The notes under the pieces were generated by a model. The model saw nothing but the letters and a program-made list of their open reading frames with translations. It did not search any database and was not told the origin of the DNA. Below are positions 1 to 64,000 of a stretch of 64,000 nt of DNA, piece by piece. The stretch's first letter is position 1. Each line of letters opens with the position of its first letter. This stretch comes from Pseudomonas sp. UFMG81. GTDB taxonomy: Bacteria; Pseudomonadota; Gammaproteobacteria; Pseudomonadales; Pseudomonadaceae. The translations under genes were made by a program, and so were the position numbers. Location: NCBI RefSeq assembly GCF_015354575.1, contig NZ_JACAFQ010000012.1, positions 1 to 64,000 on the forward strand. Reading direction: 5' to 3'.

Positions 1-39
1 GGACCGGGTGGTCGGGGGAAAAGTGGCTGGGGGTGGTCA
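1..39 (-). CDS. Possible 5' end of a gene cut by the window edge
   Basis: A minus-strand ATG at 39 opens 13 codons (MTTPSHFSPDHPV) before the left edge. Eleven of the twelve codons after the ATG end in G or C, as in the real genes here, which is the only support for coding. No clear Shine-Dalgarno is visible (GGCGAG lies about 9 bases upstream). It would be transcribed away from thiC in the same direction, beyond the REP pair at 97-201. Too short to assign a family. Confidence 0.3.
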
Positions 40-96
40 TGATGGCGCTCGCCGGAATTATTGTGGGTGTTTTTGGCGAGGACTGCGTCCTCGTAT

Positions 97-201
97 CGCG
101 GCACAAGGCCGCTCCTACAGGGACCGCGCCGACCTTGATCACGCGCAATCCCTGTAGGAGCGGCCTCGTGCCGCGAAAGGGCCGCAGAGCGGCCCCCTTT
201 T
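97..201. repeat. REP pair, TGTAGGAGCGGCC family
   Basis: Two inverted copies (about 97-122 and 149-176) of the CGCGGCACAAGGCCGCTCC motif, followed by a GGGCCGC/GCGGCCC hairpin at 179-197. It lies just downstream of the thiC stop and may act as a 3' stabilising or terminating structure. Confidence 0.85.
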
Positions 202-205
202 CTTG

Positions 206-2343
<2,138 letters not shown>

Positions 2344-2510
2344 AGAACCTGCGCAGTCTAAGCTGGAGTGGTCGGCAAAGCCAAGCGGCTATTTGCGGGC
2401 ATGACAAATGGCATGAACAGTGGATTGTTGATGCAGGCGCGCGGCACTACACTGGCCCACCGCTCGATACCCGACAGTACAGTAATTAAAACTCGATCAA
2501 GGATTGCCCT

Positions 2511-3944
2511 ATGCTGCGCAAACTCTCACTGGCGATTGCCGTGTCTTGTGCGACCCACGGAGTGGCGTGGGCAGTGGATACGCCCACCACGATCAAGACC
2601 GACCTGGTCAGCGTCTACCAGGAAGCGGTCGACAACAACGCCGACCTGGCCGCCGCTCGCGCCGACTACGGCGCCCGCCGCGAAGTGGTGCCCCAGGCCC
2701 GCGCCGGCTTGCTGCCCAACCTGTCGGCCGGCGCCGAAATGCTCAACACCCGCACCAAGCTGGACGAGCCGTCGATCACCTCCAACCGCAGCGGCAACTC
2801 CTGGAGCGCGACCCTGGCGCAACCGATCTTCCGTGCCGACCGCTGGTTCCAGCTGCAAGCCGCCGAAGCCGTCAACGAGCAGGCCGCGCTGGAGCTGTCG
2901 GCGACTGAACAGAACCTGATCCTGCAAACCGCCGAGAACTATTTCGCGGTACTGCGCGCCCAGGACAACCTGGCCTCCACCAAAGCCGAGGAAGCGGCCT
3001 TCAAGCGCCAGCTGGACCAGTCCAACGAGCGCTTCGACGTCGGCCTTTCGGACAAGACCGACGTGCTGCAATCGCAAGCCAGCTACGACACCGCCCGGGC
3101 CAACCGCATCATCGCCGAGCGCCAGGTGCAGGACGCCTTCGAAGCCCTGATCACCCTGACCAACCGCCAGTACAGCTCGATCCAGGGCGTGGTCCACACC
3201 CTGCCGATACAGGTGCCCACCCCCAACGACGCGACAGCCTGGGTCGAGACCGCCGGGCGCCAGAACCTCAACCTGCTGGCCACCAACTACGCAGTCGATG
3301 CCGCCCAGGAGACCCTGCGCCAGCGCAAGGCCGGCCATGCGCCGACCCTCGATGCGGTGGCCAAGTACCAGAAGGGCGACAACGACAGCCTCGGCTTCAC
3401 CAACCCTGCGCAGAATGGCATCCGCTACGGCGGCGATGTGGAGCAGACCAGCGTCGGCTTGCAGCTGAACATTCCGATCTACAGCGGCGGTTTGACCAGT
3501 TCGCAAGTGCGCGAAGCCTATTCGCGCCTGAGCCAGAGCGAGCAGCAGCGCGAAAGCCTGCGCCGCCAGGTGGTGGAGAACACCCGCAACCTGCACCGCG
3601 CGGTGAATACCGATGTCGAGCAGGTGCAGGCGCGCAAGCAGTCGATCGTCTCCAACCAGAGTGCGCTGGAGGCCACCGAGATCGGCTACCAGGTGGGTAC
3701 CCGCAATATCGTCGACGTGCTGGATGCGCAGCGCCAGCTGTACACCTCGGTGCGCGACTACAACAACAGCCGCTATGACTACATCCTCGACAACCTGCGC
3801 CTGAAGCAGGCGGCGGGGACGCTGAGCCCGCAGGACCTGCAGGACCTGGGGCGGTACTTGAAGGCCGACTACAACCCGGACAAGGACTTCCTGCCACCGG
3901 ACCTGGCAGCGGCAGCGGCGAAGAACTTCGAACGCAGGCCCTGA
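2511..3944 (+). CDS. TolC family outer membrane efflux channel
   Basis: 477-residue outer membrane factor that would form the trimeric exit duct of a tripartite efflux pump or type I secretion system. It has a signal peptide (hydrophobic core about residues 6-20, likely cut after VAWA) followed by the two repeated long-helix halves typical of TolC, with LRAQDNLASTKAEE in the first half and YQVGTRNIVDVLDAQ in the second, the latter being a very well conserved TolC-family segment. It stands alone with no adjacent inner membrane transporter or adaptor, as does the housekeeping TolC of enterics, so its partners are probably encoded elsewhere. Member of the TolC rather than the OprM branch by overall look. 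Confidence 0.92.
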   Translation: MLRKLSLAIAVSCATHGVAWAVDTPTTIKTDLVSVYQEAVDNNADLAAARADYGARREVVPQARAGLLPNLSAGAEMLNTRTKLDEPSITSNRSGNSWSATLAQPIFRADRWFQLQAAEAVNEQAALELSATEQNLILQTAENYFAVLRAQDNLASTKAEEAAFKRQLDQSNERFDVGLSDKTDVLQSQASYDTARANRIIAERQVQDAFEALITLTNRQYSSIQGVVHTLPIQVPTPNDATAWVETAGRQNLNLLATNYAVDAAQETLRQRKAGHAPTLDAVAKYQKGDNDSLGFTNPAQNGIRYGGDVEQTSVGLQLNIPIYSGGLTSSQVREAYSRLSQSEQQRESLRRQVVENTRNLHRAVNTDVEQVQARKQSIVSNQSALEATEIGYQVGTRNIVDVLDAQRQLYTSVRDYNNSRYDYILDNLRLKQAAGTLSPQDLQDLGRYLKADYNPDKDFLPPDLAAAAAKNFERRP

Positions 3945-3960
3945 AGCAGAAGCGAGCTTC

Positions 3961-4048
3961 GTGGGAGCGGGCTTGCCCCGCGATAGCGCCCGATCAGGCA
4001 GTGATGTCGTCTGGTCGGATGCTATCGCGGGGCAAGCCCGCTCCCACG
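3961..4048. repeat. REP pair, GTGGGAGCGGGCTTGCCCCG family
   Basis: Perfect inverted arms GTGGGAGCGGGCTTGCCCCG at 3961 and its complement ending at 4048, with a 30-odd-base spacer. It sits between the convergent tolC-like and waaA genes and may serve as a bidirectional transcript end. Confidence 0.9.
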
Positions 4049-4064
4049 AGTACCGACAGGCTCA

Positions 4065-5339
4065 TCATCGGCTCAGCAGTCGCCCGAGCCCATCCAGCAA
4101 CCGCTGCAACGCCCCCTGGTTGGCCTGCATCACCGCCCTGCCCGCCTCGCCCATGCGCCGGGCGTCCTGCGGCAACTCGACCAGCCGGCGCACCGCGCCC
4201 GCCAACCCTTGCGCGTCATCCACCTGCTGCAACGCCCCCGCCTCGCGCAGCATCGCGCTGATCTCGAGGAAGTTGAACACATGCGGCCCCATCAGCACCG
4301 GCAGCGCCAGCGCCGCCGGTTCCAGCGGGTTGTGCCCGCCAGTCGGTACCAGGCTGCCACCGACGAAGGCGATGTCGGCCAGGGCGTAGAGGAACAGCAA
4401 CTCACCCATGGTGTCGCCCAGCAGCACCTGGGTCTGCGCCTCGACCGCATCACCAACCGAACGACGCACCGTGGCGAACCGCTCGCTGCACAGCGCATGC
4501 ACCGCAGCGAAACGCTCGGGGTGGCGTGGCACCAGGATCAGCAACGCATCGCTGTGCACCTCGAGCAGCTGTCGATGGGCGTCGAGGATCAACGCATCCT
4601 CGCCGTCATGGGTGCTGGCAGCGATCCACACCGGCCGCTGCGTTGCACCCCACTGCTCACGCAGGGCTCTGGCACGCGGCAGCAGTTGGTCATCGACCTT
4701 GAGGTCGAACTTGATCGAGCCGGTTACCTGCACGCATTCACGGCGGGCACCCAGGTCGCGAAAACGCTGGGCCTCGGTCTCGGTCTGCACGGCGATCAGG
4801 CTCATCGCTTCGAGCATCGGCCGGGTCAGGCCGGCGAAACGCGCATAGCCGCGCGCCGAGCGCGCCGACAGCCTTGCATTGGCCAAGGCCACCGGGATGC
4901 CGCGCTTGGCGCACTGGTGGATATGGTTCGGCCACAGCTCGGTCTCCATGATGACCCCAAGCTTCGGGCGCACCTGGTCGAGAAAGCGCCCCGCCGCCCA
5001 CGGCAGGTCGTAGGGCAGGTAGCAGTGTTGCACCCGCGGCTCGCCTGCGAACATCGCGCGAATACGCTCCGAACCGGTCGGGGTCATGCAGGTCAGGGTG
5101 ATCGGCAGGTCCGGGTACTGCTTGAGCAAGGCGCGCACCAGCGGCGCGGCGGCGATACTCTCGCCCACCGACACCGCGTGCACCCAGATCCCACCCTGGC
5201 GCATCGGCGGCAGCTGGCAGGCGAAGCGCTCGGCGATGCGCGCACGGTACGCCGGCGCCTTGCGCCCACGCAGGAACAGGCGCAGCGCAACCAGCGGCAG
5301 GCCCAGGTGAAACAGCAGGGAGTAGAGAGTTCTGTTCAT
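4065..5339 (-). CDS. waaA: 3-deoxy-D-manno-octulosonic acid transferase (Kdo transferase)
   Basis: Transfers Kdo from CMP-Kdo to the lipid A precursor, the first committed step of LPS inner core assembly, at the cytoplasmic face of the inner membrane. The protein is 424 residues, the usual length. It starts MNRTLYSLLFHLGLPLV with one N-terminal membrane anchor, then GGIWVHAVSVGES (the family signature near residue 50) and C-terminal GT-B motifs including GGSLVPTGGHNPLEPA. The ATG at 5339 was chosen because the longer frame has no family homology. It lies alone, convergent with the tolC-like gene, and its neighbour upstream is a LysR gene in the same direction ending 12 bases away. Confidence 0.97.
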   Translation of the reverse strand: MNRTLYSLLFHLGLPLVALRLFLRGRKAPAYRARIAERFACQLPPMRQGGIWVHAVSVGESIAAAPLVRALLKQYPDLPITLTCMTPTGSERIRAMFAGEPRVQHCYLPYDLPWAAGRFLDQVRPKLGVIMETELWPNHIHQCAKRGIPVALANARLSARSARGYARFAGLTRPMLEAMSLIAVQTETEAQRFRDLGARRECVQVTGSIKFDLKVDDQLLPRARALREQWGATQRPVWIAASTHDGEDALILDAHRQLLEVHSDALLILVPRHPERFAAVHALCSERFATVRRSVGDAVEAQTQVLLGDTMGELLFLYALADIAFVGGSLVPTGGHNPLEPAALALPVLMGPHVFNFLEISAMLREAGALQQVDDAQGLAGAVRRLVELPQDARRMGEAGRAVMQANQGALQRLLDGLGRLLSR

Positions 5340-5350
5340 GGCGGCGGAGT

Positions 5351-6241
5351 TTACCCGATCGCACGCAGGTGCACCGCAAAGCGCTCGGCCAACCACTGCG
5401 CGGCGGGCCCCAACGGCTCATCCCGGCGCCAGGCGAGCTCCGCCACCAGCGCCGGCGGGCGCCATTCGCTGTCCAGTTCGACCATCTGCGCCTGGTAGGT
5501 GGGGTACTGCACCACGTGCCGTGGCAGCCAGGCCCAGCCCAGGCCGCGCATCAGCAGCTCGGCCATGGCGTAGAAACTGTCGGCGCGCCAGACCTGCGGG
5601 CTGATCGCCTCGCCGCCTGGGTAGCCGCTCTGCTGCGGGGTGATCAGCAATTGACGATGCCGCGCCAGCTGTTGCCGGCTGGCCTTGCCCTGCCCCGCCA
5701 GCGGATGACCGATCGCACACACGGTGACCATCTCGACGCTGCCCAGGGCGCGCCGCTCCAGCGAGCTGGGGATGCTTTCGTGGTGGAAGAACAGGCCCAG
5801 GTCGGCGCGCCTTTCCACCAACTTGCGCGCCACATCGCCCTGGGCGCCGCTGGCCAGTTGCACTTCCAGGTAGGGGAAGTGGGCCGCCAGTTCGTCGAGG
5901 CTGTCGATCACCGGCTGGTAAGGCATGGCCTCGTCCTGGGCTACCCGCAGCAACGCCTCCTGCCCGCGCATCAGGGCCAGCGCCCGTCCGTCCAGGCGCT
6001 CGCACTGGCGCAGCAGTTCACGGGCATCCTCCAGCAGTGCCGCCCCGCTTTCGGTCAGGCGCGGCTGGCGGCCACTGCTGCGTTCGAACAGGGTCACGCC
6101 CAGGTCCGTTTCGAGCAGGGCAATGGCGTTGCTCACCGCCGACTGCGCCTTGCGCTGCTCACGCGCCACGGCGGAGAACGAGCGCAGCTCGGCGGTGCGC
6201 ACGAACAGGCGCAACTGCTCCAGGTTCCAGTGCTCGGTCAT
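5351..6241 (-). CDS. LysR family transcriptional regulator
   Basis: A 296-residue LysR-type regulator. The N-terminal winged helix-turn-helix is clear (WNLEQLRLFVRTAELRSFSA and AQSAVSNAIALLETDLGVTLFER), followed by a periplasmic-binding-fold effector domain. It is divergent from the SMR efflux gene at 6331 and probably controls it and itself, since a perfect palindrome with an ATC-N9-GAT core lies in the gap (6247-6269). The start at 6241 (MTEHWNLEQ) fits the family; an alternative ATG at 6259 would add six residues and would place the start codon inside the palindrome. The inducing ligand cannot be told from the sequence. Confidence 0.93.
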   Translation of the reverse strand: MTEHWNLEQLRLFVRTAELRSFSAVAREQRKAQSAVSNAIALLETDLGVTLFERSSGRQPRLTESGAALLEDARELLRQCERLDGRALALMRGQEALLRVAQDEAMPYQPVIDSLDELAAHFPYLEVQLASGAQGDVARKLVERRADLGLFFHHESIPSSLERRALGSVEMVTVCAIGHPLAGQGKASRQQLARHRQLLITPQQSGYPGGEAISPQVWRADSFYAMAELLMRGLGWAWLPRHVVQYPTYQAQMVELDSEWRPPALVAELAWRRDEPLGPAAQWLAERFAVHLRAIG

Positions 6242-6246
6242 GACCA

Positions 6247-6269
6247 ACCTATCTCCCATACAGATAGGT
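6247..6269. promoter_or_regulatory. Probable LysR operator between lysR and SMR genes
   Basis: Perfect 8-base inverted repeat ACCTATCT-N7-AGATAGGT. Its core reads ATC-N9-GAT and contains T-N11-A, the classical LysR-type box. It lies 5 bases before the regulator start and about 60 bases before the SMR start, so binding would cover the regulator's own translation start region. Confidence 0.75.
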
Positions 6270-6330
6270 AATGACTTTACCGCATCCGAAGATCCCCTAG
6301 AATGCCCAGCCAGCAACGGAGGAACCGACC

Positions 6331-6663
6331 ATGAACGCCTATACCTATCTCGCCATCGCCATCTGCGCCGAAGTCATCGCCACCGCCTCCATGAAGGCGG
6401 TCAAGGGTTTCAGCACGCCGCTGCCGCTGTTGCTGATGATCTGTGGCTATGGCGTGGCGTTCTGGATGCTCACCCTGGTGGTGCGCAGCATCCCGGTGGG
6501 CATCGCCTACGCCATCTGGTCGGGGCTGGGGATCGTGCTGATCAGCATCGTTGCGCTGGTGATCTATGGGCAGAAGCTGGATGTACCGGCGATGCTGGGC
6601 ATGGCCATGATCGTGGGCGGGGTGGTGGTGATCCAGGTGTTCTCCAACACGGCCGGGCATTGA
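6331..6663 (+). CDS. SMR family multidrug efflux protein (EmrE-like)
   Basis: 110-residue four-helix inner membrane protein of the small multidrug resistance family, a proton-coupled dimeric exporter of cationic compounds. The essential membrane glutamate (E14 in the motif AEVIAT) and the IPVGIAYAIWSGLGIVLIS signature of helix 3 are present. The match is closer to EmrE (GIAYAIWSG, IYGQKLDVPAMLGM) than to the guanidinium exporter Gdx/SugE as I remember those sequences, so quaternary ammonium export is the likelier role. It is divergent from the LysR gene and followed by a REP pair. Confidence 0.92.
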   Translation: MNAYTYLAIAICAEVIATASMKAVKGFSTPLPLLLMICGYGVAFWMLTLVVRSIPVGIAYAIWSGLGIVLISIVALVIYGQKLDVPAMLGMAMIVGGVVVIQVFSNTAGH

Positions 6664-6665
6664 GT

Positions 6666-6737
6666 GTGGGAGCGGGCTTGCCCCGCGATGACGATGGCAG
6701 GGTTGCCTACCTGATCGCGGGGCAAGCCCGCTCCCAC
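6666..6737. repeat. REP pair, GTGGGAGCGGGCTTGCCCCG family
   Basis: Inverted arms GTGGGAGCGGGCTTGCCCCG and complement about 30 bases apart, starting 3 bases after the SMR stop codon. Confidence 0.9.
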
Positions 6738-6797
6738 GACCAGCACGATCCCACTGTCTGTATACTGCGCACCTGTCCCAGCTTTTGAGGTGCCCGC

Positions 6798-7973
6798 ATG
6801 CCATCCGCCATTTCCACCGACGTGCTGATCGTCGGTGCCGGGGTCGCCGGCCTCTGGCTCAACGCCCGCCTGCGCAAGCAAGGCTATTCCACCGTGCTGG
6901 TGGAGCGCGCCAGCCTCGGCGGCGAGCAGACCATCAAGTCCCAGGGCATCATCCACGGCGGCACCAAGTATGCGCTGCATGGCGCCCTCACCGGTGCATC
7001 CGAAGCCATCGCCGACATGCCGCGCCGCTGGCGCGAAGCCCTCGCCGGCAGCGGCGAGCTCGACCTGACTGGCACCCGCCTGCTGTCCGACGCCCACTAC
7101 CTGTGGTCCCCCGGCACCTTGGCCGGCAACCTCACCAGTTTCTTCGCCAGCAAGGCCGTGCGCGGCCGGGTCGACCAGGTCAAGGGCGAGCAACTGCCAC
7201 CGGCCCTGCAGGACCGCGCCTTCAAGGGCAAGGTGTATCGCCTGGCCGAACTGGTCATCGATGTGCCCAGCCTGCTGGCCAACCTGGCGCAACTGGCCGG
7301 TGACAGCCTGCTGGCCGGCGAACGCATCGAGCCGCTGCGCGAAGGCGACGAGCTGGTCGGGCTGGTGGTCGATGGCCGCGAGATCCGCGCCCAACGCATC
7401 GTGCTCAGCGCTGGCAGCGGCACTGAAGACCTGCTGCACGCACTGGGGCTGTCGCAGCCGGCCATGCAGCGCCGGCCACTGCACATGGTGTTGGCCAAAG
7501 GCCCCAACCTCAAGCCGCTGTACGCCCACTGCCTGGGCGGCGGGCCCAAGCCGCGCATCACCATAACCACCCACCCGGCCGCCGATGGCCAGTGGGTGTG
7601 GTACCTGGGCGGCGACCTGGCCGAGGCCGACGGCGTCGCCCGCGACCCGGCCGCGCAGATCGCCGCGGCACAAAAGGAAGTCGCCGGCCTGCTGCCCTGG
7701 GTCGATCAAGACCTGGTGCGCTGGGCCACCCTGCGCATCGATCGCGCAGAACCCGCGCAATCGGGCCTGGTGCGCCCGGACAACGCCTTCCTCGCCGAGC
7801 AACAGCGCCTGCTGGTGGGCTGGCCGACCAAGCTGGCCCTGGCGCCGGACTTCGCCGACCGCGTACTGGCCAGCTTCGAGCGCGACGGCATTCGCCCAGC
7901 GGCCCACCCCGAACTTGCCGACCTGCCACGCCCGCCCCTGGGCGTGCCGGCCTGGGAGCAATTGCTGCCATGA
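6798..7973 (+). CDS. FAD-dependent oxidoreductase (DAO fold)
   Basis: 391-residue flavoprotein with an N-terminal Rossmann FAD motif VLIVGAGVAGLWLNARLR (residues about 8-25) and the second-glycine-rich pattern of the D-amino-acid oxidase/glycerol-3-phosphate dehydrogenase superfamily (GIIHGGTKYALHG). The substrate is not evident. Its stop overlaps the start of the aldo/keto reductase by 3 bases (ATGA), so the two are translationally coupled and probably act in one pathway. I do not recognise a specific gene name. Confidence 0.88.
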   Translation: MPSAISTDVLIVGAGVAGLWLNARLRKQGYSTVLVERASLGGEQTIKSQGIIHGGTKYALHGALTGASEAIADMPRRWREALAGSGELDLTGTRLLSDAHYLWSPGTLAGNLTSFFASKAVRGRVDQVKGEQLPPALQDRAFKGKVYRLAELVIDVPSLLANLAQLAGDSLLAGERIEPLREGDELVGLVVDGREIRAQRIVLSAGSGTEDLLHALGLSQPAMQRRPLHMVLAKGPNLKPLYAHCLGGGPKPRITITTHPAADGQWVWYLGGDLAEADGVARDPAAQIAAAQKEVAGLLPWVDQDLVRWATLRIDRAEPAQSGLVRPDNAFLAEQQRLLVGWPTKLALAPDFADRVLASFERDGIRPAAHPELADLPRPPLGVPAWEQLLP

Positions 7974-8782
7974 GCCTGCCGACCCTGCACGATCATCACC
8001 GCGCCCTGGGCAGCACCGGCCTGCGGGTGTCGCCACTGGGCCTGGGCACGGTCAAGCTCGGCCGCGACCAAGGCGTGAAGTACCCCAACGGCTTCACCAT
8101 CCCCGATGACCAGGCCGCCCGCCAGTTGATGGCCCAGGCCCGTGAGCTGGGCATCAACCTGATCGACACCGCCCCGGCCTATGGCCGTAGCGAGGAGCGC
8201 CTGGGCCCGCTGCTGCGCGGCCAGCGCGATGAGTGGGTGATCGTCAGCAAGGTCGGCGAAGAGTTCGACAACGGCCAATCGCACTTCGACTTCAGTGCAG
8301 CCCACACCCGTCGCTCGGTGGAACGCAGCCTGCAGCGCCTGGAAACCGACCGCATCGAACTGGTGCTGGTGCACTCCGACGGCAACGACCTGGCAATCCT
8401 AGAGCAGCAAGGGGTGTATGAAACCCTCGCGGCGCTCAAGCGCGAAGGCAAGATCCTCGGCTATGGTTTGTCAGGCAAGACCGTTGCGGGTGGCCTCAAA
8501 GCCCTGGAGCAGGGGGACTGCGCCATGGTCACCTACAACCTCAACGAGCAGGCGGAGCGCCCGGTGCTCGACTACGCTGCCGAACACGGTAAAGCCATCC
8601 TGGTGAAGAAAGCCCTCGCCAGCGGACACATCTGCCTGGCTCCCGGGGTCGACCCGGTGCAGGCCAGTTTCGAGTTGCTGTTTGCCCACCCGGGCGTGAG
8701 CAGTGCCATCGTCGGCACCATCAACCCGGTGCACCTGGCCCACAACGTGGCCACCGTCGCCCGCATCCTGGGCCGGCCCTGA
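7970..8782 (+). CDS. Aldo/keto reductase
   Basis: 270-residue TIM-barrel NADPH-dependent reductase. The start ATG at 7970 overlaps the preceding stop (ATGA). The catalytic tetrad of the family is visible: D and Y in LIDTAPAYGRSEERLG, K in VIVSKVG, H in LVLVHSDG; the C-terminal VGTINPVHL segment matches the NADP-binding region. It resembles the D-threo-aldose 1-dehydrogenase-like and YghZ-like branch that acts on small carbonyls. The coupled FAD oxidoreductase upstream suggests a shared substrate pathway, which I cannot name. Confidence 0.92.
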   Translation: MSLPTLHDHHRALGSTGLRVSPLGLGTVKLGRDQGVKYPNGFTIPDDQAARQLMAQARELGINLIDTAPAYGRSEERLGPLLRGQRDEWVIVSKVGEEFDNGQSHFDFSAAHTRRSVERSLQRLETDRIELVLVHSDGNDLAILEQQGVYETLAALKREGKILGYGLSGKTVAGGLKALEQGDCAMVTYNLNEQAERPVLDYAAEHGKAILVKKALASGHICLAPGVDPVQASFELLFAHPGVSSAIVGTINPVHLAHNVATVARILGRP

Positions 8783-8819
8783 GCCGCCCGGGCGGGGGCC
8801 CAACGCAAGGAGGAGCCTC

Positions 8820-9788
8820 GTGCCGCGTACGCTGATCCGCAAGAACCCGAGCAACTTCAAGACCCTGCCGCTGCATGTCGAGGCCACGCCCGACGGCCTG
8901 ACCTACCAGAGCATCGGCATGCCGTTGAACTTTACCCAGACCCTGCAGCGGCGCAAGGCCATCCAGCTCGCCGACCCGCAACGTTTCGTGGTCGAGCTGG
9001 CCAACCTGGGGGTCTCGGTGCGCCTCACCCTCAGTTGGCAAGGCCATGACTACTGGGTGCTGGTGCGCCAACGCCGCCAGGACCGCGGCGATGTGGTGCT
9101 CAAGCTGATTTCCGGCTACGTGCCGGCCCATGAGCTGAACCTGCCGCTGCTCACGGCCATTCAGGAAGTCGCCGAGGAGTGCCTGCTGGAAACCCCGGAA
9201 GGCTGGCTGGGCGGGCGTTTCAACGACACTTGGCTGCCGGCGCCCTACGCCGCCGCCCTGCACTACCGTGAAGCCCTGCCGTTCGTGCTGACGCCCGAGT
9301 CCGGTGCCGCGCGGCCGGTGCATTGCGCCAAGCTGATGCTGCTGGAGCGGCCCCGGGCCTACGTGCATCTGCCCACCGCCTCGCTGCAGCTGATCTATGA
9401 CCTGCGCCTGCAAGTGCCCCGGGAGGCCAAGCCGCTGAGCCTGTTCCATGTCGATGAACGGCTGGAGGGTGATCAGTTGGTCGCACGGCTGAACCGCAAG
9501 CGGCCAGACCTGTACCTGATGCCATTGAAGGATGGGCAGCCGCTGCCCGAGCTCTACACCCTGAAGAAGGATGAGTTGCTGCCGGCGAGCACCCGCGGGG
9601 TGTGGCTGGCCGAAAGCTTTGCCCGCCAGGACGGATGGGTGGTGAGGGATGAGCGGGTGCGTTGGAGGGATTGGCTGAAGCAGCAGGGGCTGGTGGAGCG
9701 CAAACGCGAACCTGCCGGCCACCTGCAGCGTTTCAGCGACAAGGCCCGCGAACTGCTGGAGCGAGCGCGGGGGACGCTGCACAAGTAG
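8820..9788 (+). CDS. Conserved Pseudomonas protein with a Nudix-like box, function unknown
   Basis: 322 residues, beginning at GTG 8820 directly behind a textbook AAGGAGGA Shine-Dalgarno; the longer ATG frame from 8703 overlaps the reductase gene and is not credible. No signal peptide or membrane segment. Around residues 99-122 it shows G-x5-E followed by QEVAEECLL, which resembles the Nudix box (GX5EX7REUXEEXGU) except that the spacing is two residues longer, R is Q, and the late G is missing. It could be a degenerate Nudix-fold protein. It probably belongs to the operon with the two upstream oxidoreductase genes (gap 37 bases). Confidence 0.85.
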   Translation: MPRTLIRKNPSNFKTLPLHVEATPDGLTYQSIGMPLNFTQTLQRRKAIQLADPQRFVVELANLGVSVRLTLSWQGHDYWVLVRQRRQDRGDVVLKLISGYVPAHELNLPLLTAIQEVAEECLLETPEGWLGGRFNDTWLPAPYAAALHYREALPFVLTPESGAARPVHCAKLMLLERPRAYVHLPTASLQLIYDLRLQVPREAKPLSLFHVDERLEGDQLVARLNRKRPDLYLMPLKDGQPLPELYTLKKDELLPASTRGVWLAESFARQDGWVVRDERVRWRDWLKQQGLVERKREPAGHLQRFSDKARELLERARGTLHK

Positions 9789-9820
9789 TCATGGGAACCA
9801 CTATCGTGCGCTGGTTTGCT

Positions 9821-9865
9821 GTAGGAGCGTGCAGGCTTGCCGGCGATGGGCCGCACAGCGGCCCC
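9821..9865. repeat. Single degenerate REP element
   Basis: GTAGGAGCGTGCAGGCTTGCC plus the following GGGCCGC/GCGGCCC hairpin (9848-9865) between the convergent Nudix-like gene and hldE. The T/G change and the inserted GCA make it a diverged copy. Confidence 0.65.
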
Positions 9866-9872
9866 AGTGACT

Positions 9873-11294
9873 TCAGTGCTTGCGGATCTTCTCGACGATC
9901 GCCGTGGTCGAGCTGTTCTCGACCAGTCCCAGCACCTTCACCGTCCCGCCATAGGCCTTGACGATATCGGCGCCGACCACCTGGTCGATGCCATAGTCAC
10001 CGCCCTTGACCAGCACATCTGGCTTGACCTGGCGCAGCAGGTTCTCGGGGGTGTCCTCGGGGAAACTGATCACCCAGTCCACCGCCCCCAGGCCGGCCAG
10101 CACGGCCATGCGCCGGTCGACGCTGTTGATCGGCCGACCCGGGCCTTTCAGGCGGCTGACCGAGGCATCGTCGTTGATCGCGACGATCAACCGGTCACCC
10201 TGGGCCCGCGCCTGCTCCAGGTAGGTCACGTGACCTGCATGGAGGATGTCGAAGCAACCGTTGGTGAAGACGATCTTCTCGTTGTGCGCACGGGCGTCAT
10301 CGATGGCCAGCAGCAGTTGCTCCAGGCCCAGTACACCACGCTCGGAACCCTCTTCGCGCTGGATTGCCCGGCGCAGTTCCGGGGCGCTGATGGCTGCGGT
10401 ACCCAACTTGCCAACCACGATGCCGGCGGCCAGGTTGGCCAAGGCGACAGCATGGGGCAGGTCTTCGCCGGCGGCGATGGCGGCCGCCAGGGTAGAGATC
10501 ACGGTATCGCCGGCACCGGTGACATCGAACACTTCACGGGCCCGGGCTGGCAGGTGCAGGGCTGGGTGGCCGATGCGCAGCAGGGTCATGCCGTGCTCGC
10601 CACGGGTGACCAGCAACGCGCCGAGGTCGAGCTCTTCGAGCAGCTTGAGGCCTTTGGCGACCAGCTCGGCTTCATCGGCGCAACGCCCTACGATCGTCTC
10701 GAACTCGCTCAGGTTCGGGGTGATCAAGCTGGCGCCGCGGTAGATCGAAAAATCCTTGCCCTTGGGGTCGGCCAGCACCGGAATGTGCTTGCTGCGCGCT
10801 GCCTGGATCAGCGCCTGGTGGTTCTTCAACGCGCCCTTGCCGTAGTCGGACAGCACCAGCACCTTGACGCCTTCGAGCAGGTCATCGACCTCGGCGCCCA
10901 GCGACAGCGGGTCAGTGGCGAAGGGTTCTTCGAAATCGATGCGCAACAACTGCTGGTGCCGGCTCATTACCCGCAGCTTGACGATGGTCGGCTGGTGGGC
11001 GATGCGCTGGAAGATCGAGCGCACGCCAGCGGCCTGCAGGCTGTTGGCGAGGCTGTCGGCAGCCTCGTCCTGGCCGGTGACACCCACCAGCGCGGCCGGC
11101 GCACCCAGCGCGGCGATGTTCAACGCGACGTTGGCCGCACCGCCGGGGCGATCCTCGATCTGATCGACCTTGACCACCGGAACCGGCGCTTCAGGCGAAA
11201 TACGTGAAGTACCGCCATGCCAGTAGCGGTCGAGCATGACATCGCCGACCACCAGTACCGGGGCTTGATCGAAACGCGGCATGGACAACTTCAT
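9873..11294 (-). CDS. hldE: Bifunctional heptose 7-phosphate kinase / heptose 1-phosphate adenylyltransferase
   Basis: Makes ADP-heptose for the LPS inner core. 473 residues, normal length. The N-terminal half (about 1-315) is a PfkB-type sugar kinase (RPGGAANVALNIAALG, and DVTGAGDTVIS with the catalytic Asp). The C-terminal half (about 340-473) is a nucleotidyltransferase with FTNGCFDILHAGHVTYL (the HxGH motif) and SSTTAIVEKI. I chose ATG 11294 (MKLSMPRF); the next Met at 11282 is an alternative. It follows msbA on the minus strand with a 130-base gap holding a strong hairpin. Confidence 0.97.
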   Translation of the reverse strand: MKLSMPRFDQAPVLVVGDVMLDRYWHGGTSRISPEAPVPVVKVDQIEDRPGGAANVALNIAALGAPAALVGVTGQDEAADSLANSLQAAGVRSIFQRIAHQPTIVKLRVMSRHQQLLRIDFEEPFATDPLSLGAEVDDLLEGVKVLVLSDYGKGALKNHQALIQAARSKHIPVLADPKGKDFSIYRGASLITPNLSEFETIVGRCADEAELVAKGLKLLEELDLGALLVTRGEHGMTLLRIGHPALHLPARAREVFDVTGAGDTVISTLAAAIAAGEDLPHAVALANLAAGIVVGKLGTAAISAPELRRAIQREEGSERGVLGLEQLLLAIDDARAHNEKIVFTNGCFDILHAGHVTYLEQARAQGDRLIVAINDDASVSRLKGPGRPINSVDRRMAVLAGLGAVDWVISFPEDTPENLLRQVKPDVLVKGGDYGIDQVVGADIVKAYGGTVKVLGLVENSSTTAIVEKIRKH

Positions 11295-11392
11295 GGGCAA
11301 CCCATATGAAAAAAGTGAACAAGGGCAGGATATTAGCACAGGGTCGGGGATGGCTTTACGGCCACCTTCGCTGTGGACAACTGCGGTGACAA

Positions 11393-11413
11393 TCGGGGCC
11401 GTGCAGGCCCCGA
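11393..11413. other. Stem-loop between msbA and hldE
   Basis: Perfect 8-base stem TCGGGGCC / GGCCCCGA with a 5-base loop, 12 bases past the msbA stop. There is no T-tract on either side, so it is not a standard intrinsic terminator; it may be an attenuator or mRNA-stability element. Confidence 0.5.
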
Positions 11414-11424
11414 CTTGTAGGGTT

Positions 11425-13236
11425 TCAGGTGATATCGGCGCTTTCAGGCGCGTCCAGGCCCATCGCGTGCAGGCGGGCATAATAGCCATTGGCTGCCAGC
11501 AGCTCGGCATGCGTGCCACGCTCCACCAGACGCCCCTGGTCCATCACCAGGATCATGTCGGCCTTCTCGATGGTCGACAGGCGGTGGGCGATCACCAGCG
11601 TGGTGCGGCCTTGCATGACATGGTCCAGCGCTGCCTGGATGTGCCGCTCGGACTCGGTATCCAGGGCCGAGGTGGCCTCGTCGAGGATCAGCAACGGCGC
11701 GTTCTTCAACAGCGCCCGGGCGATCGCCAGGCGTTGACGCTGGCCACCAGAAAGCAGCACACCGTTCTCGCCGACTTCGGTATCGAAGCCTTTGGGCAAC
11801 TGGTCGACGAACTCCTTGGCGTAGGCATCGGCGGCGGCAGCCTCGATATCGGCGCGTGGCGCGCCGGCCAGGTCGCCATAGGCGATGTTGTTGGCCACGG
11901 TGTCGTTGAACAGGGTGACGTGCTGGGTGACCTGCGAGACATGCCGGCGCAGGTTGCGCAGGCGGTACTCCTCGATCTCCACGCCGTCGAGCAGGATCTG
12001 CCCTTCGCTGTGGTGATAGAAACGCGGGATCAGCGCCGCCAGCGTCGACTTGCCGCTGCCGGAACGGCCCACCAGGGCGATCATCTGCCCAGGCTCGGCG
12101 GTGAAGCTGATATCGCTGAGCACCTGGCGTTCGGTGCCGGGGTAGGTGAAGCTGAGGTTGCGCACTTCCAGGCGGCCCTCGACCCGCTCTTTCTCGACGG
12201 TGCCGGTATCGATCTCGGGCGCTTCGTCCAGTTGCTCGAAGATGCTCTCGGCGCCGGCAAGGCCTTTCTGGATGGTCGAGCTGACTTCGGACAGCTGACG
12301 AATCGGCTTGGGCAGCAGGCCCGCGGCGGTGATGTAGGCGACCATGTCGCCGGCCGAGGCATCGCCGCGCAGGAACAGCACCAGGAACATCAGCACAGCC
12401 ATCGCGGTGTAGATCACCAGCTGCAGCATCGGCGTGTACAGTGCGCCGGTCTTGGTCATGCGCAGCTGCTTGTCGGTGTTGCTCTGGCTGGCGTCATCGA
12501 AGCGCTGGCGCTCGTAGCCCTCGCCACCGAAACTGCGCACCACGCGGTAGCCCTGGATGGTTTCGGAGGCGACGTGGGTGACGTCACCCATGGCCACCTG
12601 GATCTTCTTGCTCTGCTTGCGGAATTTCTTGCTGGCGGTACTCACCATGACCGCGATGACCGGCAGGATGGCGAGCATCACCAGCGTCAGTTGCCAGTTC
12701 ATCCACAGCAGGTAGACGAACAGGAACACCACCGTCAGCCCCTCACGGATCACCACTTTGATGGCATCGGTGGCCGCACCGGTCACCATGGTCACGTTGA
12801 AGGTGATGCGCGAGATCAGGTGCCCGGAGTTGTGGTTGTCGAAGTAGCGATTGGGCAGTACCAGCAGCTTGTTGAACAGCTCGACGCGCAGGTCGTGCAC
12901 CAGGCACAGCGACACTTTGGCGAGGTAGTAGTTACCCAGGAACGAGCCCAGGCCCTGCCAGGCGGCGATCAGGATGATCAGCAGTGGCACCGCCTGCAGC
13001 AGTTGCAGGTCTTGTAGATAGGGTACGCCGGGGAACAGGACGGCCTCGGGGTTGCTCAGGCCATCGACGAAATACTTGAGAATGCCGGCCAGCATCGGCT
13101 GGGTGGAGGCGAAGATCACGAACCCGACAATGCTCAGCAGGAAAATGCCGACGTAGGGTTTCACGTAGCTCAACAGCCTGAAATAGATCTTCAGGCTGGA
13201 GGAGTTCTCCGCCGGTAGCGGTGTTTCGGCCATCAT
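11425..13236 (-). CDS. msbA: Lipid A export ABC transporter MsbA
   Basis: Homodimeric ABC half-transporter that flips lipid A-core across the inner membrane. 603 residues: six membrane helices in the first 330 residues, then an ATPase domain with Walker A (GRSGSGKST), signature LSGGQRQRLAIARAL, Walker B (LLILDEATSALD) and the H-loop VIAHRLST. All catalytic residues are present. The frame begins MMAETPLP; either Met is possible. It lies 12 bases downstream of the WaaL-type ligase gene, so ligase and flippase are co-transcribed. Confidence 0.97.
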   Translation of the reverse strand: MMAETPLPAENSSSLKIYFRLLSYVKPYVGIFLLSIVGFVIFASTQPMLAGILKYFVDGLSNPEAVLFPGVPYLQDLQLLQAVPLLIILIAAWQGLGSFLGNYYLAKVSLCLVHDLRVELFNKLLVLPNRYFDNHNSGHLISRITFNVTMVTGAATDAIKVVIREGLTVVFLFVYLLWMNWQLTLVMLAILPVIAVMVSTASKKFRKQSKKIQVAMGDVTHVASETIQGYRVVRSFGGEGYERQRFDDASQSNTDKQLRMTKTGALYTPMLQLVIYTAMAVLMFLVLFLRGDASAGDMVAYITAAGLLPKPIRQLSEVSSTIQKGLAGAESIFEQLDEAPEIDTGTVEKERVEGRLEVRNLSFTYPGTERQVLSDISFTAEPGQMIALVGRSGSGKSTLAALIPRFYHHSEGQILLDGVEIEEYRLRNLRRHVSQVTQHVTLFNDTVANNIAYGDLAGAPRADIEAAAADAYAKEFVDQLPKGFDTEVGENGVLLSGGQRQRLAIARALLKNAPLLILDEATSALDTESERHIQAALDHVMQGRTTLVIAHRLSTIEKADMILVMDQGRLVERGTHAELLAANGYYARLHAMGLDAPESADIT

Positions 13237-13248
13237 CGAGCTCGCTGT

Positions 13249-14424
13249 TCAGGTTGAACCGGCGATTTTACCACAGGCTTGATGACGGTCATGTGCCCAG
13301 GGCAACAACATGACCAGCGCCACCGGCAACCAGCTGATGAACCATTCGGCGCGGGGCGTGCCGGTCAGGCTGGCAGCGTCGAACTGCATGGCCAGCGTGG
13401 AGAAGATCCACAGCCCGAGCAGGACCTTGCCGAACAGGGTGGCCCGTGCGCGTACGATCTCTCCCAGGGTGAACAACCAGACCGCGGCCCACAGCAGCAT
13501 GCCGGGCAGTCCCAGTTCCATGGCAACGTGGGTGAACATGTTGTGAGTGTGATCGAACACCATGCCTGCCGCCTGCACCCGGTAGAACGCACCAAGGCCC
13601 AGGCCGGTCCATGGGTGCTCACCAATCATCTGCATGGCAGCCTGGAAAATCTCCGGCCGATAGGACGAGCCGCGCTGCATGATCAGGTCGTACATGCCGC
13701 AGAAGGCAATGCTGGTCACCAGGGCCGCCAGCAGGGCGATCAGGCAACTGCTGCGATTGCGATGCCACAGCGGCGCGAGGACGAGAGTGACCACCAATGC
13801 CAGTGCCGCGCCACGGCTCTGGCTGAACACCACGAACGCCCCCAGGCAGGCCACTGCCACCGCCCACCCCAACTGCAACGCACGCTGACGCGGCGGGTTG
13901 TACAGCAACCACAAGATTGCCGCGCCGATCACGTAGGCGCCCAGGATCGGGTGGGAAATCTCACCGATACCCTCCAGACGAGCCTCCAGCGGGTGTCCCA
14001 GCACGGCGTAGAAATGCACGATGGAAATCAACGCCGCCAACCCCAGCAATGCCGCTCCCAATTGCAGCAGGCGCGAGGCGCGCCCCAGCCCTGCCTGCGC
14101 CAGCAGGGGGAATGCCAACAGGAACAACAGGATGTACAACAGCCGCTTGATTTCGCGGCCATCATCCTCGGCGCTGGACCATGCCAGTGACACCGCGCTC
14201 CAGGCAAGCAACCCCAGCAACGCAATCCACAACGCCGGCTGGCGGCGCCAGGCCTGAATGAATACCTGCCGAGCGGACCAGGCAAGACCGAGGGTGGGCA
14301 ACCACAGGAAAAGAATCAGGCCCTGCTGATAAATCTTGTTGCTAGGCGCCAAGGCGATCGCCGCCAGGAACCAGACAAATCCCAACCCCAGCCAGACCTT
14401 GGCCCAGCTCTTCTCGTACAACAT
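13249..14424 (-). CDS. waaL: O-antigen ligase family protein (WaaL-like)
   Basis: 391-residue polytopic inner membrane protein with about 11-12 hydrophobic segments. The large periplasmic loop contains HPWTGLGLGAF and DHTHNMFTHVAMELGLPG, matching the Wzy_C region in which the WaaL histidine needed for ligation lies. It would attach O polymer to lipid A-core. I chose ATG 14424 (MLYEKSWAKV, preceded by AAAGGG) over longer frames. Its position beside msbA, hldE and wapR-like genes matches the P. aeruginosa order as I recall it, where this gene is waaL. A Wzy polymerase is the alternative, since the families look alike. Confidence 0.87.
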   Translation of the reverse strand: MLYEKSWAKVWLGLGFVWFLAAIALAPSNKIYQQGLILFLWLPTLGLAWSARQVFIQAWRRQPALWIALLGLLAWSAVSLAWSSAEDDGREIKRLLYILLFLLAFPLLAQAGLGRASRLLQLGAALLGLAALISIVHFYAVLGHPLEARLEGIGEISHPILGAYVIGAAILWLLYNPPRQRALQLGWAVAVACLGAFVVFSQSRGAALALVVTLVLAPLWHRNRSSCLIALLAALVTSIAFCGMYDLIMQRGSSYRPEIFQAAMQMIGEHPWTGLGLGAFYRVQAAGMVFDHTHNMFTHVAMELGLPGMLLWAAVWLFTLGEIVRARATLFGKVLLGLWIFSTLAMQFDAASLTGTPRAEWFISWLPVALVMLLPWAHDRHQACGKIAGST

Positions 14425-14533
14425 CCCTTTCCCCTGTTGGAACCCAATCACACCGGCTTGGTGCTGACAGATAATGTTCTTTTCGGCATTATTGCCGGTC
14501 ATTTTGCCTGCCCCTAAGACAAGGCCTGAACTC

Positions 14534-15139
14534 ATGCAATGCTCTCGGCTTTCCCAGACCGACTTCGATCGGCTGACACTCGGTGCCAAGGTGCTGGAGG
14601 CAGATAGCCATGGTGCGAAAGTCTACCTGCTTGGCGATGGAAATATCTTCAAGGTTTTTCGCCGCAAGCGCCTGATTTCATCTGCGCTGCTGCGCCCTTA
14701 CTCGCAGCGTTTCATCGACAACGCCATGCGCCTGGCAGAGCTGGGCTTCCCCACCCTGGAAGTGATCAGCCACCACAAGCTGCCGCTGCCTGGGCGTACC
14801 GCCGTACTTTACCGCCCGCTACCGGGTGAAACCCTGCTGCGCCTGTCGCGTGATGCCGGTTTCAGCTGGGATGACCATTTGCCGCAACTGATCGAACTGA
14901 TCCGCCGCATGCATCGCTCGGGTATCTACTTCCGCTCGCTGCACCTGGGCAACGTCGTGCAAACCCCCGAAGGCCCGCTGGGCCTGATCGACGTTGCCGA
15001 CATGCGTTTCCTGCGCGGGCCGCTGCCGGTGCGCATGGTGCGGCGCAACATACAACACATGGCGCGTTATATCGAGCGAGAAGAGCAGGCCCGCCAGTTC
15101 CCCCTCGCACAATTCCAGGCTGCGCTGGCGAACGGTTGA
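14534..15139 (+). CDS. Kinase-like protein of the LPS core cluster (PA4998-like)
   Basis: 201-residue soluble protein of the LPS kinase / InaA type, with a nucleotide-binding-like N-lobe and, near residues 130-165, GIYFRSLHLGNVV and LIDVADMRF. These align with the catalytic loop (HxDLxxxN) and metal loop (D-x-D) of the family, but the expected catalytic Asp is Ser here (FRS where HRD or HGD is usual), so it may be inactive or use another base. It is the only plus-strand gene in the core cluster, divergent from waaL and tail-to-tail with the wapR-like gene (3 bases between stops). I start it at ATG 14534; an upstream ATG at 14474 is possible. Homologues are sometimes named toluene tolerance proteins. 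Confidence 0.82.
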   Translation: MQCSRLSQTDFDRLTLGAKVLEADSHGAKVYLLGDGNIFKVFRRKRLISSALLRPYSQRFIDNAMRLAELGFPTLEVISHHKLPLPGRTAVLYRPLPGETLLRLSRDAGFSWDDHLPQLIELIRRMHRSGIYFRSLHLGNVVQTPEGPLGLIDVADMRFLRGPLPVRMVRRNIQHMARYIEREEQARQFPLAQFQAALANG

Positions 15140-15142
15140 GCC

Positions 15143-16231
15143 TCAGCCTCCGAGCAGGCGCCTGGCGCTGGCCGTGAACGCCGCCCAGCCCTGCTCGGGC
15201 GCCAACGCCCGCCATTGCTGCGCGGCTATCGACGCAGCATCGCCTCGGGCGCAGCGTGCGATGGCCTCGGCCCAACGCGCCGCATCGCCGACCGGCACAT
15301 AGCAGCCCGCCTCGCCCAACTGCTCGCAAAATACCGGCAGATCGCTGCAGATCACCGGCACCCTGGACAACACCGCTTCCTGCAACACCAGCCCAAGCCC
15401 TTCCGAACGCGAAGGCACCAGCAACCAGTCGAGCGCCGGGTACAGCTGCGCCAGCTCCTCGCGATGGCCACAAAAACGCACGCTGTCTTCCACGCCAAGC
15501 ACTTTGGCCTGGGCCTGCAATGCGCCGCGCAGCTCACCATCCCCGAGGATCACCAACTGCATGCCAGGCGTGCGCGCCTGGGCAAATGCCTCGATGAGCA
15601 TGCCGAAGCCTTTGCTCTCGACCAGCCGGCCGACCGCCCCCAGCACTGGGCCACCCTCACCCGCTGACAGCCCCAAAGCCTGGCGCGCCTGCTCGCGCCC
15701 CAGCAACTGCCGGCCGAAGGCCTGCGGGTCGAGCGCCACGCGCAGGGTCTGCACCGGGCGCCCGAGGTCGTGCGCCAGGGCTTGCGCGAGGGTGGCCGAC
15801 ACCGCGGCAACGCGCAGGCGCTCGGCTGGGAACTGGCCGAACAGGCGGACATCCTTGCCCGTCAACCGCGTCGTACCGTGGAACAACACAGCCACCTGCA
15901 CGCCCGGCAAACGGTGCAGCAACGGCAGCAACAGCCGCGCCACCCCCAGGCCATCGAGCAGCAACACGTCGGGCGCGTCAGCCTTGAGTGCGCCAAGCAG
16001 GCGCCTGCGTAACAAGAACAGGGCCAGGCGATGCCGCCAGCGCCCCTTGAGCACCCGCGGCGACAGCTGCCAATGGCGAACTTCACCCACGCCGCGGCAC
16101 AGGCCCTCGCCCAGCAGCAGCCAATTGCAGACGCGCGCATCCGCCGGCCCATGGGCCAGCACCTGGCTGTGCACATTGTGCACGGACATGAACGGCGAGC
16201 CGCCCGACCACATCACATTGACGATTTTCAA
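15143..16231 (-). CDS. wapR: Glycosyltransferase family 4, LPS outer core (WapR-like)
   Basis: 362-residue GT-B glycosyltransferase. The C-terminal nucleotide-sugar domain is clear: GAVGRLVESKGFGMLIEAF, LVILGDGELRGAL, and the retaining EX7E-type segment SRSEGLGLVLQEAVL. It acts in the cytosol on the LPS core. By position (next to waaL and followed by ssg- and dnpA-like genes) it corresponds to P. aeruginosa wapR, which adds the rhamnose that receives O antigen; the family is certain, the symbol is inferred from remembered synteny. It follows the ssg-like gene by 16 bases. Confidence 0.88.
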   Translation of the reverse strand: MKIVNVMWSGGSPFMSVHNVHSQVLAHGPADARVCNWLLLGEGLCRGVGEVRHWQLSPRVLKGRWRHRLALFLLRRRLLGALKADAPDVLLLDGLGVARLLLPLLHRLPGVQVAVLFHGTTRLTGKDVRLFGQFPAERLRVAAVSATLAQALAHDLGRPVQTLRVALDPQAFGRQLLGREQARQALGLSAGEGGPVLGAVGRLVESKGFGMLIEAFAQARTPGMQLVILGDGELRGALQAQAKVLGVEDSVRFCGHREELAQLYPALDWLLVPSRSEGLGLVLQEAVLSRVPVICSDLPVFCEQLGEAGCYVPVGDAARWAEAIARCARGDAASIAAQQWRALAPEQGWAAFTASARRLLGG

Positions 16232-16247
16232 CGGAGCCGCTCCCCGC

Positions 16248-17204
16248 TCAGAAGGGCAGGCGCAGGCGCAAGCGCTGCCAGAAGGTCAGCGGCGGGTGCG
16301 GCCGCAGAGGGGGCGCCATGTGCTCGACGATGCTGCGCCCAACCTGGGCGAAGCTGAAGCCCGAGGTCGCCAGCTCACGACCGTTGATGGCGATGCGCGC
16401 CGCCAAGGCAGGGTCTTCGCGCAACTGGCGCAGCTTGGCCTGCAACATGGGGATGCTGTCGTACAGCACCACGTTGTGCATGTCGGCCAGGCCCAGGGCG
16501 CGGTTTTCCTCTGCGCCCTGGTCGTAGGCCAGCAGCACGCAGCCGCAGGCCATGGCCTCGAAATTCTTGATCATGTACTCGCCCATGCCGACATCGGCAC
16601 TGACGAAGAAGCGAATGCGGTTGAGGGTGTTGCAGTAATCCTCACCCGACTTGGTGCGGGTGACCACCAGGTTTTCCACCTGCCCCAACTCATCGAGCAG
16701 CGCCTTGCGGCCACTGTAGGCGACGCTTTTGGTGCTGCCGACGAAGGCCAGCTCGATATCGCGCTCACGCCCCTGGTCGGTGAGCAACTGCTCGTCGTAA
16801 CCCTTGGGCACGAACACCGCGTCGAAGCCTTCCTGGCGCAGGCGCTCGCTGACCATGTAGCCGGAGCTGATCACCCGCACCCAGGGCAGCTGGCGGTAGT
16901 GCGCACTGAACTTGCCGGTGTACTTGCAAGGGATGTAGTTCTGGTAGGCGTCGTGTTCGAGGATCACCAGGTTGGGGATGCTGCGAATGAACGCGACCTG
17001 GCGGATCTCCTGCTTGAAGCGCAGGAAGAACACGATGCGGTCGTAGCGGCTGACGTCCACTTCACGCTTGAAAAAGCGCCGCAGGTTGCGCTGATCCTTA
17101 TCGGACACCCAGCGCGTGTCGCAGTCGCAGTGGGCCGCGACGCCGTCGTACAGGCGGTCGAGGATCGCCCGTTGTTCCTTCTGCACCAGAAATAGGACTT
17201 TCAT
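16248..17204 (-). CDS. ssg: Cell-surface sugar glycosyltransferase (Ssg-like)
   Basis: 318 residues starting MKVLFLVQKEQRAILDRLYD at ATG 17204; the longer frame overlaps the deacetylase gene and is rejected. The C-terminal half shows a GT-B-like glycosyltransferase pattern (FVGSTKSVAYSGRK and KNFEAMACGCVLLAYDQG). In pseudomonads the gene at this place between wapR and dnpA is ssg, whose loss changes core LPS, exopolysaccharide and phage sensitivity. The symbol is from synteny memory. The gap of 47 bases from the PIG-L gene suggests the same operon. Confidence 0.82.
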   Translation of the reverse strand: MKVLFLVQKEQRAILDRLYDGVAAHCDCDTRWVSDKDQRNLRRFFKREVDVSRYDRIVFFLRFKQEIRQVAFIRSIPNLVILEHDAYQNYIPCKYTGKFSAHYRQLPWVRVISSGYMVSERLRQEGFDAVFVPKGYDEQLLTDQGRERDIELAFVGSTKSVAYSGRKALLDELGQVENLVVTRTKSGEDYCNTLNRIRFFVSADVGMGEYMIKNFEAMACGCVLLAYDQGAEENRALGLADMHNVVLYDSIPMLQAKLRQLREDPALAARIAINGRELATSGFSFAQVGRSIVEHMAPPLRPHPPLTFWQRLRLRLPF

Positions 17205-17251
17205 TGCGTTCCTTGGGCGCTCGGCGCTATCGCGGTCATCATTGATCAGGC

Positions 17252-18655
17252 TCACAGGTCGCGACGCCAGAACAGTTCGTGCCGGCGTACCGCCTTGCGG
17301 AAGAACTCGTTCTCCCCATAGGGCGACGGCCGACGGCCCGCCAGCCAGCGCTGCAGCACACGGCGCAGGCGGCGCTTGAACGGGGCCGGGGGTTGCAGGT
17401 CGTGCATCATGCCCAGGGCCATGGCCTTGTCGCGCTGGGTCGCGGCATCCAGCAGCAGGCTGCACGGCGCCCAGGCCTCAGTGCTTTCCAGCTGCGGCGG
17501 CAGGGCCACGCCATCGCCGCTATCGCCCATCGGCCAGCGGTCGTTGTCGTGCAGGTGGTTGGCGTAGCACAGCAGCGTTTCGGGCTGCCAGGCCAGGCCT
17601 TGCAGCGCTTCACGCACGGCGGCCTGGGCGCAGATGTGATCGGGGTGCGGGTCGAGGGTCGGGTGCGGCATTACCAGCACCTGGGGCCTGGCCATGTCCA
17701 GCAGCGTGCGCAGGTCGGCCAGCAGGTTGTGCCAGGTGGGTGCGCCATCGGCGTCAGCGGGCAACGGGAACGGGTTGAAGCGGCGGAACGGGCGGATATC
17801 GGCCATGTCCGCTTCGCGCGACACCTGGGGCTGGTCCGGCGCCGCCTGCATGGCGGGCAGCTGCAGGCAGAAGTAGCCCAACTGCACGCAACGCGACTCC
17901 GGCACACCCGCCCAGCGGGGCACGGCAATGCTGTCCCAGGCCCGCAGCCGGCCTTTGAGCTGCGCCGCCTCGGCCTTTGCCATGCCCATCTGCTGGTAAT
18001 GCTCAGCCTCGATTTCGCCAGCGGTCAGGGTCACCACCCAGGTTTCCTCGGCCTGGCTGTACAGCCCGTAGGCGGCAAGCTCGGCGTCGTCGGCGTGGGG
18101 CGCGATGACCATCACGCGCCGTTTGCGCAGCTCGATGGCCGGGGTTATCCACAGGCGCGGATTGCCCTGCAGCCGGCAATGGCGCCCGCGCAAGCGCAGC
18201 GTGCCCGCCGTCAAGGGCTCGGCCAGGCCGGTCAGGTTGAGGTAGCGCACACCTCGGGCGCCACGCTCGAAGGTTTGCCCATCGCTGGCCGCGGCGCCCA
18301 GCAACTCGACCCGAGGGTCGAGCAAGCGCCCCAGCCAAGTGCTCTTGATGCCGACTTCGAGGATCAGTGTCTCGTCGCCTTGCAAGGCGGCATCGGTGCG
18401 CAGCAGGTCGCCCTGCAACGTAGCCATCGCTTCGCGGGTCTGCTCGCCAAAGCGGTAGGCGTAGTCTTCGCTGGGCGCATAGAACAGGTGGTCGGCGAAC
18501 CACGCTTCATGGGCCGCCCACAGCAGCGGCAACAGCAATAGCGGCAGCCACCACCAGCTGAACACGCCCAGCGCAACCAGCAGCACGAGCGCGGCCAACA
18601 GGCCAAGGCGCTTGTTGCGCCGGTGGCGCTTGAGCAGTTGCTGCTTGCGGCTCAC
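17252..18655 (-). CDS. dnpA: PIG-L family de-N-acetylase (DnpA-like)
   Basis: 467 residues with one or two N-terminal membrane segments (about 17-47, very Leu/Trp rich), a middle region, and a C-terminal PIG-L deacetylase domain with the zinc motif PHADDAELAAYG (the HxDD-E pattern) and the later HPTLDPHPDH that supplies the third histidine. It should remove an N-acetyl group from a sugar of the core or a surface glycan. The start is GTG 18655, which overlaps the mig-14 stop as GTGA, showing translational coupling. In P. aeruginosa the corresponding gene dnpA affects fluoroquinolone persistence. Confidence 0.88.
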   Translation of the reverse strand: MSRKQQLLKRHRRNKRLGLLAALVLLVALGVFSWWWLPLLLLPLLWAAHEAWFADHLFYAPSEDYAYRFGEQTREAMATLQGDLLRTDAALQGDETLILEVGIKSTWLGRLLDPRVELLGAAASDGQTFERGARGVRYLNLTGLAEPLTAGTLRLRGRHCRLQGNPRLWITPAIELRKRRVMVIAPHADDAELAAYGLYSQAEETWVVTLTAGEIEAEHYQQMGMAKAEAAQLKGRLRAWDSIAVPRWAGVPESRCVQLGYFCLQLPAMQAAPDQPQVSREADMADIRPFRRFNPFPLPADADGAPTWHNLLADLRTLLDMARPQVLVMPHPTLDPHPDHICAQAAVREALQGLAWQPETLLCYANHLHDNDRWPMGDSGDGVALPPQLESTEAWAPCSLLLDAATQRDKAMALGMMHDLQPPAPFKRRLRRVLQRWLAGRRPSPYGENEFFRKAVRRHELFWRRDL

Positions 18656-19548
18656 GACTGGAACACCGGCACAGGGTTGCACCAACGGTCCTTGTACTCG
18701 CGGTCGGCGCGACCAAAGGAGAACCGTAGCGCCTTGCCGCGCGCGTTGGCGTCCTCCCAGGCAGCCTGGGTGTTGAGGAAGCTCAACACACTGCCGGGGC
18801 TGAATGCCTTGGTCTCGGGGTCGACGCCACCATTGACGTACTCGACGCTGATCCACGTGGGGGCCTCGACGCGGTACACCAGCTGGATCGCGATGGGTTT
18901 GCCCTCCAGGAACAGCACCGAGCCGATCAACAGCTCGCGCAGACGCTCGACCACCTCGGCCATGCGCGCCGCGCCAGTGGCCGGGAAGCCCCAGCGGCGC
19001 TGGAACAGGTCGCAATACATGGCGGCAATCTCGGCCGCGCTGAAATCGCTGATCGGCCGCACCAACCCACCCGCCTCTTCCAGCAGGCGCAGTTCGCGGC
19101 GCTGGTTGTAGCGAAACTTCTTCGACAGGTCTTCATGCGGGCGGGCCATGGCCAGCTGCTCGGGCTGCGCCTTCAGGCCGCTGAAACGGTCCTGATTCAG
19201 CTCCGACAGGTAACGCCCGGCATGGCGCAACGGCGCGCCACAGTCGTCGGCGGCCGGCAAGATGATTTCGGCGTTGCCCAGGTCGAACAGCCCCTTCTTG
19301 CCGTGGCGCTTGAGCACCTCCTTGGACAGCGCCAGATGGCGCCCCCACACCGGCAGCGCAGCCTTGAGCTCGCCCCCCTGTGGATAACCCAGGTAGCGCA
19401 CGGGAATCTGTGCCAGTTCGGCCAGTTGCTCGATCACCAGCGGATGAGTCGCGACACTGCCACCGAAACGCTGCCAGGCCTCGCTGTAGGCCGCCGCATC
19501 GATCACCTGCCAGCCGCGCTCGCGCCAAGCTTGAATACGGTTGAGCAT
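18652..19548 (-). CDS. Mig-14 family protein (antimicrobial peptide resistance)
   Basis: 298 residues beginning at ATG 19548, which overlaps the upstream glycosyltransferase stop (ATGA). It has a GNAT-like fold region typical of Mig-14/FemAB-like proteins, with KFRYNQRRELRLLEEAGG, FQRRWGFPATG and FSFGRADREYKDRWCNPV as the conserved stretches. Mig-14 of Salmonella and its Pseudomonas homologue help resist cationic peptides such as polymyxin. Here it is embedded and coupled in the LPS core operon, so a role in modifying the core is a reasonable inference; the reaction is unknown. Confidence 0.87.
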   Translation of the reverse strand: MLNRIQAWRERGWQVIDAAAYSEAWQRFGGSVATHPLVIEQLAELAQIPVRYLGYPQGGELKAALPVWGRHLALSKEVLKRHGKKGLFDLGNAEIILPAADDCGAPLRHAGRYLSELNQDRFSGLKAQPEQLAMARPHEDLSKKFRYNQRRELRLLEEAGGLVRPISDFSAAEIAAMYCDLFQRRWGFPATGAARMAEVVERLRELLIGSVLFLEGKPIAIQLVYRVEAPTWISVEYVNGGVDPETKAFSPGSVLSFLNTQAAWEDANARGKALRFSFGRADREYKDRWCNPVPVFQS

Positions 19549-20678
19549 CAGGCCTCCTGAACCAGCGCGCGCACCTGCGGCAGCTGCCAGAACGCCTCGC
19601 GCACCGCCTGGTCGCTGAAGCGCTCGCGCAGGCGCTCCAGCATATGCTGCGCACACGCCGCCTGCTGCTGCGCATCCAGCCCGGCCAGGTGCTTGAGGCC
19701 CTGGGCCAGTTGTGCGGCATCGCCCAGCGGGAACAGCACGCCAACGCCCTCGACCACCTCGCGCGCACCACCGCAAGCGGTGGCCAGCAGCGGTACGCCA
19801 GCGACCATGGCTTCGAGCAGGACCATGCCGAATGGCTCGTGGTCGGAGCTCAACGCGAACACGTCAAAGGCCTGGAAGTAGCGACGGGCATCCGGCACCT
19901 GGCCAAGGAAGTCCACCTGCGTGGTTATCCCCAGCTCGGCGGCCAGCGCCTTGAGGTTCGATTCCAGCCGCCCCTTGCCCAGGATCACCAGCCGCGCACC
20001 GGCCGGCAGCCCCGGCAATGCCTGGGCAAAGCCGCGCAGCAGGGTGGCCTGGTCCTTGTCCGGATGCAGGCGGCCGACATTGCCGACCACCCAGGCCTGT
20101 TCGTCCAACCCCAAAGCCCGACGTGCCTCGGCGCGGGGCACCAGGCTGGCCTGCAAGGCCTGGATGTCGATGCGGTTGTAGAGGGTCTGGATCCGTTCGG
20201 CGGGCCACTGCGCCAGGCAGCGGCGCATATCGTCGCGCACCGCGTCCGACACACCCAGCAGGCTCAGGCGCTTGCGGAACAGGTTGGCGAACAGCCGCCG
20301 GCCCTTGCGCTGGTAGTCGCCGAAGGCATGGTGCACGCCGATCACCGGCAAGCCAGTGCCCAGCAGCGCGACATAGATCGGCTTGAAGCGGTGGGCGATG
20401 CAGAAGCTGAAGTTGCGTTGCGCGGCGATCTTGCGCAGCGCAGCGATGGCGCCCAGCTTCAGGCCGCGCACGGCCTTGGAGCTGAACTCCAGAAACAGCA
20501 CCTCGTCCGAGGCGCAACCGGCCGCGACTTGCGCGTCGGCTGCCCCGGTGAGGAACACGGTGGTGACCTTGTATCCGCTGCCCTGGAACAGGCTGGCGTA
20601 CTGACGGGCGCAATCGAGGAAGGGCCCGTCATAGCCATGGCAGAACTGCAGGATCCGCGGTTCAGAGCGGCTGGTCAT
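19548..20678 (-). CDS. wapH: Glycosyltransferase family 4, LPS core (WapH-like)
   Basis: 376-residue GT-B enzyme of family 4: acceptor domain at the N-terminus, then VGNVGRLHPDKDQATLL, LVILGKGRLESNLKALA and the EX7E region SSDHEPFGMVLLEAM. It overlaps the carbamoyltransferase gene upstream by 17 bases and mig-14 downstream by 1 base, so all are coupled. The symbol comes from the position between wapO and mig-14 homologues, which in P. aeruginosa is wapH, a putative outer-core glucosyltransferase. Confidence 0.87.
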   Translation of the reverse strand: MTSRSEPRILQFCHGYDGPFLDCARQYASLFQGSGYKVTTVFLTGAADAQVAAGCASDEVLFLEFSSKAVRGLKLGAIAALRKIAAQRNFSFCIAHRFKPIYVALLGTGLPVIGVHHAFGDYQRKGRRLFANLFRKRLSLLGVSDAVRDDMRRCLAQWPAERIQTLYNRIDIQALQASLVPRAEARRALGLDEQAWVVGNVGRLHPDKDQATLLRGFAQALPGLPAGARLVILGKGRLESNLKALAAELGITTQVDFLGQVPDARRYFQAFDVFALSSDHEPFGMVLLEAMVAGVPLLATACGGAREVVEGVGVLFPLGDAAQLAQGLKHLAGLDAQQQAACAQHMLERLRERFSDQAVREAFWQLPQVRALVQEA

Positions 20679-22419
20679 AAGGCGCCGCGCCGTCCTTGAC
20701 CACCAGGATGTCTTCCATGATCAGGTACTGCAGGTCCGAGCCGAAGAACATGTTCAGGGCGTCGGTCGGCGAGCAGATCATCGGCTCGCCACGGCGGTTG
20801 AGCGAGGTGTTCAGCGACACGCCGTTGCCGGTCAGCACTTCGAGCGCCTTCATCATGTCGTAGTAGCGCGGGTTGTACTCGCGCTTGAGCACCTGGGCGC
20901 GGGAAGTGCCGTCTTCGTGCACCACTTCCGGCACACGGGTCTTCCACTCTTCAGCCACTTCGAAGGTGAAGGTCATGAACGGCGCCGGGTGGTCGATCTT
21001 GATCATCTGCGGCGCGACGGTGTCGAGCATCGACGGGCAGAAAGGCCTCCAGCGCTCGCGGAACTTGATCTGGTGGTTGATGCGGTCGGCCACGCCCGGC
21101 ACGCTCGGGCAACCGATGATCGAACGACCACCCAGCGCGCGTGGGCCGAACTCCATGCGGCCCTGGAACCAGGCCACCGGGTTGCCGTCGACCATGATCT
21201 TGGCGATCTGCTCGGGCATGTTCTCAAGCTTGCGCCACACCGGTTTGCTCGGGTGACGGGCGCAGGCGGCGATCACGTCTTCGTTGGAGTACGCAGGGCC
21301 GAGGTAGACGTGTTCCATCTTCTCGACCGGCACGCCACGGGCGTGGGACACATAGGCCGCCGCACCCACCGCGGTACCGGCGTCGCCGGAAGCCGGCTGC
21401 ACGAACAGCTCCTTGACGTCCGGGCGGGCGATGATCTTCTGGTTCAGCTTGACGTTCAGCGCACAGCCGCCGGCGAAGGCCAGCTTGCCAGTTTCTTTCA
21501 GCGTGTCGCCCAGGTAGTGGTCGATCATCTGCAGGGCGAGCTTTTCGAACAACGCCTGCATGCTCGCCGCGTAGTGGATGTACGGCTCGTCGGCGATGTC
21601 GCCTTCGCGTTTCGGGCCCAGCCACTCGATCAGCTTGGGCGAGAAGTAGAATCCCTTGCCCTTCTCTTTATAGCGGCGCAGGCCGATGACGTTGGCGTAC
21701 TCGGTGTTGATCACCAGCTCGCCGTTTTCAAAGCTGGCCAGGCGCGAGAAGTCGTACTTGCTGGCATCGCCGTAGGGCGCCATGCCCATGACCTTGAACT
21801 CGCCGTCGAGCATCTCGAAACCAAGGAACTCGGTGATCGCGCCATACAGGCCACCCAGCGAATCCGGGTCGAAGAACTCCTTGATCTTGTGGATCTTGCC
21901 GTTCTCGCCGTAGCCGAAGAAGGTGGTGGCGTACTCGCCCTTGCCGTCGATCCCGAGGATCGCGGTCTTCTCCTTGAAGCCCGAGCAGTGGTAGGCACTG
22001 GAGGCGTGGGCCAGGTGGTGCTCGACCGGCTCGATCTTGATCTTCTTCGGGTCGAAGCCCAGCTGCTCCAGGCACCAGACGATCTTCTTGCGGTAGCGCT
22101 TGTAGCGGCGATTGCCCATCAGCAGCGCGTCGAGGGCGCGGTCCGGGGCGTACCAGTAGCGCTTGGCGTAGTGCCAGCGGGCCTTGCCGAACAGGCTGAT
22201 CGGGGCGAACGGAATGGCCACCACGTCGACGTCCGATGGCTTGATGCCGGCCTGCTCCAGGCAGAACTTCGCCGACTCGTAGGGCATGCGGTTCTTCGCA
22301 TGCTTGTCACGCACGAAGCGCTCTTCTTCGGCGGCGGCAATCAGCTTGCCGTCGATGTACAGGGCCGCGGAAGGGTCATGGCTAAGGGCGCCGGACAGGC
22401 CAAGAATCGTCAGTGCCAA
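20662..22419 (-). CDS. wapO: Carbamoyltransferase of the LPS core (WapO-like)
   Basis: 585-residue NodU/CmcH-type O-carbamoyltransferase. The N-terminal Kae1-like ATPase-fold domain makes carbamoyl-adenylate (LGLSGALSHDPSAALYIDG, VEHHLAHASSAYHCSGF, GIDGKGEYATT), and the C-terminal domain has GRMEFGPRALGGRSI and TSLNRRGEPMICSP, both characteristic. In P. aeruginosa WapO puts a carbamoyl group on heptose II of the core; the same role is inferred here from family and neighbourhood. First gene of the minus-strand core operon that runs through to the wapR-like gene. Confidence 0.93.
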   Translation of the reverse strand: MALTILGLSGALSHDPSAALYIDGKLIAAAEEERFVRDKHAKNRMPYESAKFCLEQAGIKPSDVDVVAIPFAPISLFGKARWHYAKRYWYAPDRALDALLMGNRRYKRYRKKIVWCLEQLGFDPKKIKIEPVEHHLAHASSAYHCSGFKEKTAILGIDGKGEYATTFFGYGENGKIHKIKEFFDPDSLGGLYGAITEFLGFEMLDGEFKVMGMAPYGDASKYDFSRLASFENGELVINTEYANVIGLRRYKEKGKGFYFSPKLIEWLGPKREGDIADEPYIHYAASMQALFEKLALQMIDHYLGDTLKETGKLAFAGGCALNVKLNQKIIARPDVKELFVQPASGDAGTAVGAAAYVSHARGVPVEKMEHVYLGPAYSNEDVIAACARHPSKPVWRKLENMPEQIAKIMVDGNPVAWFQGRMEFGPRALGGRSIIGCPSVPGVADRINHQIKFRERWRPFCPSMLDTVAPQMIKIDHPAPFMTFTFEVAEEWKTRVPEVVHEDGTSRAQVLKREYNPRYYDMMKALEVLTGNGVSLNTSLNRRGEPMICSPTDALNMFFGSDLQYLIMEDILVVKDGAAPYDQPL

Positions 22420-22523
22420 GGGGTTAGCCTCTCAAATCGGTAGAAGTGCGCCAGCGGCCCGTTGGGCGGATGGCGGCTAAAGGGCGGGATTATAACGCAA
22501 AGCTCAGGGACGCACCGCCCCCT

Positions 22524-22644
22524 TGTAGGAGCGGCCTTGTGTCGCGAAAGGGGCGCGAAGCGGCCCCAGGGTTTCAGCTTCGCAGCTGAAATTGCAGGGG
22601 GCTGCTTTGCAGCCCTTTCGCGACACTAGGCCGCTCCTACAGGG
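22524..22644. repeat. REP pair, TGTAGGAGCGGCC family
   Basis: Inverted TGTAGGAGCGGCCTTGTGTC and complement enclosing GGGGCGCGAAGCGGCCCC, an imperfect TTTCAGCTTCGCAGCTGAAA hairpin and GGGCTGCTTTGCAGCCC. Lies between the wapO-like start and the rlmJ stop. Confidence 0.88.
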
Positions 22645-22660
22645 GACCGCGCATGGTGCG

Positions 22661-23497
22661 TTATTCCGCGATCAACCAGTCCATACGGAAGCTGCCAGCG
22701 GTCTGCGCCAACTCTTTGGCCAGCCACGGCAGCAGCTCCTTGAGCTCGTCCTCCAGGCCCCATGGCGGGTTGGCGATGGCCAGGCCCGAGCCGTTCAGGC
22801 CCTGCGGGCTGTCCTGGTGGTGCACGTACAGCTCGACGCGCAGCAGCTTGGGCGCACCGGTGCTGGTCAGGTCCTGGTAGAAGCGCGTCAGCGAGCGCTG
22901 GTCCTTGATCGGGTACCAGATGGCCGCGACGGTCTGGCGCATGCGGCCGATCGCCTCTTTCATGGCCACGGTGCAGCGCTTGAGCTCGTCGGCCTGCTCG
23001 AACGGCGGGTCGATCAGCATGATCGCGCGCTTTTCCTGCACCGGCAGCAGCGCCCGCGGGATATGCCAGCCCTCACCCAGGTGCACGGTGACGCGCGGGT
23101 CTTTCTTCATGTTCTCTTTGAGCAGCACGCCGTCTTCAGGGTGCTTTTCGTTGAGCTGCGCGCGGTCCTGCTCGCGCATCAGGCGGCGGGCCAGCTCTGG
23201 CGAGCCTGGGTAGTAGCGCAGTTCGCCATTCTTGTTCAGGCGCTTGATCACGGCCATATAGTCGGCGGTGACGGCAGGCAGGTCATCGCGCCCCCACAGA
23301 CGGGCGACGCCTTCGAGGTATTCACCGGTGCGGGTCGCCTGGTCGCCCTGCAGGTCGTACAGACCAAGGCCGGCGTGGGTGTCGATATAGGCGAACGGCT
23401 GCTCCTTGCGCGACATCAGGGCGATGAGGCGGGTAAGCACGATGTGTTTGAGGACGTCGGCGTGATTGCCGGCGTGGAAGGCGTGACGATAGTTCAT
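22661..23497 (-). CDS. rlmJ: 23S rRNA (adenine2030-N6)-methyltransferase
   Basis: 278 residues, the usual length of RlmJ (YhiR). It methylates A2030 of 23S rRNA. The start MNYRHAFHAGNHADVLKHI is the diagnostic N-terminus, followed by the SAM-binding YIDTHAGLGLYDL and the catalytic IMLIDPPFEQ (DPP[F/Y] motif of N6-adenine methyltransferases). It is monocistronic between REP clusters. Confidence 0.96.
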   Translation of the reverse strand: MNYRHAFHAGNHADVLKHIVLTRLIALMSRKEQPFAYIDTHAGLGLYDLQGDQATRTGEYLEGVARLWGRDDLPAVTADYMAVIKRLNKNGELRYYPGSPELARRLMREQDRAQLNEKHPEDGVLLKENMKKDPRVTVHLGEGWHIPRALLPVQEKRAIMLIDPPFEQADELKRCTVAMKEAIGRMRQTVAAIWYPIKDQRSLTRFYQDLTSTGAPKLLRVELYVHHQDSPQGLNGSGLAIANPPWGLEDELKELLPWLAKELAQTAGSFRMDWLIAE

Positions 23498-23551
23498 GGC
23501 GGCTCCTGCGGGGGCGGCAAGTTTACCCTGTCAGACCAAGGACACAAAAGC

Positions 23552-23615
23552 ATCGCGGGGCAAGTCCGCTCCCACGCGATCTAAGACTGCGTGGGAGCGG
23601 GCTTGCCCCGCGATA
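23552..23615. repeat. REP pair, GTGGGAGCGGGCTTGCCCCG family
   Basis: Inverted arms with one T-for-C change in the left copy, located between the divergent rlmJ start and the putP stop. Confidence 0.85.
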
Positions 23616-23639
23616 GGGACAACGCCGATTCAGCAGGTG

Positions 23640-25118
23640 TTACTTGTCGGCGTGATACTGCGCATCAGCGGTTTCAAAACGCGAAACCATGCTGTTCGAC
23701 GGGCTGCCCAGCTTGCTCACCACCAGGATCGCGATGCTGGCGAACAGGAAGCCCGGGATGATCTCGTACAGGCCCAGGCCGACGTAGTTCTTCCACAGGA
23801 TCACGGTCAGCGCACCGACCACGATACCGGCCAGGGCGCCGTTGCGGGTCATGCCCTTCCACAGTACCGAGATCAGCACCACCGGGCCGAAGGCGGCACC
23901 GAAGCCGGCCCAGGCGTAGGCCACCAGGCCCAGCACACGGTTCTCGGGGTTGGCAGCCATGGCAATGGCGATCAGCGCAACGGCCAGCACCATCAGGCGG
24001 CCGACCCAGACCAGCTCAGTCTGAGAAGCGTTCTTGCGCAGGAACGACTTGTAGAAGTCTTCGGTCAGGGCGCTGGAGCACACCAGCAGCTGGCAGCTCA
24101 GGGTGCTCATTACCGCGGCCAGGATGGCCGACAGCAGCACACCGGCGATCCACGGGTTGAACAGGATCTTGGCCAGTTCGATGAACACCCGCTCATGGTT
24201 CTCGGTGACCGGGCCGGCGAGGTCCGGGTGCGCCGAGAAGTAAGCGATGCCGAAGAAGCCCACGGCGCAGGTACCGGCCAGGCACAGGATCATCCAGGTC
24301 ATGGAGATGCGGCGGGCGTTGGCGATCGACTTGACCGAATCGGCGGCCATGAAGCGCGCCAGGATGTGCGGCTGGCCGAAGTAGCCCAGGCCCCAGCCCA
24401 TCAGCGAGATGATGCCGATGAAGGTCGCGCCCTTGAACATGTCGAAGTGCGCCGGGTTCACCGCCTCGATGGCGAGGAAGGTGGTGTCGAAGCCACCGGT
24501 GGAGATCAGCACGATGATCGGGGTGAGGATCAGCGCGAAGATCATCAGCGAGGCCTGCACGGTATCGGTCCAGCTCACCGCCAGGAAACCACCGACGAAG
24601 GTGTAGGCGATGGTCGCGGCAGCACCGGCCCACAGGGCAGTCTCGTACGGCATGCCGAAGGTGCTTTCGAACAGGCGGGCGCCGGCGACGATGCCGGAGG
24701 CGCAGTAGATGGTGAAGAACACCAGGATCACGATGGCGGAAATGATCCGCAGCAGGCCGGTCTGGTCTTCGAAGCGGCTGGAGAAGTAGTCCGGCAGCGT
24801 CAGGGCGTCACCGTTGTGCTCGGTCTGCACACGCAGACGTCCGGCGACGAACAGCCAGTTCAGGTAGGCGCCGACGGTCAGGCCGATGGCGATCCAGGCC
24901 TCGGAAAGGCCCGCGAAGTAGATGGCGCCCGGCAGGCCCATCAACAGCCAGCCGCTCATGTCCGATGCGCCGGCGGAAAGCGCGGTGACCACGCTGCCGA
25001 GGCTACGGCCGCCGAGAATGTAGTCGGAAAGGTTCTTGGTGGAGCGATAGGCGGCGAAGCCGATCAGCACCATTGCCGCAATGTAGATCACGAAGGTGAT
25101 CGTTAGTGGATTGCCCAT
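23640..25118 (-). CDS. putP: Sodium/proline symporter PutP
   Basis: 492-residue sodium:solute symporter with about 13 membrane helices, importing proline with Na+. Conserved family segments include YILGGRSLGSVVTALSAGASDMSGWLLMG in two parts, GYFGQPHILARFMA and the LSAILAAVMSTLSCQLLVCSSA helix. The start ATG 25118 (MGNPLTITF) was chosen over the open frame to 25223. It is divergent from putA, with the putA-putP control region between them containing eight GTTGCA hexamers; PutA is expected to repress it in the absence of proline. Confidence 0.97.
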   Translation of the reverse strand: MGNPLTITFVIYIAAMVLIGFAAYRSTKNLSDYILGGRSLGSVVTALSAGASDMSGWLLMGLPGAIYFAGLSEAWIAIGLTVGAYLNWLFVAGRLRVQTEHNGDALTLPDYFSSRFEDQTGLLRIISAIVILVFFTIYCASGIVAGARLFESTFGMPYETALWAGAAATIAYTFVGGFLAVSWTDTVQASLMIFALILTPIIVLISTGGFDTTFLAIEAVNPAHFDMFKGATFIGIISLMGWGLGYFGQPHILARFMAADSVKSIANARRISMTWMILCLAGTCAVGFFGIAYFSAHPDLAGPVTENHERVFIELAKILFNPWIAGVLLSAILAAVMSTLSCQLLVCSSALTEDFYKSFLRKNASQTELVWVGRLMVLAVALIAIAMAANPENRVLGLVAYAWAGFGAAFGPVVLISVLWKGMTRNGALAGIVVGALTVILWKNYVGLGLYEIIPGFLFASIAILVVSKLGSPSNSMVSRFETADAQYHADK

Positions 25119-25148
25119 GAGTTGTGCCCTGGCGTTGTTTTTATCTCT

Positions 25149-25408
25149 TGCAACCACCGTGCGCGACGATGGTTGCACCCAGGCGGCGCATCCTATGCAA
25201 CAACGTGAACGAGGTGCAACCATTTTTCATTTGCAAGTTGCACCCGGCCATGTATTTTCGGACAGAACCGCTTTTTTGCTCCTTTTCGGAGCAAACATGC
25301 TGCTTTCCAGAAGAAAACGCACCAAGAACCTTCCTTTTTAGTCCGTGGAAACTTCCTTCAGACGAGTTGCACCTTAACCCGCTAATTTTCGGGTTGCACC
25401 CGGTTGCA
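25149..25408. promoter_or_regulatory. PutA operator array in the putP-putA control region
   Basis: Eight copies of GTTGCA, the core bound by E. coli PutA: plus strand at 25172, 25237, 25366, 25393 and 25403, minus strand at 25149, 25196 and 25215. Several have the extended form GGTTGCACCC. Five cluster 30-125 bases upstream of putP with centres 19-24 bases apart and three lie 72-115 bases upstream of putA. The region is A/T-richer than its surroundings, as expected for promoters. The repeated GTTGCA is seen; binding by this PutA is inferred from its ribbon-helix-helix domain. Confidence 0.85.
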
Positions 25409-25479
25409 CCCGAATTGTCCTACAGGCTAATCTTGCCTCCAGCTTAGGCCACATTCGTGGCCAATAACGAGGACAAGAA

Positions 25480-28400
25480 ATGGCGACTACCACCCTTGGG
25501 GTCAAACTCGACGACCCGACCCGTGAGCGACTCAAAGCAGCTGCGCAGTCCATCGACCGCACGCCGCACTGGTTGATCAAGCAAGCGATCTTCAACTATC
25601 TCGAGAAGCTCGAGGGTGGCGCCACCCTGAACGACCTCAACGGCCACCCGGCCGCGACCGGCGACGACGCCGGCGAAGCCCCGACCGACCACGCCCACCA
25701 GTGCTTCCTGGAGTTCGCCGAAAGCATCCTGCCGCAGTCGGTGCTGCGCTCGGCGATCACCGCCGCGTACCGCCGCCCCGAGCAGGAAGTGGTGCCGATG
25801 CTGCTGGAGCAGGCGCGCCTGCCTGCCGCCCAGGCCGAGGCCACCAACAAGTTGGCCGCAAGCCTGGCCGACAAGCTGCGCAACCAGAAGAGCGCCGGCG
25901 GCCGTGCCGGCATCGTCCAGGGCCTGCTGCAGGAGTTCTCGCTGTCCTCGCAAGAAGGCGTGGCATTGATGTGCCTGGCCGAAGCCCTGCTGCGCATCCC
26001 CGACAAAGGCACCCGTGACGCGCTGATCCGCGACAAGATCAGCACCGGCAACTGGCAGCCGCACCTGGGCAACAGCCCGTCGCTGTTCGTCAACGCCGCC
26101 ACCTGGGGCCTGCTGCTGACCGGCAAGCTGGTCAGCACCCACAACGAATCCGGCCTGACCTCCTCGCTCACCCGCATCATCGGCAAGAGCGGCGAGCCGA
26201 TGATCCGCAAGGGCGTCGACATGGCCATGCGCCTGATGGGCGAGCAGTTCGTCACCGGTGAAACAATCGCCGAAGCCCTGGCCAACGCCAGCAAGTTCGA
26301 AGCCAAGGGCTTCCGCTACAGCTACGACATGCTCGGCGAAGCCGCGCTGACCGAGCACGACGCGCAGAAATACCTGGCCTCCTACGAGCAGGCGATCCAC
26401 TCGATCGGCAAAGCGTCGCACGGCCGCGGCATCTATGAAGGCCCGGGCATCTCGATCAAGCTCTCGGCCCTGCACCCGCGCTACAGCCGCGCCCAGTACG
26501 AGCGCGTGATGAGCGAGCTGTACCCGCGCCTGCTGTCGCTCACGCTGCTGGCCAAGCAGTACGACATCGGCCTGAACATCGACGCCGAAGAGGCCGACCG
26601 CCTGGAGCTGTCGCTGGACCTGCTCGAGCGCCTGTGCTTCGAGCCATCGCTGGCCGGCTGGAACGGCATCGGCTTCGTCATCCAGGCCTACCAGAAGCGC
26701 TGCCCGTACGTGATCGACTACGTCATCGACCTGGCCAAGCGCAGCCGCCACCGCCTCATGATCCGCCTGGTAAAAGGCGCGTACTGGGACAGCGAGATCA
26801 AGCGCGCCCAGGTCGAAGGCCTGGAAGGCTACCCGGTGTACACCCGCAAGGTGTACACCGACGTTTCCTACGTCGCCTGTGCCCGCAAGCTGCTGGCGGT
26901 CCCGGAAGCCATCTACCCGCAGTTCGCCACCCACAACGCCCACACCCTGTCGGCCATCTACACCATCGCCGGGCAGAACTACTACCCGGGCCAGTACGAG
27001 TTCCAGTGCCTGCACGGCATGGGCGAGCCACTGTACGAGCAGGTTGTAGGCAAGGTTTCCGAAGGCAAGCTGAATCGTCCGTGCCGCGTGTACGCCCCGG
27101 TCGGCACCCACGAAACCCTGCTGGCCTACCTGGTACGCCGCCTGCTGGAAAACGGCGCCAACACCTCGTTCGTCAACCGCATCGCCGACCACTCGATCTC
27201 GATCCAGGAACTGGTCGCCGACCCGGTCGTCAGCATCGAGCGCATGGGCACCCAGGAAGGCAGCATCGGCCTGCCGCACCCGCGCATCCCGATGCCGCGT
27301 GAGCTGTATGGCAACGAGCGGGCCAACTCGGCCGGCATCGACATGGCCAACGAACACCGCCTGGCGTCGCTGTCCTGCGCCCTGCTGGCCACCGCCCACA
27401 ACGACTGGAAAGCCGCCCCGCTGCTGGCCTGCGCCGCCAGCGAACAGGCTGCCGTGCCGGTGCTGAACCCGTCGGATCATCGCGATGTGGTCGGCCATGT
27501 GCAGGAAGCCACCGTCGCCGACGTCGACAACGCCATCCAGTGCGCGCTCAACGCCGCACCGATCTGGCAGGCCACCCCGCCAGCCGAGCGCGCCGCGATC
27601 CTGGAACGCGCCGCCGACCTGATGGAAGCCGATATCCAGCCGCTGATGGGCCTGCTGGTGCGCGAAGCCGGCAAGACCTTCGCCAACGCCATCGCCGAAG
27701 TGCGCGAGGCCGTGGACTTCCTGCGCTACTACGCGGTGCAGGCACGCAACGACCTGCGCAACGACAACTGCCGCCCACTGGGCCCGGTGGTGTGCATCAG
27801 CCCGTGGAACTTCCCGCTGGCGATCTTCTCCGGCCAGGTGGCCGCAGCGCTGGCCGCCGGCAACCCGGTACTAGCCAAGCCCGCCGAACAGACCCCGCTG
27901 ATCGCCGCCCAGGCCGTACGCCTGATGCTCGAAGCCGGTATCCCTGAAGGCGTGCTGCAACTGCTGCCAGGCCAGGGCGAAACCGTCGGTGCCGGCCTGG
28001 TCGGTGACGAACGCGTCAAGGGCGTGATGTTCACCGGCTCCACCGAAGTTGCCCGCCTGCTGCAACGCAACATCGCCGGCCGTCTGGACAACCAAGGCCG
28101 CCCGATCCCGCTGATCGCCGAAACCGGTGGCCAGAACGCCATGATCGTCGACTCCTCGGCCCTCACCGAGCAGGTGGTGATCGATGTGGTCTCCTCCGCG
28201 TTCGACAGCGCCGGCCAGCGTTGCTCGGCCCTGCGTGTGCTGTGCCTGCAAGAAGACTCCGCCGACCGCGTGATCGAAATGCTCAAGGGCGCCATGGCCG
28301 AAAGCCGCCTGGGCAACCCGGAGCGCCTGTCCGTGGACATCGGCCCGGTGATCGACGCCGAAGCCAAGGCTGGCATCGAGAAGCACATCCAGGGCATGCG

Positions 28401-29433
28401 CGACAAAGGCCGTACGGTCTATCAAGTCGCCATCGCCGAAGGTGAAGAGATCAAGCGCGGCACCTTCGTGATGCCGACCCTGATCGAGCTGGAAAGCTTC
28501 GACGAGCTGCAGCGCGAGATCTTCGGCCCAGTGCTGCACGTGGTGCGCTACAACCGCAACGACCTGGACCAGCTGATCGAGCAGATCAATGCTTCCGGCT
28601 ACGGCCTGACCCTGGGCGTGCACACCCGCATCGACGAGACCATCGCCAAGGTGGTGGGCAACGTCAACGCCGGCAACATGTACGTCAACCGCAACATCGT
28701 TGGCGCCGTGGTCGGTGTGCAGCCGTTCGGTGGTGAAGGCCTGTCCGGCACCGGTCCGAAAGCTGGCGGCCCGCTGTACCTGTACCGCCTGCTGTCGACC
28801 CGCCCGGCCGACGCCATCGCCCGCCACTTCCAGGCCGACGATGCACGCAGCCAGGCCGACACCAGCCTGCGCGACCAGCAGCTCAAGCCGCTGACCACCC
28901 TCAAGACCTGGGCGGCCGGCAGCCAGCAAAGCGACCTGGCCGCGCTGTGCGAGCAATTCGCCGAGCAGACTCAGAGCGGTATCACCCGTGTACTGCCTGG
29001 CCCGACCGGCGAGCGCAACAGCTACAGCGTGCTGCCCCGTGAACACGTGCTGTGCCTGGCCGACAACGAAGCCGACCTGCTGGCGCAGTTCGCAGCGGTG
29101 CTGGCGGTGGGCAGCTCGGCAGTGTTCCAGGACGGCGAGCCGGGCAAAGGCCTGCGTGGTCGCCTGCCGAAGGAGCTGCAAGGCAAGATCAAGCTGGTAT
29201 CCGACTGGAGCCAGGATGACGTGGCGTTCGACGCGGTGATCCACCACGGCCATTCGGACCAGCTGCGCGCTATCTGTGAGCAGGTGGCCAAGCGCGCCGG
29301 TGCGATCGTTGGTGTGCATGGGCTGTCCAGCGGCGATCACCAGATCGCCCTGGAGCGCCTGGTGATCGAGCGGGCGGTGAGTGTGAACACCGCTGCTGCC
29401 GGCGGTAACGCCAGCTTGATGACCATCGGCTGA
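25480..29433 (+). CDS. putA: Trifunctional PutA: proline dehydrogenase, P5C dehydrogenase and put repressor
   Basis: 1317 residues. It oxidises proline to glutamate in two steps and, in its DNA-bound form, represses putA and putP. Domains: ribbon-helix-helix DNA-binding segment at residues about 1-47 (TTTLGVKLDDPTRERL, TPHWLIKQAIFNYL), FAD-dependent proline dehydrogenase barrel about 90-560 (RLVKGAYWDSEIKRAQ), then NAD-dependent aldehyde dehydrogenase about 650-1110 with the catalytic Cys915 in SAGQRCSALRV and Glu in ETGGQNAMIV, and a C-terminal lid domain. The start behind AACGAGGACAAGAA is clear. Ends in a strong terminator. Confidence 0.98.
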   Translation: MATTTLGVKLDDPTRERLKAAAQSIDRTPHWLIKQAIFNYLEKLEGGATLNDLNGHPAATGDDAGEAPTDHAHQCFLEFAESILPQSVLRSAITAAYRRPEQEVVPMLLEQARLPAAQAEATNKLAASLADKLRNQKSAGGRAGIVQGLLQEFSLSSQEGVALMCLAEALLRIPDKGTRDALIRDKISTGNWQPHLGNSPSLFVNAATWGLLLTGKLVSTHNESGLTSSLTRIIGKSGEPMIRKGVDMAMRLMGEQFVTGETIAEALANASKFEAKGFRYSYDMLGEAALTEHDAQKYLASYEQAIHSIGKASHGRGIYEGPGISIKLSALHPRYSRAQYERVMSELYPRLLSLTLLAKQYDIGLNIDAEEADRLELSLDLLERLCFEPSLAGWNGIGFVIQAYQKRCPYVIDYVIDLAKRSRHRLMIRLVKGAYWDSEIKRAQVEGLEGYPVYTRKVYTDVSYVACARKLLAVPEAIYPQFATHNAHTLSAIYTIAGQNYYPGQYEFQCLHGMGEPLYEQVVGKVSEGKLNRPCRVYAPVGTHETLLAYLVRRLLENGANTSFVNRIADHSISIQELVADPVVSIERMGTQEGSIGLPHPRIPMPRELYGNERANSAGIDMANEHRLASLSCALLATAHNDWKAAPLLACAASEQAAVPVLNPSDHRDVVGHVQEATVADVDNAIQCALNAAPIWQATPPAERAAILERAADLMEADIQPLMGLLVREAGKTFANAIAEVREAVDFLRYYAVQARNDLRNDNCRPLGPVVCISPWNFPLAIFSGQVAAALAAGNPVLAKPAEQTPLIAAQAVRLMLEAGIPEGVLQLLPGQGETVGAGLVGDERVKGVMFTGSTEVARLLQRNIAGRLDNQGRPIPLIAETGGQNAMIVDSSALTEQVVIDVVSSAFDSAGQRCSALRVLCLQEDSADRVIEMLKGAMAESRLGNPERLSVDIGPVIDAEAKAGIEKHIQGMRDKGRTVYQVAIAEGEEIKRGTFVMPTLIELESFDELQREIFGPVLHVVRYNRNDLDQLIEQINASGYGLTLGVHTRIDETIAKVVGNVNAGNMYVNRNIVGAVVGVQPFGGEGLSGTGPKAGGPLYLYRLLSTRPADAIARHFQADDARSQADTSLRDQQLKPLTTLKTWAAGSQQSDLAALCEQFAEQTQSGITRVLPGPTGERNSYSVLPREHVLCLADNEADLLAQFAAVLAVGSSAVFQDGEPGKGLRGRLPKELQGKIKLVSDWSQDDVAFDAVIHHGHSDQLRAICEQVAKRAGAIVGVHGLSSGDHQIALERLVIERAVSVNTAAAGGNASLMTIG

Positions 29434-29451
29434 CGCTGACGGTGTGAATGA

Positions 29452-29477
29452 AAAAGGAGAGCTTCGGCTCTCCTTTT
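29452..29477 (+). terminator. Intrinsic terminator of putA
   Basis: AAAAGGAGAGC-TTCG-GCTCTCCTTTT: an 11-base perfect stem, a stable UUCG tetraloop and a T run. Being symmetric, it could also end the minus-strand yoeB transcript, whose stop is 15 bases away. Confidence 0.92.
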
Positions 29478-29492
29478 GTGTGGGCGCTAGGC

Positions 29493-29801
29493 CTAATCGT
29501 CGTAGTGGTAACGGCACTGCAGGATGGTCAGGGTTCCCACTTCGTAGAAGTAGACCAATCGGTGTTCGCGAGTGATACGGCGAGACCAGAAACCTGACAA
29601 GTCGCCTTTGAGCGGCTCTGGCTTGCCGGTGCCTTTGAAAGGGCTGCGCAGACACTCACAGATCATTGTGTTGATGCGCTGGAAGATAGCGACATCACTG
29701 TTTCGCCAGTAACCGTAGTCTTCCCAACCCTCAGTAGTGAAGGCCACGCTTGTGGTGCTTCGCGCCTCAGTCTTGTTTCGTTGCTTGGCTTTCACATTCA
29801 T
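29493..29801 (-). CDS. yoeB: Toxin YoeB (mRNA interferase)
   Basis: 102-residue RelE-fold ribosome-dependent mRNA endonuclease. All YoeB active-site residues are present: Glu in KPEPLK, Arg in EHRLVY, and the C-terminal His-Tyr in CRYHY, here followed by two extra Asp. GFWSRRITREHRLVY is the family hallmark. Canonical YoeB has 84 residues; the ATG at 29801 (AGGAA 10 bases upstream) adds about 17 N-terminal residues, while a GTG at 29747 would give 84 residues but lacks a well-spaced ribosome site. It overlaps the yefM antitoxin gene by 35 bases. Confidence 0.93.
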   Translation of the reverse strand: MNVKAKQRNKTEARSTTSVAFTTEGWEDYGYWRNSDVAIFQRINTMICECLRSPFKGTGKPEPLKGDLSGFWSRRITREHRLVYFYEVGTLTILQCRYHYDD

Positions 29802-30051
29802 CGAGTGCCAGTTCCTGGGTAACGGCCTTACCAGCCCGGAGCTGAGCAATGGAAGCGCGAAGACGCTTGGCGTTCGCGGACGACTCCAGCAGGTACATGG
29901 TCTCGCGCATGCCGTTGTAGTCCTCGAGCGAAATCATCACCACCGGTTCACCACGCTGACGTGTGATGACAGCCGGCTCATGGTCCCGGCATACGTCGTC
30001 CATTGTCTGCTTCAGGTCGGCGCGTGCCTGGCTGAACGTCAGTACATGCAT
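29767..30051 (-). CDS. yefM: Antitoxin YefM
   Basis: 94-residue Phd/YefM antitoxin that binds YoeB and represses its own promoter. The N-terminal dimer and DNA-binding domain begins MHVLTFSQARADLKQTMDDV and continues RQRGEPVVMISLEDYNGM, both family signatures; the C-terminal third is the toxin-binding tail. The start at 30051 sits behind GGAAAGAAAA; the longer frame is not conserved-looking. Its promoter overlaps two TGTACA-type half sites (30146-30163), the operator arrangement known for yefM-yoeB. Confidence 0.93.
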   Translation of the reverse strand: MHVLTFSQARADLKQTMDDVCRDHEPAVITRQRGEPVVMISLEDYNGMRETMYLLESSANAKRLRASIAQLRAGKAVTQELALDECESQATKQD

Positions 30052-30143
30052 TTTTCTTTCCTTTCCAGGTACCGCCTGGATCAGTTCTCGGGGGCCAACA
30101 AGCCTTGATGGCAGGTCGGTGCTGTGCGACCTGCCTGCCAAAC

Positions 30144-30171
30144 ATTGTACAAACTTACGTACAACTCGCAA
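30144..30171 (-). promoter_or_regulatory. yefM-yoeB promoter with overlapping YefM operator
   Basis: On the minus strand, TTGCGA (-35) and TACAAT (-10) are separated by 16 bases. Within this lie TGTACA at 30146-30151 and CGTACA at 30158-30163, spaced 12 bases centre to centre. E. coli yefM-yoeB uses a long and a short palindrome with TGTACA cores at the same 12-base spacing. The site begins about 93 bases upstream of the yefM start. Confidence 0.78.
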
Positions 30172-30346
30172 GGTCGAGCCCTGAAACAATTTGGAGCACT
30201 GATCGCCGCTGGGAAAGGTGGATATGGAACCGAAATTTCCGCAGCGGCAGAACAGCGTTAACTCCGGCCGTCATGTAGGAGGTGTCCCAAACCGGCGCTT
30301 GGCGCGATTTCAAGACAGCCCCACTCCCGCGGCAGTACCCAGTGGC

Positions 30347-30371
30347 GTGGGAGCGGGGTTGCCCCGCGATG
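30347..30371. repeat. Single REP element, GTGGGAGCGGG family
   Basis: One unpaired copy (GTGGGAGCGGGGTTGCCCCG, one G for C) in the 333-base gap between yefM and the DUF3077-like gene. Apart from this and the yefM promoter I see nothing else in that gap. Confidence 0.75.
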
Positions 30372-30384
30372 TCCTTATGGGGCG

Positions 30385-30654
30385 TCAACGCCCCATGCCC
30401 AGTTCGGCATCGTCCATCAGCGCCTTGGCCAACGCGCTCAAGTAATAAGAGGCCCAAAGCAACTGCGGCTTCTCTTCCATGATCCCGGTGATGGTCAGGT
30501 CGCGTACGCAGCCCATCAACTCCGAAGCCTGGTCACGCGCATGCTGGCAAGGGATGCCGGGTTCGATGCAAAACAGCGGGGCGGTCATGCCCTCGCCTTG
30601 GTAGAACTTGGTCTTGCCCACGGTGGTTTTGGGGGTGGTGTCTTCTATGGTCAT
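30385..30654 (-). CDS. DUF3077-like small protein
   Basis: 89 residues, function unknown, of a small-protein type common in Pseudomonas and usually found in multiple copies per genome. Soluble, no signal peptide. Recognisable features are the FYQGEGMTAPLFCIEPGIPC segment (residues 17-36), a helical middle, and a C-terminal LLWASYYLSALAKALMDDAE. The start ATG 30654 has AGGGG nine bases upstream. It lies in the accessory patch between the yefM-yoeB pair and the ART-like cassette. Family assignment is from memory of the FxV.EG...LF.V..G pattern. Confidence 0.78.
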   Translation of the reverse strand: MTIEDTTPKTTVGKTKFYQGEGMTAPLFCIEPGIPCQHARDQASELMGCVRDLTITGIMEEKPQLLWASYYLSALAKALMDDAELGMGR

Positions 30655-30693
30655 TGCTTTATCCCCTGAAGTTATACGGCGCCTGTGAGGCCC

Positions 30694-30784
30694 TCATCGC
30701 TGCGGTTCGTCGCCACGACAAGCCAGCTCCCACAAAGTTTGGTGTACGCCCTACCTGTGGGAGCCGGCTTGCCGGCGATGAGGC
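30694..30784. repeat. REP pair, GTGGGAGCCGGCTTGCCGGC family
   Basis: A degraded left arm (CATCGCTGCGGTTCGTCGCC then AAGCCAGCTCCCAC) and an intact right arm GTGGGAGCCGGCTTGCCGGC. The same unusual left arm recurs at 37053-37097. Confidence 0.8.
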
Positions 30785-30811
30785 CCGCCGGAACAACACA
30801 AGCCTAACGGC

Positions 30812-31054
30812 CTAGTGCAACGCCCCTGCCTGGGCCGGCATCTGCACCTGGATCAACGCCGATTCGAGCAACACCCGCAGCGACTCGATCTCATGCATTG
30901 ATGCCAGCATCAGGATCGAAGCCGGTGACCTGGGCTGCAACAACACCGCCTGATGGGCCACGGTCACCGCGCACAAGGCGTACTCGGTGGCCTGGATCAG
31001 GGTGTCTTCAAGGGAATGATGATTGTGGGGTGGATCGGGGACGATCTTCAGCAT
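30812..31054 (-). CDS. DUF6124-like small protein
   Basis: 80-residue soluble protein of unknown function. The pattern is a short N-terminal M-x-K-x-x-P-[DN]-P-P segment (MLKIVPDPPHNHH) followed by two predicted amphipathic helices, ending LIQVQMPAQ. Very similar small proteins beginning MF..TPNPP are frequent in Pseudomonas, often beside DUF3077 proteins as here, which I recall as DUF6124. The upstream frame to 31171 is not supported. No partner enzyme or membrane segment gives a hint of function. Confidence 0.7.
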   Translation of the reverse strand: MLKIVPDPPHNHHSLEDTLIQATEYALCAVTVAHQAVLLQPRSPASILMLASMHEIESLRVLLESALIQVQMPAQAGALH

Positions 31055-31472
31055 TTTGGGGTACCTGGATAGGGCCGCAACACGCCTGCTGTCAAACAAG
31101 AAGGTGGCAGCTGTACATGGGTTGACAGACCGGTAGGCATCCCAAAACCCGGCGCACACGAAGTGCCCCACGTACAGCCGCCATAAAAGCCAGCCATGAG
31201 AATGAACCTAAGTCGGCCTGTCAAAGCCGGTCACTGTTTTCGCAGCGACCGCCCGAGACTAGAGAGCAACCCAGAGCACCGCAATGGCTTGAATGAGGCC
31301 AGAAGCTTGTTTGGGAAACGGACTACAAGCAATAGGGAAAAGCTGAGAAAGTGCACACAAATCGCAATCAAATGCCAACCTAATAGATAGCATGACGTCC
31401 TGACACCCAGGACCAATCCGCTCTAAACTCGCCCGAGCCACTTCCACCAACACGGAGTCAAGGGGGGTCAAC
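31055..31472. other. 418-base gap with no recognised gene
   Basis: Lower G+C than the surroundings (about half by eye). Short open frames on both strands (31196-31390, 31231-31416, 31259-31537) lack ribosome sites and Pseudomonas codon bias. It must hold the promoter of the ART-like cassette; AAGGGGGG just before 31473 is the ribosome site. I see no insertion sequence, tRNA or repeat. Confidence 0.6.
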
Positions 31473-31646
31473 ATGAGTACAAAGGCATTGAACAGGTCGA
31501 GGGCCGACAACCCACACATCGAGGCAGTCCAGCGCATTCGTCAGCTCGCACAGATTCTGTCACGTAACCCCGACGAAGCCAGGGCGTTCTGGGTAAAAAC
31601 CGGGGTTTTCACTGAAGAAGGTGAACTTAAGGCTCCGTACCGCTAG
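31473..31646 (+). CDS. Small protein upstream of ART-like toxin, probable antitoxin
   Basis: 57 residues, ATG at 31473 preceded by a strong AAGGGGGG. The protein is mostly helical: IEAVQRIRQLAQILSRNPD, then EARAFWVKTGVFTEEGELK and APYR at the end. The pattern of a short helix followed by [AF]L.K.G[IV]....G.L...Y is one I associate with small genes placed directly before ART-like genes, but I cannot verify that. Its TAG stop abuts the next ATG with no gap, so the two are translationally coupled in the antitoxin-then-toxin order. Function is inference. Confidence 0.72.
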   Translation: MSTKALNRSRADNPHIEAVQRIRQLAQILSRNPDEARAFWVKTGVFTEEGELKAPYR

Positions 31647-32249
31647 ATGTATCAATTCCTTCCCTCATTCGTTCTCGGTTTCCATGGCTGTGATCGCGAG
31701 GTAGGCGAAGCCATCCTCGCAGGCGAACCCATTTCACCCAGTGTCAATGCTTACGACTGGCTCGGTGAGGGCGCGTATTTCTGGGAAAACAGCCCCGACC
31801 GAGCGCTTAGTTATGCCCAACGCCTGAAGGAACATAAGCGCGGCCAAGGAAGTATAAAAAGCCCCTACGTAATTGGCGCTGTCATCAACCTCGGTATGTG
31901 TCTGAACCTCACGGACGAAGGCGCACTACAAGAGCTTGGTGTCGCCTACCAATTGTTGATCGATAAAGGTGACGTAATTCCTGAAAACGCGCGGGGCTTC
32001 CCAGGCGATATGGACAACCTCAAGCGGTACTTGGACTGCGCTGTTTTCCAACTCCTTCACACAGCCCGAGAGCTTGTTGAGTTAGAGCCCTATCAATCCA
32101 TCCGTTCTCCTTTTCTGGAAGGCCCCGAACTCTACCCCGGCACCTCCTTCCGACAGGAGACGCACATTCAGCTCTGTGTACGTGATGTCAGCTGCATCAA
32201 AGGTTTTTTTCGGCCCCTAAAATCAGACGGCATGCTGTTCTTAGCTTAA
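31647..32249 (+). CDS. PARP/ADP-ribosyltransferase-like protein, probable toxin
   Basis: 200 residues, no signal peptide or membrane segment. Three motifs suggest a PARP-type ADP-ribosyltransferase fold: LGFHGCD with His13 (PARP HGT), YDWLGEGAYFWENSPDRAL with Tyr44 (PARP GxGxYF), and ETHIQLCVRDVSCIKGFF near residues 171-188, where Glu171 or the following polar residues could complete an H-Y-E triad. It begins immediately after the stop of the 57-residue gene. Codon use is less G/C-ended than in neighbours (many ACT, CTT, AAT), pointing to transfer. It could instead act as a stand-alone modifying enzyme; family and toxin role are inferred from motifs and gene order. Confidence 0.75.
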   Translation: MYQFLPSFVLGFHGCDREVGEAILAGEPISPSVNAYDWLGEGAYFWENSPDRALSYAQRLKEHKRGQGSIKSPYVIGAVINLGMCLNLTDEGALQELGVAYQLLIDKGDVIPENARGFPGDMDNLKRYLDCAVFQLLHTARELVELEPYQSIRSPFLEGPELYPGTSFRQETHIQLCVRDVSCIKGFFRPLKSDGMLFLA

Positions 32250-32440
32250 TGCCCACCTGAAAATCGCTGTCAGGCGAGCCGGCACGTACCCGGATGCTAT
32301 TAGCGATAAGTCAACGCATATCAAATACATGGCACCTTTTTCAGCGCTCCTTCTGGAGCCATATCACCCAGACCAATTAACCTGTCCCACCCGCTGCCAC
32401 CCAACCTAGACTCGCCGCACCCCGAACCAGGAATGCCGCC

Positions 32441-34237
32441 ATGTCCGAGCAACTCCTCAGCAGCCGCAACCTCGCCTTCGAACTGTACGAAGTCCTCGAC
32501 GCCGAGGCCCTGACCCAGCGCCCGCGCTTCGCTGAGCACAGCCGCGAGACCTTCGACGCCGCGCTGACCACCGCCCGCACCATCGCCGAGAAATACTTCG
32601 CCCCGCACAACCGCAAGGGCGACGAAAACGAGCCGTGCTACGTGGACGGCCGCGCCGAACTGATCCCGGAAGTGAAACCGGCCGTGGATGCGTTCCTGGA
32701 GGCGGGCTTCCTCAACGCCAACCGCGATTTCGAAGTGGGCGGCATGCAGTTGCCCAGCCTGGTATCGCAAGCCTGCTTCGCCCACTTCCAGGCCGCCAAC
32801 GCCGGCACCACGGCCTACCCGTTCCTGACCATGGGCGCGGCCAACCTGATCGAGAGCTTCGGCAGCGAAGAACAGAAGCGTCTGTTCCTGCAACCGATGA
32901 TCGAGGGCCGCTACTTCGGCACCATGGCCCTCACCGAGCCCCACGCAGGCTCCTCGCTGGCCGATATCCGCACCCGCGCCGAGCCTGCCGGCGATGGCAG
33001 CTACCGGCTCAAGGGCAACAAGATCTTCATCTCCGGCGGCGACCACGCATTGTCCGAGAACATCGTGCATATGGTGCTGGCCAAGCTGCCGGGCGCACCG
33101 GCCGGGGTGAAAGGCATCTCGCTGTTCATCGTGCCCAAGTACCTGGTCAACCCCGACGGCAGCCTCGGCCCGCGCAACGATGTGCTGCTGGCCGGGCTAT
33201 TCCACAAGATGGGCTGGCGCGGCACCACCTCCACCGCGCTGAACTTCGGCGACAACGGTCAGTGCGTGGGCTACCTGGTGGGCCAGCCGCACCAGGGCCT
33301 GGCCTGCATGTTCCAGATGATGAACGAGGCGCGTATTGGCGTCGGCATGGGCGCGGTGATGCTCGGTTACGCCGGCTACCTGTATTCACTGGAGTACGCC
33401 CGCCAGCGCCCGCAAGGCCGCCTGCCGGACAACAAGGACCCGCACAGCCCGGCGGTGCCGATCATCGAGCACAGCGACGTCAAGCGCATGCTGCTGGCGC
33501 AGAAGGCCTATGTGGAAGGCGCTTTCGACCTGGGCCTGTACGCCGCCCGACTGTTCGACGACACCCACACTGCGCCGGATGAAAACATCCGCCAGCAAGC
33601 CCAGGAATTGCTCGACCTGCTCACGCCCATCGTCAAATCCTGGCCCTCGACCTTCTGCCTCAAGGCCAATGAACTGGCGATCCAGATCCTCGGCGGCCAC
33701 GGCTACACCCGCGAATACCCGGTCGAGCAGTACTACCGCGACAACCGCCTGAACCCGATCCACGAAGGCACCGAGGGCATCCAGTCCCTCGACCTGCTGG
33801 GTCGCAAGCTGGCACAGAATGGTGGGGCCGGGCTCAAGCAGCTGATCCGCCTGATCGCCGGCACCTGCGAGCGCGCCAGCCATCACCCCAACCTGGACAA
33901 CCTGCGCCAGCCGCTGGAGCAACTGGTCAACCGCCTGCAAGCGGTCACCCTCGCCCTGCTCGGCGACCTGGCCCAGGGCAAGGTCGCCGGGGCCCTGGCC
34001 AACTCGGCGCTGTACCTCAAGGCCTTCGGCCACTGCGTGATCGGCTGGCGTTGGCTGGAGCAGGCCATCCATGCCGAAGTGGGCCTGCTCAAGGGCAACG
34101 ACCGCGACTTCTACCAGGGCAAGCTGCAGGCCGCGCGTTATTTCCTCACCTGGGAAGTACCGGGCTGCCATAATGACCTCGCTTTGCTCGAGGCCCGCGA
34201 CGATACGTGCCTGGGCATGCACGAGGGGTGGTTCTAG
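32441..34237 (+). CDS. Acyl-CoA dehydrogenase
   Basis: 598-residue flavoprotein, longer than the 380-residue short-chain type and like the DmdC/AidB-side branch with an N-terminal and a C-terminal extension. It desaturates an acyl-CoA at C2-C3 and passes electrons to ETF. Visible: FAD-binding MALTEPHAGSSLADIRTRA and FISGGDHALSENI, ILGGHGYTREYPVEQYYRD, and the catalytic-base region NPIHEGTEGIQSLDL. ATG at 32441 sits behind CCAGGAA. The natural substrate is not evident; fatty or arylalkyl-CoA are possible. Monocistronic or with the TldD-like pair, 30 bases downstream. Confidence 0.92.
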   Translation: MSEQLLSSRNLAFELYEVLDAEALTQRPRFAEHSRETFDAALTTARTIAEKYFAPHNRKGDENEPCYVDGRAELIPEVKPAVDAFLEAGFLNANRDFEVGGMQLPSLVSQACFAHFQAANAGTTAYPFLTMGAANLIESFGSEEQKRLFLQPMIEGRYFGTMALTEPHAGSSLADIRTRAEPAGDGSYRLKGNKIFISGGDHALSENIVHMVLAKLPGAPAGVKGISLFIVPKYLVNPDGSLGPRNDVLLAGLFHKMGWRGTTSTALNFGDNGQCVGYLVGQPHQGLACMFQMMNEARIGVGMGAVMLGYAGYLYSLEYARQRPQGRLPDNKDPHSPAVPIIEHSDVKRMLLAQKAYVEGAFDLGLYAARLFDDTHTAPDENIRQQAQELLDLLTPIVKSWPSTFCLKANELAIQILGGHGYTREYPVEQYYRDNRLNPIHEGTEGIQSLDLLGRKLAQNGGAGLKQLIRLIAGTCERASHHPNLDNLRQPLEQLVNRLQAVTLALLGDLAQGKVAGALANSALYLKAFGHCVIGWRWLEQAIHAEVGLLKGNDRDFYQGKLQAARYFLTWEVPGCHNDLALLEARDDTCLGMHEGWF

Positions 34238-34267
34238 GGGGAGCCACCGCGCACCGGAGGTTCCCGC

Positions 34268-35710
34268 ATGTTCGATTCCAGCGCCCTGCTGCGCCAGCGC
34301 TTCGCCGCGCTGCGCAGCACGGCCGAAGTGTTCTCGCTTCGCCACGTCAAGCAATCGCACCAGTCACTTTCAGTTCGCCGCAACGTTACCGAGCCGCCGC
34401 ACTTCAGCCAGGACGAAGGCGCCATGCTCACCGTTCGGGTCAACGGCGTCGAGGCCTACGCGGCCACCGCCGACCTGTCGCAAAGTGGCCTGCAGCGCGC
34501 ATTGGAGCAGGCCGAAGCACTGGCCCGGCGGATCAAGGCCCACAGCCTGCTCGACCTCAGTGGCCAACCCGCGCCGAGCGAGCGCCACGACCATGTCTCA
34601 CCCAACTTCGACCAGCCCCTGCCCAACCTCGCCGACTGCCTGGACCTGCTGGCCGCAGAGTCCGCCAGCGTGCCCAAGGACAGCCGCCTGGTGGACTGGC
34701 AGGCCAGCCTGGGCATCAGCCTGGTCGAGCAGACCTACCTGAATTCCGCTGGCGCCGAGCTGCGCCACGCCCAACGCTTCGTCTACCCAGGCCTGGGCGT
34801 CACCGCCAGTGACGGCCAGGACAGCCAGAGCCGCACCCTGGGCCGCGACAATTTCGGCCAGCAAGGCAGTGTCGAGGTGATCGAGCGCTGCGGCCTGGTG
34901 GGCGCAGCCCGCCGCGTGGCCGACGAGGCCCTGCAATTGCTGCTGGCGCCCAATACGCCCAGCGGTACCCGCGACCTGCTGCTGATGCCCGACCAGATGA
35001 TGCTGCAGATCCACGAGTCCATCGGCCACCCGCTGGAGATGGACCGCATCCTCGGTGACGAGCGCAACTATGCCGGCACCAGCTTCGTCAAAGCCGCCGA
35101 CTTCGGCCATTTGCAGTACGGCTCCAAGCTGCTCAACGTGACCTTCGACCCGACCATCGGCGAAGAGCTGGCCAGCTACAGCTTCGACGACGACGGCACC
35201 CCGGCCAGCAAGCAGTTCCTGATCCGCGATGGCTTGCTGGTGCGCCCGCTGGGCGGCGCGCTGTCGCAACTGCGCTCGGGCCTGGACGGCGTGGCCAACA
35301 GCCGCGCCTGTGGCTGGAACCGCGCACCGATCGACCGCATGGCCAACCTCAATATCGAGCCCGGCGACCAGTCGCTGGAACAACTGGTCGGCGGCATCGA
35401 GCACGGCATTTTGATGCGCACCAACCGCTCCTGGTCCATCGACGACGCGCGCAACAAGTTCCAGTTCGGCTGTGAATGGGGCCAGTTGATCGAAAACGGT
35501 CAACTCAAAGGCGTGGTGAAAAACCCGAACTATCGCGGCATCTCCGCCGAGTTCTGGCGCAACCTGTCGGCAGTCGGCGATCGCAGCACGTTCCAGGTGC
35601 TTGGCACGCCCAACTGCGGCAAGGGCGAACCCAACCAGGTGGTGCGGGTCGGCCACGCCTCGCCGGCCTGCGTGTTCCGCCAGATCGACGTATTCGGAGG
35701 GGACGCCTGA
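34268..35710 (+). CDS. TldD-like metallopeptidase subunit
   Basis: 480 residues of the TldD/PmbA family. The zinc motif HESIGHPLEMDR (HExxxH) is intact near residue 250, so this is the catalytic partner. RNLMAN-like repeats end in RTNRSWSIDDARNKFQFG. TldD/TldE form a heterodimeric protease that degrades unfolded peptides and matures microcin B17 and the CcdA antitoxin in E. coli. Pseudomonads carry a separate canonical tldD-pmbA elsewhere, so this is likely a second, divergent set. It overlaps the next gene by one base (TGATG). Confidence 0.9.
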   Translation: MFDSSALLRQRFAALRSTAEVFSLRHVKQSHQSLSVRRNVTEPPHFSQDEGAMLTVRVNGVEAYAATADLSQSGLQRALEQAEALARRIKAHSLLDLSGQPAPSERHDHVSPNFDQPLPNLADCLDLLAAESASVPKDSRLVDWQASLGISLVEQTYLNSAGAELRHAQRFVYPGLGVTASDGQDSQSRTLGRDNFGQQGSVEVIERCGLVGAARRVADEALQLLLAPNTPSGTRDLLLMPDQMMLQIHESIGHPLEMDRILGDERNYAGTSFVKAADFGHLQYGSKLLNVTFDPTIGEELASYSFDDDGTPASKQFLIRDGLLVRPLGGALSQLRSGLDGVANSRACGWNRAPIDRMANLNIEPGDQSLEQLVGGIEHGILMRTNRSWSIDDARNKFQFGCEWGQLIENGQLKGVVKNPNYRGISAEFWRNLSAVGDRSTFQVLGTPNCGKGEPNQVVRVGHASPACVFRQIDVFGGDA

Positions 35711-37038
35711 TGAGCACTTATCAACAACGTTTCGAAGACCTGCTCGGCGCCCTGCGCAATGCACTGCAAGCGGGCGAGCAGTTCACCCTGGGCTACAGCG
35801 CCGAGCACTCGCAGTTCGTGCGTTTCAACCATGCCAAGGTGCGCCAGGCGGGTTTGGTCAGCCAAGCCAGCGTGCAATTGCGCTTGATCCGTGATGGCCG
35901 CCAGGCGGAGCAGCAGATCACCTTGGGGGATGACGCCGAGCTGGATCGCCAGCGCCTGCATGACGGTCTCGGGCAACTGCGCCAGACCCTCCCGCTGCTG
36001 CCGGTCGACCCTTACCTGAGCCTCGACGAGAGCGCCTGGCACAGCCACAGCCTGCTGGAGCAGCCGCTACCCGAGCTGGATGAAGTGCTGGCCTTGGTCG
36101 AACGCGAAGCCAGCGACCTGGATCTGGTCGGCATCTACGCCGCGGGCCCTATCTGCCGCGGCTTCGCCAGCTCGTTCGGCGCCTTCGGCTGGCACCAGGC
36201 CAACAGTTTCAACTTCGACTGGAGCCTGTTCCACGCCAACGGCCAGGCGGTCAAAGCCAACTACGCGGGCCAAACCTGGAGCGGCGAGGCCTTTGCCGCA
36301 CGCCTACGCCTGGCCCGCGAACAGCTGGAACACCTGGGCCGCCCGGCCATCACCCTCAAGCCCGGCAGCTACCGCGCTTACCTAGCGCCGGCGGCGATGG
36401 ACGAGATTGCCGGCATGCTCTGCTGGGGTGGTTTCTCCGCCCAGGCACTTGCCACGGGCAACAGCTCGCTGCAACGCCTGTACAACGGCGATGCACGACT
36501 GAGCCCGCTGGTGAGTTTCAGCGAACAGGTCAGTGGCTCATTGAGCCCGGCGTTCTCCGACGAAGGCTCGCCGCGTTGCGACCTGCTGCTGATTGGCGAA
36601 GGCCAGGCACGCGAGCGCCTGGTCAGCGCCCGCAGCGCCGCCGAGTTCACGCTTGAGGCCAATGGCGCCGACAGCTACGAGTCGCCCTGTGCACTGAGCC
36701 TGGCGCCGGGCAACCTGCCCAGCGCGCAGATCCTCGAGCGCCTGGGCACCGGGCTGTACATCAGCAACCTGTGGTACCTGAACTATTCGGACCTGCCGGC
36801 GGCGCGGATGACCGGGCTGACCCGCTTCGCCACGTTCTGGGTGGAGAACGGCCAGATCCAGGGGCCGGTGAGTACCATGCGTTTCGATGACAGCTTGTAC
36901 ACCTTGCTGGGCAGCCAGTTGGAAGACCTGACCTGCGAGCGCGAGATGATTCTGTCGACCAGCACTTATGGACAGCGCAGCACCGGGTCGAGTCATCTGC
37001 CGGGGGCGTTGGTCAGAGGGTTGACCCTGACATTGTGA
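35710..37038 (+). CDS. TldE/PmbA-like metallopeptidase partner
   Basis: 442 residues of the TldE/PmbA type, lacking the HExxxH zinc motif as expected for the non-catalytic partner. The segment LGTGLYISNLWYLNYSDLPAARMTGLTRF and the late GPVSTMRFDDSLYTLLG belong to the C-terminal core. The start at 35710 shares its A with the TGA of the TldD-like gene, so the two are coupled and almost certainly make a heterodimer. The peptide substrate is unknown. Confidence 0.9.
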   Translation: MSTYQQRFEDLLGALRNALQAGEQFTLGYSAEHSQFVRFNHAKVRQAGLVSQASVQLRLIRDGRQAEQQITLGDDAELDRQRLHDGLGQLRQTLPLLPVDPYLSLDESAWHSHSLLEQPLPELDEVLALVEREASDLDLVGIYAAGPICRGFASSFGAFGWHQANSFNFDWSLFHANGQAVKANYAGQTWSGEAFAARLRLAREQLEHLGRPAITLKPGSYRAYLAPAAMDEIAGMLCWGGFSAQALATGNSSLQRLYNGDARLSPLVSFSEQVSGSLSPAFSDEGSPRCDLLLIGEGQARERLVSARSAAEFTLEANGADSYESPCALSLAPGNLPSAQILERLGTGLYISNLWYLNYSDLPAARMTGLTRFATFWVENGQIQGPVSTMRFDDSLYTLLGSQLEDLTCEREMILSTSTYGQRSTGSSHLPGALVRGLTLTL

Positions 37039-37052
37039 TTGGCAGGTCTGAC

Positions 37053-37274
37053 CTCATCGCTGCGGTTCGTCGCCACGACAAGCCAGCTGCCACATGGAGC
37101 GCACGACATTTGTAGGAGCGGCCTTGTGTCGCGAAAGGGCTGCGCAGCGGCCCCGGAATACAGGTGGAAACGCAAAAAACTGGGGCCGCCTTGCGGCCCT
37201 TTCGCGACACAAGGCCGCTCCTACAATGAACGGCGTGCGCTGACCCTGTGGGAGCCGGCTTGCCGGCGATGAGG
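37053..37274. repeat. Compound REP cluster (two families)
   Basis: An outer pair of the GTGGGAGCCGGCTTGCCGGC type (degenerate left arm at 37053-37097, right arm at 37247-37270) enclosing an inner inverted pair of the TGTAGGAGCGGCCTTGTGTC type (about 37110-37225). Nested insertion of one REP family into another is the simplest reading. Confidence 0.85.
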
Positions 37275-37307
37275 CCGGCACAGGCAAACAGCAGAATTGA
37301 GATAACC

Positions 37308-38735
37308 ATGTCCGATCGCGCACCACTGGACCCCGTCACCGCCCGCTGGATCCCCTGGGTGGTGGCCATCGCCTTCTTCATGCAGTCACTGGACGGCACC
37401 ATCCTCAACACCGCGCTGCCGGCCATGGCCCGCTCGCTGGCCGAGGACCCGCTGCGCATGCAGGGGGTGATCATCGCCTACATGCTCACCGTGGCCCTGC
37501 TGATCCCGGCTTCGGGCTGGATCGCCGACCGCTTCGGCACCAAGCGCATCTTCTTCAGCGCCATCCTGCTGTTCAGCTTCGGCTCGCTGCTGTGTGCCAT
37601 GGCCAACAGCCTCGGTTTCCTGATCTTCGCCCGCGTGGTGCAAGGCCTGGGCGGGGCGCTGATGCTGCCGGTCGGGCGGCTGGTGGTGCTGCGCGCCTAC
37701 CCGCGTAGCGAGCTGGTGCGGATCATGAGTTTCATCACCATCCCCGGCCTGCTCGGTCCTCTGCTGGGGCCAACCCTTGGCGGCTGGCTGGTGGAGATCC
37801 TCACCTGGCACTGGATCTTCCTGCTCAACCTGCCCGTCGGCGCCCTCGGGTGCTATGCGGTGTGGAAATTCATCCCTGACTTGCGCGGCGCCGAGCGCAC
37901 CCGCTTCGACGGCCCGGGCTTCTTGCTGTTCGGTGCGGCGATGGTACTGATCACCATCGCCATGGAGGGCCTGGGCGAACTGCACCTGCCACACCTGCGG
38001 GTGATGCTGTTGCTGTTCGCCGGCATGGCCTGCCTGGCCGCCTACTGGCTGCGTGCCGGGCGCGACCCCGAGCCGCTGTTCTCGCCGTCGCTGTTCCGCG
38101 TGCGCACCTTCGCCATCGGCATCCTTGGCAACCTGTTCGCCCGCCTGGGCAGCGGCGCCCTGCCCTTCCTGGTGCCGTTGCTGCTGCAAGTGGCGCTGGG
38201 CTACTCGCCGGCCCAGGCGGGGATGAGCATGATCCCGCTGGCGGCAGCGGCGATGCTCGCCAAGTCGGTCGCCCGGCCGCTGATCGAGCGCCTGGGCTAC
38301 CGCATCGTGCTCACCGGCAACACCCTGTTGCTGGGGATCCTGCTGGCCAGCCTGGGGCTGGTCGACGAGCAGACGCCCTATGCCCTGCTGCTGGTGCAGC
38401 TGGCATTGCTGGGGGCGGTGAACTCGATGCAGTTCACGGCGATGAACACGGTGACCCTGATCGACCTCGACGATGCCAGCGCCAGCAGCGGCAACAGCCT
38501 GCTGTCGGTGGTCGCGCAGCTGTCGCTGAGCCTGGGCGTGGCCTGTGCCGGTGCGCTGCTCGGAGGCTTTACCGCGGCGGGCAGCGCCGAAGGCGTGGAA
38601 AGCACGCTGGGGGCGTTCCAGCTGACCTTCGTGACCATTGGCGTGATGGCCATGCTGGCGGCGGCGATCTTCCTGCAACTGGCACCGACAGACGGAAGGC
38701 GCGCCCGTCGTCCGGAAGAGCACGTCGAGTCGTAG
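37308..38735 (+). CDS. MFS multidrug exporter, DHA2 family (MdtD-like)
   Basis: 475-residue inner membrane proton antiporter with about 14 helices. DHA2 features: FFMQSLDGTILNTALPAMA in helix 1 with the Asp essential in this family, GWIADRFGTKRIF (motif A) and GLLGPLLGPTLGGWLVE (motif C). In E. coli mdtD lies in an RND operon, but here it stands alone between REPs and dbpA, so the name MdtD would reflect similarity only. The ATG at 37308 was chosen because the longer frame reads through REP sequence. Confidence 0.9.
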   Translation: MSDRAPLDPVTARWIPWVVAIAFFMQSLDGTILNTALPAMARSLAEDPLRMQGVIIAYMLTVALLIPASGWIADRFGTKRIFFSAILLFSFGSLLCAMANSLGFLIFARVVQGLGGALMLPVGRLVVLRAYPRSELVRIMSFITIPGLLGPLLGPTLGGWLVEILTWHWIFLLNLPVGALGCYAVWKFIPDLRGAERTRFDGPGFLLFGAAMVLITIAMEGLGELHLPHLRVMLLLFAGMACLAAYWLRAGRDPEPLFSPSLFRVRTFAIGILGNLFARLGSGALPFLVPLLLQVALGYSPAQAGMSMIPLAAAAMLAKSVARPLIERLGYRIVLTGNTLLLGILLASLGLVDEQTPYALLLVQLALLGAVNSMQFTAMNTVTLIDLDDASASSGNSLLSVVAQLSLSLGVACAGALLGGFTAAGSAEGVESTLGAFQLTFVTIGVMAMLAAAIFLQLAPTDGRRARRPEEHVES

Positions 38736-38799
38736 GGCGAATGGCCATGAGGCTGGTAGACTGTGCGACATTTTTCGCTTCGCACCGCAGGCCCGCCTC

Positions 38800-40185
38800 G
38801 TGACCGTTGAAACCACCGCCTTTGCCACCCTCCCGCTGTCCACCGCCATGCTGGCCAACCTGGACGCCCTGGGCTATGCCTCGATGACCCCGATCCAGGC
38901 CCAGAGCCTGCCGGTCATCCTCAAGGGCCAGGACCTGATCGCCCAGGCCAAGACCGGCAGCGGCAAGACCGCCGCCTTCGGCATCGGCCTGCTCAACCCG
39001 ATCAACCCGCGCTACTTCGGGTGCCAGGCGCTGGTGCTGTGCCCTACCCGCGAACTGGCCGACCAGGTCGCCAAGGAGCTGCGCCGCCTGGCCCGCGCCG
39101 AGGACAACATCAAGATCCTCACCCTGTGCGGCGGCGTGTCGCTGGGCCCGCAGATCGCCTCGCTGGAGCACGGCGCGCACATCATCGTCGGCACTCCGGG
39201 GCGCATCCAGCAGCACCTGGACAAGGGCACCCTGGTACTCGACGGCCTCAACACCCTGGTGCTCGACGAAGCCGACCGCATGCTCGACATGGGCTTCTTC
39301 GACGCCATCGCCAGCATCATCGGCAAGACCCCGTCGCGCCGCCAGACCCTGCTGTTCTCGGCCACCTACCCGGCCGGCATCGAGCAGCTGGCCAAGGCCT
39401 TCATGCGCCAGCCGCAGCAGGTCAAGGTCGAGGCGCTGCACAGCGACAGCCAGATCGAACAGCGTTTCATCGAGATCGACCCGCAACAGCGCCTGGAAGC
39501 GGTGACCCGCGTGCTCGGCCACTACCGCCCGCAGTCCTGCGTTGCGTTCTGCTTCACCAAGCAGCAGTGCGAGGATGTGGTCGCCCACCTGACCGCCAAA
39601 GGCATCGTCGCCCAGGCCCTGCACGGCGACCTGGAACAACGCGACCGCGACCAGGTGCTGACCATGTTCGCCAACCGCAGCAGCTCGGTGCTGGTGGCCA
39701 CCGACGTGGCCGCCCGCGGCCTGGACATCGACGGCCTGGACCTGGTCATCAACGTTGAGCTGGCGCGCGACGCCGAGATCCACGTGCACCGCGTCGGCCG
39801 TACCGGCCGTGCCGGTGAAAAAGGCGTGGCGATCAGCCTGGTGGCCCCGGCCGAGGGCTACCGCGCCCAGGCCATCGAAGACCTGCAAAAGCAGCCGCTG
39901 CGCTGGGAACAGCTGGACAACCTGAAGAACAAAGGCGGTGAGCCGCTGCTGCCGGCGATGACCACCCTGTGCATTGGCGCCGGGCGCAAGGACAAGCTGC
40001 GCCCGGGCGACATCCTCGGTGCGCTGACCGGCGATGCCGGGTTGCCGGGAAAGCAGGTGGGCAAGATCGCCATCTTCGACTTCGTCGCGTTCGTGGCGGT
40101 GGAGCGGGCGGTGGCCAAGCAGGCCATGCAACGCCTGAACAGCGGCAAGATCAAAGGCCGCGCGCTGAAAGTCCGCATTATCTAA
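38800..40185 (+). CDS. dbpA: DEAD-box ATP-dependent RNA helicase DbpA
   Basis: 461-residue helicase involved in 50S ribosome assembly, recruited to hairpin 92 of 23S rRNA. Q motif YASMTPIQAQSLP, Walker A (AKTGSGKT), PTRELA, VLDEADRML, SAT, and HRVGRTGRAG are all present. The C-terminal 75 residues (DKLRPGDILGALTGDAGLPG... LNSGKIKGRALKVR) form the RRM-like RNA-binding domain unique to DbpA. The start is GTG 38800, giving the standard length. Confidence 0.97.
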   Translation: MTVETTAFATLPLSTAMLANLDALGYASMTPIQAQSLPVILKGQDLIAQAKTGSGKTAAFGIGLLNPINPRYFGCQALVLCPTRELADQVAKELRRLARAEDNIKILTLCGGVSLGPQIASLEHGAHIIVGTPGRIQQHLDKGTLVLDGLNTLVLDEADRMLDMGFFDAIASIIGKTPSRRQTLLFSATYPAGIEQLAKAFMRQPQQVKVEALHSDSQIEQRFIEIDPQQRLEAVTRVLGHYRPQSCVAFCFTKQQCEDVVAHLTAKGIVAQALHGDLEQRDRDQVLTMFANRSSSVLVATDVAARGLDIDGLDLVINVELARDAEIHVHRVGRTGRAGEKGVAISLVAPAEGYRAQAIEDLQKQPLRWEQLDNLKNKGGEPLLPAMTTLCIGAGRKDKLRPGDILGALTGDAGLPGKQVGKIAIFDFVAFVAVERAVAKQAMQRLNSGKIKGRALKVRII

Positions 40186-40200
40186 AGCCAGGCAAGGTCC

Positions 40201-40274
40201 CTGTGGGAGCGGGCTTGCCCGCGAATAGGGCAGTGCATGCACCATCGCATTCGCGGGCAAGCCCGCTCCCACAG
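40201..40274. repeat. REP pair, GTGGGAGCGGGCTTGCCCG family
   Basis: Inverted arms CTGTGGGAGCGGGCTTGCCC and complement with CGCGAAT cores around a 20-base spacer, between dbpA and the YhiN-type gene. Confidence 0.9.
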
Positions 40275-40313
40275 GTTCAGCGCTCCCATGACGAATCCAG
40301 ATAGGTTTACACC

Positions 40314-41495
40314 GTGCACTCCACCGACGTGATCATCCTCGGCGCCGGCGCCGCCGGCCTGATGTGCGCCCAGCTCACCGCCAAACGCGGCCGCCGGGTG
40401 CTGGTGCTCGACCACGCCAACAAGCCGGGCAAGAAGATCCTCATGTCCGGCGGCGGGCGCTGCAACTTCACCAACATGTACACCGAGCCGGCCAACTTCC
40501 TCTCGCACAACCCGCACTTCTGCAAGTCGGCGCTGGCCCGCTACACCCAGTGGGACTTCATCGAGCTGGTGTGCAAGCACGGCGTGCCGTACCACGAGAA
40601 AAAGCTCGGCCAGCTGTTCTGCGACAACAAGTCCAGCGACATCCTCGACATGCTACTGGCCGAGTGCGACGAGGCCGGTGCCGAGCTGCGCATGAACACC
40701 AGCATCGAACAGATCGAGAAAACCGAGGGCGGCTACCGCCTGCAGACCAGCGCCGGCCCGTTCGCCTGCCAGTCGCTGGTGATCGCCACCGGCGGCCTGT
40801 CGATCCCGACCCTGGGTGCCACCGGCTTCGGCTATCAGGTGGCCCGCCAGTTCGGCCACGAATTGCTGCCGACCCGCGCCGGCTTGGTGCCGTTCACCAT
40901 CACCGAGCCCCAGCTCAAGGCACTGTGCAGCGAGCTGTCCGGCACCTCGCTGGACTGCACCGCCAGCTGCAACGGCGTCAGCTTCCGCGAGAACCTGCTG
41001 TTCACCCACCGCGGCCTGAGCGGCCCGGCGATCCTGCAGATTTCGTCGTTCTGGGAGGCCGGCGACACTGTCGAGATCAACCTGTTGCCCGACCGTGATG
41101 CCCTGGAGTGGTTGCAGGGCCAGCAGGTCGAGCGGCCCAACAGCGAGCTGAAGACCGTGCTGGGCGAAGTGTTCACCCGCAAGCTGGCCAACCTGCTGGC
41201 CGAGCAGTGGTTCGAATCCAAGCCACTGAAGCAGTACACCCCGGCGGAACTGGCCGAGGTCGCCGACAAACTGGCGGCCTGGCAGGTGGTGCCAGCGGGC
41301 ACCGAGGGCTATCGCACCGCCGAGGTGACTCTGGGTGGCGTGGACACCCGTGAGGTGTCGTCCAAGACCATGGAATCGCTGAAGAGCCCAGGGTTGTATT
41401 TCATCGGCGAGGTGTTGGATGTGAGCGGGCACTTGGGCGGGTTCAACTTCCAGTGGGCCTGGGCTTCGGCCAACGCTGCGGCGCAGTTCGTGTAG
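40314..41495 (+). CDS. YhiN/BaiN-type NAD(P)/FAD-dependent oxidoreductase
   Basis: 393 residues of the HI0933/YhiN flavoprotein family. FAD motif VIILGAGAAGLMCAQLTAKRG at the N-terminus (residues about 5-25), the family signature GKKILMSGGGRCNFTNMY, and a C-terminal FAD stretch LDVSGHLGGFNFQWAWASANAA. Starts at GTG 40314 (VHSTDVIILG). Physiological role is uncertain: the family is widespread but poorly characterised, with BaiN proposed to act in bile-acid 7-dehydroxylation elsewhere. Monocistronic. Confidence 0.92.
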   Translation: MHSTDVIILGAGAAGLMCAQLTAKRGRRVLVLDHANKPGKKILMSGGGRCNFTNMYTEPANFLSHNPHFCKSALARYTQWDFIELVCKHGVPYHEKKLGQLFCDNKSSDILDMLLAECDEAGAELRMNTSIEQIEKTEGGYRLQTSAGPFACQSLVIATGGLSIPTLGATGFGYQVARQFGHELLPTRAGLVPFTITEPQLKALCSELSGTSLDCTASCNGVSFRENLLFTHRGLSGPAILQISSFWEAGDTVEINLLPDRDALEWLQGQQVERPNSELKTVLGEVFTRKLANLLAEQWFESKPLKQYTPAELAEVADKLAAWQVVPAGTEGYRTAEVTLGGVDTREVSSKTMESLKSPGLYFIGEVLDVSGHLGGFNFQWAWASANAAAQFV

Positions 41496-41558
41496 AGTAG
41501 AATCCATTCAGCAGCACGGAACGCTTCTTGCTGGTCTGTGCTGGAGTGCCGTTTTTTT

Positions 41559-41665
41559 GGGGGCTGCTGTGCAGCCCTTTCGCGGCACAAGGCCGCTCCT
41601 ACAGGAGATCGCGTACCTCTGTAGGAGCAGCCTTGTGTCGCGAAAGGGCCGCAAAGCGGCCCCCG
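41559..41665. repeat. REP pair, TGTAGGAGCGGCC family (inverted order)
   Basis: Here the arms face outwards: GGGGGCTGCTGTGCAGCCC then CGCGGCACAAGGCCGCTCC, and further right TGTAGGAGCAGCCTTGTGTC followed by GGGCCGCAAAGCGGCCC. A seven-T run precedes it at 41552 and may end the YhiN-type transcript. Confidence 0.85.
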
Positions 41666-41708
41666 ACGGCCTCGAAAGGTATTCATCTGCTCACAGCCCA
41701 GGGCCAAC

Positions 41709-43892
41709 ATGTCATCGAGCTCGTTCCGCCATTCCTTGCGTCGCCTGTGGGGCCAAGACAAGTTCAGCTACGCCATCCGCGTAACCATCGCCCTCACCGG
41801 CAGCATGGCCTGGTGCTGGTTCCAGAACGAGATGAGCCTGCTGATCCCGCTGTTCCTCGGCATCATCGCCAGCGCCCTGGCCGAAACCGATGACGGCTGG
41901 CAAGGCCGCCTGAGCGCCCTGCTGGTCACCCTCGGCTGCTTCGCCATCGCCGCCCTGTCGGTGGAGCTGCTGTTCCCCTACCCCTGGATCTTCGCCGTGG
42001 CCCTGGCCCTGGCGGCCTTCGGCCTGACCATGCTGGGTGCGCTGGGCGAGCGCTACGGGGCCATCGCCTCGGCAACCCTGATCCTGTCGGTGTACACCAT
42101 GATCGGGGTCGACCAGCGCGGCGGCGAAGTCAGCGATTTTTGGCACGAGCCGTTGCTACTGGTGGCCGGCGCCGCCTGGTACGGGCTGCTGTCGGTGCTG
42201 TGGCAGGCGCTGTTCTCCAACCAGCCGGTGCAGCAGAGCCTGGCCAAGTTGTTCTACGAGCTGGGCAGCTACCTCAAGCTCAAGGCCAGCCTGTTCGAGC
42301 CGATCCGTGGCCTCGACGTCGAAGCCACACGCCTGGAGCTGGCCAAGCAGAACGGCAAGGTGGTGGCCGCGCTCAACGCCGCCAAGGAAATCATCCTGCA
42401 CCGGGTGGGCAACAGCCAACCCAACTCCAAGGTCAGCCGCTACCTCAAGCTGTACTTCCTGGCCCAGGACATCCACGAGCGGGTCAGCGCCTCGCACTAC
42501 CCGTACAACGCCCTTACCGAGGCCTTCTTCCACAGCGACGTGATGTTCCGCTGCCAGCGCCTGCTGCGCAAACAGGGGGCCTCGTGCCAGGAACTGGCCC
42601 GGTCGATTCGCCTGCGCCAACCCTTCGTGCTCGCCAGCGGCTACCCCGAGGCGCTGGAAGACCTGAATGCTTCGCTGGAACACCTGCGCGAGCAGAACAA
42701 CCCGGCCTGGCGCAGCCTGCTGCGCTCGCTGCGGGCCCTGGCCGCCAACCTGGCCACGCTGGACCGCCTGTTGGGCGCCGCGAGCAACCCGGACAGCCTG
42801 GCCGACGCCAGCGACAGCAGCCTGCTCGACCGCTCGCCGCGTAACTTCAAGGACGTCTGGAAGCGCCTGCGCACCCAGCTCACCCCCACCTCGTTGCTGT
42901 TCCGCCACGCGCTGCGCCTGTCGCTGGCGCTGTCGGTGGGCTACGGCATGGTGCACCTGATCCACCCGACACAGGGCTACTGGATCATCCTCACCACCTT
43001 GTTCGTCTGCCAACCCAACTACGGGGCTACGCGGCGCAAGCTGGGGCAGCGGATGATCGGTACGGCCATTGGCCTGACCGTGGGCTGGGCGCTGTTCGAC
43101 CTGTTCCCCAACCCGTTGATGCAGTCCGCGTTCGCGGTGGTGGCCGGGGTGGTGTTCTTCGTCAACCGCACCACCCGCTACACCCTGGCCACAGCGGCCA
43201 TCACCCTGATGGTGCTGTTCTGCTTCAACCAGACCGGCGACGGCTACGGGCTGTTCCTGCCACGCCTGTTCGATACCCTGGTCGGCAGCCTGATCGCCAT
43301 CCTCGCGGTGTTCCTGTTCCTGCCCGACTGGCAGGGGCGGCGGCTGAACAAGGTGCTGGGCAACACCCTGGCCTGCGCCAGCGAGTACCTGCGCCAGATC
43401 ATGCAGCAGTACGCCCACGGCAAGCGTGACGACCTCGCCTACCGCCTGGCCCGGCGCAACGCCCACAACGCCGACGCGGCGCTGTCCACCACCCTGGCCA
43501 ACATGCTCATGGAGCCGGGGCACTTCCGCAAGGAGGCCGACGTGGGCTTCCGTTTCCTGGTGCTGTCGCACACGCTGCTCAGCTACCTCTCGGGGCTGGG
43601 CGCGCACCGCGACACCGCACTGCCGGCCGAAGTGCACGAGCAACTGATCGATGGCGCCGGGCGAACCCTGGCCGCCAGCCTCGATGAGATCGCCAACGGA
43701 CTGGCAGCGCGGTTGCCGGTGGCGATCCACAGCGATGCCGAGGAGGCCCTGGCCGACGCGTTGGAGCAGATGCCCGAGGAGCTCGATGAACATCAGCGCC
43801 TGGTGCAGACCCAGCTGGCGCTGATCTGCCGCCAGCTAGGGCCGCTGCGCACGCTGGCGGGGCACCTGATCAAGGAAGGCGAGCCCGTGTAG
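41709..43892 (+). CDS. yccS: YccS-type FUSC family inner membrane protein
   Basis: 727 residues with two sets of about five or six membrane helices (about 20-160 and 395-540) separated and followed by large cytosolic helical domains, the YccS/aromatic acid exporter (FUSC) layout. Conserved stretches include HPTQGYWIILTTLFVCQPNYG and GTAIGLTVGWALFDLF. The substrate of YccS is not established. The stop codon TAG is supplied by the first bases of the REP element that follows (TGTAGGAG), so the last codon abuts the repeat. Confidence 0.92.
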   Translation: MSSSSFRHSLRRLWGQDKFSYAIRVTIALTGSMAWCWFQNEMSLLIPLFLGIIASALAETDDGWQGRLSALLVTLGCFAIAALSVELLFPYPWIFAVALALAAFGLTMLGALGERYGAIASATLILSVYTMIGVDQRGGEVSDFWHEPLLLVAGAAWYGLLSVLWQALFSNQPVQQSLAKLFYELGSYLKLKASLFEPIRGLDVEATRLELAKQNGKVVAALNAAKEIILHRVGNSQPNSKVSRYLKLYFLAQDIHERVSASHYPYNALTEAFFHSDVMFRCQRLLRKQGASCQELARSIRLRQPFVLASGYPEALEDLNASLEHLREQNNPAWRSLLRSLRALAANLATLDRLLGAASNPDSLADASDSSLLDRSPRNFKDVWKRLRTQLTPTSLLFRHALRLSLALSVGYGMVHLIHPTQGYWIILTTLFVCQPNYGATRRKLGQRMIGTAIGLTVGWALFDLFPNPLMQSAFAVVAGVVFFVNRTTRYTLATAAITLMVLFCFNQTGDGYGLFLPRLFDTLVGSLIAILAVFLFLPDWQGRRLNKVLGNTLACASEYLRQIMQQYAHGKRDDLAYRLARRNAHNADAALSTTLANMLMEPGHFRKEADVGFRFLVLSHTLLSYLSGLGAHRDTALPAEVHEQLIDGAGRTLAASLDEIANGLAARLPVAIHSDAEEALADALEQMPEELDEHQRLVQTQLALICRQLGPLRTLAGHLIKEGEPV

Positions 43893-44034
43893 GAGCGGCC
43901 TTGCCGGAGCGCCGGACCGGTCGGAAAGGGCCGCGAAGCGGCCCCAGCAATCGGCGCGTCAACGCTGAAATCCTTGGGGCCGCGTTGCGGCCCTTTCCGG
44001 CCGGTCCGGCGCCCCGGCAAGGCCGCTCCTACAG
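43888..44034. repeat. Long variant REP pair
   Basis: TGTAGGAGCGGCCTTGCCGG then AGCGCCGGACCGGTCGG, and at the far end the inverted GGCCGGTCCGGCGCCCCGGC and AAGGCCGCTCC. The CGCCGGACCGG insert is not seen in other REPs of this window. It starts inside the yccS stop codon and ends 15 bases before the stop of the convergent binding-protein gene. Confidence 0.85.
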
Positions 44035-44048
44035 GGACCGCGCAGCTT

Positions 44049-44786
44049 TCAGAAGCCGTGCTGACGTAACAAGCGGGCGTAGCTGCCGTCGACCTTCATC
44101 GCCGCGATGGCCTTCTCGAATCGTGCGACGACCTGCTGGTGCTGCGGGTGCTTGAGGCTCACCAGGATATGCAGGCTGTTCTCCCCCAGCGGCGGGTCGA
44201 CGAAACTCACCGCTTCACGCACCTGAGGCGGTTCGCGCTGCAGGTTGTAGCGCGCCACGTATTCATCCTCCACCGCCAGGTTGACCCTGCCCGCCGCGAG
44301 CATGCGCACCGCCGACGAAAAGTTGCGCACCAGCACCTTGTTCAGGCGCTCGTCGCTGTCGAAGGCCGGGGAATAGGCATAGTCGCGCACTACGGCGATG
44401 CTGTAGGGGTAGAGGTCGGCCTGGCGCTTGTAGTTGAAGGTTTCGCCCTCGCGCTTGAGCAGGCGGATGCGGTTGGTCAGGTAGGCGCCAGAGAACTGCC
44501 CGATCTGTGTGCGTTCGTCGTTGTACCAGGCGTTGACCAGCACGTCATAGCGCCCCTCGCCGATGCCCATCAACGCCCTGGCCCAGGGCACTTCCTCGTA
44601 GGCCGTGACGTAGCCGGCACGGTTCAGCGCGGTGGTGACGATGCTGGTGGCCAGGCCGCCGCCAGGCATGGCGCTGTCGGTGAAGGGCGGCCAGGTATCG
44701 GCCACCAGGCGCAGTTTCTGCTCGGCGGACGCCGGCAGCAGCCACACCATGCCCAGTAATCCAAGAACGCAAAGCAGTGGCCGCAT
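44049..44786 (-). CDS. Periplasmic solute-binding protein (family 3-like)
   Basis: 245 residues with a signal peptide (MRPLLCVLGLLGMVWLLPASA) cut before EQKLRLVADTWPPF, the usual start of a type II periplasmic-binding fold of the amino-acid-binding group. There are no permease or ATPase genes nearby, so it is an orphan receptor or an ABC component whose partners are elsewhere. The ATG at 44786 gives a proper signal peptide; the frame upstream is not needed. Confidence 0.9.
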   Translation of the reverse strand: MRPLLCVLGLLGMVWLLPASAEQKLRLVADTWPPFTDSAMPGGGLATSIVTTALNRAGYVTAYEEVPWARALMGIGEGRYDVLVNAWYNDERTQIGQFSGAYLTNRIRLLKREGETFNYKRQADLYPYSIAVVRDYAYSPAFDSDERLNKVLVRNFSSAVRMLAAGRVNLAVEDEYVARYNLQREPPQVREAVSFVDPPLGENSLHILVSLKHPQHQQVVARFEKAIAAMKVDGSYARLLRQHGF

Positions 44787-45009
44787 GCTCAAATCCTTTC
44801 GCAGTGGGGGGCACACGCTGAATCTGGCGATCTCAACTGCAACAGAGCCTGCAGATTACACAAGCCGCTCCCCGGCGACAGCGGACAATAATGTCATTTA
44901 GCCTCTATTTTGGCCGAACCGCTGGCGACGTGATTTGCAGCAACTGCGGCCTCGTCCCGAGCGGCTGGATTTGCGATGATCGGACGCCTCATCCAAGGAG
45001 CTCACAGCC

Positions 45010-45462
45010 ATGTCCATCGAGTGGATCTGCAAACACCACACCGACCTCGGCAAGGAACAACTCTATGCCATCCTGCAGCTGCGCACGGCGGTGTTCGTGG
45101 TCGAACAGCGCTGCGCCTACCAGGAGGTCGACGGGCAGGATTTGAGCGGCGACACCCTGCACCTGATGGGCTGGCAGGACGACAAGCTGGTGGCGTACCT
45201 GCGCCTGCTCGACCCGCAGTCACAAGGTGGCGACGTGGTGATCGGGCGTGTGGTGACCGCAGCGGATGCACGTGGTGGCGGCCTGGGCCATCAGTTGCTG
45301 CTCAAGGGGCTGGAGGCCGCCGAGCATTGCTGGGCGGGGACACCGGTTTACCTCTCGGCGCAGGCGCATCTGCAGGGTTACTACGCCCGGCATGGTTTCG
45401 TGGCGGTGGGCGAGGAATACCTGGAAGACGATATTCCCCACATCGGCATGCGCAAGGGTTGA
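45010..45462 (+). CDS. elaA: ElaA family GNAT N-acetyltransferase
   Basis: 150-residue GNAT enzyme. ElaA signature LRTAVFVVEQRCAYQEVDGQD near residue 25-45, acetyl-CoA binding loop VVTAADARGGGLGHQLL (R-x-x-G-x-G) and LQGYYARHGFVAVGEEYLED at the C-terminus. The acceptor substrate is not known with certainty for the family. ATG at 45010 with AAGGAG 10 bases upstream. Confidence 0.94.
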   Translation: MSIEWICKHHTDLGKEQLYAILQLRTAVFVVEQRCAYQEVDGQDLSGDTLHLMGWQDDKLVAYLRLLDPQSQGGDVVIGRVVTAADARGGGLGHQLLLKGLEAAEHCWAGTPVYLSAQAHLQGYYARHGFVAVGEEYLEDDIPHIGMRKG

Positions 45463-45480
45463 TTGCTCAGCATCAACCCT

Positions 45481-45564
45481 GTGGGAGCGGCTTCAGCCGC
45501 GAAGCTGGCACCGAAGTGAGTGGCACGGGCTTCGCCCGTGTTCGCGGGGCAAGCCCGCTCCCAC
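45481..45564. repeat. REP pair, mixed arms
   Basis: Left arm GTGGGAGCGGCTTCAGCCGCGAA and right arm CGCGGGGCAAGCCCGCTCC, not fully complementary, with an extra GGCACGGGCTTCGCCCGTG hairpin between. Two REP variants have been paired here. Confidence 0.8.
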
Positions 45565-45605
45565 AAGGATCGCGCCAGCTTCTGGATTTTCAGCAAGGCG
45601 GCCCT

Positions 45606-45908
45606 TCACGGGTAACCCAGCACATCCCTGATCTGGCGCAGGTGCTGGATGATCCACTGCTTGTCGATCGCTCCCCAGTCGCGAATGCGGTAATGCCCGG
45701 CATGGTTGCGGGCACCGCTCTGCTGCTCGAACTCACAAACGATATCCAGGTCGGCCAAGGCGGCGATGGTGTCCTGGGCGGTGCGTCGAGGCATGCCGGT
45801 GGCCTCCATCAACGCCGGCACGCTGGTGGCGGTCTGGCTGTCGATCAGCCAGGCCACGTACAGGCGGCGGTAGAAGCTGCTGCGGGTCTTGCTCACTTCC
45901 GTGGTCAT
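45606..45908 (-). CDS. Small winged helix-turn-helix protein
   Basis: 100 residues. The N-terminal two thirds form a winged HTH (SSFYRRLYVAWLIDSQTATS, VPALMEATGMPRRTAQDTIA for the recognition helix, then LADLDIVCEFEQ), followed by a short tail. Start at ATG 45908, preceded by GAGGGAC. It lies 14 bases after the YgjP-like gene and in the same operon. Target unknown; it may be a dedicated regulator or an RNA-binding accessory of its neighbours. Confidence 0.85.
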   Translation of the reverse strand: MTTEVSKTRSSFYRRLYVAWLIDSQTATSVPALMEATGMPRRTAQDTIAALADLDIVCEFEQQSGARNHAGHYRIRDWGAIDKQWIIQHLRQIRDVLGYP

Positions 45909-45922
45909 CTGCTGCTTGTCCC

Positions 45923-46423
45923 TCAGGTATTGCCTGGCAGCTCCCGATAAGTCAGGTAGACGCGCAGGTCGAATTCCAGTTGATGGTAGTCCGGCTCCAT
46001 GTGCTGGCAGAGCTGGTAGAACGCCTTGTTGTGATCGCGCTCTTTCAAGTGTGCCAGTTCGTGCACCACGATCATGCGCAGGAATTGCGGTGCCGCCTCC
46101 TTGAACAGGGCGGCGACGCGGATCTCTTTCTTGGCCTTGAGCTTGCCGCCCTGCACCCGCGAAACGGCGGTGTTCAGGCCGAGGGCGCGATGGGTGAGGT
46201 CCAGGCGGTTGTCGAACAGCACCTTGTCCAGCGGCGGCGCGCTGCGCAGGTATTGCTGCTTGAGGTCCTGGGCATACTGGTACAGCGCCTTGTCGTTCTG
46301 CACCGCATGCTGCCCGGGGTAGCGCTGCTCGAGGTAGGCACCCAGGCGATCGCTGGCGATCAGCTGGCGCACCTGCTCTTGCAGGTGCGGCGGGTAGGCT
46401 TGCAGGTAGCATAATACGGTCAT
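45923..46423 (-). CDS. YgjP-like metallopeptidase (M48 superfamily)
   Basis: 166-residue zinc protein with HELAHLKERDHNKAF (HExxH plus downstream E/D pattern of YgjP/WLM proteins) near residue 121. No membrane segment, so cytosolic, unlike HtpX. Start at ATG 46423 (MTVLCYLQAYPP). It is 39 bases downstream of the GGDEF-EAL gene and 14 bases upstream of the winged-helix gene, so the three may be one operon. Substrate unknown. Confidence 0.88.
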   Translation of the reverse strand: MTVLCYLQAYPPHLQEQVRQLIASDRLGAYLEQRYPGQHAVQNDKALYQYAQDLKQQYLRSAPPLDKVLFDNRLDLTHRALGLNTAVSRVQGGKLKAKKEIRVAALFKEAAPQFLRMIVVHELAHLKERDHNKAFYQLCQHMEPDYHQLEFDLRVYLTYRELPGNT

Positions 46424-46462
46424 GACAGGCGGGCCGGTACAAGGAGACGCGAGTGTAGCCAA

Positions 46463-48580
46463 TCACGCGCCCCAGGGGTAAATCATCGGAAAATCACCGG
46501 CATCGGCAGGCGTCATCGGGCGGGCAACCAGGAACCCTTGTACATAGGCGCAACCAGCACGCTTGAGCCACTCTGCCTGGGCCTGGGTCTCCACGCCTTC
46601 GGCGATCACCGTGATGTCGTAGTCGGCGCACAGCGCAATGACGCTGCGTACCAGGGCGATGTCCTGCGCCGAATCCGGCAATCGCGCCACCAGATGGCGG
46701 TCGAGCTTGAGGGTGTCGATGGGCAGGTCGCGCAGCATGCGCAGCGAACAGTCGCCCGCGCCGAAATCATCCAGCGCCACGCGGATGCCCAGCGCGCGCA
46801 GGCGATGCACCTGCTTCACCGCGGCATCGATGTTGTACATCAGCGAGGTCTCGGCTACCTCGACCTCCAGTTGCGCGGGCTTGAGTCCATATTCGTCGAT
46901 CACCCGCGCCAGCTCCTCGGGGAGGCCGGGCATGGCGAACTGCGCGCGGCTCAGGCTGATCCCCAGCACCAGCCCGGTGCCGAAGCGCTCATCCCACGCT
47001 CTTCGCTGGGCCGCGCCCTTGCGATAGATCCAGCTGGCCAGGCGGTTGATCAGCCGAGCCTCCTCCAGCAGCGGAATGAACAACCCCGGCGGCACATCGC
47101 CGACGCTGGGGTGCTGCCAGCGCAGCAAGGCCTCGAAGCCACGCAGACGCCCGTCGGCAAACGCCACCTGGGGCTGGTAGACCAGGTTGAAGTCGTGCTG
47201 CTCGATTGCCGCACGCACACCGTCCTCGAGCATCAACCGTGAGCGGGCGCGGCCGTTCAGTTCCTGGTCATAGAAACGGTATTGCTGGCGCCCCGCCTGC
47301 TTGGCCGCGTACATCGCGGCGTCGGCCGCGCGCAGCAGGCCCTCGACAGTGGCACCGCAGTCCGGGTAGGTGGCGATGCCGATGCTCACCCCCAGGCTGA
47401 CGTCCAGGCCATCCACCTCCTGCAAGCCCGACATGCGCTCCAGCAATTGCTCGGCGTAACGCCCGGCCTGTTCCGGGTAGGGCAAACCGTCGAACAACGC
47501 CGTGAACTCATCGCCGCCCATGCGCGCCAGCAACGCTTCACTGCCCAGGCAATCCTTGAGCTGCTCCCCGACCCAGCGCAACACCTTGTCACCTGCCTCA
47601 TGGCCCAGCAGGTCGTTGATCCGCTTGAAGCCGTCCAGGTCCATGTACATCAGGGCCTGGGCCTTGTCCGAGCGCTCGTTGCGCAACAACGCGCCTTCGG
47701 CGGCCTGGTAGAAGCCACGGCGGTTGAGCAACCCGGTCAGCGGGTCGGTTACCGCCTGGTACTCCAGCTGCTGATGCAGGCTGCGCACCACCGACATGTC
47801 CAGCACCGTCACCACCATGGCCTTTTGTTCAACCGGCAGCGGCGCGCAGGAAAGCGCCACCGGTACCAACTGACCATGCACCGTACGCAGTTGGGCGTCG
47901 TGGACACGGAAGATCTGCCGGCCGAGGTAGGCCTGGTAGAAGTCCGACTCACGCCACAGGTTGGCGCAAGGCAGCTGGATCAGGTCCAGCACATGGGCAC
48001 CTTGCAACCTGTCCACCGGGGCATCGAGCAGCCGCGAGATTGCGGGGTTGGCGAAACCGATGGTGCCGGCCTCGTCCACCACCAGAATGCCTTCGGCGGC
48101 GTTTTCCAGGATCGAGCCGTTGAACGCCCTGGCGGCTTCCAGCTCGCGGGTCAGGCGCTGCAACATGCGCCGGTTATGCTGCTGCTCGAGCAGGGCCTGT
48201 ACCTTGGGTTTGAGGATCTGCGGGTCGAAGGGTTTGAACAGGTAGTCCACCGCGCCACTGGCATAGCCCTTGAGCACCGCGGCCTCGGACTGTTCGTTGG
48301 CGGTGAGGAAGATGATCGGGGTCAGCCGGGTGCGCTGGCTGCCGCGCATCAACCGGGCGACTTCGAATCCGTCCATCTCGGGCATCTGCACGTCGAGCAG
48401 CACCAGGTCGACTTCGTGTTCGAGCAACGCGCTCAGGGCTTCCATCCCGGAGCTTGCGGTCAACACTTGCCAGTCCTGACGGGCGAGCAACGCCCGCATG
48501 CTGATGAGGTTTTCCGGATAGTCGTCTACGACCAGCAGAACCGACCGGCTGTCCGGTATTTGTGTGTGAGCGACATCCAT
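46463..48580 (-). CDS. Response regulator with REC-PAS-GGDEF-EAL domains
   Basis: 705 residues in four domains: receiver (about 13-130, phosphoacceptor Asp in LVLLDVQMPEMDG), PAS (about 155-260), GGDEF (about 285-445, with the intact motif MGGDEFTALF) and EAL (about 460-695, EALLRW, DDFGAG, LKLD, AEGVE). It should make or degrade c-di-GMP under phosphorelay control; no cognate sensor kinase is adjacent. In the EAL domain the Mg-binding Asn of the NLS-type segment is Ser (ISLSRAQF) and the following ExTE is EVAE, so phosphodiesterase activity may be reduced. Start MDVAHTQIP at 48580 behind AAGAGAAG. Confidence 0.93.
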   Translation of the reverse strand: MDVAHTQIPDSRSVLLVVDDYPENLISMRALLARQDWQVLTASSGMEALSALLEHEVDLVLLDVQMPEMDGFEVARLMRGSQRTRLTPIIFLTANEQSEAAVLKGYASGAVDYLFKPFDPQILKPKVQALLEQQHNRRMLQRLTRELEAARAFNGSILENAAEGILVVDEAGTIGFANPAISRLLDAPVDRLQGAHVLDLIQLPCANLWRESDFYQAYLGRQIFRVHDAQLRTVHGQLVPVALSCAPLPVEQKAMVVTVLDMSVVRSLHQQLEYQAVTDPLTGLLNRRGFYQAAEGALLRNERSDKAQALMYMDLDGFKRINDLLGHEAGDKVLRWVGEQLKDCLGSEALLARMGGDEFTALFDGLPYPEQAGRYAEQLLERMSGLQEVDGLDVSLGVSIGIATYPDCGATVEGLLRAADAAMYAAKQAGRQQYRFYDQELNGRARSRLMLEDGVRAAIEQHDFNLVYQPQVAFADGRLRGFEALLRWQHPSVGDVPPGLFIPLLEEARLINRLASWIYRKGAAQRRAWDERFGTGLVLGISLSRAQFAMPGLPEELARVIDEYGLKPAQLEVEVAETSLMYNIDAAVKQVHRLRALGIRVALDDFGAGDCSLRMLRDLPIDTLKLDRHLVARLPDSAQDIALVRSVIALCADYDITVIAEGVETQAQAEWLKRAGCAYVQGFLVARPMTPADAGDFPMIYPWGA

Positions 48581-48779
48581 GCTGCTTCTCTTGTAAGCCA
48601 GACTACGACCCACGATTGGATCCGATCTTTACTCTAGACAGGGCGAGCGAAGACGCAATGCGCGCAGATGGCGATACGCCATCGAAATTGATGGTAGCCG
48701 ACTAACGGTACATGCGCAGGAAGAAGACCAAGAACTTGCAGGATCAATCCTGCAGGAGCAACGGTCTTGCGCAGACCTC

Positions 48780-48896
48780 TGTAGGAGCGGCCTTGTGCCG
48801 CGAAAGGGGTGCGCAGCGCCCCCAAGATCTTGAGTACGCCCAAGATCGCCGGGGCCGCTTTGCGGCCCTTTCGCGACACAAGGCCGCTCCTACAGA
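48780..48896. repeat. REP pair, TGTAGGAGCGGCC family
   Basis: Inverted TGTAGGAGCGGCCTTGTGCC and complement enclosing two unequal GC hairpins. It occupies part of the 431-base gap between the EAL gene start and the fba stop; the remainder (48581-48779) contains the EAL promoter region, in which I see no clear motif. Confidence 0.88.
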
Positions 48897-48965
48897 GGGC
48901 TGAGCTGGACAGTTGCTCCCACAGACCTGCAAGACCGCAGCAGGGTTTCGCCTGGATACGGGCAC

Positions 48966-48996
48966 AAAAAAACCCGCATCTTTGCGGGTTTTCTTG
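48966..48996 (-). terminator. Intrinsic terminator of fba
   Basis: On the minus strand AAAACCCGCA-AAG-ATGCGGGTTTTTTT: strong GC stem with an A run before and T run after, 16 bases past the fba stop. It would also work in the opposite direction. Confidence 0.92.
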
Positions 48997-49011
48997 TGCA
49001 ACGGCGCCGGA

Positions 49012-50076
49012 TCAGTTGACCTTGGCCACCAGCTCGCCCTTGGCGTAGCGCTGGAACATGCCTTCAAGCGAGATCGGCTTGATCTTCGAGGCATTGCCGG
49101 CGGTGCCGAAGGCTTCGTAGCGGGCGATGCACACGTCGCGCATGGCCTTGACGGTTTCACCGAAGAACTTGCGTGGGTCGAACTCGCTCGGGTTCTGCGC
49201 CATCAGGCGACGCATGGCACCGGTGGAAGCCAGGCGCAGGTCAGTGTCGATGTTGACCTTGCGCACGCCGTACTTGATGCCTTCGACGATCTCTTCGACC
49301 GGCACGCCGTAGGTCTCTTTGATGTCACCGCCGTACTGGTTGATGATCGCCAGCCACTCTTGCGGCACCGAGGAGGAACCGTGCATCACCAGGTGGGTGT
49401 TGGGGATGCGCTTGTGGATTTCCTTGATGCGGTCGATCGCCAGCACGTCGCCGGTAGGCGGCTTGGTGAACTTGTAGGCACCGTGGCTGGTACCGATGGC
49501 GATGGCCAGGGCGTCGACTTGGGTTTTCTTGACGAAGTCGGCGGCTTCTTCAGGGTCGGTCAGCATCTGGCTGTGATCGAGCACGCCTTCGGCGCCGATG
49601 CCGTCTTCTTCACCGGCCATGCCGGTTTCCAGCGAACCCAGGCAGCCCAGCTCGCCTTCTACCGAAACGCCGCAGGCGTGGGCCATGGCCACGGTCTGCT
49701 GGGTCACACGGACGTTGTACTCGTAGTCGGTCGGGGTCTTGCCGTCTTCACCGAGCGAGCCGTCCATCATCACCGAGCTGAAGCCCAGCTGGATCGAGCG
49801 CTGGCACACATCAGGGCTGGTGCCGTGGTCCTGGTGCATGCACACCGGGATGTGCGGGAACTCTTCGATGGCCGCCAGGATCAGGTGGCGCAGGAACGGG
49901 GCACCGGCATATTTGCGGGCGCCTGCCGAAGCCTGGACGATGACCGGGGAGTTGGTCTTGTCGGCGGCTTCCATGATGGCGCGCATCTGCTCGAGGTTGT
50001 TGACGTTGAAAGCTGGAACGCCGTAACCGAACTCGGCGGCGTGGTCCAGCATCTGGCGCATGCTAATGAGTGCCAT
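49012..50076 (-). CDS. fba: Class II fructose-bisphosphate aldolase
   Basis: 354-residue zinc-dependent aldolase joining dihydroxyacetone phosphate and glyceraldehyde 3-phosphate (gluconeogenic direction in pseudomonads that lack phosphofructokinase). Zinc ligands in VCMHQDHG and the [15 protein letters not shown] histidines, the GIGAEG glutamate loop and [11 protein letters not shown] are present. Start [12 protein letters not shown] at 50076 behind a GGGAGAGAG site. It ends in a terminator and is the last gene of the tktA-epd-pgk direction, separated from pgk by two small lipoprotein genes. Confidence 0.97.
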
Positions 50077-50175
50077 GGTGTATCTCTCTCCCGACAAGCG
50101 TCGTTGTGTCTTGCAAGCCTGCCGCAGGGGCGGTTGCTGTTCAAGTAGTGTGGGCCATCGTCGTGGCCCGGCCAG

Positions 50176-50505
50176 TCACGGTGCCTTGCAGCCCCGCCCA
50201 ATCAGATCGTTGGTTGCCACCCAGTACACCAGGCCTTCCTGGCCTTTGGTATGGAAGGCCAGCACGCCATCGCTGTACAGCGCGCCCGAGGCGCCCGGCT
50301 CGGCCTTGAGCCGGTAGACCTGGTCGCCGCCGCCAAGGCGCACGTCGACCGCATCCTGTTTCGCATCGGCGAAGCGCCACAGCACCTCGGCCTGGCTGTC
50401 GCAGACCCAGCGGGTCCAAGTGTCCGCCGGGGCGGGTTGGGCAGGTTGCAGCAACGAGCAGCCTGCCAGGGTCGCCAGGGCCAGAGCGGCCAGAAGCGCT
50501 TTCAT
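50176..50505 (-). CDS. MliC family lysozyme-inhibitor lipoprotein
   Basis: 109 residues. Signal peptide with lipobox LATLAGC (Cys16), so an outer membrane lipoprotein. The mature part has the MliC/PliC beta-barrel: WVCDSQAEVLWRFADA and the active loop region YSDGVLAFHTKGQEGLVYW, close to the MliC consensus, with the terminal Cys pair. MliC inhibits C-type lysozyme and protects the cell wall. It lies between fba (99 bases away) and the small lipoprotein gene, followed by a REP pair. Confidence 0.88.
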   Translation of the reverse strand: MKALLAALALATLAGCSLLQPAQPAPADTWTRWVCDSQAEVLWRFADAKQDAVDVRLGGGDQVYRLKAEPGASGALYSDGVLAFHTKGQEGLVYWVATNDLIGRGCKAP

Positions 50506-50540
50506 TAAACATCCTCGCAGCAGGCCTGCTGTATCAGCCT

Positions 50541-50599
50541 CATCGCGGGGCAAGCCCGCTCCCACGCATTCAACGTGGGAGCAGGCTTGCCCCGCGATG
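50541..50599. repeat. REP pair, GTGGGAGCGGGCTTGCCCCG family
   Basis: Inverted arms with a very short spacer (CATCGCGGGGCAAGCCCGC ... GTGGGAGCAGGCTTGCC) between the MliC-like and the small lipoprotein genes. Confidence 0.88.
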
Positions 50600-50663
50600 A
50601 GGCCGCAGCGGCAGACCCAATGTCCAAGACCACGAAACCCCAGTTAGGTTGCCTACCACCCGA

Positions 50664-50882
50664 TCAAGGGCAGCCCGGCGCCTTGCGCTGGTGCTCGTCG
50701 TCATACTTTTCCAGGCCGTCCGGGCCCAGGCGCTTGTTGATCACCGGTGCCGTCTCCGCCTGCCACTGGGACTGGTAGCACCCTCCCTTGGGCGGCTGCG
50801 CCGGATCGGCCTCGTTGCCCTTGTTGCTGGAGCAGGCGCCCAGTAACAAGGCCACGATCATCACAGGCAATTGCTTGACCAT
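50664..50882 (-). CDS. Small lipoprotein of unknown function
   Basis: 72 residues. Signal peptide MVKQLPVMIVALLLGACSSN with lipobox LLGAC (Cys17). The mature 56 residues contain two Cys (CYQSQWQAET, and Cys71 in PGCP at the end) that could form a disulphide, and otherwise no recognisable domain. It starts 32 bases after the pgk stop and may share its transcript. Similar small lipoproteins occur downstream of pgk in other pseudomonads in my memory, but I cannot confirm. Confidence 0.78.
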   Translation of the reverse strand: MVKQLPVMIVALLLGACSSNKGNEADPAQPPKGGCYQSQWQAETAPVINKRLGPDGLEKYDDEHQRKAPGCP

Positions 50883-50914
50883 CGGCTCGCTCCCTTTGCC
50901 AGGCGCCGTTTCAA

Positions 50915-52078
50915 TCAGGCCTTGGCTCGCTCTTCCAGGATTGCCACGGCCGGCAGAACCTTGCCCTCGACGAACTCGAGGAACGCACCGCCACCGGTGG
51001 AAATGTAGGAGATATCCTTGCTGACGCCATATTTGTCGATGGCTGCCAGGGTGTCGCCACCACCAGCGATGGAGAACGCGGCGCTGTCGGCGATGGCCTG
51101 GGCCAGCACCTTGGTGCCGTTGCCGAACTGGTCGAATTCGAACACACCGACCGGGCCGTTCCACAGGATGGTCTGCGACGACTTCAGCAGTTCGGCGAAG
51201 TTGGCAGCGGTCTGTGGGCCGATGTCGAGGATCATGTCGTCAGCCGCCACGTCGGCGATGGCCTTGACGGTGGCTTCGGCGCTTTCAGCGAATTCCTTGG
51301 CAACCACCACGTCGACCGGCAGCGGCACGTTGACCTTGGCGGCGATGGCCTTGGCGGTGTCGACCAGGTCGGCTTCGTACAGCGACTTGCCCACCGGGTG
51401 ACCGGCAGCGGCGAGGAAGGTGTTGGCAATGCCGCCGCCGACGATCAGCAGGTCGCACACGGTGCTCAGGCTGTTCAGCACGTCCAGCTTGGTCGATACC
51501 TTGGAGCCGGCGACGATGGCCGCCATCGGCTTGGCCGGGGCCTTCAGGGCCTTGCCCAGGGCGTCCAGCTCGGCGGCCAGCAGCGGGCCGGCAGCTGCGA
51601 CTTTGGCGAACTTGGCCACGCCATGGGTGGAACCCTCGGCGCGGTGGGCGGTGCCGAAGGCGTCCATCACGAACACATCGCACAGGGCAGCATACTGCTG
51701 CGCCAGCTCGTCGGCGTTCTTCTTCTCGCCCTTGTTGAAGCGCACGTTTTCGAACAGCACGATGTCACCGGCCTTGACCTCGACGCCGCCCAGGTAGTCG
51801 GCGACCAGCGGCACTTCGCGGCCCAGGGCCTTGCTCAGGTAGTCGGCGACCGGCTTGAGGCTGTTCTCGGCCGAAAACTCGCCTTCGGTCGGGCGGCCCA
51901 GGTGCGAGCAGACCATTACCGCCGCGCCCTTTTCCAGGGCCAGCTTGATGGTCGGCAGCGCGGCCAGGATACGCGCATCGCTGGCGACCACGCCGTCCTT
52001 CACAGGCACGTTGAGGTCTTCGCGGATCAGTACGCGCTTACCTTGCAGGTCGAGGTCGGTCATCTTCAACACGGTCAT
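50915..52078 (-). CDS. pgk: Phosphoglycerate kinase
   Basis: 387-residue bilobal kinase interconverting 1,3-bisphosphoglycerate and 3-phosphoglycerate. N-lobe [21 protein letters not shown] with the arginine and [13 protein letters not shown] phosphate-binding motifs; C-lobe [12 protein letters not shown] and the ATP-binding [15 protein letters not shown]. Normal length and start. It follows epd by 12 bases, so epd-pgk are co-transcribed. Confidence 0.98.
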
Positions 52079-52090
52079 GAATGCAGTCCT

Positions 52091-53152
52091 TCAGGGCTGT
52101 TTGCTGCGGGTGGGGTGGACGACGTGCAGATAGTGTTCGGCAACGTCGAGCATACGGTTGGCGAACCCCCATTCGTTGTCGAACCAGGCCAGCAGGTTCA
52201 CCAGGCGAGGGCCGGAAACGCGGGTCTGGCTGGCATCGACGATGGCCGAATGCGGGTCATGGTTGAAATCACAGCTGGCGTGGGGCAGCTCGGTGTAGGC
52301 CAGCAAGCCTTTGAGCGGGCCATCCAGGGCGGCCTCGCGCAGCACCCGGTTGACCTCGGCCGCGCTGGTGTCGCGGGCGGTCTGCAGGGTGATGTCCAGG
52401 CACGACACATTGACGGTCGGCACGCGTACCGCTTTGGCCTGGATTCGCCCGGCAAGTTCCGGCAGCAGGCGCTCGATACCCCGGGCAAGCCCGGTGGACA
52501 CCGGGATCACCGACTGGAACGCCGAACGGGTACGGCGCAGGTCTTCGTGGTGATAGGCGTCGATCACCGGCTGGTCGTTCATTGCCGAATGGATGGTGGT
52601 GATCTGCACGTATTCGATGCCGAACGCCTGGTCCAGCACCCGCAGCAACGGCACGCCGCAGTTGGTGGTGCAGGAGGCATTCGACACCAGCAACTCACTG
52701 CCGGTCAGACAATCCTGGTTCACGCCGTAGACCACCGTGGCGTCGACGTCGGCTTCGCTGGCCATGGGCTGCGAGAACAGCACGCGCGGCGCGCCGGCAT
52801 CAAGAAAGCGTTGGCCATCGGCGCGGGTGTTGTAGGCACCGGAGCACTCGAGCACCAGGTCGATGCCCAGCGCGGCCCAGTCGATGCCTTCGGGGGTGGC
52901 ACTGCGCAGTACTTTCACGCAGTCGCCATTGATGTGCAGACAGTCGCCGTCGACCTTCACCTCGCCGGGGAAACGCCCGTGGGTGGAGTCGAAGCGCGTC
53001 AGGTACTCCAGGCTGGCCTGGTCGGCCAGGTCGTTCAGCGCGACGATCTCGAAACCGGCCTTCGCCCCCCGCTCGAACAGTGCGCGCAGGACACAGCGGC
53101 CGATGCGGCCGTAACCGTTGAGTGCAACTTTGTAGGGACGCGGGTGGGGCAT
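52091..53152 (-). CDS. epd: D-erythrose-4-phosphate dehydrogenase
   Basis: 353 residues of the GAPDH fold. Rossmann motif NGYGRIGRCVLRAL, catalytic SNASCTTNCGVPLL, and the Epd-type segment DFNHDPHSAIVDASQTRVSG. It oxidises erythrose 4-phosphate towards pyridoxal phosphate synthesis, although GapB-like members of this family can also work as GAPDH. Start MPHPRPYKVALNGYG at 53152. Twelve bases separate it from pgk. Confidence 0.95.
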   Translation of the reverse strand: MPHPRPYKVALNGYGRIGRCVLRALFERGAKAGFEIVALNDLADQASLEYLTRFDSTHGRFPGEVKVDGDCLHINGDCVKVLRSATPEGIDWAALGIDLVLECSGAYNTRADGQRFLDAGAPRVLFSQPMASEADVDATVVYGVNQDCLTGSELLVSNASCTTNCGVPLLRVLDQAFGIEYVQITTIHSAMNDQPVIDAYHHEDLRRTRSAFQSVIPVSTGLARGIERLLPELAGRIQAKAVRVPTVNVSCLDITLQTARDTSAAEVNRVLREAALDGPLKGLLAYTELPHASCDFNHDPHSAIVDASQTRVSGPRLVNLLAWFDNEWGFANRMLDVAEHYLHVVHPTRSKQP

Positions 53153-53184
53153 TCGATACTCACGTGACAAGTGCGTTGAACGAC

Positions 53185-53252
53185 CATCGCGGGGCAAGCC
53201 CGCTCCCACAAGGCACCTTGATGCCTTGTGGGAGCGGGCTTGCCCCGCGATC
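53185..53252. repeat. REP pair, GTGGGAGCGGGCTTGCCCCG family
   Basis: Perfect inverted arms with an internal AAGGCACC...GGTGCCTT-like spacer, lying between tktA and epd inside the operon; it could lower downstream expression. Confidence 0.9.
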
Positions 53253-53282
53253 AGGTGGGAGGCACATGGTCTCCCGGATACA

Positions 53283-55280
53283 TCAGTCTTCCAGCAGCTC
53301 TTCAGCGGTACCCAGGATGTTGTCCAGGGTGAAGCCGAACTCTTCGAACAGCGCGCTGGCCGGCGCCGACTCACCGTAGGTGGTCATGCCGATCACGCGG
53401 CCTTCGAGGCCGACGTACTTGTACCAGAAGTCCGCGTGGGCGGCTTCGATGGCGATGCGCGCACCGACCTGCAGTGGCAGTACCGACTGCTTGTAGGCTG
53501 CGTCCTGGGCGTCGAACACGCTGGTGCTCGGCATCGACACCACGCGGACCTTGCGGCCCTGCTCGGTCAGTTTGTCGAAGGCCTGGACGGCCAGGCCCAC
53601 TTCGGAACCGGTGGCGATCAGGATCAGCTCAGGCTCACCGGCGCAGTCTTTGAGCACGTAACCGCCACGGGCGATGTCGGCGATCTGCTGGGCGTCGCGG
53701 TCCTGGTGCTGCAGGTTCTGACGCGAGAAGATCAGCGCCGATGGGCCATCCTTGCGCTCCAGGGCGGCTTTCCAGCTGACGGCGGATTCGACCGCGTCGG
53801 CCGGGCGCCAGGTGTCCAGGTTTGGCGTGCTGCGCAGGCTGGTCAGCTGCTCGATCGGCTGGTGGGTCGGGCCGTCTTCGCCCAGGCCGATGGAGTCGTG
53901 GGTGTAGACGTGGATCACGCGCTGCTTCATCAGTGCCGACATGCGCACGGCGTTGCGAGCGTATTCCATGAACATCAGGAAGGTCGCGCCGTACGGGACC
54001 AGGCCGCCGTGCAGGGCGACGCCGTTCATGATCGCGGTCATGCCGAATTCGCGCACGCCGTAGAACACGTAGTTGCCGCTGGCGTCATTGGCTTCGACGC
54101 CCTTGCAGCCTTTCCACAGGGTGAGGTTGGAGCCGGCCAGGTCGGCCGAACCACCGAGGAATTCAGGCAGCAGCGGGCCGAAGGCGTTCAGGGCGTTCTG
54201 GCTGGCCTTGCGGCTGGCGATGGTCTCGCCCTTGGCGGCGACTTCGGCGATGTAGGCAGCGGCTTTCTCCGAGAAGTCAGCCGGCAGCTCGCCACTCAGG
54301 CGACGCTTGAGTTCGCTGGCCAGTTCAGGGAAGGCGGCGGCATAGGCATCGAAACGCTTGTTCCACTCGGCTTCGACCTTGGCGCCAGCTTCCTTGGCAT
54401 CCCACTCGGCCTGGATGTCGGCCGGGATTTCGAACGGGCCGTGGTTCCAGTTCAGTTCTTTGCGGGCCAGAGCGATTTCGTCGTTGCCCAGCGGAGCACC
54501 GTGGCAGTCTTCCTTGCCCTGCTTGTTTGGCGAACCGAAGCCGATGATGGTCTTGCAGCAGATCAGGGTCGGACGGTCGCTCTTGCGCGCGGTCTCGATG
54601 GCGGTCTTGATCTCGTCGGCGTCGTGGCCATTGACGTTGCGGATCACCAGCCAGTTGTAGGCCTCGAAGCGCTTCGGCGTGTCATCGGTGAACCAGCCGT
54701 GCACTTCACCGTCGATGGAAATGCCGTTGTCGTCGTAGAAGGCGACCAGCTTGTTCAGGCCCAGGGTGCCGGCCAGCGAGGCGACTTCGTGGGAGATGCC
54801 TTCCATCATGCAGCCGTCGCCGAGGAACACGTAGGTGTTGTGGTCGACGATGTTGTGGCCTTCACGGTTGAACTGGGCACCCAGCACTTTTTCCGCCAGG
54901 GCGAAGCCCACGGCGTTGGCCAGGCCCTGGCCCAGCGGGCCGGTGGTGGTTTCGACGCCTGGGGTGTAGCCGAACTCCGGGTGGCCCGGGGTGCGGCTGT
55001 GCAACTGGCGGAACGACTTGAGGTCGTCGATGGTGACGTCGTAGCCGGTCAGGTGCAGCAGCGAATAGATGAGCATGGAGCCGTGGCCGTTGGACAGCAC
55101 GAAGCGGTCACGGTCGGCGAAGCTCGGGTTGCTCGGGTTGTGCTTCAGGTAGTCGCGCCAAAGCACTTCGGCGATATCCGCCATGCCCATGGGGGCACCT
55201 GGGTGGCCGCTGTTGGCCTTTTGCACGGCATCCATGCTGAGGGCACGAATGGCGTTGGCACGTTCACGACGGCTGGGCAT
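53283..55280 (-). CDS. tktA: Transketolase
   Basis: 665-residue thiamine diphosphate enzyme of the pentose phosphate pathway. [18 protein letters not shown] supplies the TPP/Mg motif (GDG...N), [11 protein letters not shown] and [15 protein letters not shown] are the other active-site histidine segments. Normal length. Heads the minus-strand cluster tktA-epd-pgk and is divergent from the ArsR-methyltransferase gene; with thiC at the other end of the window, the organism makes its own TPP cofactor. Confidence 0.98.
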
Positions 55281-55470
55281 CGCTGAGTCTCCTGGGGCTT
55301 GAATAGGTGGTGAAACGAAAAAAGGCGGCCATTTTCGCCCACTGGGGGGGCCGGGGGCAATGACGGATGGTCGCAGTCGGGCATTTTTCCTGTGATTGGC
55401 CGGGTATTTGGGTAAAAACAGCGGGAACCGTTAACCCTCGAAGCAACCATCGAAGCCCCGCCCATCAGGC

Positions 55471-55492
55471 AATATCAAAACTTTTTGATATT
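55471..55492. promoter_or_regulatory. SahR-type operator
   Basis: Perfect inverted repeat: arm AATATCAAAA, spacer CT, arm TTTTGATATT. It lies 42 bases upstream of the ArsR-methyltransferase ATG, a position covering its promoter. SahR operators in Proteobacteria, as I recall them, are AT-rich palindromes of this ATATCAAAA-like type. The palindrome is seen; the regulator is inferred. Confidence 0.8.
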
Positions 55493-55533
55493 GCTATTGC
55501 GATGAAAGCATTGCCTGTCTAGACTCCCGCCCC

Positions 55534-56532
55534 ATGAATCTTCGCGCCCCCATTCCACTTCTAAGCAGCGAGACGCTGGCCGCCCTGTGCAAGGCCAGCG
55601 GCGACCCGTTGCGCCTGAATGTATTGCGGGCACTGGCCAGCGACTCGTTCGGCGTGCTGGAGCTGGCGCAGATCTTCGACATCGGCCAGTCCGGCATGAG
55701 CCACCACCTCAAGGTGCTGGCCCAGGCCGAGCTGGTGGCGACCCGCCGTGAAGGCAACGCGATCTTTTACCGCCGCGCCCTGCCCGACAGCCTGAAACCT
55801 GGCGGGCGCCTGCACACGGCGCTGCTGGAGGAGGTCGATGACCTGGCCCTGCCGCAGGACGTTCAGGCGCGTATCGCCCAAGTGCAACAGCGCCGCGCCG
55901 CCACCAGCCAGGATTTTTTCCTGCGCGTGGAAGAAAAATTCCGCGCCCAGCAAGACCTCATCGCCGGCCTGCCGCAGTACCGCGACAGCCTGCTGGCGCT
56001 GCTCGACAAGCTGAGCTTCGCCAGCGATGCCAGCGCCCTGGAAGTCGGCCCGGGCGATGGCGGTTTCCTGCCAGACCTGGCCCGGCGTTTCGCCCAGGTC
56101 ACGGCCATGGACAACAGCCCGACCATGCTCGACCTGGCCCGCCAGGTCTGCGAGCGCGACAAGCTGGATAACGTAAACCTGCAGTTGGCCGATGCACTGG
56201 GTGCAACGGAGGTGCAAGCCGACTGCGTTGTGCTGAATATGGTCCTGCACCATTTCAGCGACCCGGCCCTGGCCTTGCGCCTGCTGGCCAAACGGGTGAA
56301 GGCGGGCGGCAGCCTGCTGGTCACCGAGCTGTGCAGCCATGACCAGGGGTGGGCGCGTGATGCCTGCGGCGACCTCTGGCTTGGTTTCGAACAGGACGAC
56401 CTGGCCCGTTGGGCCAATGCGGCGGGGCTGGCCCACGGGGACAGCCTCTACGTTGGCTTGCGTAACGGTTTCCAGATCCAGGTCCGGCATTTCCAGCGGG
56501 CCGCTGGCGACACACACATCGGTAAATTTTAG
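55534..56532 (+). CDS. ArsR-type regulator fused to SAM-dependent methyltransferase domain (SahR-like)
   Basis: 332 residues. An ArsR winged-helix domain (about 10-95, ALCKASGDPLRLNVLRALAS and IGQSGMSHHLKVLAQAELV) is fused to a class I methyltransferase-like domain (about 160-310, LEVGPGDGGFLPDLARRF as the SAM loop). The metal-binding Cys of classical ArsR (ELCVCDL) are absent. The proteobacterial SahR family senses S-adenosylhomocysteine and represses the SAM cycle; here metK follows by 12 bases and an AT-rich operator lies upstream, so it likely controls metK and itself. Confidence 0.9.
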   Translation: MNLRAPIPLLSSETLAALCKASGDPLRLNVLRALASDSFGVLELAQIFDIGQSGMSHHLKVLAQAELVATRREGNAIFYRRALPDSLKPGGRLHTALLEEVDDLALPQDVQARIAQVQQRRAATSQDFFLRVEEKFRAQQDLIAGLPQYRDSLLALLDKLSFASDASALEVGPGDGGFLPDLARRFAQVTAMDNSPTMLDLARQVCERDKLDNVNLQLADALGATEVQADCVVLNMVLHHFSDPALALRLLAKRVKAGGSLLVTELCSHDQGWARDACGDLWLGFEQDDLARWANAAGLAHGDSLYVGLRNGFQIQVRHFQRAAGDTHIGKF

Positions 56533-56544
56533 GAACCCCTCGAG

Positions 56545-59551
<3,007 letters not shown>

Positions 59552-59611
59552 TTTGCGCGGATCAGGGCAGCATTTCCCCTTTCCGCTGCCCCGCCCCGAA
59601 TGGAGCCCCCG

Positions 59612-60007
59612 ATGAAACTGCTTTCGTCCCTCGCCCTGTCTACCCTGCTCGGCTTCGCCGCCACCCCGCTGCTGGCCGCCGAAGAACAGCCGGCGCTGAC
59701 CGGCTGCGCGGCCAAGCGCCAGGCCATCAGCGAACAGATCGAACAAGCTCGCGCCCATGGCAACGCCGACCAACTGGCCGGGCTGGAGACGGCCCTGAGT
59801 GAAGTGACCGAGCATTGCACCGATGCGGGTCTGCGCAAGGAGCGCGAGCAGAAGGTGCTCGACGCCCGTCACGAAGTGAACCAGCGCACCAAGGACCTGG
59901 ACAAGGCCATGAAGAAAGGTGACGCGGAGAAGATCAACAAGCGCAAGGACAAGCTCGCCGAGGCGAAAAAAGAACTGCAGGAAGCGGTGGACGAGCTGGA
60001 GCGCTGA
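59612..60007 (+). CDS. DUF1090 family periplasmic protein (YqjC-like)
   Basis: 131 residues. Signal peptide cut after LLAA (residue about 23), then a charged, mostly helical mature protein with two Cys (LTGCAAKR and TEHCTDAG) and a long Lys/Glu coiled-coil tail (DKAMKKGDAEKINKRKDKLA). This matches DUF1090 proteins such as YqjC, function unknown. Start at ATG 59612, with GGAG seven bases upstream; the frame from 59600 is slightly longer and less likely. Confidence 0.9.
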   Translation: MKLLSSLALSTLLGFAATPLLAAEEQPALTGCAAKRQAISEQIEQARAHGNADQLAGLETALSEVTEHCTDAGLRKEREQKVLDARHEVNQRTKDLDKAMKKGDAEKINKRKDKLAEAKKELQEAVDELER

Positions 60008-60016
60008 TCGCCTGTT

Positions 60017-60085
60017 AGGGCCCTATCGCCGGCAAGCCGGCTCCCACAAATACCCTGTGGGAGCCGGCTTGCCGGCGATAGGGCC
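60017..60085. repeat. REP pair, GTGGGAGCCGGCTTGCCGGC family
   Basis: Perfect inverted arms (GCCGGCAAGCCGGCTCCCAC and complement) with a 9-base spacer, between the convergent DUF1090 and cytochrome genes. Confidence 0.9.
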
Positions 60086-60095
60086 GGAGCGTCGA

Positions 60096-60542
60096 TCAGT
60101 GATTACGAAACTCGGTATGGCACGCCTTGCACGCCGCCTCGACCTTGTCCATCGGCCCCTTGAGCTGCGCGGCCTCCAACGGCTGACTGCGCGTCACGTC
60201 CACCAGCTCGCCTGTGACTCCTTCCAGTTGCCGGGCCAGGGCATGGAACCGCGCCTGGCGCTCCCAGACGTCCGCCCGGGCACTGCTGTCGCCCTCGTCA
60301 CGCACCTGCGGGAAGTGCTGCCAAGGCTGGTGGGAAAGGCCATCGAGCTTGACCGCGCCGTCGGCGAACTTCGCGCCATCGAACGGCAACCGCCCGCGCA
60401 ACATGCCGCCCATGTCCTCGCTGGTCTTGAGCATCTGCTTGAAGATCGCCTTGCGCTGGCCCAGCGGCGAGTTGGGGTCGACCTGGTCACAGGCGGCCAG
60501 GGCCATTGCGGCGAGCAGTACTACGGTCAATCGCTTGAACAT
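60096..60542 (-). CDS. Cytochrome c' family lipoprotein
   Basis: 148 residues. Signal peptide with lipobox LAAC (MFKRLTVVLLAAMALAACDQ), then a four-helix-bundle-like body and a C-terminal haem motif CKACHTEFRN (CxxCH), the cytochrome c' order. Class II cytochromes c' bind NO or scavenge it and are usually soluble periplasmic; here a membrane lipoprotein is predicted. The start MFKRL at 60542 gives the best signal. It is divergent from mltA. Confidence 0.9.
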   Translation of the reverse strand: MFKRLTVVLLAAMALAACDQVDPNSPLGQRKAIFKQMLKTSEDMGGMLRGRLPFDGAKFADGAVKLDGLSHQPWQHFPQVRDEGDSSARADVWERQARFHALARQLEGVTGELVDVTRSQPLEAAQLKGPMDKVEAACKACHTEFRNH

Positions 60543-60661
60543 CACGGTCTCTTCGGCCAGGAACAACGGGGCGCCAGTATCGCCGCCCATTGGCCAAAGA
60601 CCAATAGCCACACAGAAAACAAGGGCGAATATTCATCTTCGTCCGCCACAGGATCGCATTC

Positions 60662-61813
60662 ATGACCTCTGCATTGCGTCACCTTGCCTGGGCGCTGCCT
60701 GCCCTGGCCCTGCTGGCCGGCTGCAACGGCGGCGAGAACGCCAAGCCAGAACCCCACGCCATCGCCACCTACGCCCTCGCCACCTGGCAGGATTTGCCCG
60801 CAGTGAGCGACGACGACCTGCTGGCCGGCTTCAACGCCTGGCGCAGCGGCTGCGAAAAGCTCAAGCGTGACCCGGTCTGGGCCGCCACCTGCGAGGCGGC
60901 CGGCACGGCGACGGCAAGCGCCGCCCAGGTGCGCACCTTCCTCGAACAGAACCTGCAGGTGTATGGCCTGCGCTCGGCCGAGAACAACGCCAATGGCCTG
61001 ATCACCGGTTACTACGAGCCGGTCTACCCGGGCAGCCTCAACCGCACGGAAGCGGCGCACGTGCCGGTGTACGGCGTGCCCGAAGACATGATCGTGGTCG
61101 ACCTGGCCAGCGTGTACCCCGAACTCAAGGGCAAGCGCCTGCGCGGTCGTCTCGAGGGGCGGGTGCTCAAGCCCTACGACACCGCCGAGACCATCAACCG
61201 CGACGGCGCCAAGGCACCGGTGCTGGCCTGGCTGACCGACCCGATGGACCTGCAGTTCCTGCAAATCCAGGGCTCCGGGAGGGTTCAACTGGAGGATGGG
61301 CGCCAACTGCGCATGGGTTATGCCGACCAGAACGGCCACCCCTATCGGCCCATCGGCCGCTGGCTGGTGGAGCAAGGCCAACTGAAAAAGGAAGACGTGA
61401 CCATGGGCAGCATTCACGCCTGGGCCATGGCCAACCCGCAGCGTGTGCCCGAGCTGCTGGCCAGCAACCCCAGCTACGTGTTCTTCAGCACTCGCCCGGA
61501 CAGCAACGAAGGCCCGCGCGGTTCGCTCAACGTACCGCTGACCGCCGGCTACAGCGTGGCCATCGACCGCAAGGTGATCCCGCTGGGCAGTTTGTTGTGG
61601 TTGTCCACCACGCGGCCTGACGGCAGCCCGGTGGTACGCCCAGTGGGCGCGCAGGACACCGGCGGGGCCATCACTGGCGAGGTGCGCGCGGACCTGTTCT
61701 GGGGCACTGGGCCCGAAGCCGGCGAATTGGCGGGCAACATGAAACAGCAGGGGCAGATCTGGATGTTGTGGCCCAAGGGCCAGCCATTGCCCGAGGTACC
61801 GAAGGTGCCCTGA
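60662..61813 (+). CDS. mltA: Membrane-bound lytic murein transglycosylase A
   Basis: 383-residue outer membrane lipoprotein (lipobox LLAGC, Cys about 21) that cleaves peptidoglycan to 1,6-anhydro products. The MltA barrel with ITGYYEPVYPGS and the 3D domain with QDTGGAITGEVRADLFWGTG, containing the catalytic Asp, are intact. ATG at 60662. It ends before a REP pair. Confidence 0.96.
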   Translation: MTSALRHLAWALPALALLAGCNGGENAKPEPHAIATYALATWQDLPAVSDDDLLAGFNAWRSGCEKLKRDPVWAATCEAAGTATASAAQVRTFLEQNLQVYGLRSAENNANGLITGYYEPVYPGSLNRTEAAHVPVYGVPEDMIVVDLASVYPELKGKRLRGRLEGRVLKPYDTAETINRDGAKAPVLAWLTDPMDLQFLQIQGSGRVQLEDGRQLRMGYADQNGHPYRPIGRWLVEQGQLKKEDVTMGSIHAWAMANPQRVPELLASNPSYVFFSTRPDSNEGPRGSLNVPLTAGYSVAIDRKVIPLGSLLWLSTTRPDGSPVVRPVGAQDTGGAITGEVRADLFWGTGPEAGELAGNMKQQGQIWMLWPKGQPLPEVPKVP

Positions 61814-61824
61814 CGCACACTCGC

Positions 61825-61945
61825 CTGTAGGAGCGGCCTTGTATCGCGAAAGGGCCGCAGAGCGGCCCCAGCAATTTGTGCGCTGACACCAAAACCCGGG
61901 GGCCGCTTCGCGGCCCTTTCGCGACACAAGGCCGCTCCTACAGGG
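61825..61945. repeat. REP pair, TGTAGGAGCGGCC family
   Basis: Inverted arms enclosing GGGCCGCAGAGCGGCCC and GGGGCCGCTTCGCGGCCC hairpins; it lies between the convergent mltA and MAPEG genes. Confidence 0.88.
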
Positions 61946-61964
61946 GACGGTGTTCGACGCGGTC

Positions 61965-62351
61965 TCAGACCGACACGACGAAGAACGCCACGATCAACGC
62001 CAACCCCGCGAACCACACGATCGAGCGCAGCGCCGCCCAGTCGGCCAGGTAGCAGATGATGTACAGCAGCCGGCTGGTGATATACATCACCCCCAGCACA
62101 TCCTGGGTCACCTGCTCGGCATTGCCGACGATGTCGGCCACCAGCACCGCCGCGGCAAACGCCGGGAACGCCTCGTAGCTGTTCTGCTGGGCGGCGTGGG
62201 CTCGCCGCGGCAGGCCCGACAGGGTGTCGAGGAAAGCACGCGGATCATGATTGTCCTTCAGCCCGAAGCGGCCACTGCTGGCCTTGGCAATCAGGGCGCA
62301 CAGCGGGGGCAGGACCAGGGCGATAAGGATGCACCACAGGGCTACGGTCAT
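61965..62351 (-). CDS. MAPEG family membrane protein
   Basis: 128 residues with four predicted membrane helices (about 3-22, 57-75, 79-98 and 108-127). The MAPEG motif is recognisable in RRAHAAQQNSYEAFPAFAAAV. Bacterial members are often glutathione-dependent or of unknown activity. ATG at 62351. It lies 30 bases downstream of the EamA gene in the same direction, so the two may be co-transcribed. Confidence 0.9.
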   Translation of the reverse strand: MTVALWCILIALVLPPLCALIAKASSGRFGLKDNHDPRAFLDTLSGLPRRAHAAQQNSYEAFPAFAAAVLVADIVGNAEQVTQDVLGVMYITSRLLYIICYLADWAALRSIVWFAGLALIVAFFVVSV

Positions 62352-62381
62352 GGTCAGGACTCCTTGTTCAAAATGGATCGG

Positions 62382-63215
62382 TCAGAGCTTCATCACCAGC
62401 ATGCCCGCCAGGACCAGCCCGCAAGCTAGGAGTCTCGGGCCGCCAAAAGGTTCTTTGAGGTAGCGCATGCCCAGCAGCACCACCAGGATCACGCTGAGCT
62501 CGCGCAACGCCGCCGCCTCGGCCACCGAGCCCAGGTGCATGGCCCACAGCACCAGGGCGTAGCTCAACAGCACGCACACCCCCACCGCCAGCCCCAGCTT
62601 CCACTGCGTGCGCCAGAACAGCACGAACGGTGCGCGCCGGGCCACGCCGGCCAGCAACGGGAATGGCCAGGCACTGAGCAGAGTGAGCCACACCAGGTAA
62701 TCCAGCGGTTTGCCCCACAGGCGCACGGCCTGGCCGTCGAACCAGGTGTAGCAACCGATGCACAGGCCGATCAGCGCCACCACCGGCAGCATCGACCAAG
62801 GCAGCCGGTCGCCGCCGCCGCCCTGCCACAGCAGACAGGCCATGCCGCAAGGGATCAGCAGGATGCCGATGATCTGTTGCTGACTGAGCGATTCGCCGGC
62901 GAAGGCCAGGGTCAACCCCAGCACCACCAGCGGCGACAGCCCACGCATCAGAGGGTAGACCAGGCCCAGGTCACCGACTCGGTAGGCTTTGATCAGCAGC
63001 ACGCGGTACAGCTGCTCGGCCAGTGCCGAAGCCAGCAGCCAAGGCCAGATCTCGCCTGGCGGGAAGTCGACGAAGGCCACGGCCAGGACCGCGAACACCA
63101 GTGCCACCAGGTCCATGCTGGCGATCACCAGCAGGCGCTCGGCGCTGAACTTGATCAGGGTGTTCCAGGTGGCGTGCAGCAGGGCTGCGACCAGTACCAG
63201 AGAGGTTGCCAACAC
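62382..63215 (-). CDS. EamA/DMT family transporter
   Basis: 277-residue inner membrane protein with about 10 helices in two EamA repeats. It begins at GTG 63215 (VLATSLVLVAALLHATWN) with AAGGATCTCAAGGC just upstream; the longer frame is REP-derived. The first EamA motif LHATWNTLIKFSAER matches the family start, and the end RYLKEPFGGPRLLACGLVLAG is the conserved last repeat. The substrate cannot be told; metabolite export is typical. Confidence 0.88.
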   Translation of the reverse strand: MLATSLVLVAALLHATWNTLIKFSAERLLVIASMDLVALVFAVLAVAFVDFPPGEIWPWLLASALAEQLYRVLLIKAYRVGDLGLVYPLMRGLSPLVVLGLTLAFAGESLSQQQIIGILLIPCGMACLLWQGGGGDRLPWSMLPVVALIGLCIGCYTWFDGQAVRLWGKPLDYLVWLTLLSAWPFPLLAGVARRAPFVLFWRTQWKLGLAVGVCVLLSYALVLWAMHLGSVAEAAALRELSVILVVLLGMRYLKEPFGGPRLLACGLVLAGMLVMKL

Positions 63216-63256
63216 GCCTTGAGATCCTTGCAGTCGTTTTGGGGCGATCACTATAT

Positions 63257-63313
63257 AGCGGTTCGCCGGCAAGCATAGAGGGGCGCCCCGTAGGAGCCGG
63301 CTTGCCGGCGAAC
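63257..63313. repeat. Degenerate REP pair, GGAGCCGGCTTGCCGGCGA family
   Basis: GTTCGCCGGCAAGC at 63260 and its complement GCTTGCCGGCGAAC at 63300, in the gap before the EamA gene; the right copy also has GTAGGAGCCGG. Confidence 0.75.
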
Positions 63314-63454
63314 AAGCACTTACACAGGGCCTATCCCTGGAACCATCCCGACAATTCTGGTCATAAGGTGTGTCCCGAACGCGCCGCCAGATCATCCAAG
63401 AACTGCCCGAGCCATTCGGGTAACGACTTGGAAGCCACTGTCACAGGATTCGGG

Positions 63455-64000
63455 ATGCTTGAATTAGTTGCCGCGTTTATCTGCCTCACCACCCTCCTCA
63501 CCTATGTGAATTACCGTTTCATCGGCCTGCCACCCGCCATCGGCGTGATGGTCACGGCGCTACTGTTCTCCCTGATGCTCCAGGGCCTGAGCCTGATCGG
63601 CTTCCCGGGCCTGGAAGAACGCGTCGAAGGGCTGATGAACCAGATCGATTTCAACGACCTGCTGATGCACTGGATGCTGGCGTTCCTGCTGTTCGCCGGC
63701 GCCCTGCACGTCAACCTCGCCGACCTGCGCAGCTACCGCTGGCCGATCGGCCTGCTGGCCACGCTCGGGGTGCTGATCGCCACCGTGGTGATCGGCTACC
63801 TGGCGCACTGGGTGTTCGGCCTGTTCGGCTGGCACGTGCCGCTGATCTACTGCCTGCTGTTCGGCGCGCTGATCTCGCCGACCGACCCGATCGCCGTGCT
63901 CGGCGCGCTGCGTACCGCCAACGCGTCGAAACCGCTGAAGACCACCATCGTGGGTGAGTCGCTGTTCAACGATGGCACGGCCGTAGTGGTGTTCACTGTG
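63455..64000 (+). CDS. Cation:proton antiporter, CPA1 (NhaP-like) family, truncated by window edge
   Basis: 182 complete codons from ATG 63455 (AGGA seven bases upstream) run open to the right edge. Membrane helices begin at residue 2 (LELVAAFICLTTLLTYVN). The CPA1 signatures SPTDPIAVLGALR and GESLFNDGTAVVVF (the ND pair of the ion site) are present, so it should exchange Na+ or K+ for protons. The C-terminal part lies outside the window. Confidence 0.92.
   Translation, partial: MLELVAAFICLTTLLTYVNYRFIGLPPAIGVMVTALLFSLMLQGLSLIGFPGLEERVEGLMNQIDFNDLLMHWMLAFLLFAGALHVNLADLRSYRWPIGLLATLGVLIATVVIGYLAHWVFGLFGWHVPLIYCLLFGALISPTDPIAVLGALRTANASKPLKTTIVGESLFNDGTAVVVFTV

Follow-up and report, generated by a model that had tools for sequence, protein, structure and literature searches.

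The DNA analysed here is a window of 64,000 nucleotides from Pseudomonas sp. UFMG81, in which the genes putP and putA stand back to back. putP (23640-25118, minus strand) encodes a sodium/proline symporter of 492 amino acids (Pfam SSF, 5.2e-136), and it is divergent from putA in 97 loci of the genus. putA (25480-29433, plus strand) encodes the 1317-amino-acid trifunctional proline utilization protein, with Pfam matches to PutA_1st (2.3e-21), Pro_dh (1.1e-105) and Aldedh (3.7e-114), i.e. an N-terminal ribbon-helix-helix (RHH) domain joined to proline dehydrogenase and aldehyde dehydrogenase domains. Residues 1-45 are identical at all 45 positions to PDB entries 2jxg, 2jxh and 2jxi, which we take to be the solved structure of the P. 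putida PutA DNA-binding domain (PutA45), so the RHH domain that a preliminary description had assigned to PutA is borne out. PDB entries 2gpe and 2rbf, presumably the E. coli PutA RHH domain, match at about 2e-21, and DNA forms part of the structures 2rbf and 2jxi. Residues T5, G7, K9, R27, P29, H30 and W31 are invariant in an alignment of seven RHHs. Downstream of putA, two small overlapping reading frames (29493-30189, minus strand) resemble by eye what we take to be a YoeB/YefM-type toxin-antitoxin pair.

The gap between the two genes (25119-25479, 361 bp, 50% GC) contains eight exact copies of GTTGCA. Five are referred to here as core sites, namely E (25172-25177, plus strand), D (25215-25220, minus), C (25237-25242, plus) and the tandem pair T1 (25393-25398, plus) and T2 (25403-25408, plus), and three as accessory sites (25149-25154, minus; 25196-25201, minus; 25366-25371, plus). 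The preliminary description had counted eight hexamers between 25149 and 25408, five near putP and three near putA with one pair 10 bases apart, and both the count and the layout are correct. Its statement that many carry an extended flank was slightly generous, as the 10-mer GGTTGCACCC is found at three of the eight sites, GGTTGCACC at four and GTTGCACC at six. A 107-amino-acid open frame that may be spurious also spans the gap.

Of all hexamers in the gap, GTTGCA is the most frequent. When the 361 bp were shuffled 20,000 times with dinucleotides preserved, it occurred 0.45 times on average and never more than five times, so that no shuffle reached eight copies; the preliminary description had named such a calculation as a possible refutation, and eight copies proved unusual for this composition. 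Elsewhere in the window, each 260-bp stretch starting at a GTTGCA holds at most two. Chance clustering or an effect of composition has a negligible probability as an explanation: the whole-window total, which is not raised (44 against 45.4 expected), can be put on its side, but it is rejected on the shuffle count, and conservation across 97 gaps and the lack of hexamers where no RHH was detected in PutA, both described below, also stand against it. The spacing GTTGCA-N4-GTTGCA occurs once in the genome to which the window belongs. GGTTGCACC on its own is no commoner genome-wide than its reversed control word (34 + 28 against 35 + 34 occurrences).

The preliminary description had also pointed to the intergenic regions of other pseudomonads for comparison. 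A search for the RHH (PutA_1st) gave a match in 113 of 119 Pseudomonas genomes, and upstream regions were taken from 112 primary RHH-positive putA copies, leaving out G076, where the match lies at a contig end. Divergent putP is present at 97 of these, and the 97 gaps were aligned. T1 and T2 are kept as exact hexamers in all 97, D and C in 92 each and E in 91, whereas the hexamers at 25196 and 25366 are kept in 35 and 19 and that at 25149 in one, the window itself; a minus-strand hexamer near the 25149 position is also found in L029/L272 (one gap) and L267. Sequence identity to the window averages 0.82 within hexamers versus 0.59 elsewhere. On this alignment, five sites are a genus-wide core and the other three are lineage-specific additions. 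A second set comprised 80 named loci, the best 80 of 579 relatives (78 titled Pseudomonas, one Paucimonas and one Pantoea), 12 of which have gaps already counted in the genus set. Among the 165 distinct gaps, three hexamers are present in 4, four in 10, five in 62 (the commonest number), six in 42, seven in 42 and eight in 5, counts that are not independent events because the genomes are related. Multiple copies of GTTGCA between divergent putP and putA, as expected of a put control region, are what was found. The tandem pair is the best-kept feature of the array, being exact at 110 of the 112 primary RHH-positive putA copies (97/97 with divergent putP and 13/15 without) and at 80/80 of the named loci (best 80 of 579 relatives).

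Beyond these sets, 20 of 22 further RHH-positive loci, drawn from the best 30 matches and including 15 from two other families, also carry the tandem 10-bp pair. Within the series L196-L221, loci L207, L215, L216 and L217 were left out of this count, L207 and L217 being repeats of genomes already used, and the sample leaves out nine weaker matches with long reading frames. The exact pair is missing at L198 and L208, and in the primary genus sample at L021 and L022; in L022 the first hexamer is replaced by GTTGCG.

In the six genus genomes where the RHH search gave no match, seven PutA loci were identified; one of these, L087, has a long reading frame in which no RHH was detected. GTTGCA is absent at all seven (0/7) over about 430 bp counted from the putA start, a figure that corresponds to a search span of 500 bp from a conserved anchor region. 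The sites are thus absent where PutA has no detected RHH; the converse fails at three RHH-positive loci. L174 (G097) and L114 (G107) are second PutA copies with a good RHH and no exact GTTGCA within 500 bp upstream, where the operator has possibly changed. In L053 (G138, from another genus of the family), the RHH reads TPQW in place of TPHW and a lone hexamer lies 256 bp upstream, so joint loss of reader and sites is possible there. Stand-alone frames of 76-86 amino acids with a PutA-like RHH (DRT[PS]HWFMKKA) were seen in three Pseudomonas genomes (L115, L176 and L177), and no GTTGCA is present in the 500 bp upstream of them.

The tandem pair is also specific to putA. The extended tandem word GGTTGCACNNGGTTGCAC occurs at 51 places in 50 of 59 genus genomes, against none for the reversed control word, and every place, both G045 copies included, lies just upstream of an RHH-bearing putA when compared by eye. 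Nine of the 59 genomes lack it: in G001 and G041 the RHH search had no match, and the other seven, which have an RHH-bearing PutA (G008, G012, G013, G014, G027, G028 and G042), all keep the plain 10-bp pair except G014. No wider PutA regulon is indicated by the tandem pair, the N4-spaced pair occurring once in the window's genome and the extended pair at putA only in the 59 genomes. Unlinked putP genes were sought in 23 genomes, four of them without a putP match. No array was found at any of the 18 loci, where a hexamer within 300 bp occurs only at L226 and L233; PutA control therefore does not follow putP wherever it is located, and that idea was rejected.

The putP leader contains another short element. 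A AANAANAA word (AAAAACAA) at 25135-25142 on the minus strand is a possible site of Crc/Hfq translational control, AANAANAA presumably being the Crc/Hfq target motif. Words of this type lie at most 60 nt from putP in 78 of the 80 named loci (best 80 of 579 relatives) and before putA in none of the 80. By eye, several unlinked putP leaders bear AACAACAA-like words.

A scan of the gap for consensus sigma-70 promoters gave no match, and TTGCAC agrees with TTGACA at three positions only. Comparative spacing nevertheless points to a promoter-like arrangement on each side. Towards putA, TTGCAC (25404-25409, overlapping T2) is followed by the -10-like element TAATCT (25428-25433, plus strand), all six columns of which have at least 0.9 identity. 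TTGCAC-N17/18-TA[AC][TC]CT is present in 97/97 gaps, with a spacer of 17 bp in 84 and 18 bp in 13 and with TAATCT, TACTCT or TAACCT as the -10 word after T2. The same elements (TTGCAC-N16-18-TA[AC][TC]CT) lie within 400 bp upstream of 13/13 tested putA genes that have no adjacent putP. Towards putP, TTGCAC (25214-25219, overlapping D) is followed by TAGGAT (25190-25195, minus strand), five of whose six columns have at least 0.9 identity and which the accessory hexamer at 25196 abuts. GTTGCAN-N17/18-TAnnnT is present in 92/92 gaps with site D, the five of 97 without that site being left out of the test, with a spacer of 18 bp in 90 and 17 bp in two; the -10 word is mostly TAGCAT (58) or TAGGAT (32). 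Constancy of spacing is the informative part, because the pattern allowed 14-21 bp. In the 97-gap alignment the putA spacer itself is mostly poorly conserved and the putP spacer mixed. We infer promoter identity from these spacings: the hexamer likely supplies the -35 of both the putP and the putA promoter, in which case RNA polymerase would be excluded by a PutA dimer bound at D or T2.

Taken together, the hexamers are, with a probability of about 0.92, PutA operators, and the gap is a put control region for proline-controlled autorepression. Their sites, statistics, conservation, promoter-like spacing and link with the RHH are shown, and the assignment of the hexamers to PutA in the preliminary description is strongly supported by the identical RHH, the genus-wide conservation, the absence of sites at RHH-negative loci and a pair specific to putA. 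The steps of control that follow (binding, repression, cooperativity and induction) are inferred. When proline is scarce, PutA dimers would bind GTTGCA(CC) via the N-terminal RHH and shut off putA and putP, the main work being done by the five conserved sites. T2, with T1 alongside, would cover the putA -35 and D the putP -35, while C and E flank the likely putP promoter, C immediately upstream and E immediately downstream; with T2 and D over the -35 elements, bound PutA would compete with RNA polymerase at both. The 10-bp tandem pair would place two dimers one helical turn apart on the same face of the helix, where cooperative binding is plausible. The three other hexamers, as lineage-specific additions, would probably tune repression. 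Flavin reduction is a step in PutA's response to proline, and when proline is present PutA would leave the DNA for the membrane, freeing the promoters.

Published work on related systems bears on several of these steps. According to PMC5879082, PutA moves from DNA to the membrane with proline in E. coli, Salmonella and P. putida, and both this paper and PMC8871633 (section 5.3) state that PutA represses putA and putP in P. putida. Gel-shift assays with an E. coli RHH chimaera and put DNA of that species are described in PMC5293562, and induction by proline of a P. syringae putA promoter fusion in PMC11327374. In PMC9132996, Ralstonia PutA is reported to activate its own gene, and the epsA promoter site that it protects contains no GTTGCA; the Ralstonia case warns against extending the repression model to all RHH-bearing PutA proteins. 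A literature search for PutA together with GTTGCA gave nothing on these operators among the matches listed.

The preliminary description had suggested cooperative or looped repression. Looping is an addition to the operator reading rather than an alternative to it, and the loop would bring PutA at E, D and C together with PutA at T1 and T2 over some 156 bp (15 helical turns), shutting both promoters at once. We regard it as suggested but less probable than not. In 148 of the 152 distinct gaps that have the D-C couple, C lies 154-159 bp from T1, and in 85 gaps the standard deviation of this distance is 1.45 bp, against 44 bp for the length of the putP leader. Of three gaps out of range, two are shorter by 10 bp (five more gaps have no site C), the outer plus-strand site of E. 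coli sits 157 bp from its tandem pair, and, taking 10.5 bp per turn, the five core sites are in similar helical phase (R 0.90). That agreement in phase is weak, however, at P of about 0.03 with the tandem pair fixed and 0.10 with a scan of periods, and the stretch from T1 to the putA start is equally stable in length (standard deviation 1.12 bp). The exceptions to the C-to-T1 range measure 146, 148, 150 and 230 bp (the last in L318), of which 148 and 150 are off by a non-whole turn; in the set of further RHH-positive loci, L210 and L214 have 144 and 143 bp. A further 13 of 165 gaps are without the D-C couple and uncounted; in two of them, L320 and L263, the nearest plus-strand site is 138 and 107 bp from the pair. 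Pairwise gap counts in the loop interior were set aside, since alignment noise could produce such counts. A search of the literature on the put operon with looping gave PMC5879082 as the only match listed.

PutA as the only obvious regulator, another claim of the preliminary description, is incomplete. Section 5.3 of PMC8871633, a review, reports that the P. putida put promoters also need a positive regulator, as yet unidentified, whose expression appears sigma-N-dependent, and proposes CbrB, with a CbrB-like site (TcTTAC-N13-GcAACc-N22-GTgAaA) visible by eye. That the hexamers, or some of them, serve such a factor instead of PutA, as CbrB sub-sites or as sigma-54 -12 boxes (TTGCA), is very improbable. 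As sigma-54 -12 boxes the hexamers were rejected, since none of the eight has GG at -24, 10 bp from the GC at -12; the highest score of any GG-N10-GC word in the gap is 8/12. For CbrB, the GcAACc of the proposed site is close to the complement of GGTTGC. Against it, TGTTAC-N13-GTAACA with up to three mismatches is not in the window's gap (searched in the N13 form), and TCTTAC-N12-14-GCAAC is in none of the 97 + 80 gaps, the 80 being the best 80 of 579 relatives. The single partial CbrB-like match, GCAACC-N20-GTGAAA in L130, falls on the tandem pair, and GCAACC is the complement of GGTTGC, so the CbrB proposal may itself rest on a PutA operator, the sub-site being misread; this suggestion comes from gaps that do not include that of KT2440.

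A candidate site for another regulator lies between the two promoters. The inverted repeat TTGCTCC-N5-GGAGCAA at 25276-25294 is at its only place in the genome. Of the 152 loop interiors, 99 contain an 8-bp inverted repeat with at most one mismatch, compared with 89 of 456 letter-shuffled interiors; in 67 of the 99 it is centred 106 or 108 bp from T1 of the tandem pair. A more speculative proposal, to which we give a low probability, is that the five core hexamers hold PutA dimers in one defined complex covering both promoters over 15 turns and the inverted repeat binds the missing activator. If true, repressor and activator would compete inside one nucleoprotein structure.

With the hexamers read as PutA operators, the region can be set beside known put systems. 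The P. putida put region, whose control by PutA autorepression was reportedly described by Vilchez et al. in 2000 (cited in PMC8871633 and PMC5879082), is alike in its divergent putA and putP, its RHH-bearing PutA and the identical first 45 residues. Of the best 80 of 579 relatives, P. entomophila COR5 has the gap most like the window's, with 87% identity and seven hexamers versus eight; the window is from a putida-like Pseudomonas. The put control region of E. coli and Salmonella, with its PutA operators, is said to have been treated by Zhou et al. in 2008. In E. coli MB57, 422 bp separate the annotated putP and putA, and the likeness extends to GTTGCA in the gap, a tandem pair 10 bp apart and a plus-strand site 157 bp from it. 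E. coli differs from the window in that its six exact matches, of which two overlap, fall at five separate places, the opposed arrangement of E, D and C is missing, and the start of putA is 32 bp from one of the sites. The preliminary description's statement that E. coli has fewer sites holds mildly, at eight places versus five (six matches), and because of lineage-specific extras only, the conserved core being five. The E. coli MB57 annotation also places a hypothetical gene, which may be spurious, over the put operators (L178, 2737-2946, minus strand). P. aeruginosa shares pathway and genus with the window; according to PMC5879082, its PutA has no RHH, its putA is activated by PruR and repression by PutA is unlikely.

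The array is an ordinary put control region of a known kind with an above-average number of sites. What the analysis adds is the ranking of the operators into five conserved and three lineage-specific ones and a model in which a hexamer serves as the -35 of each put promoter. The conserved palindrome furthermore offers a lead for the put activator, and otherwise the comparison confirms a textbook autoregulatory enzyme.
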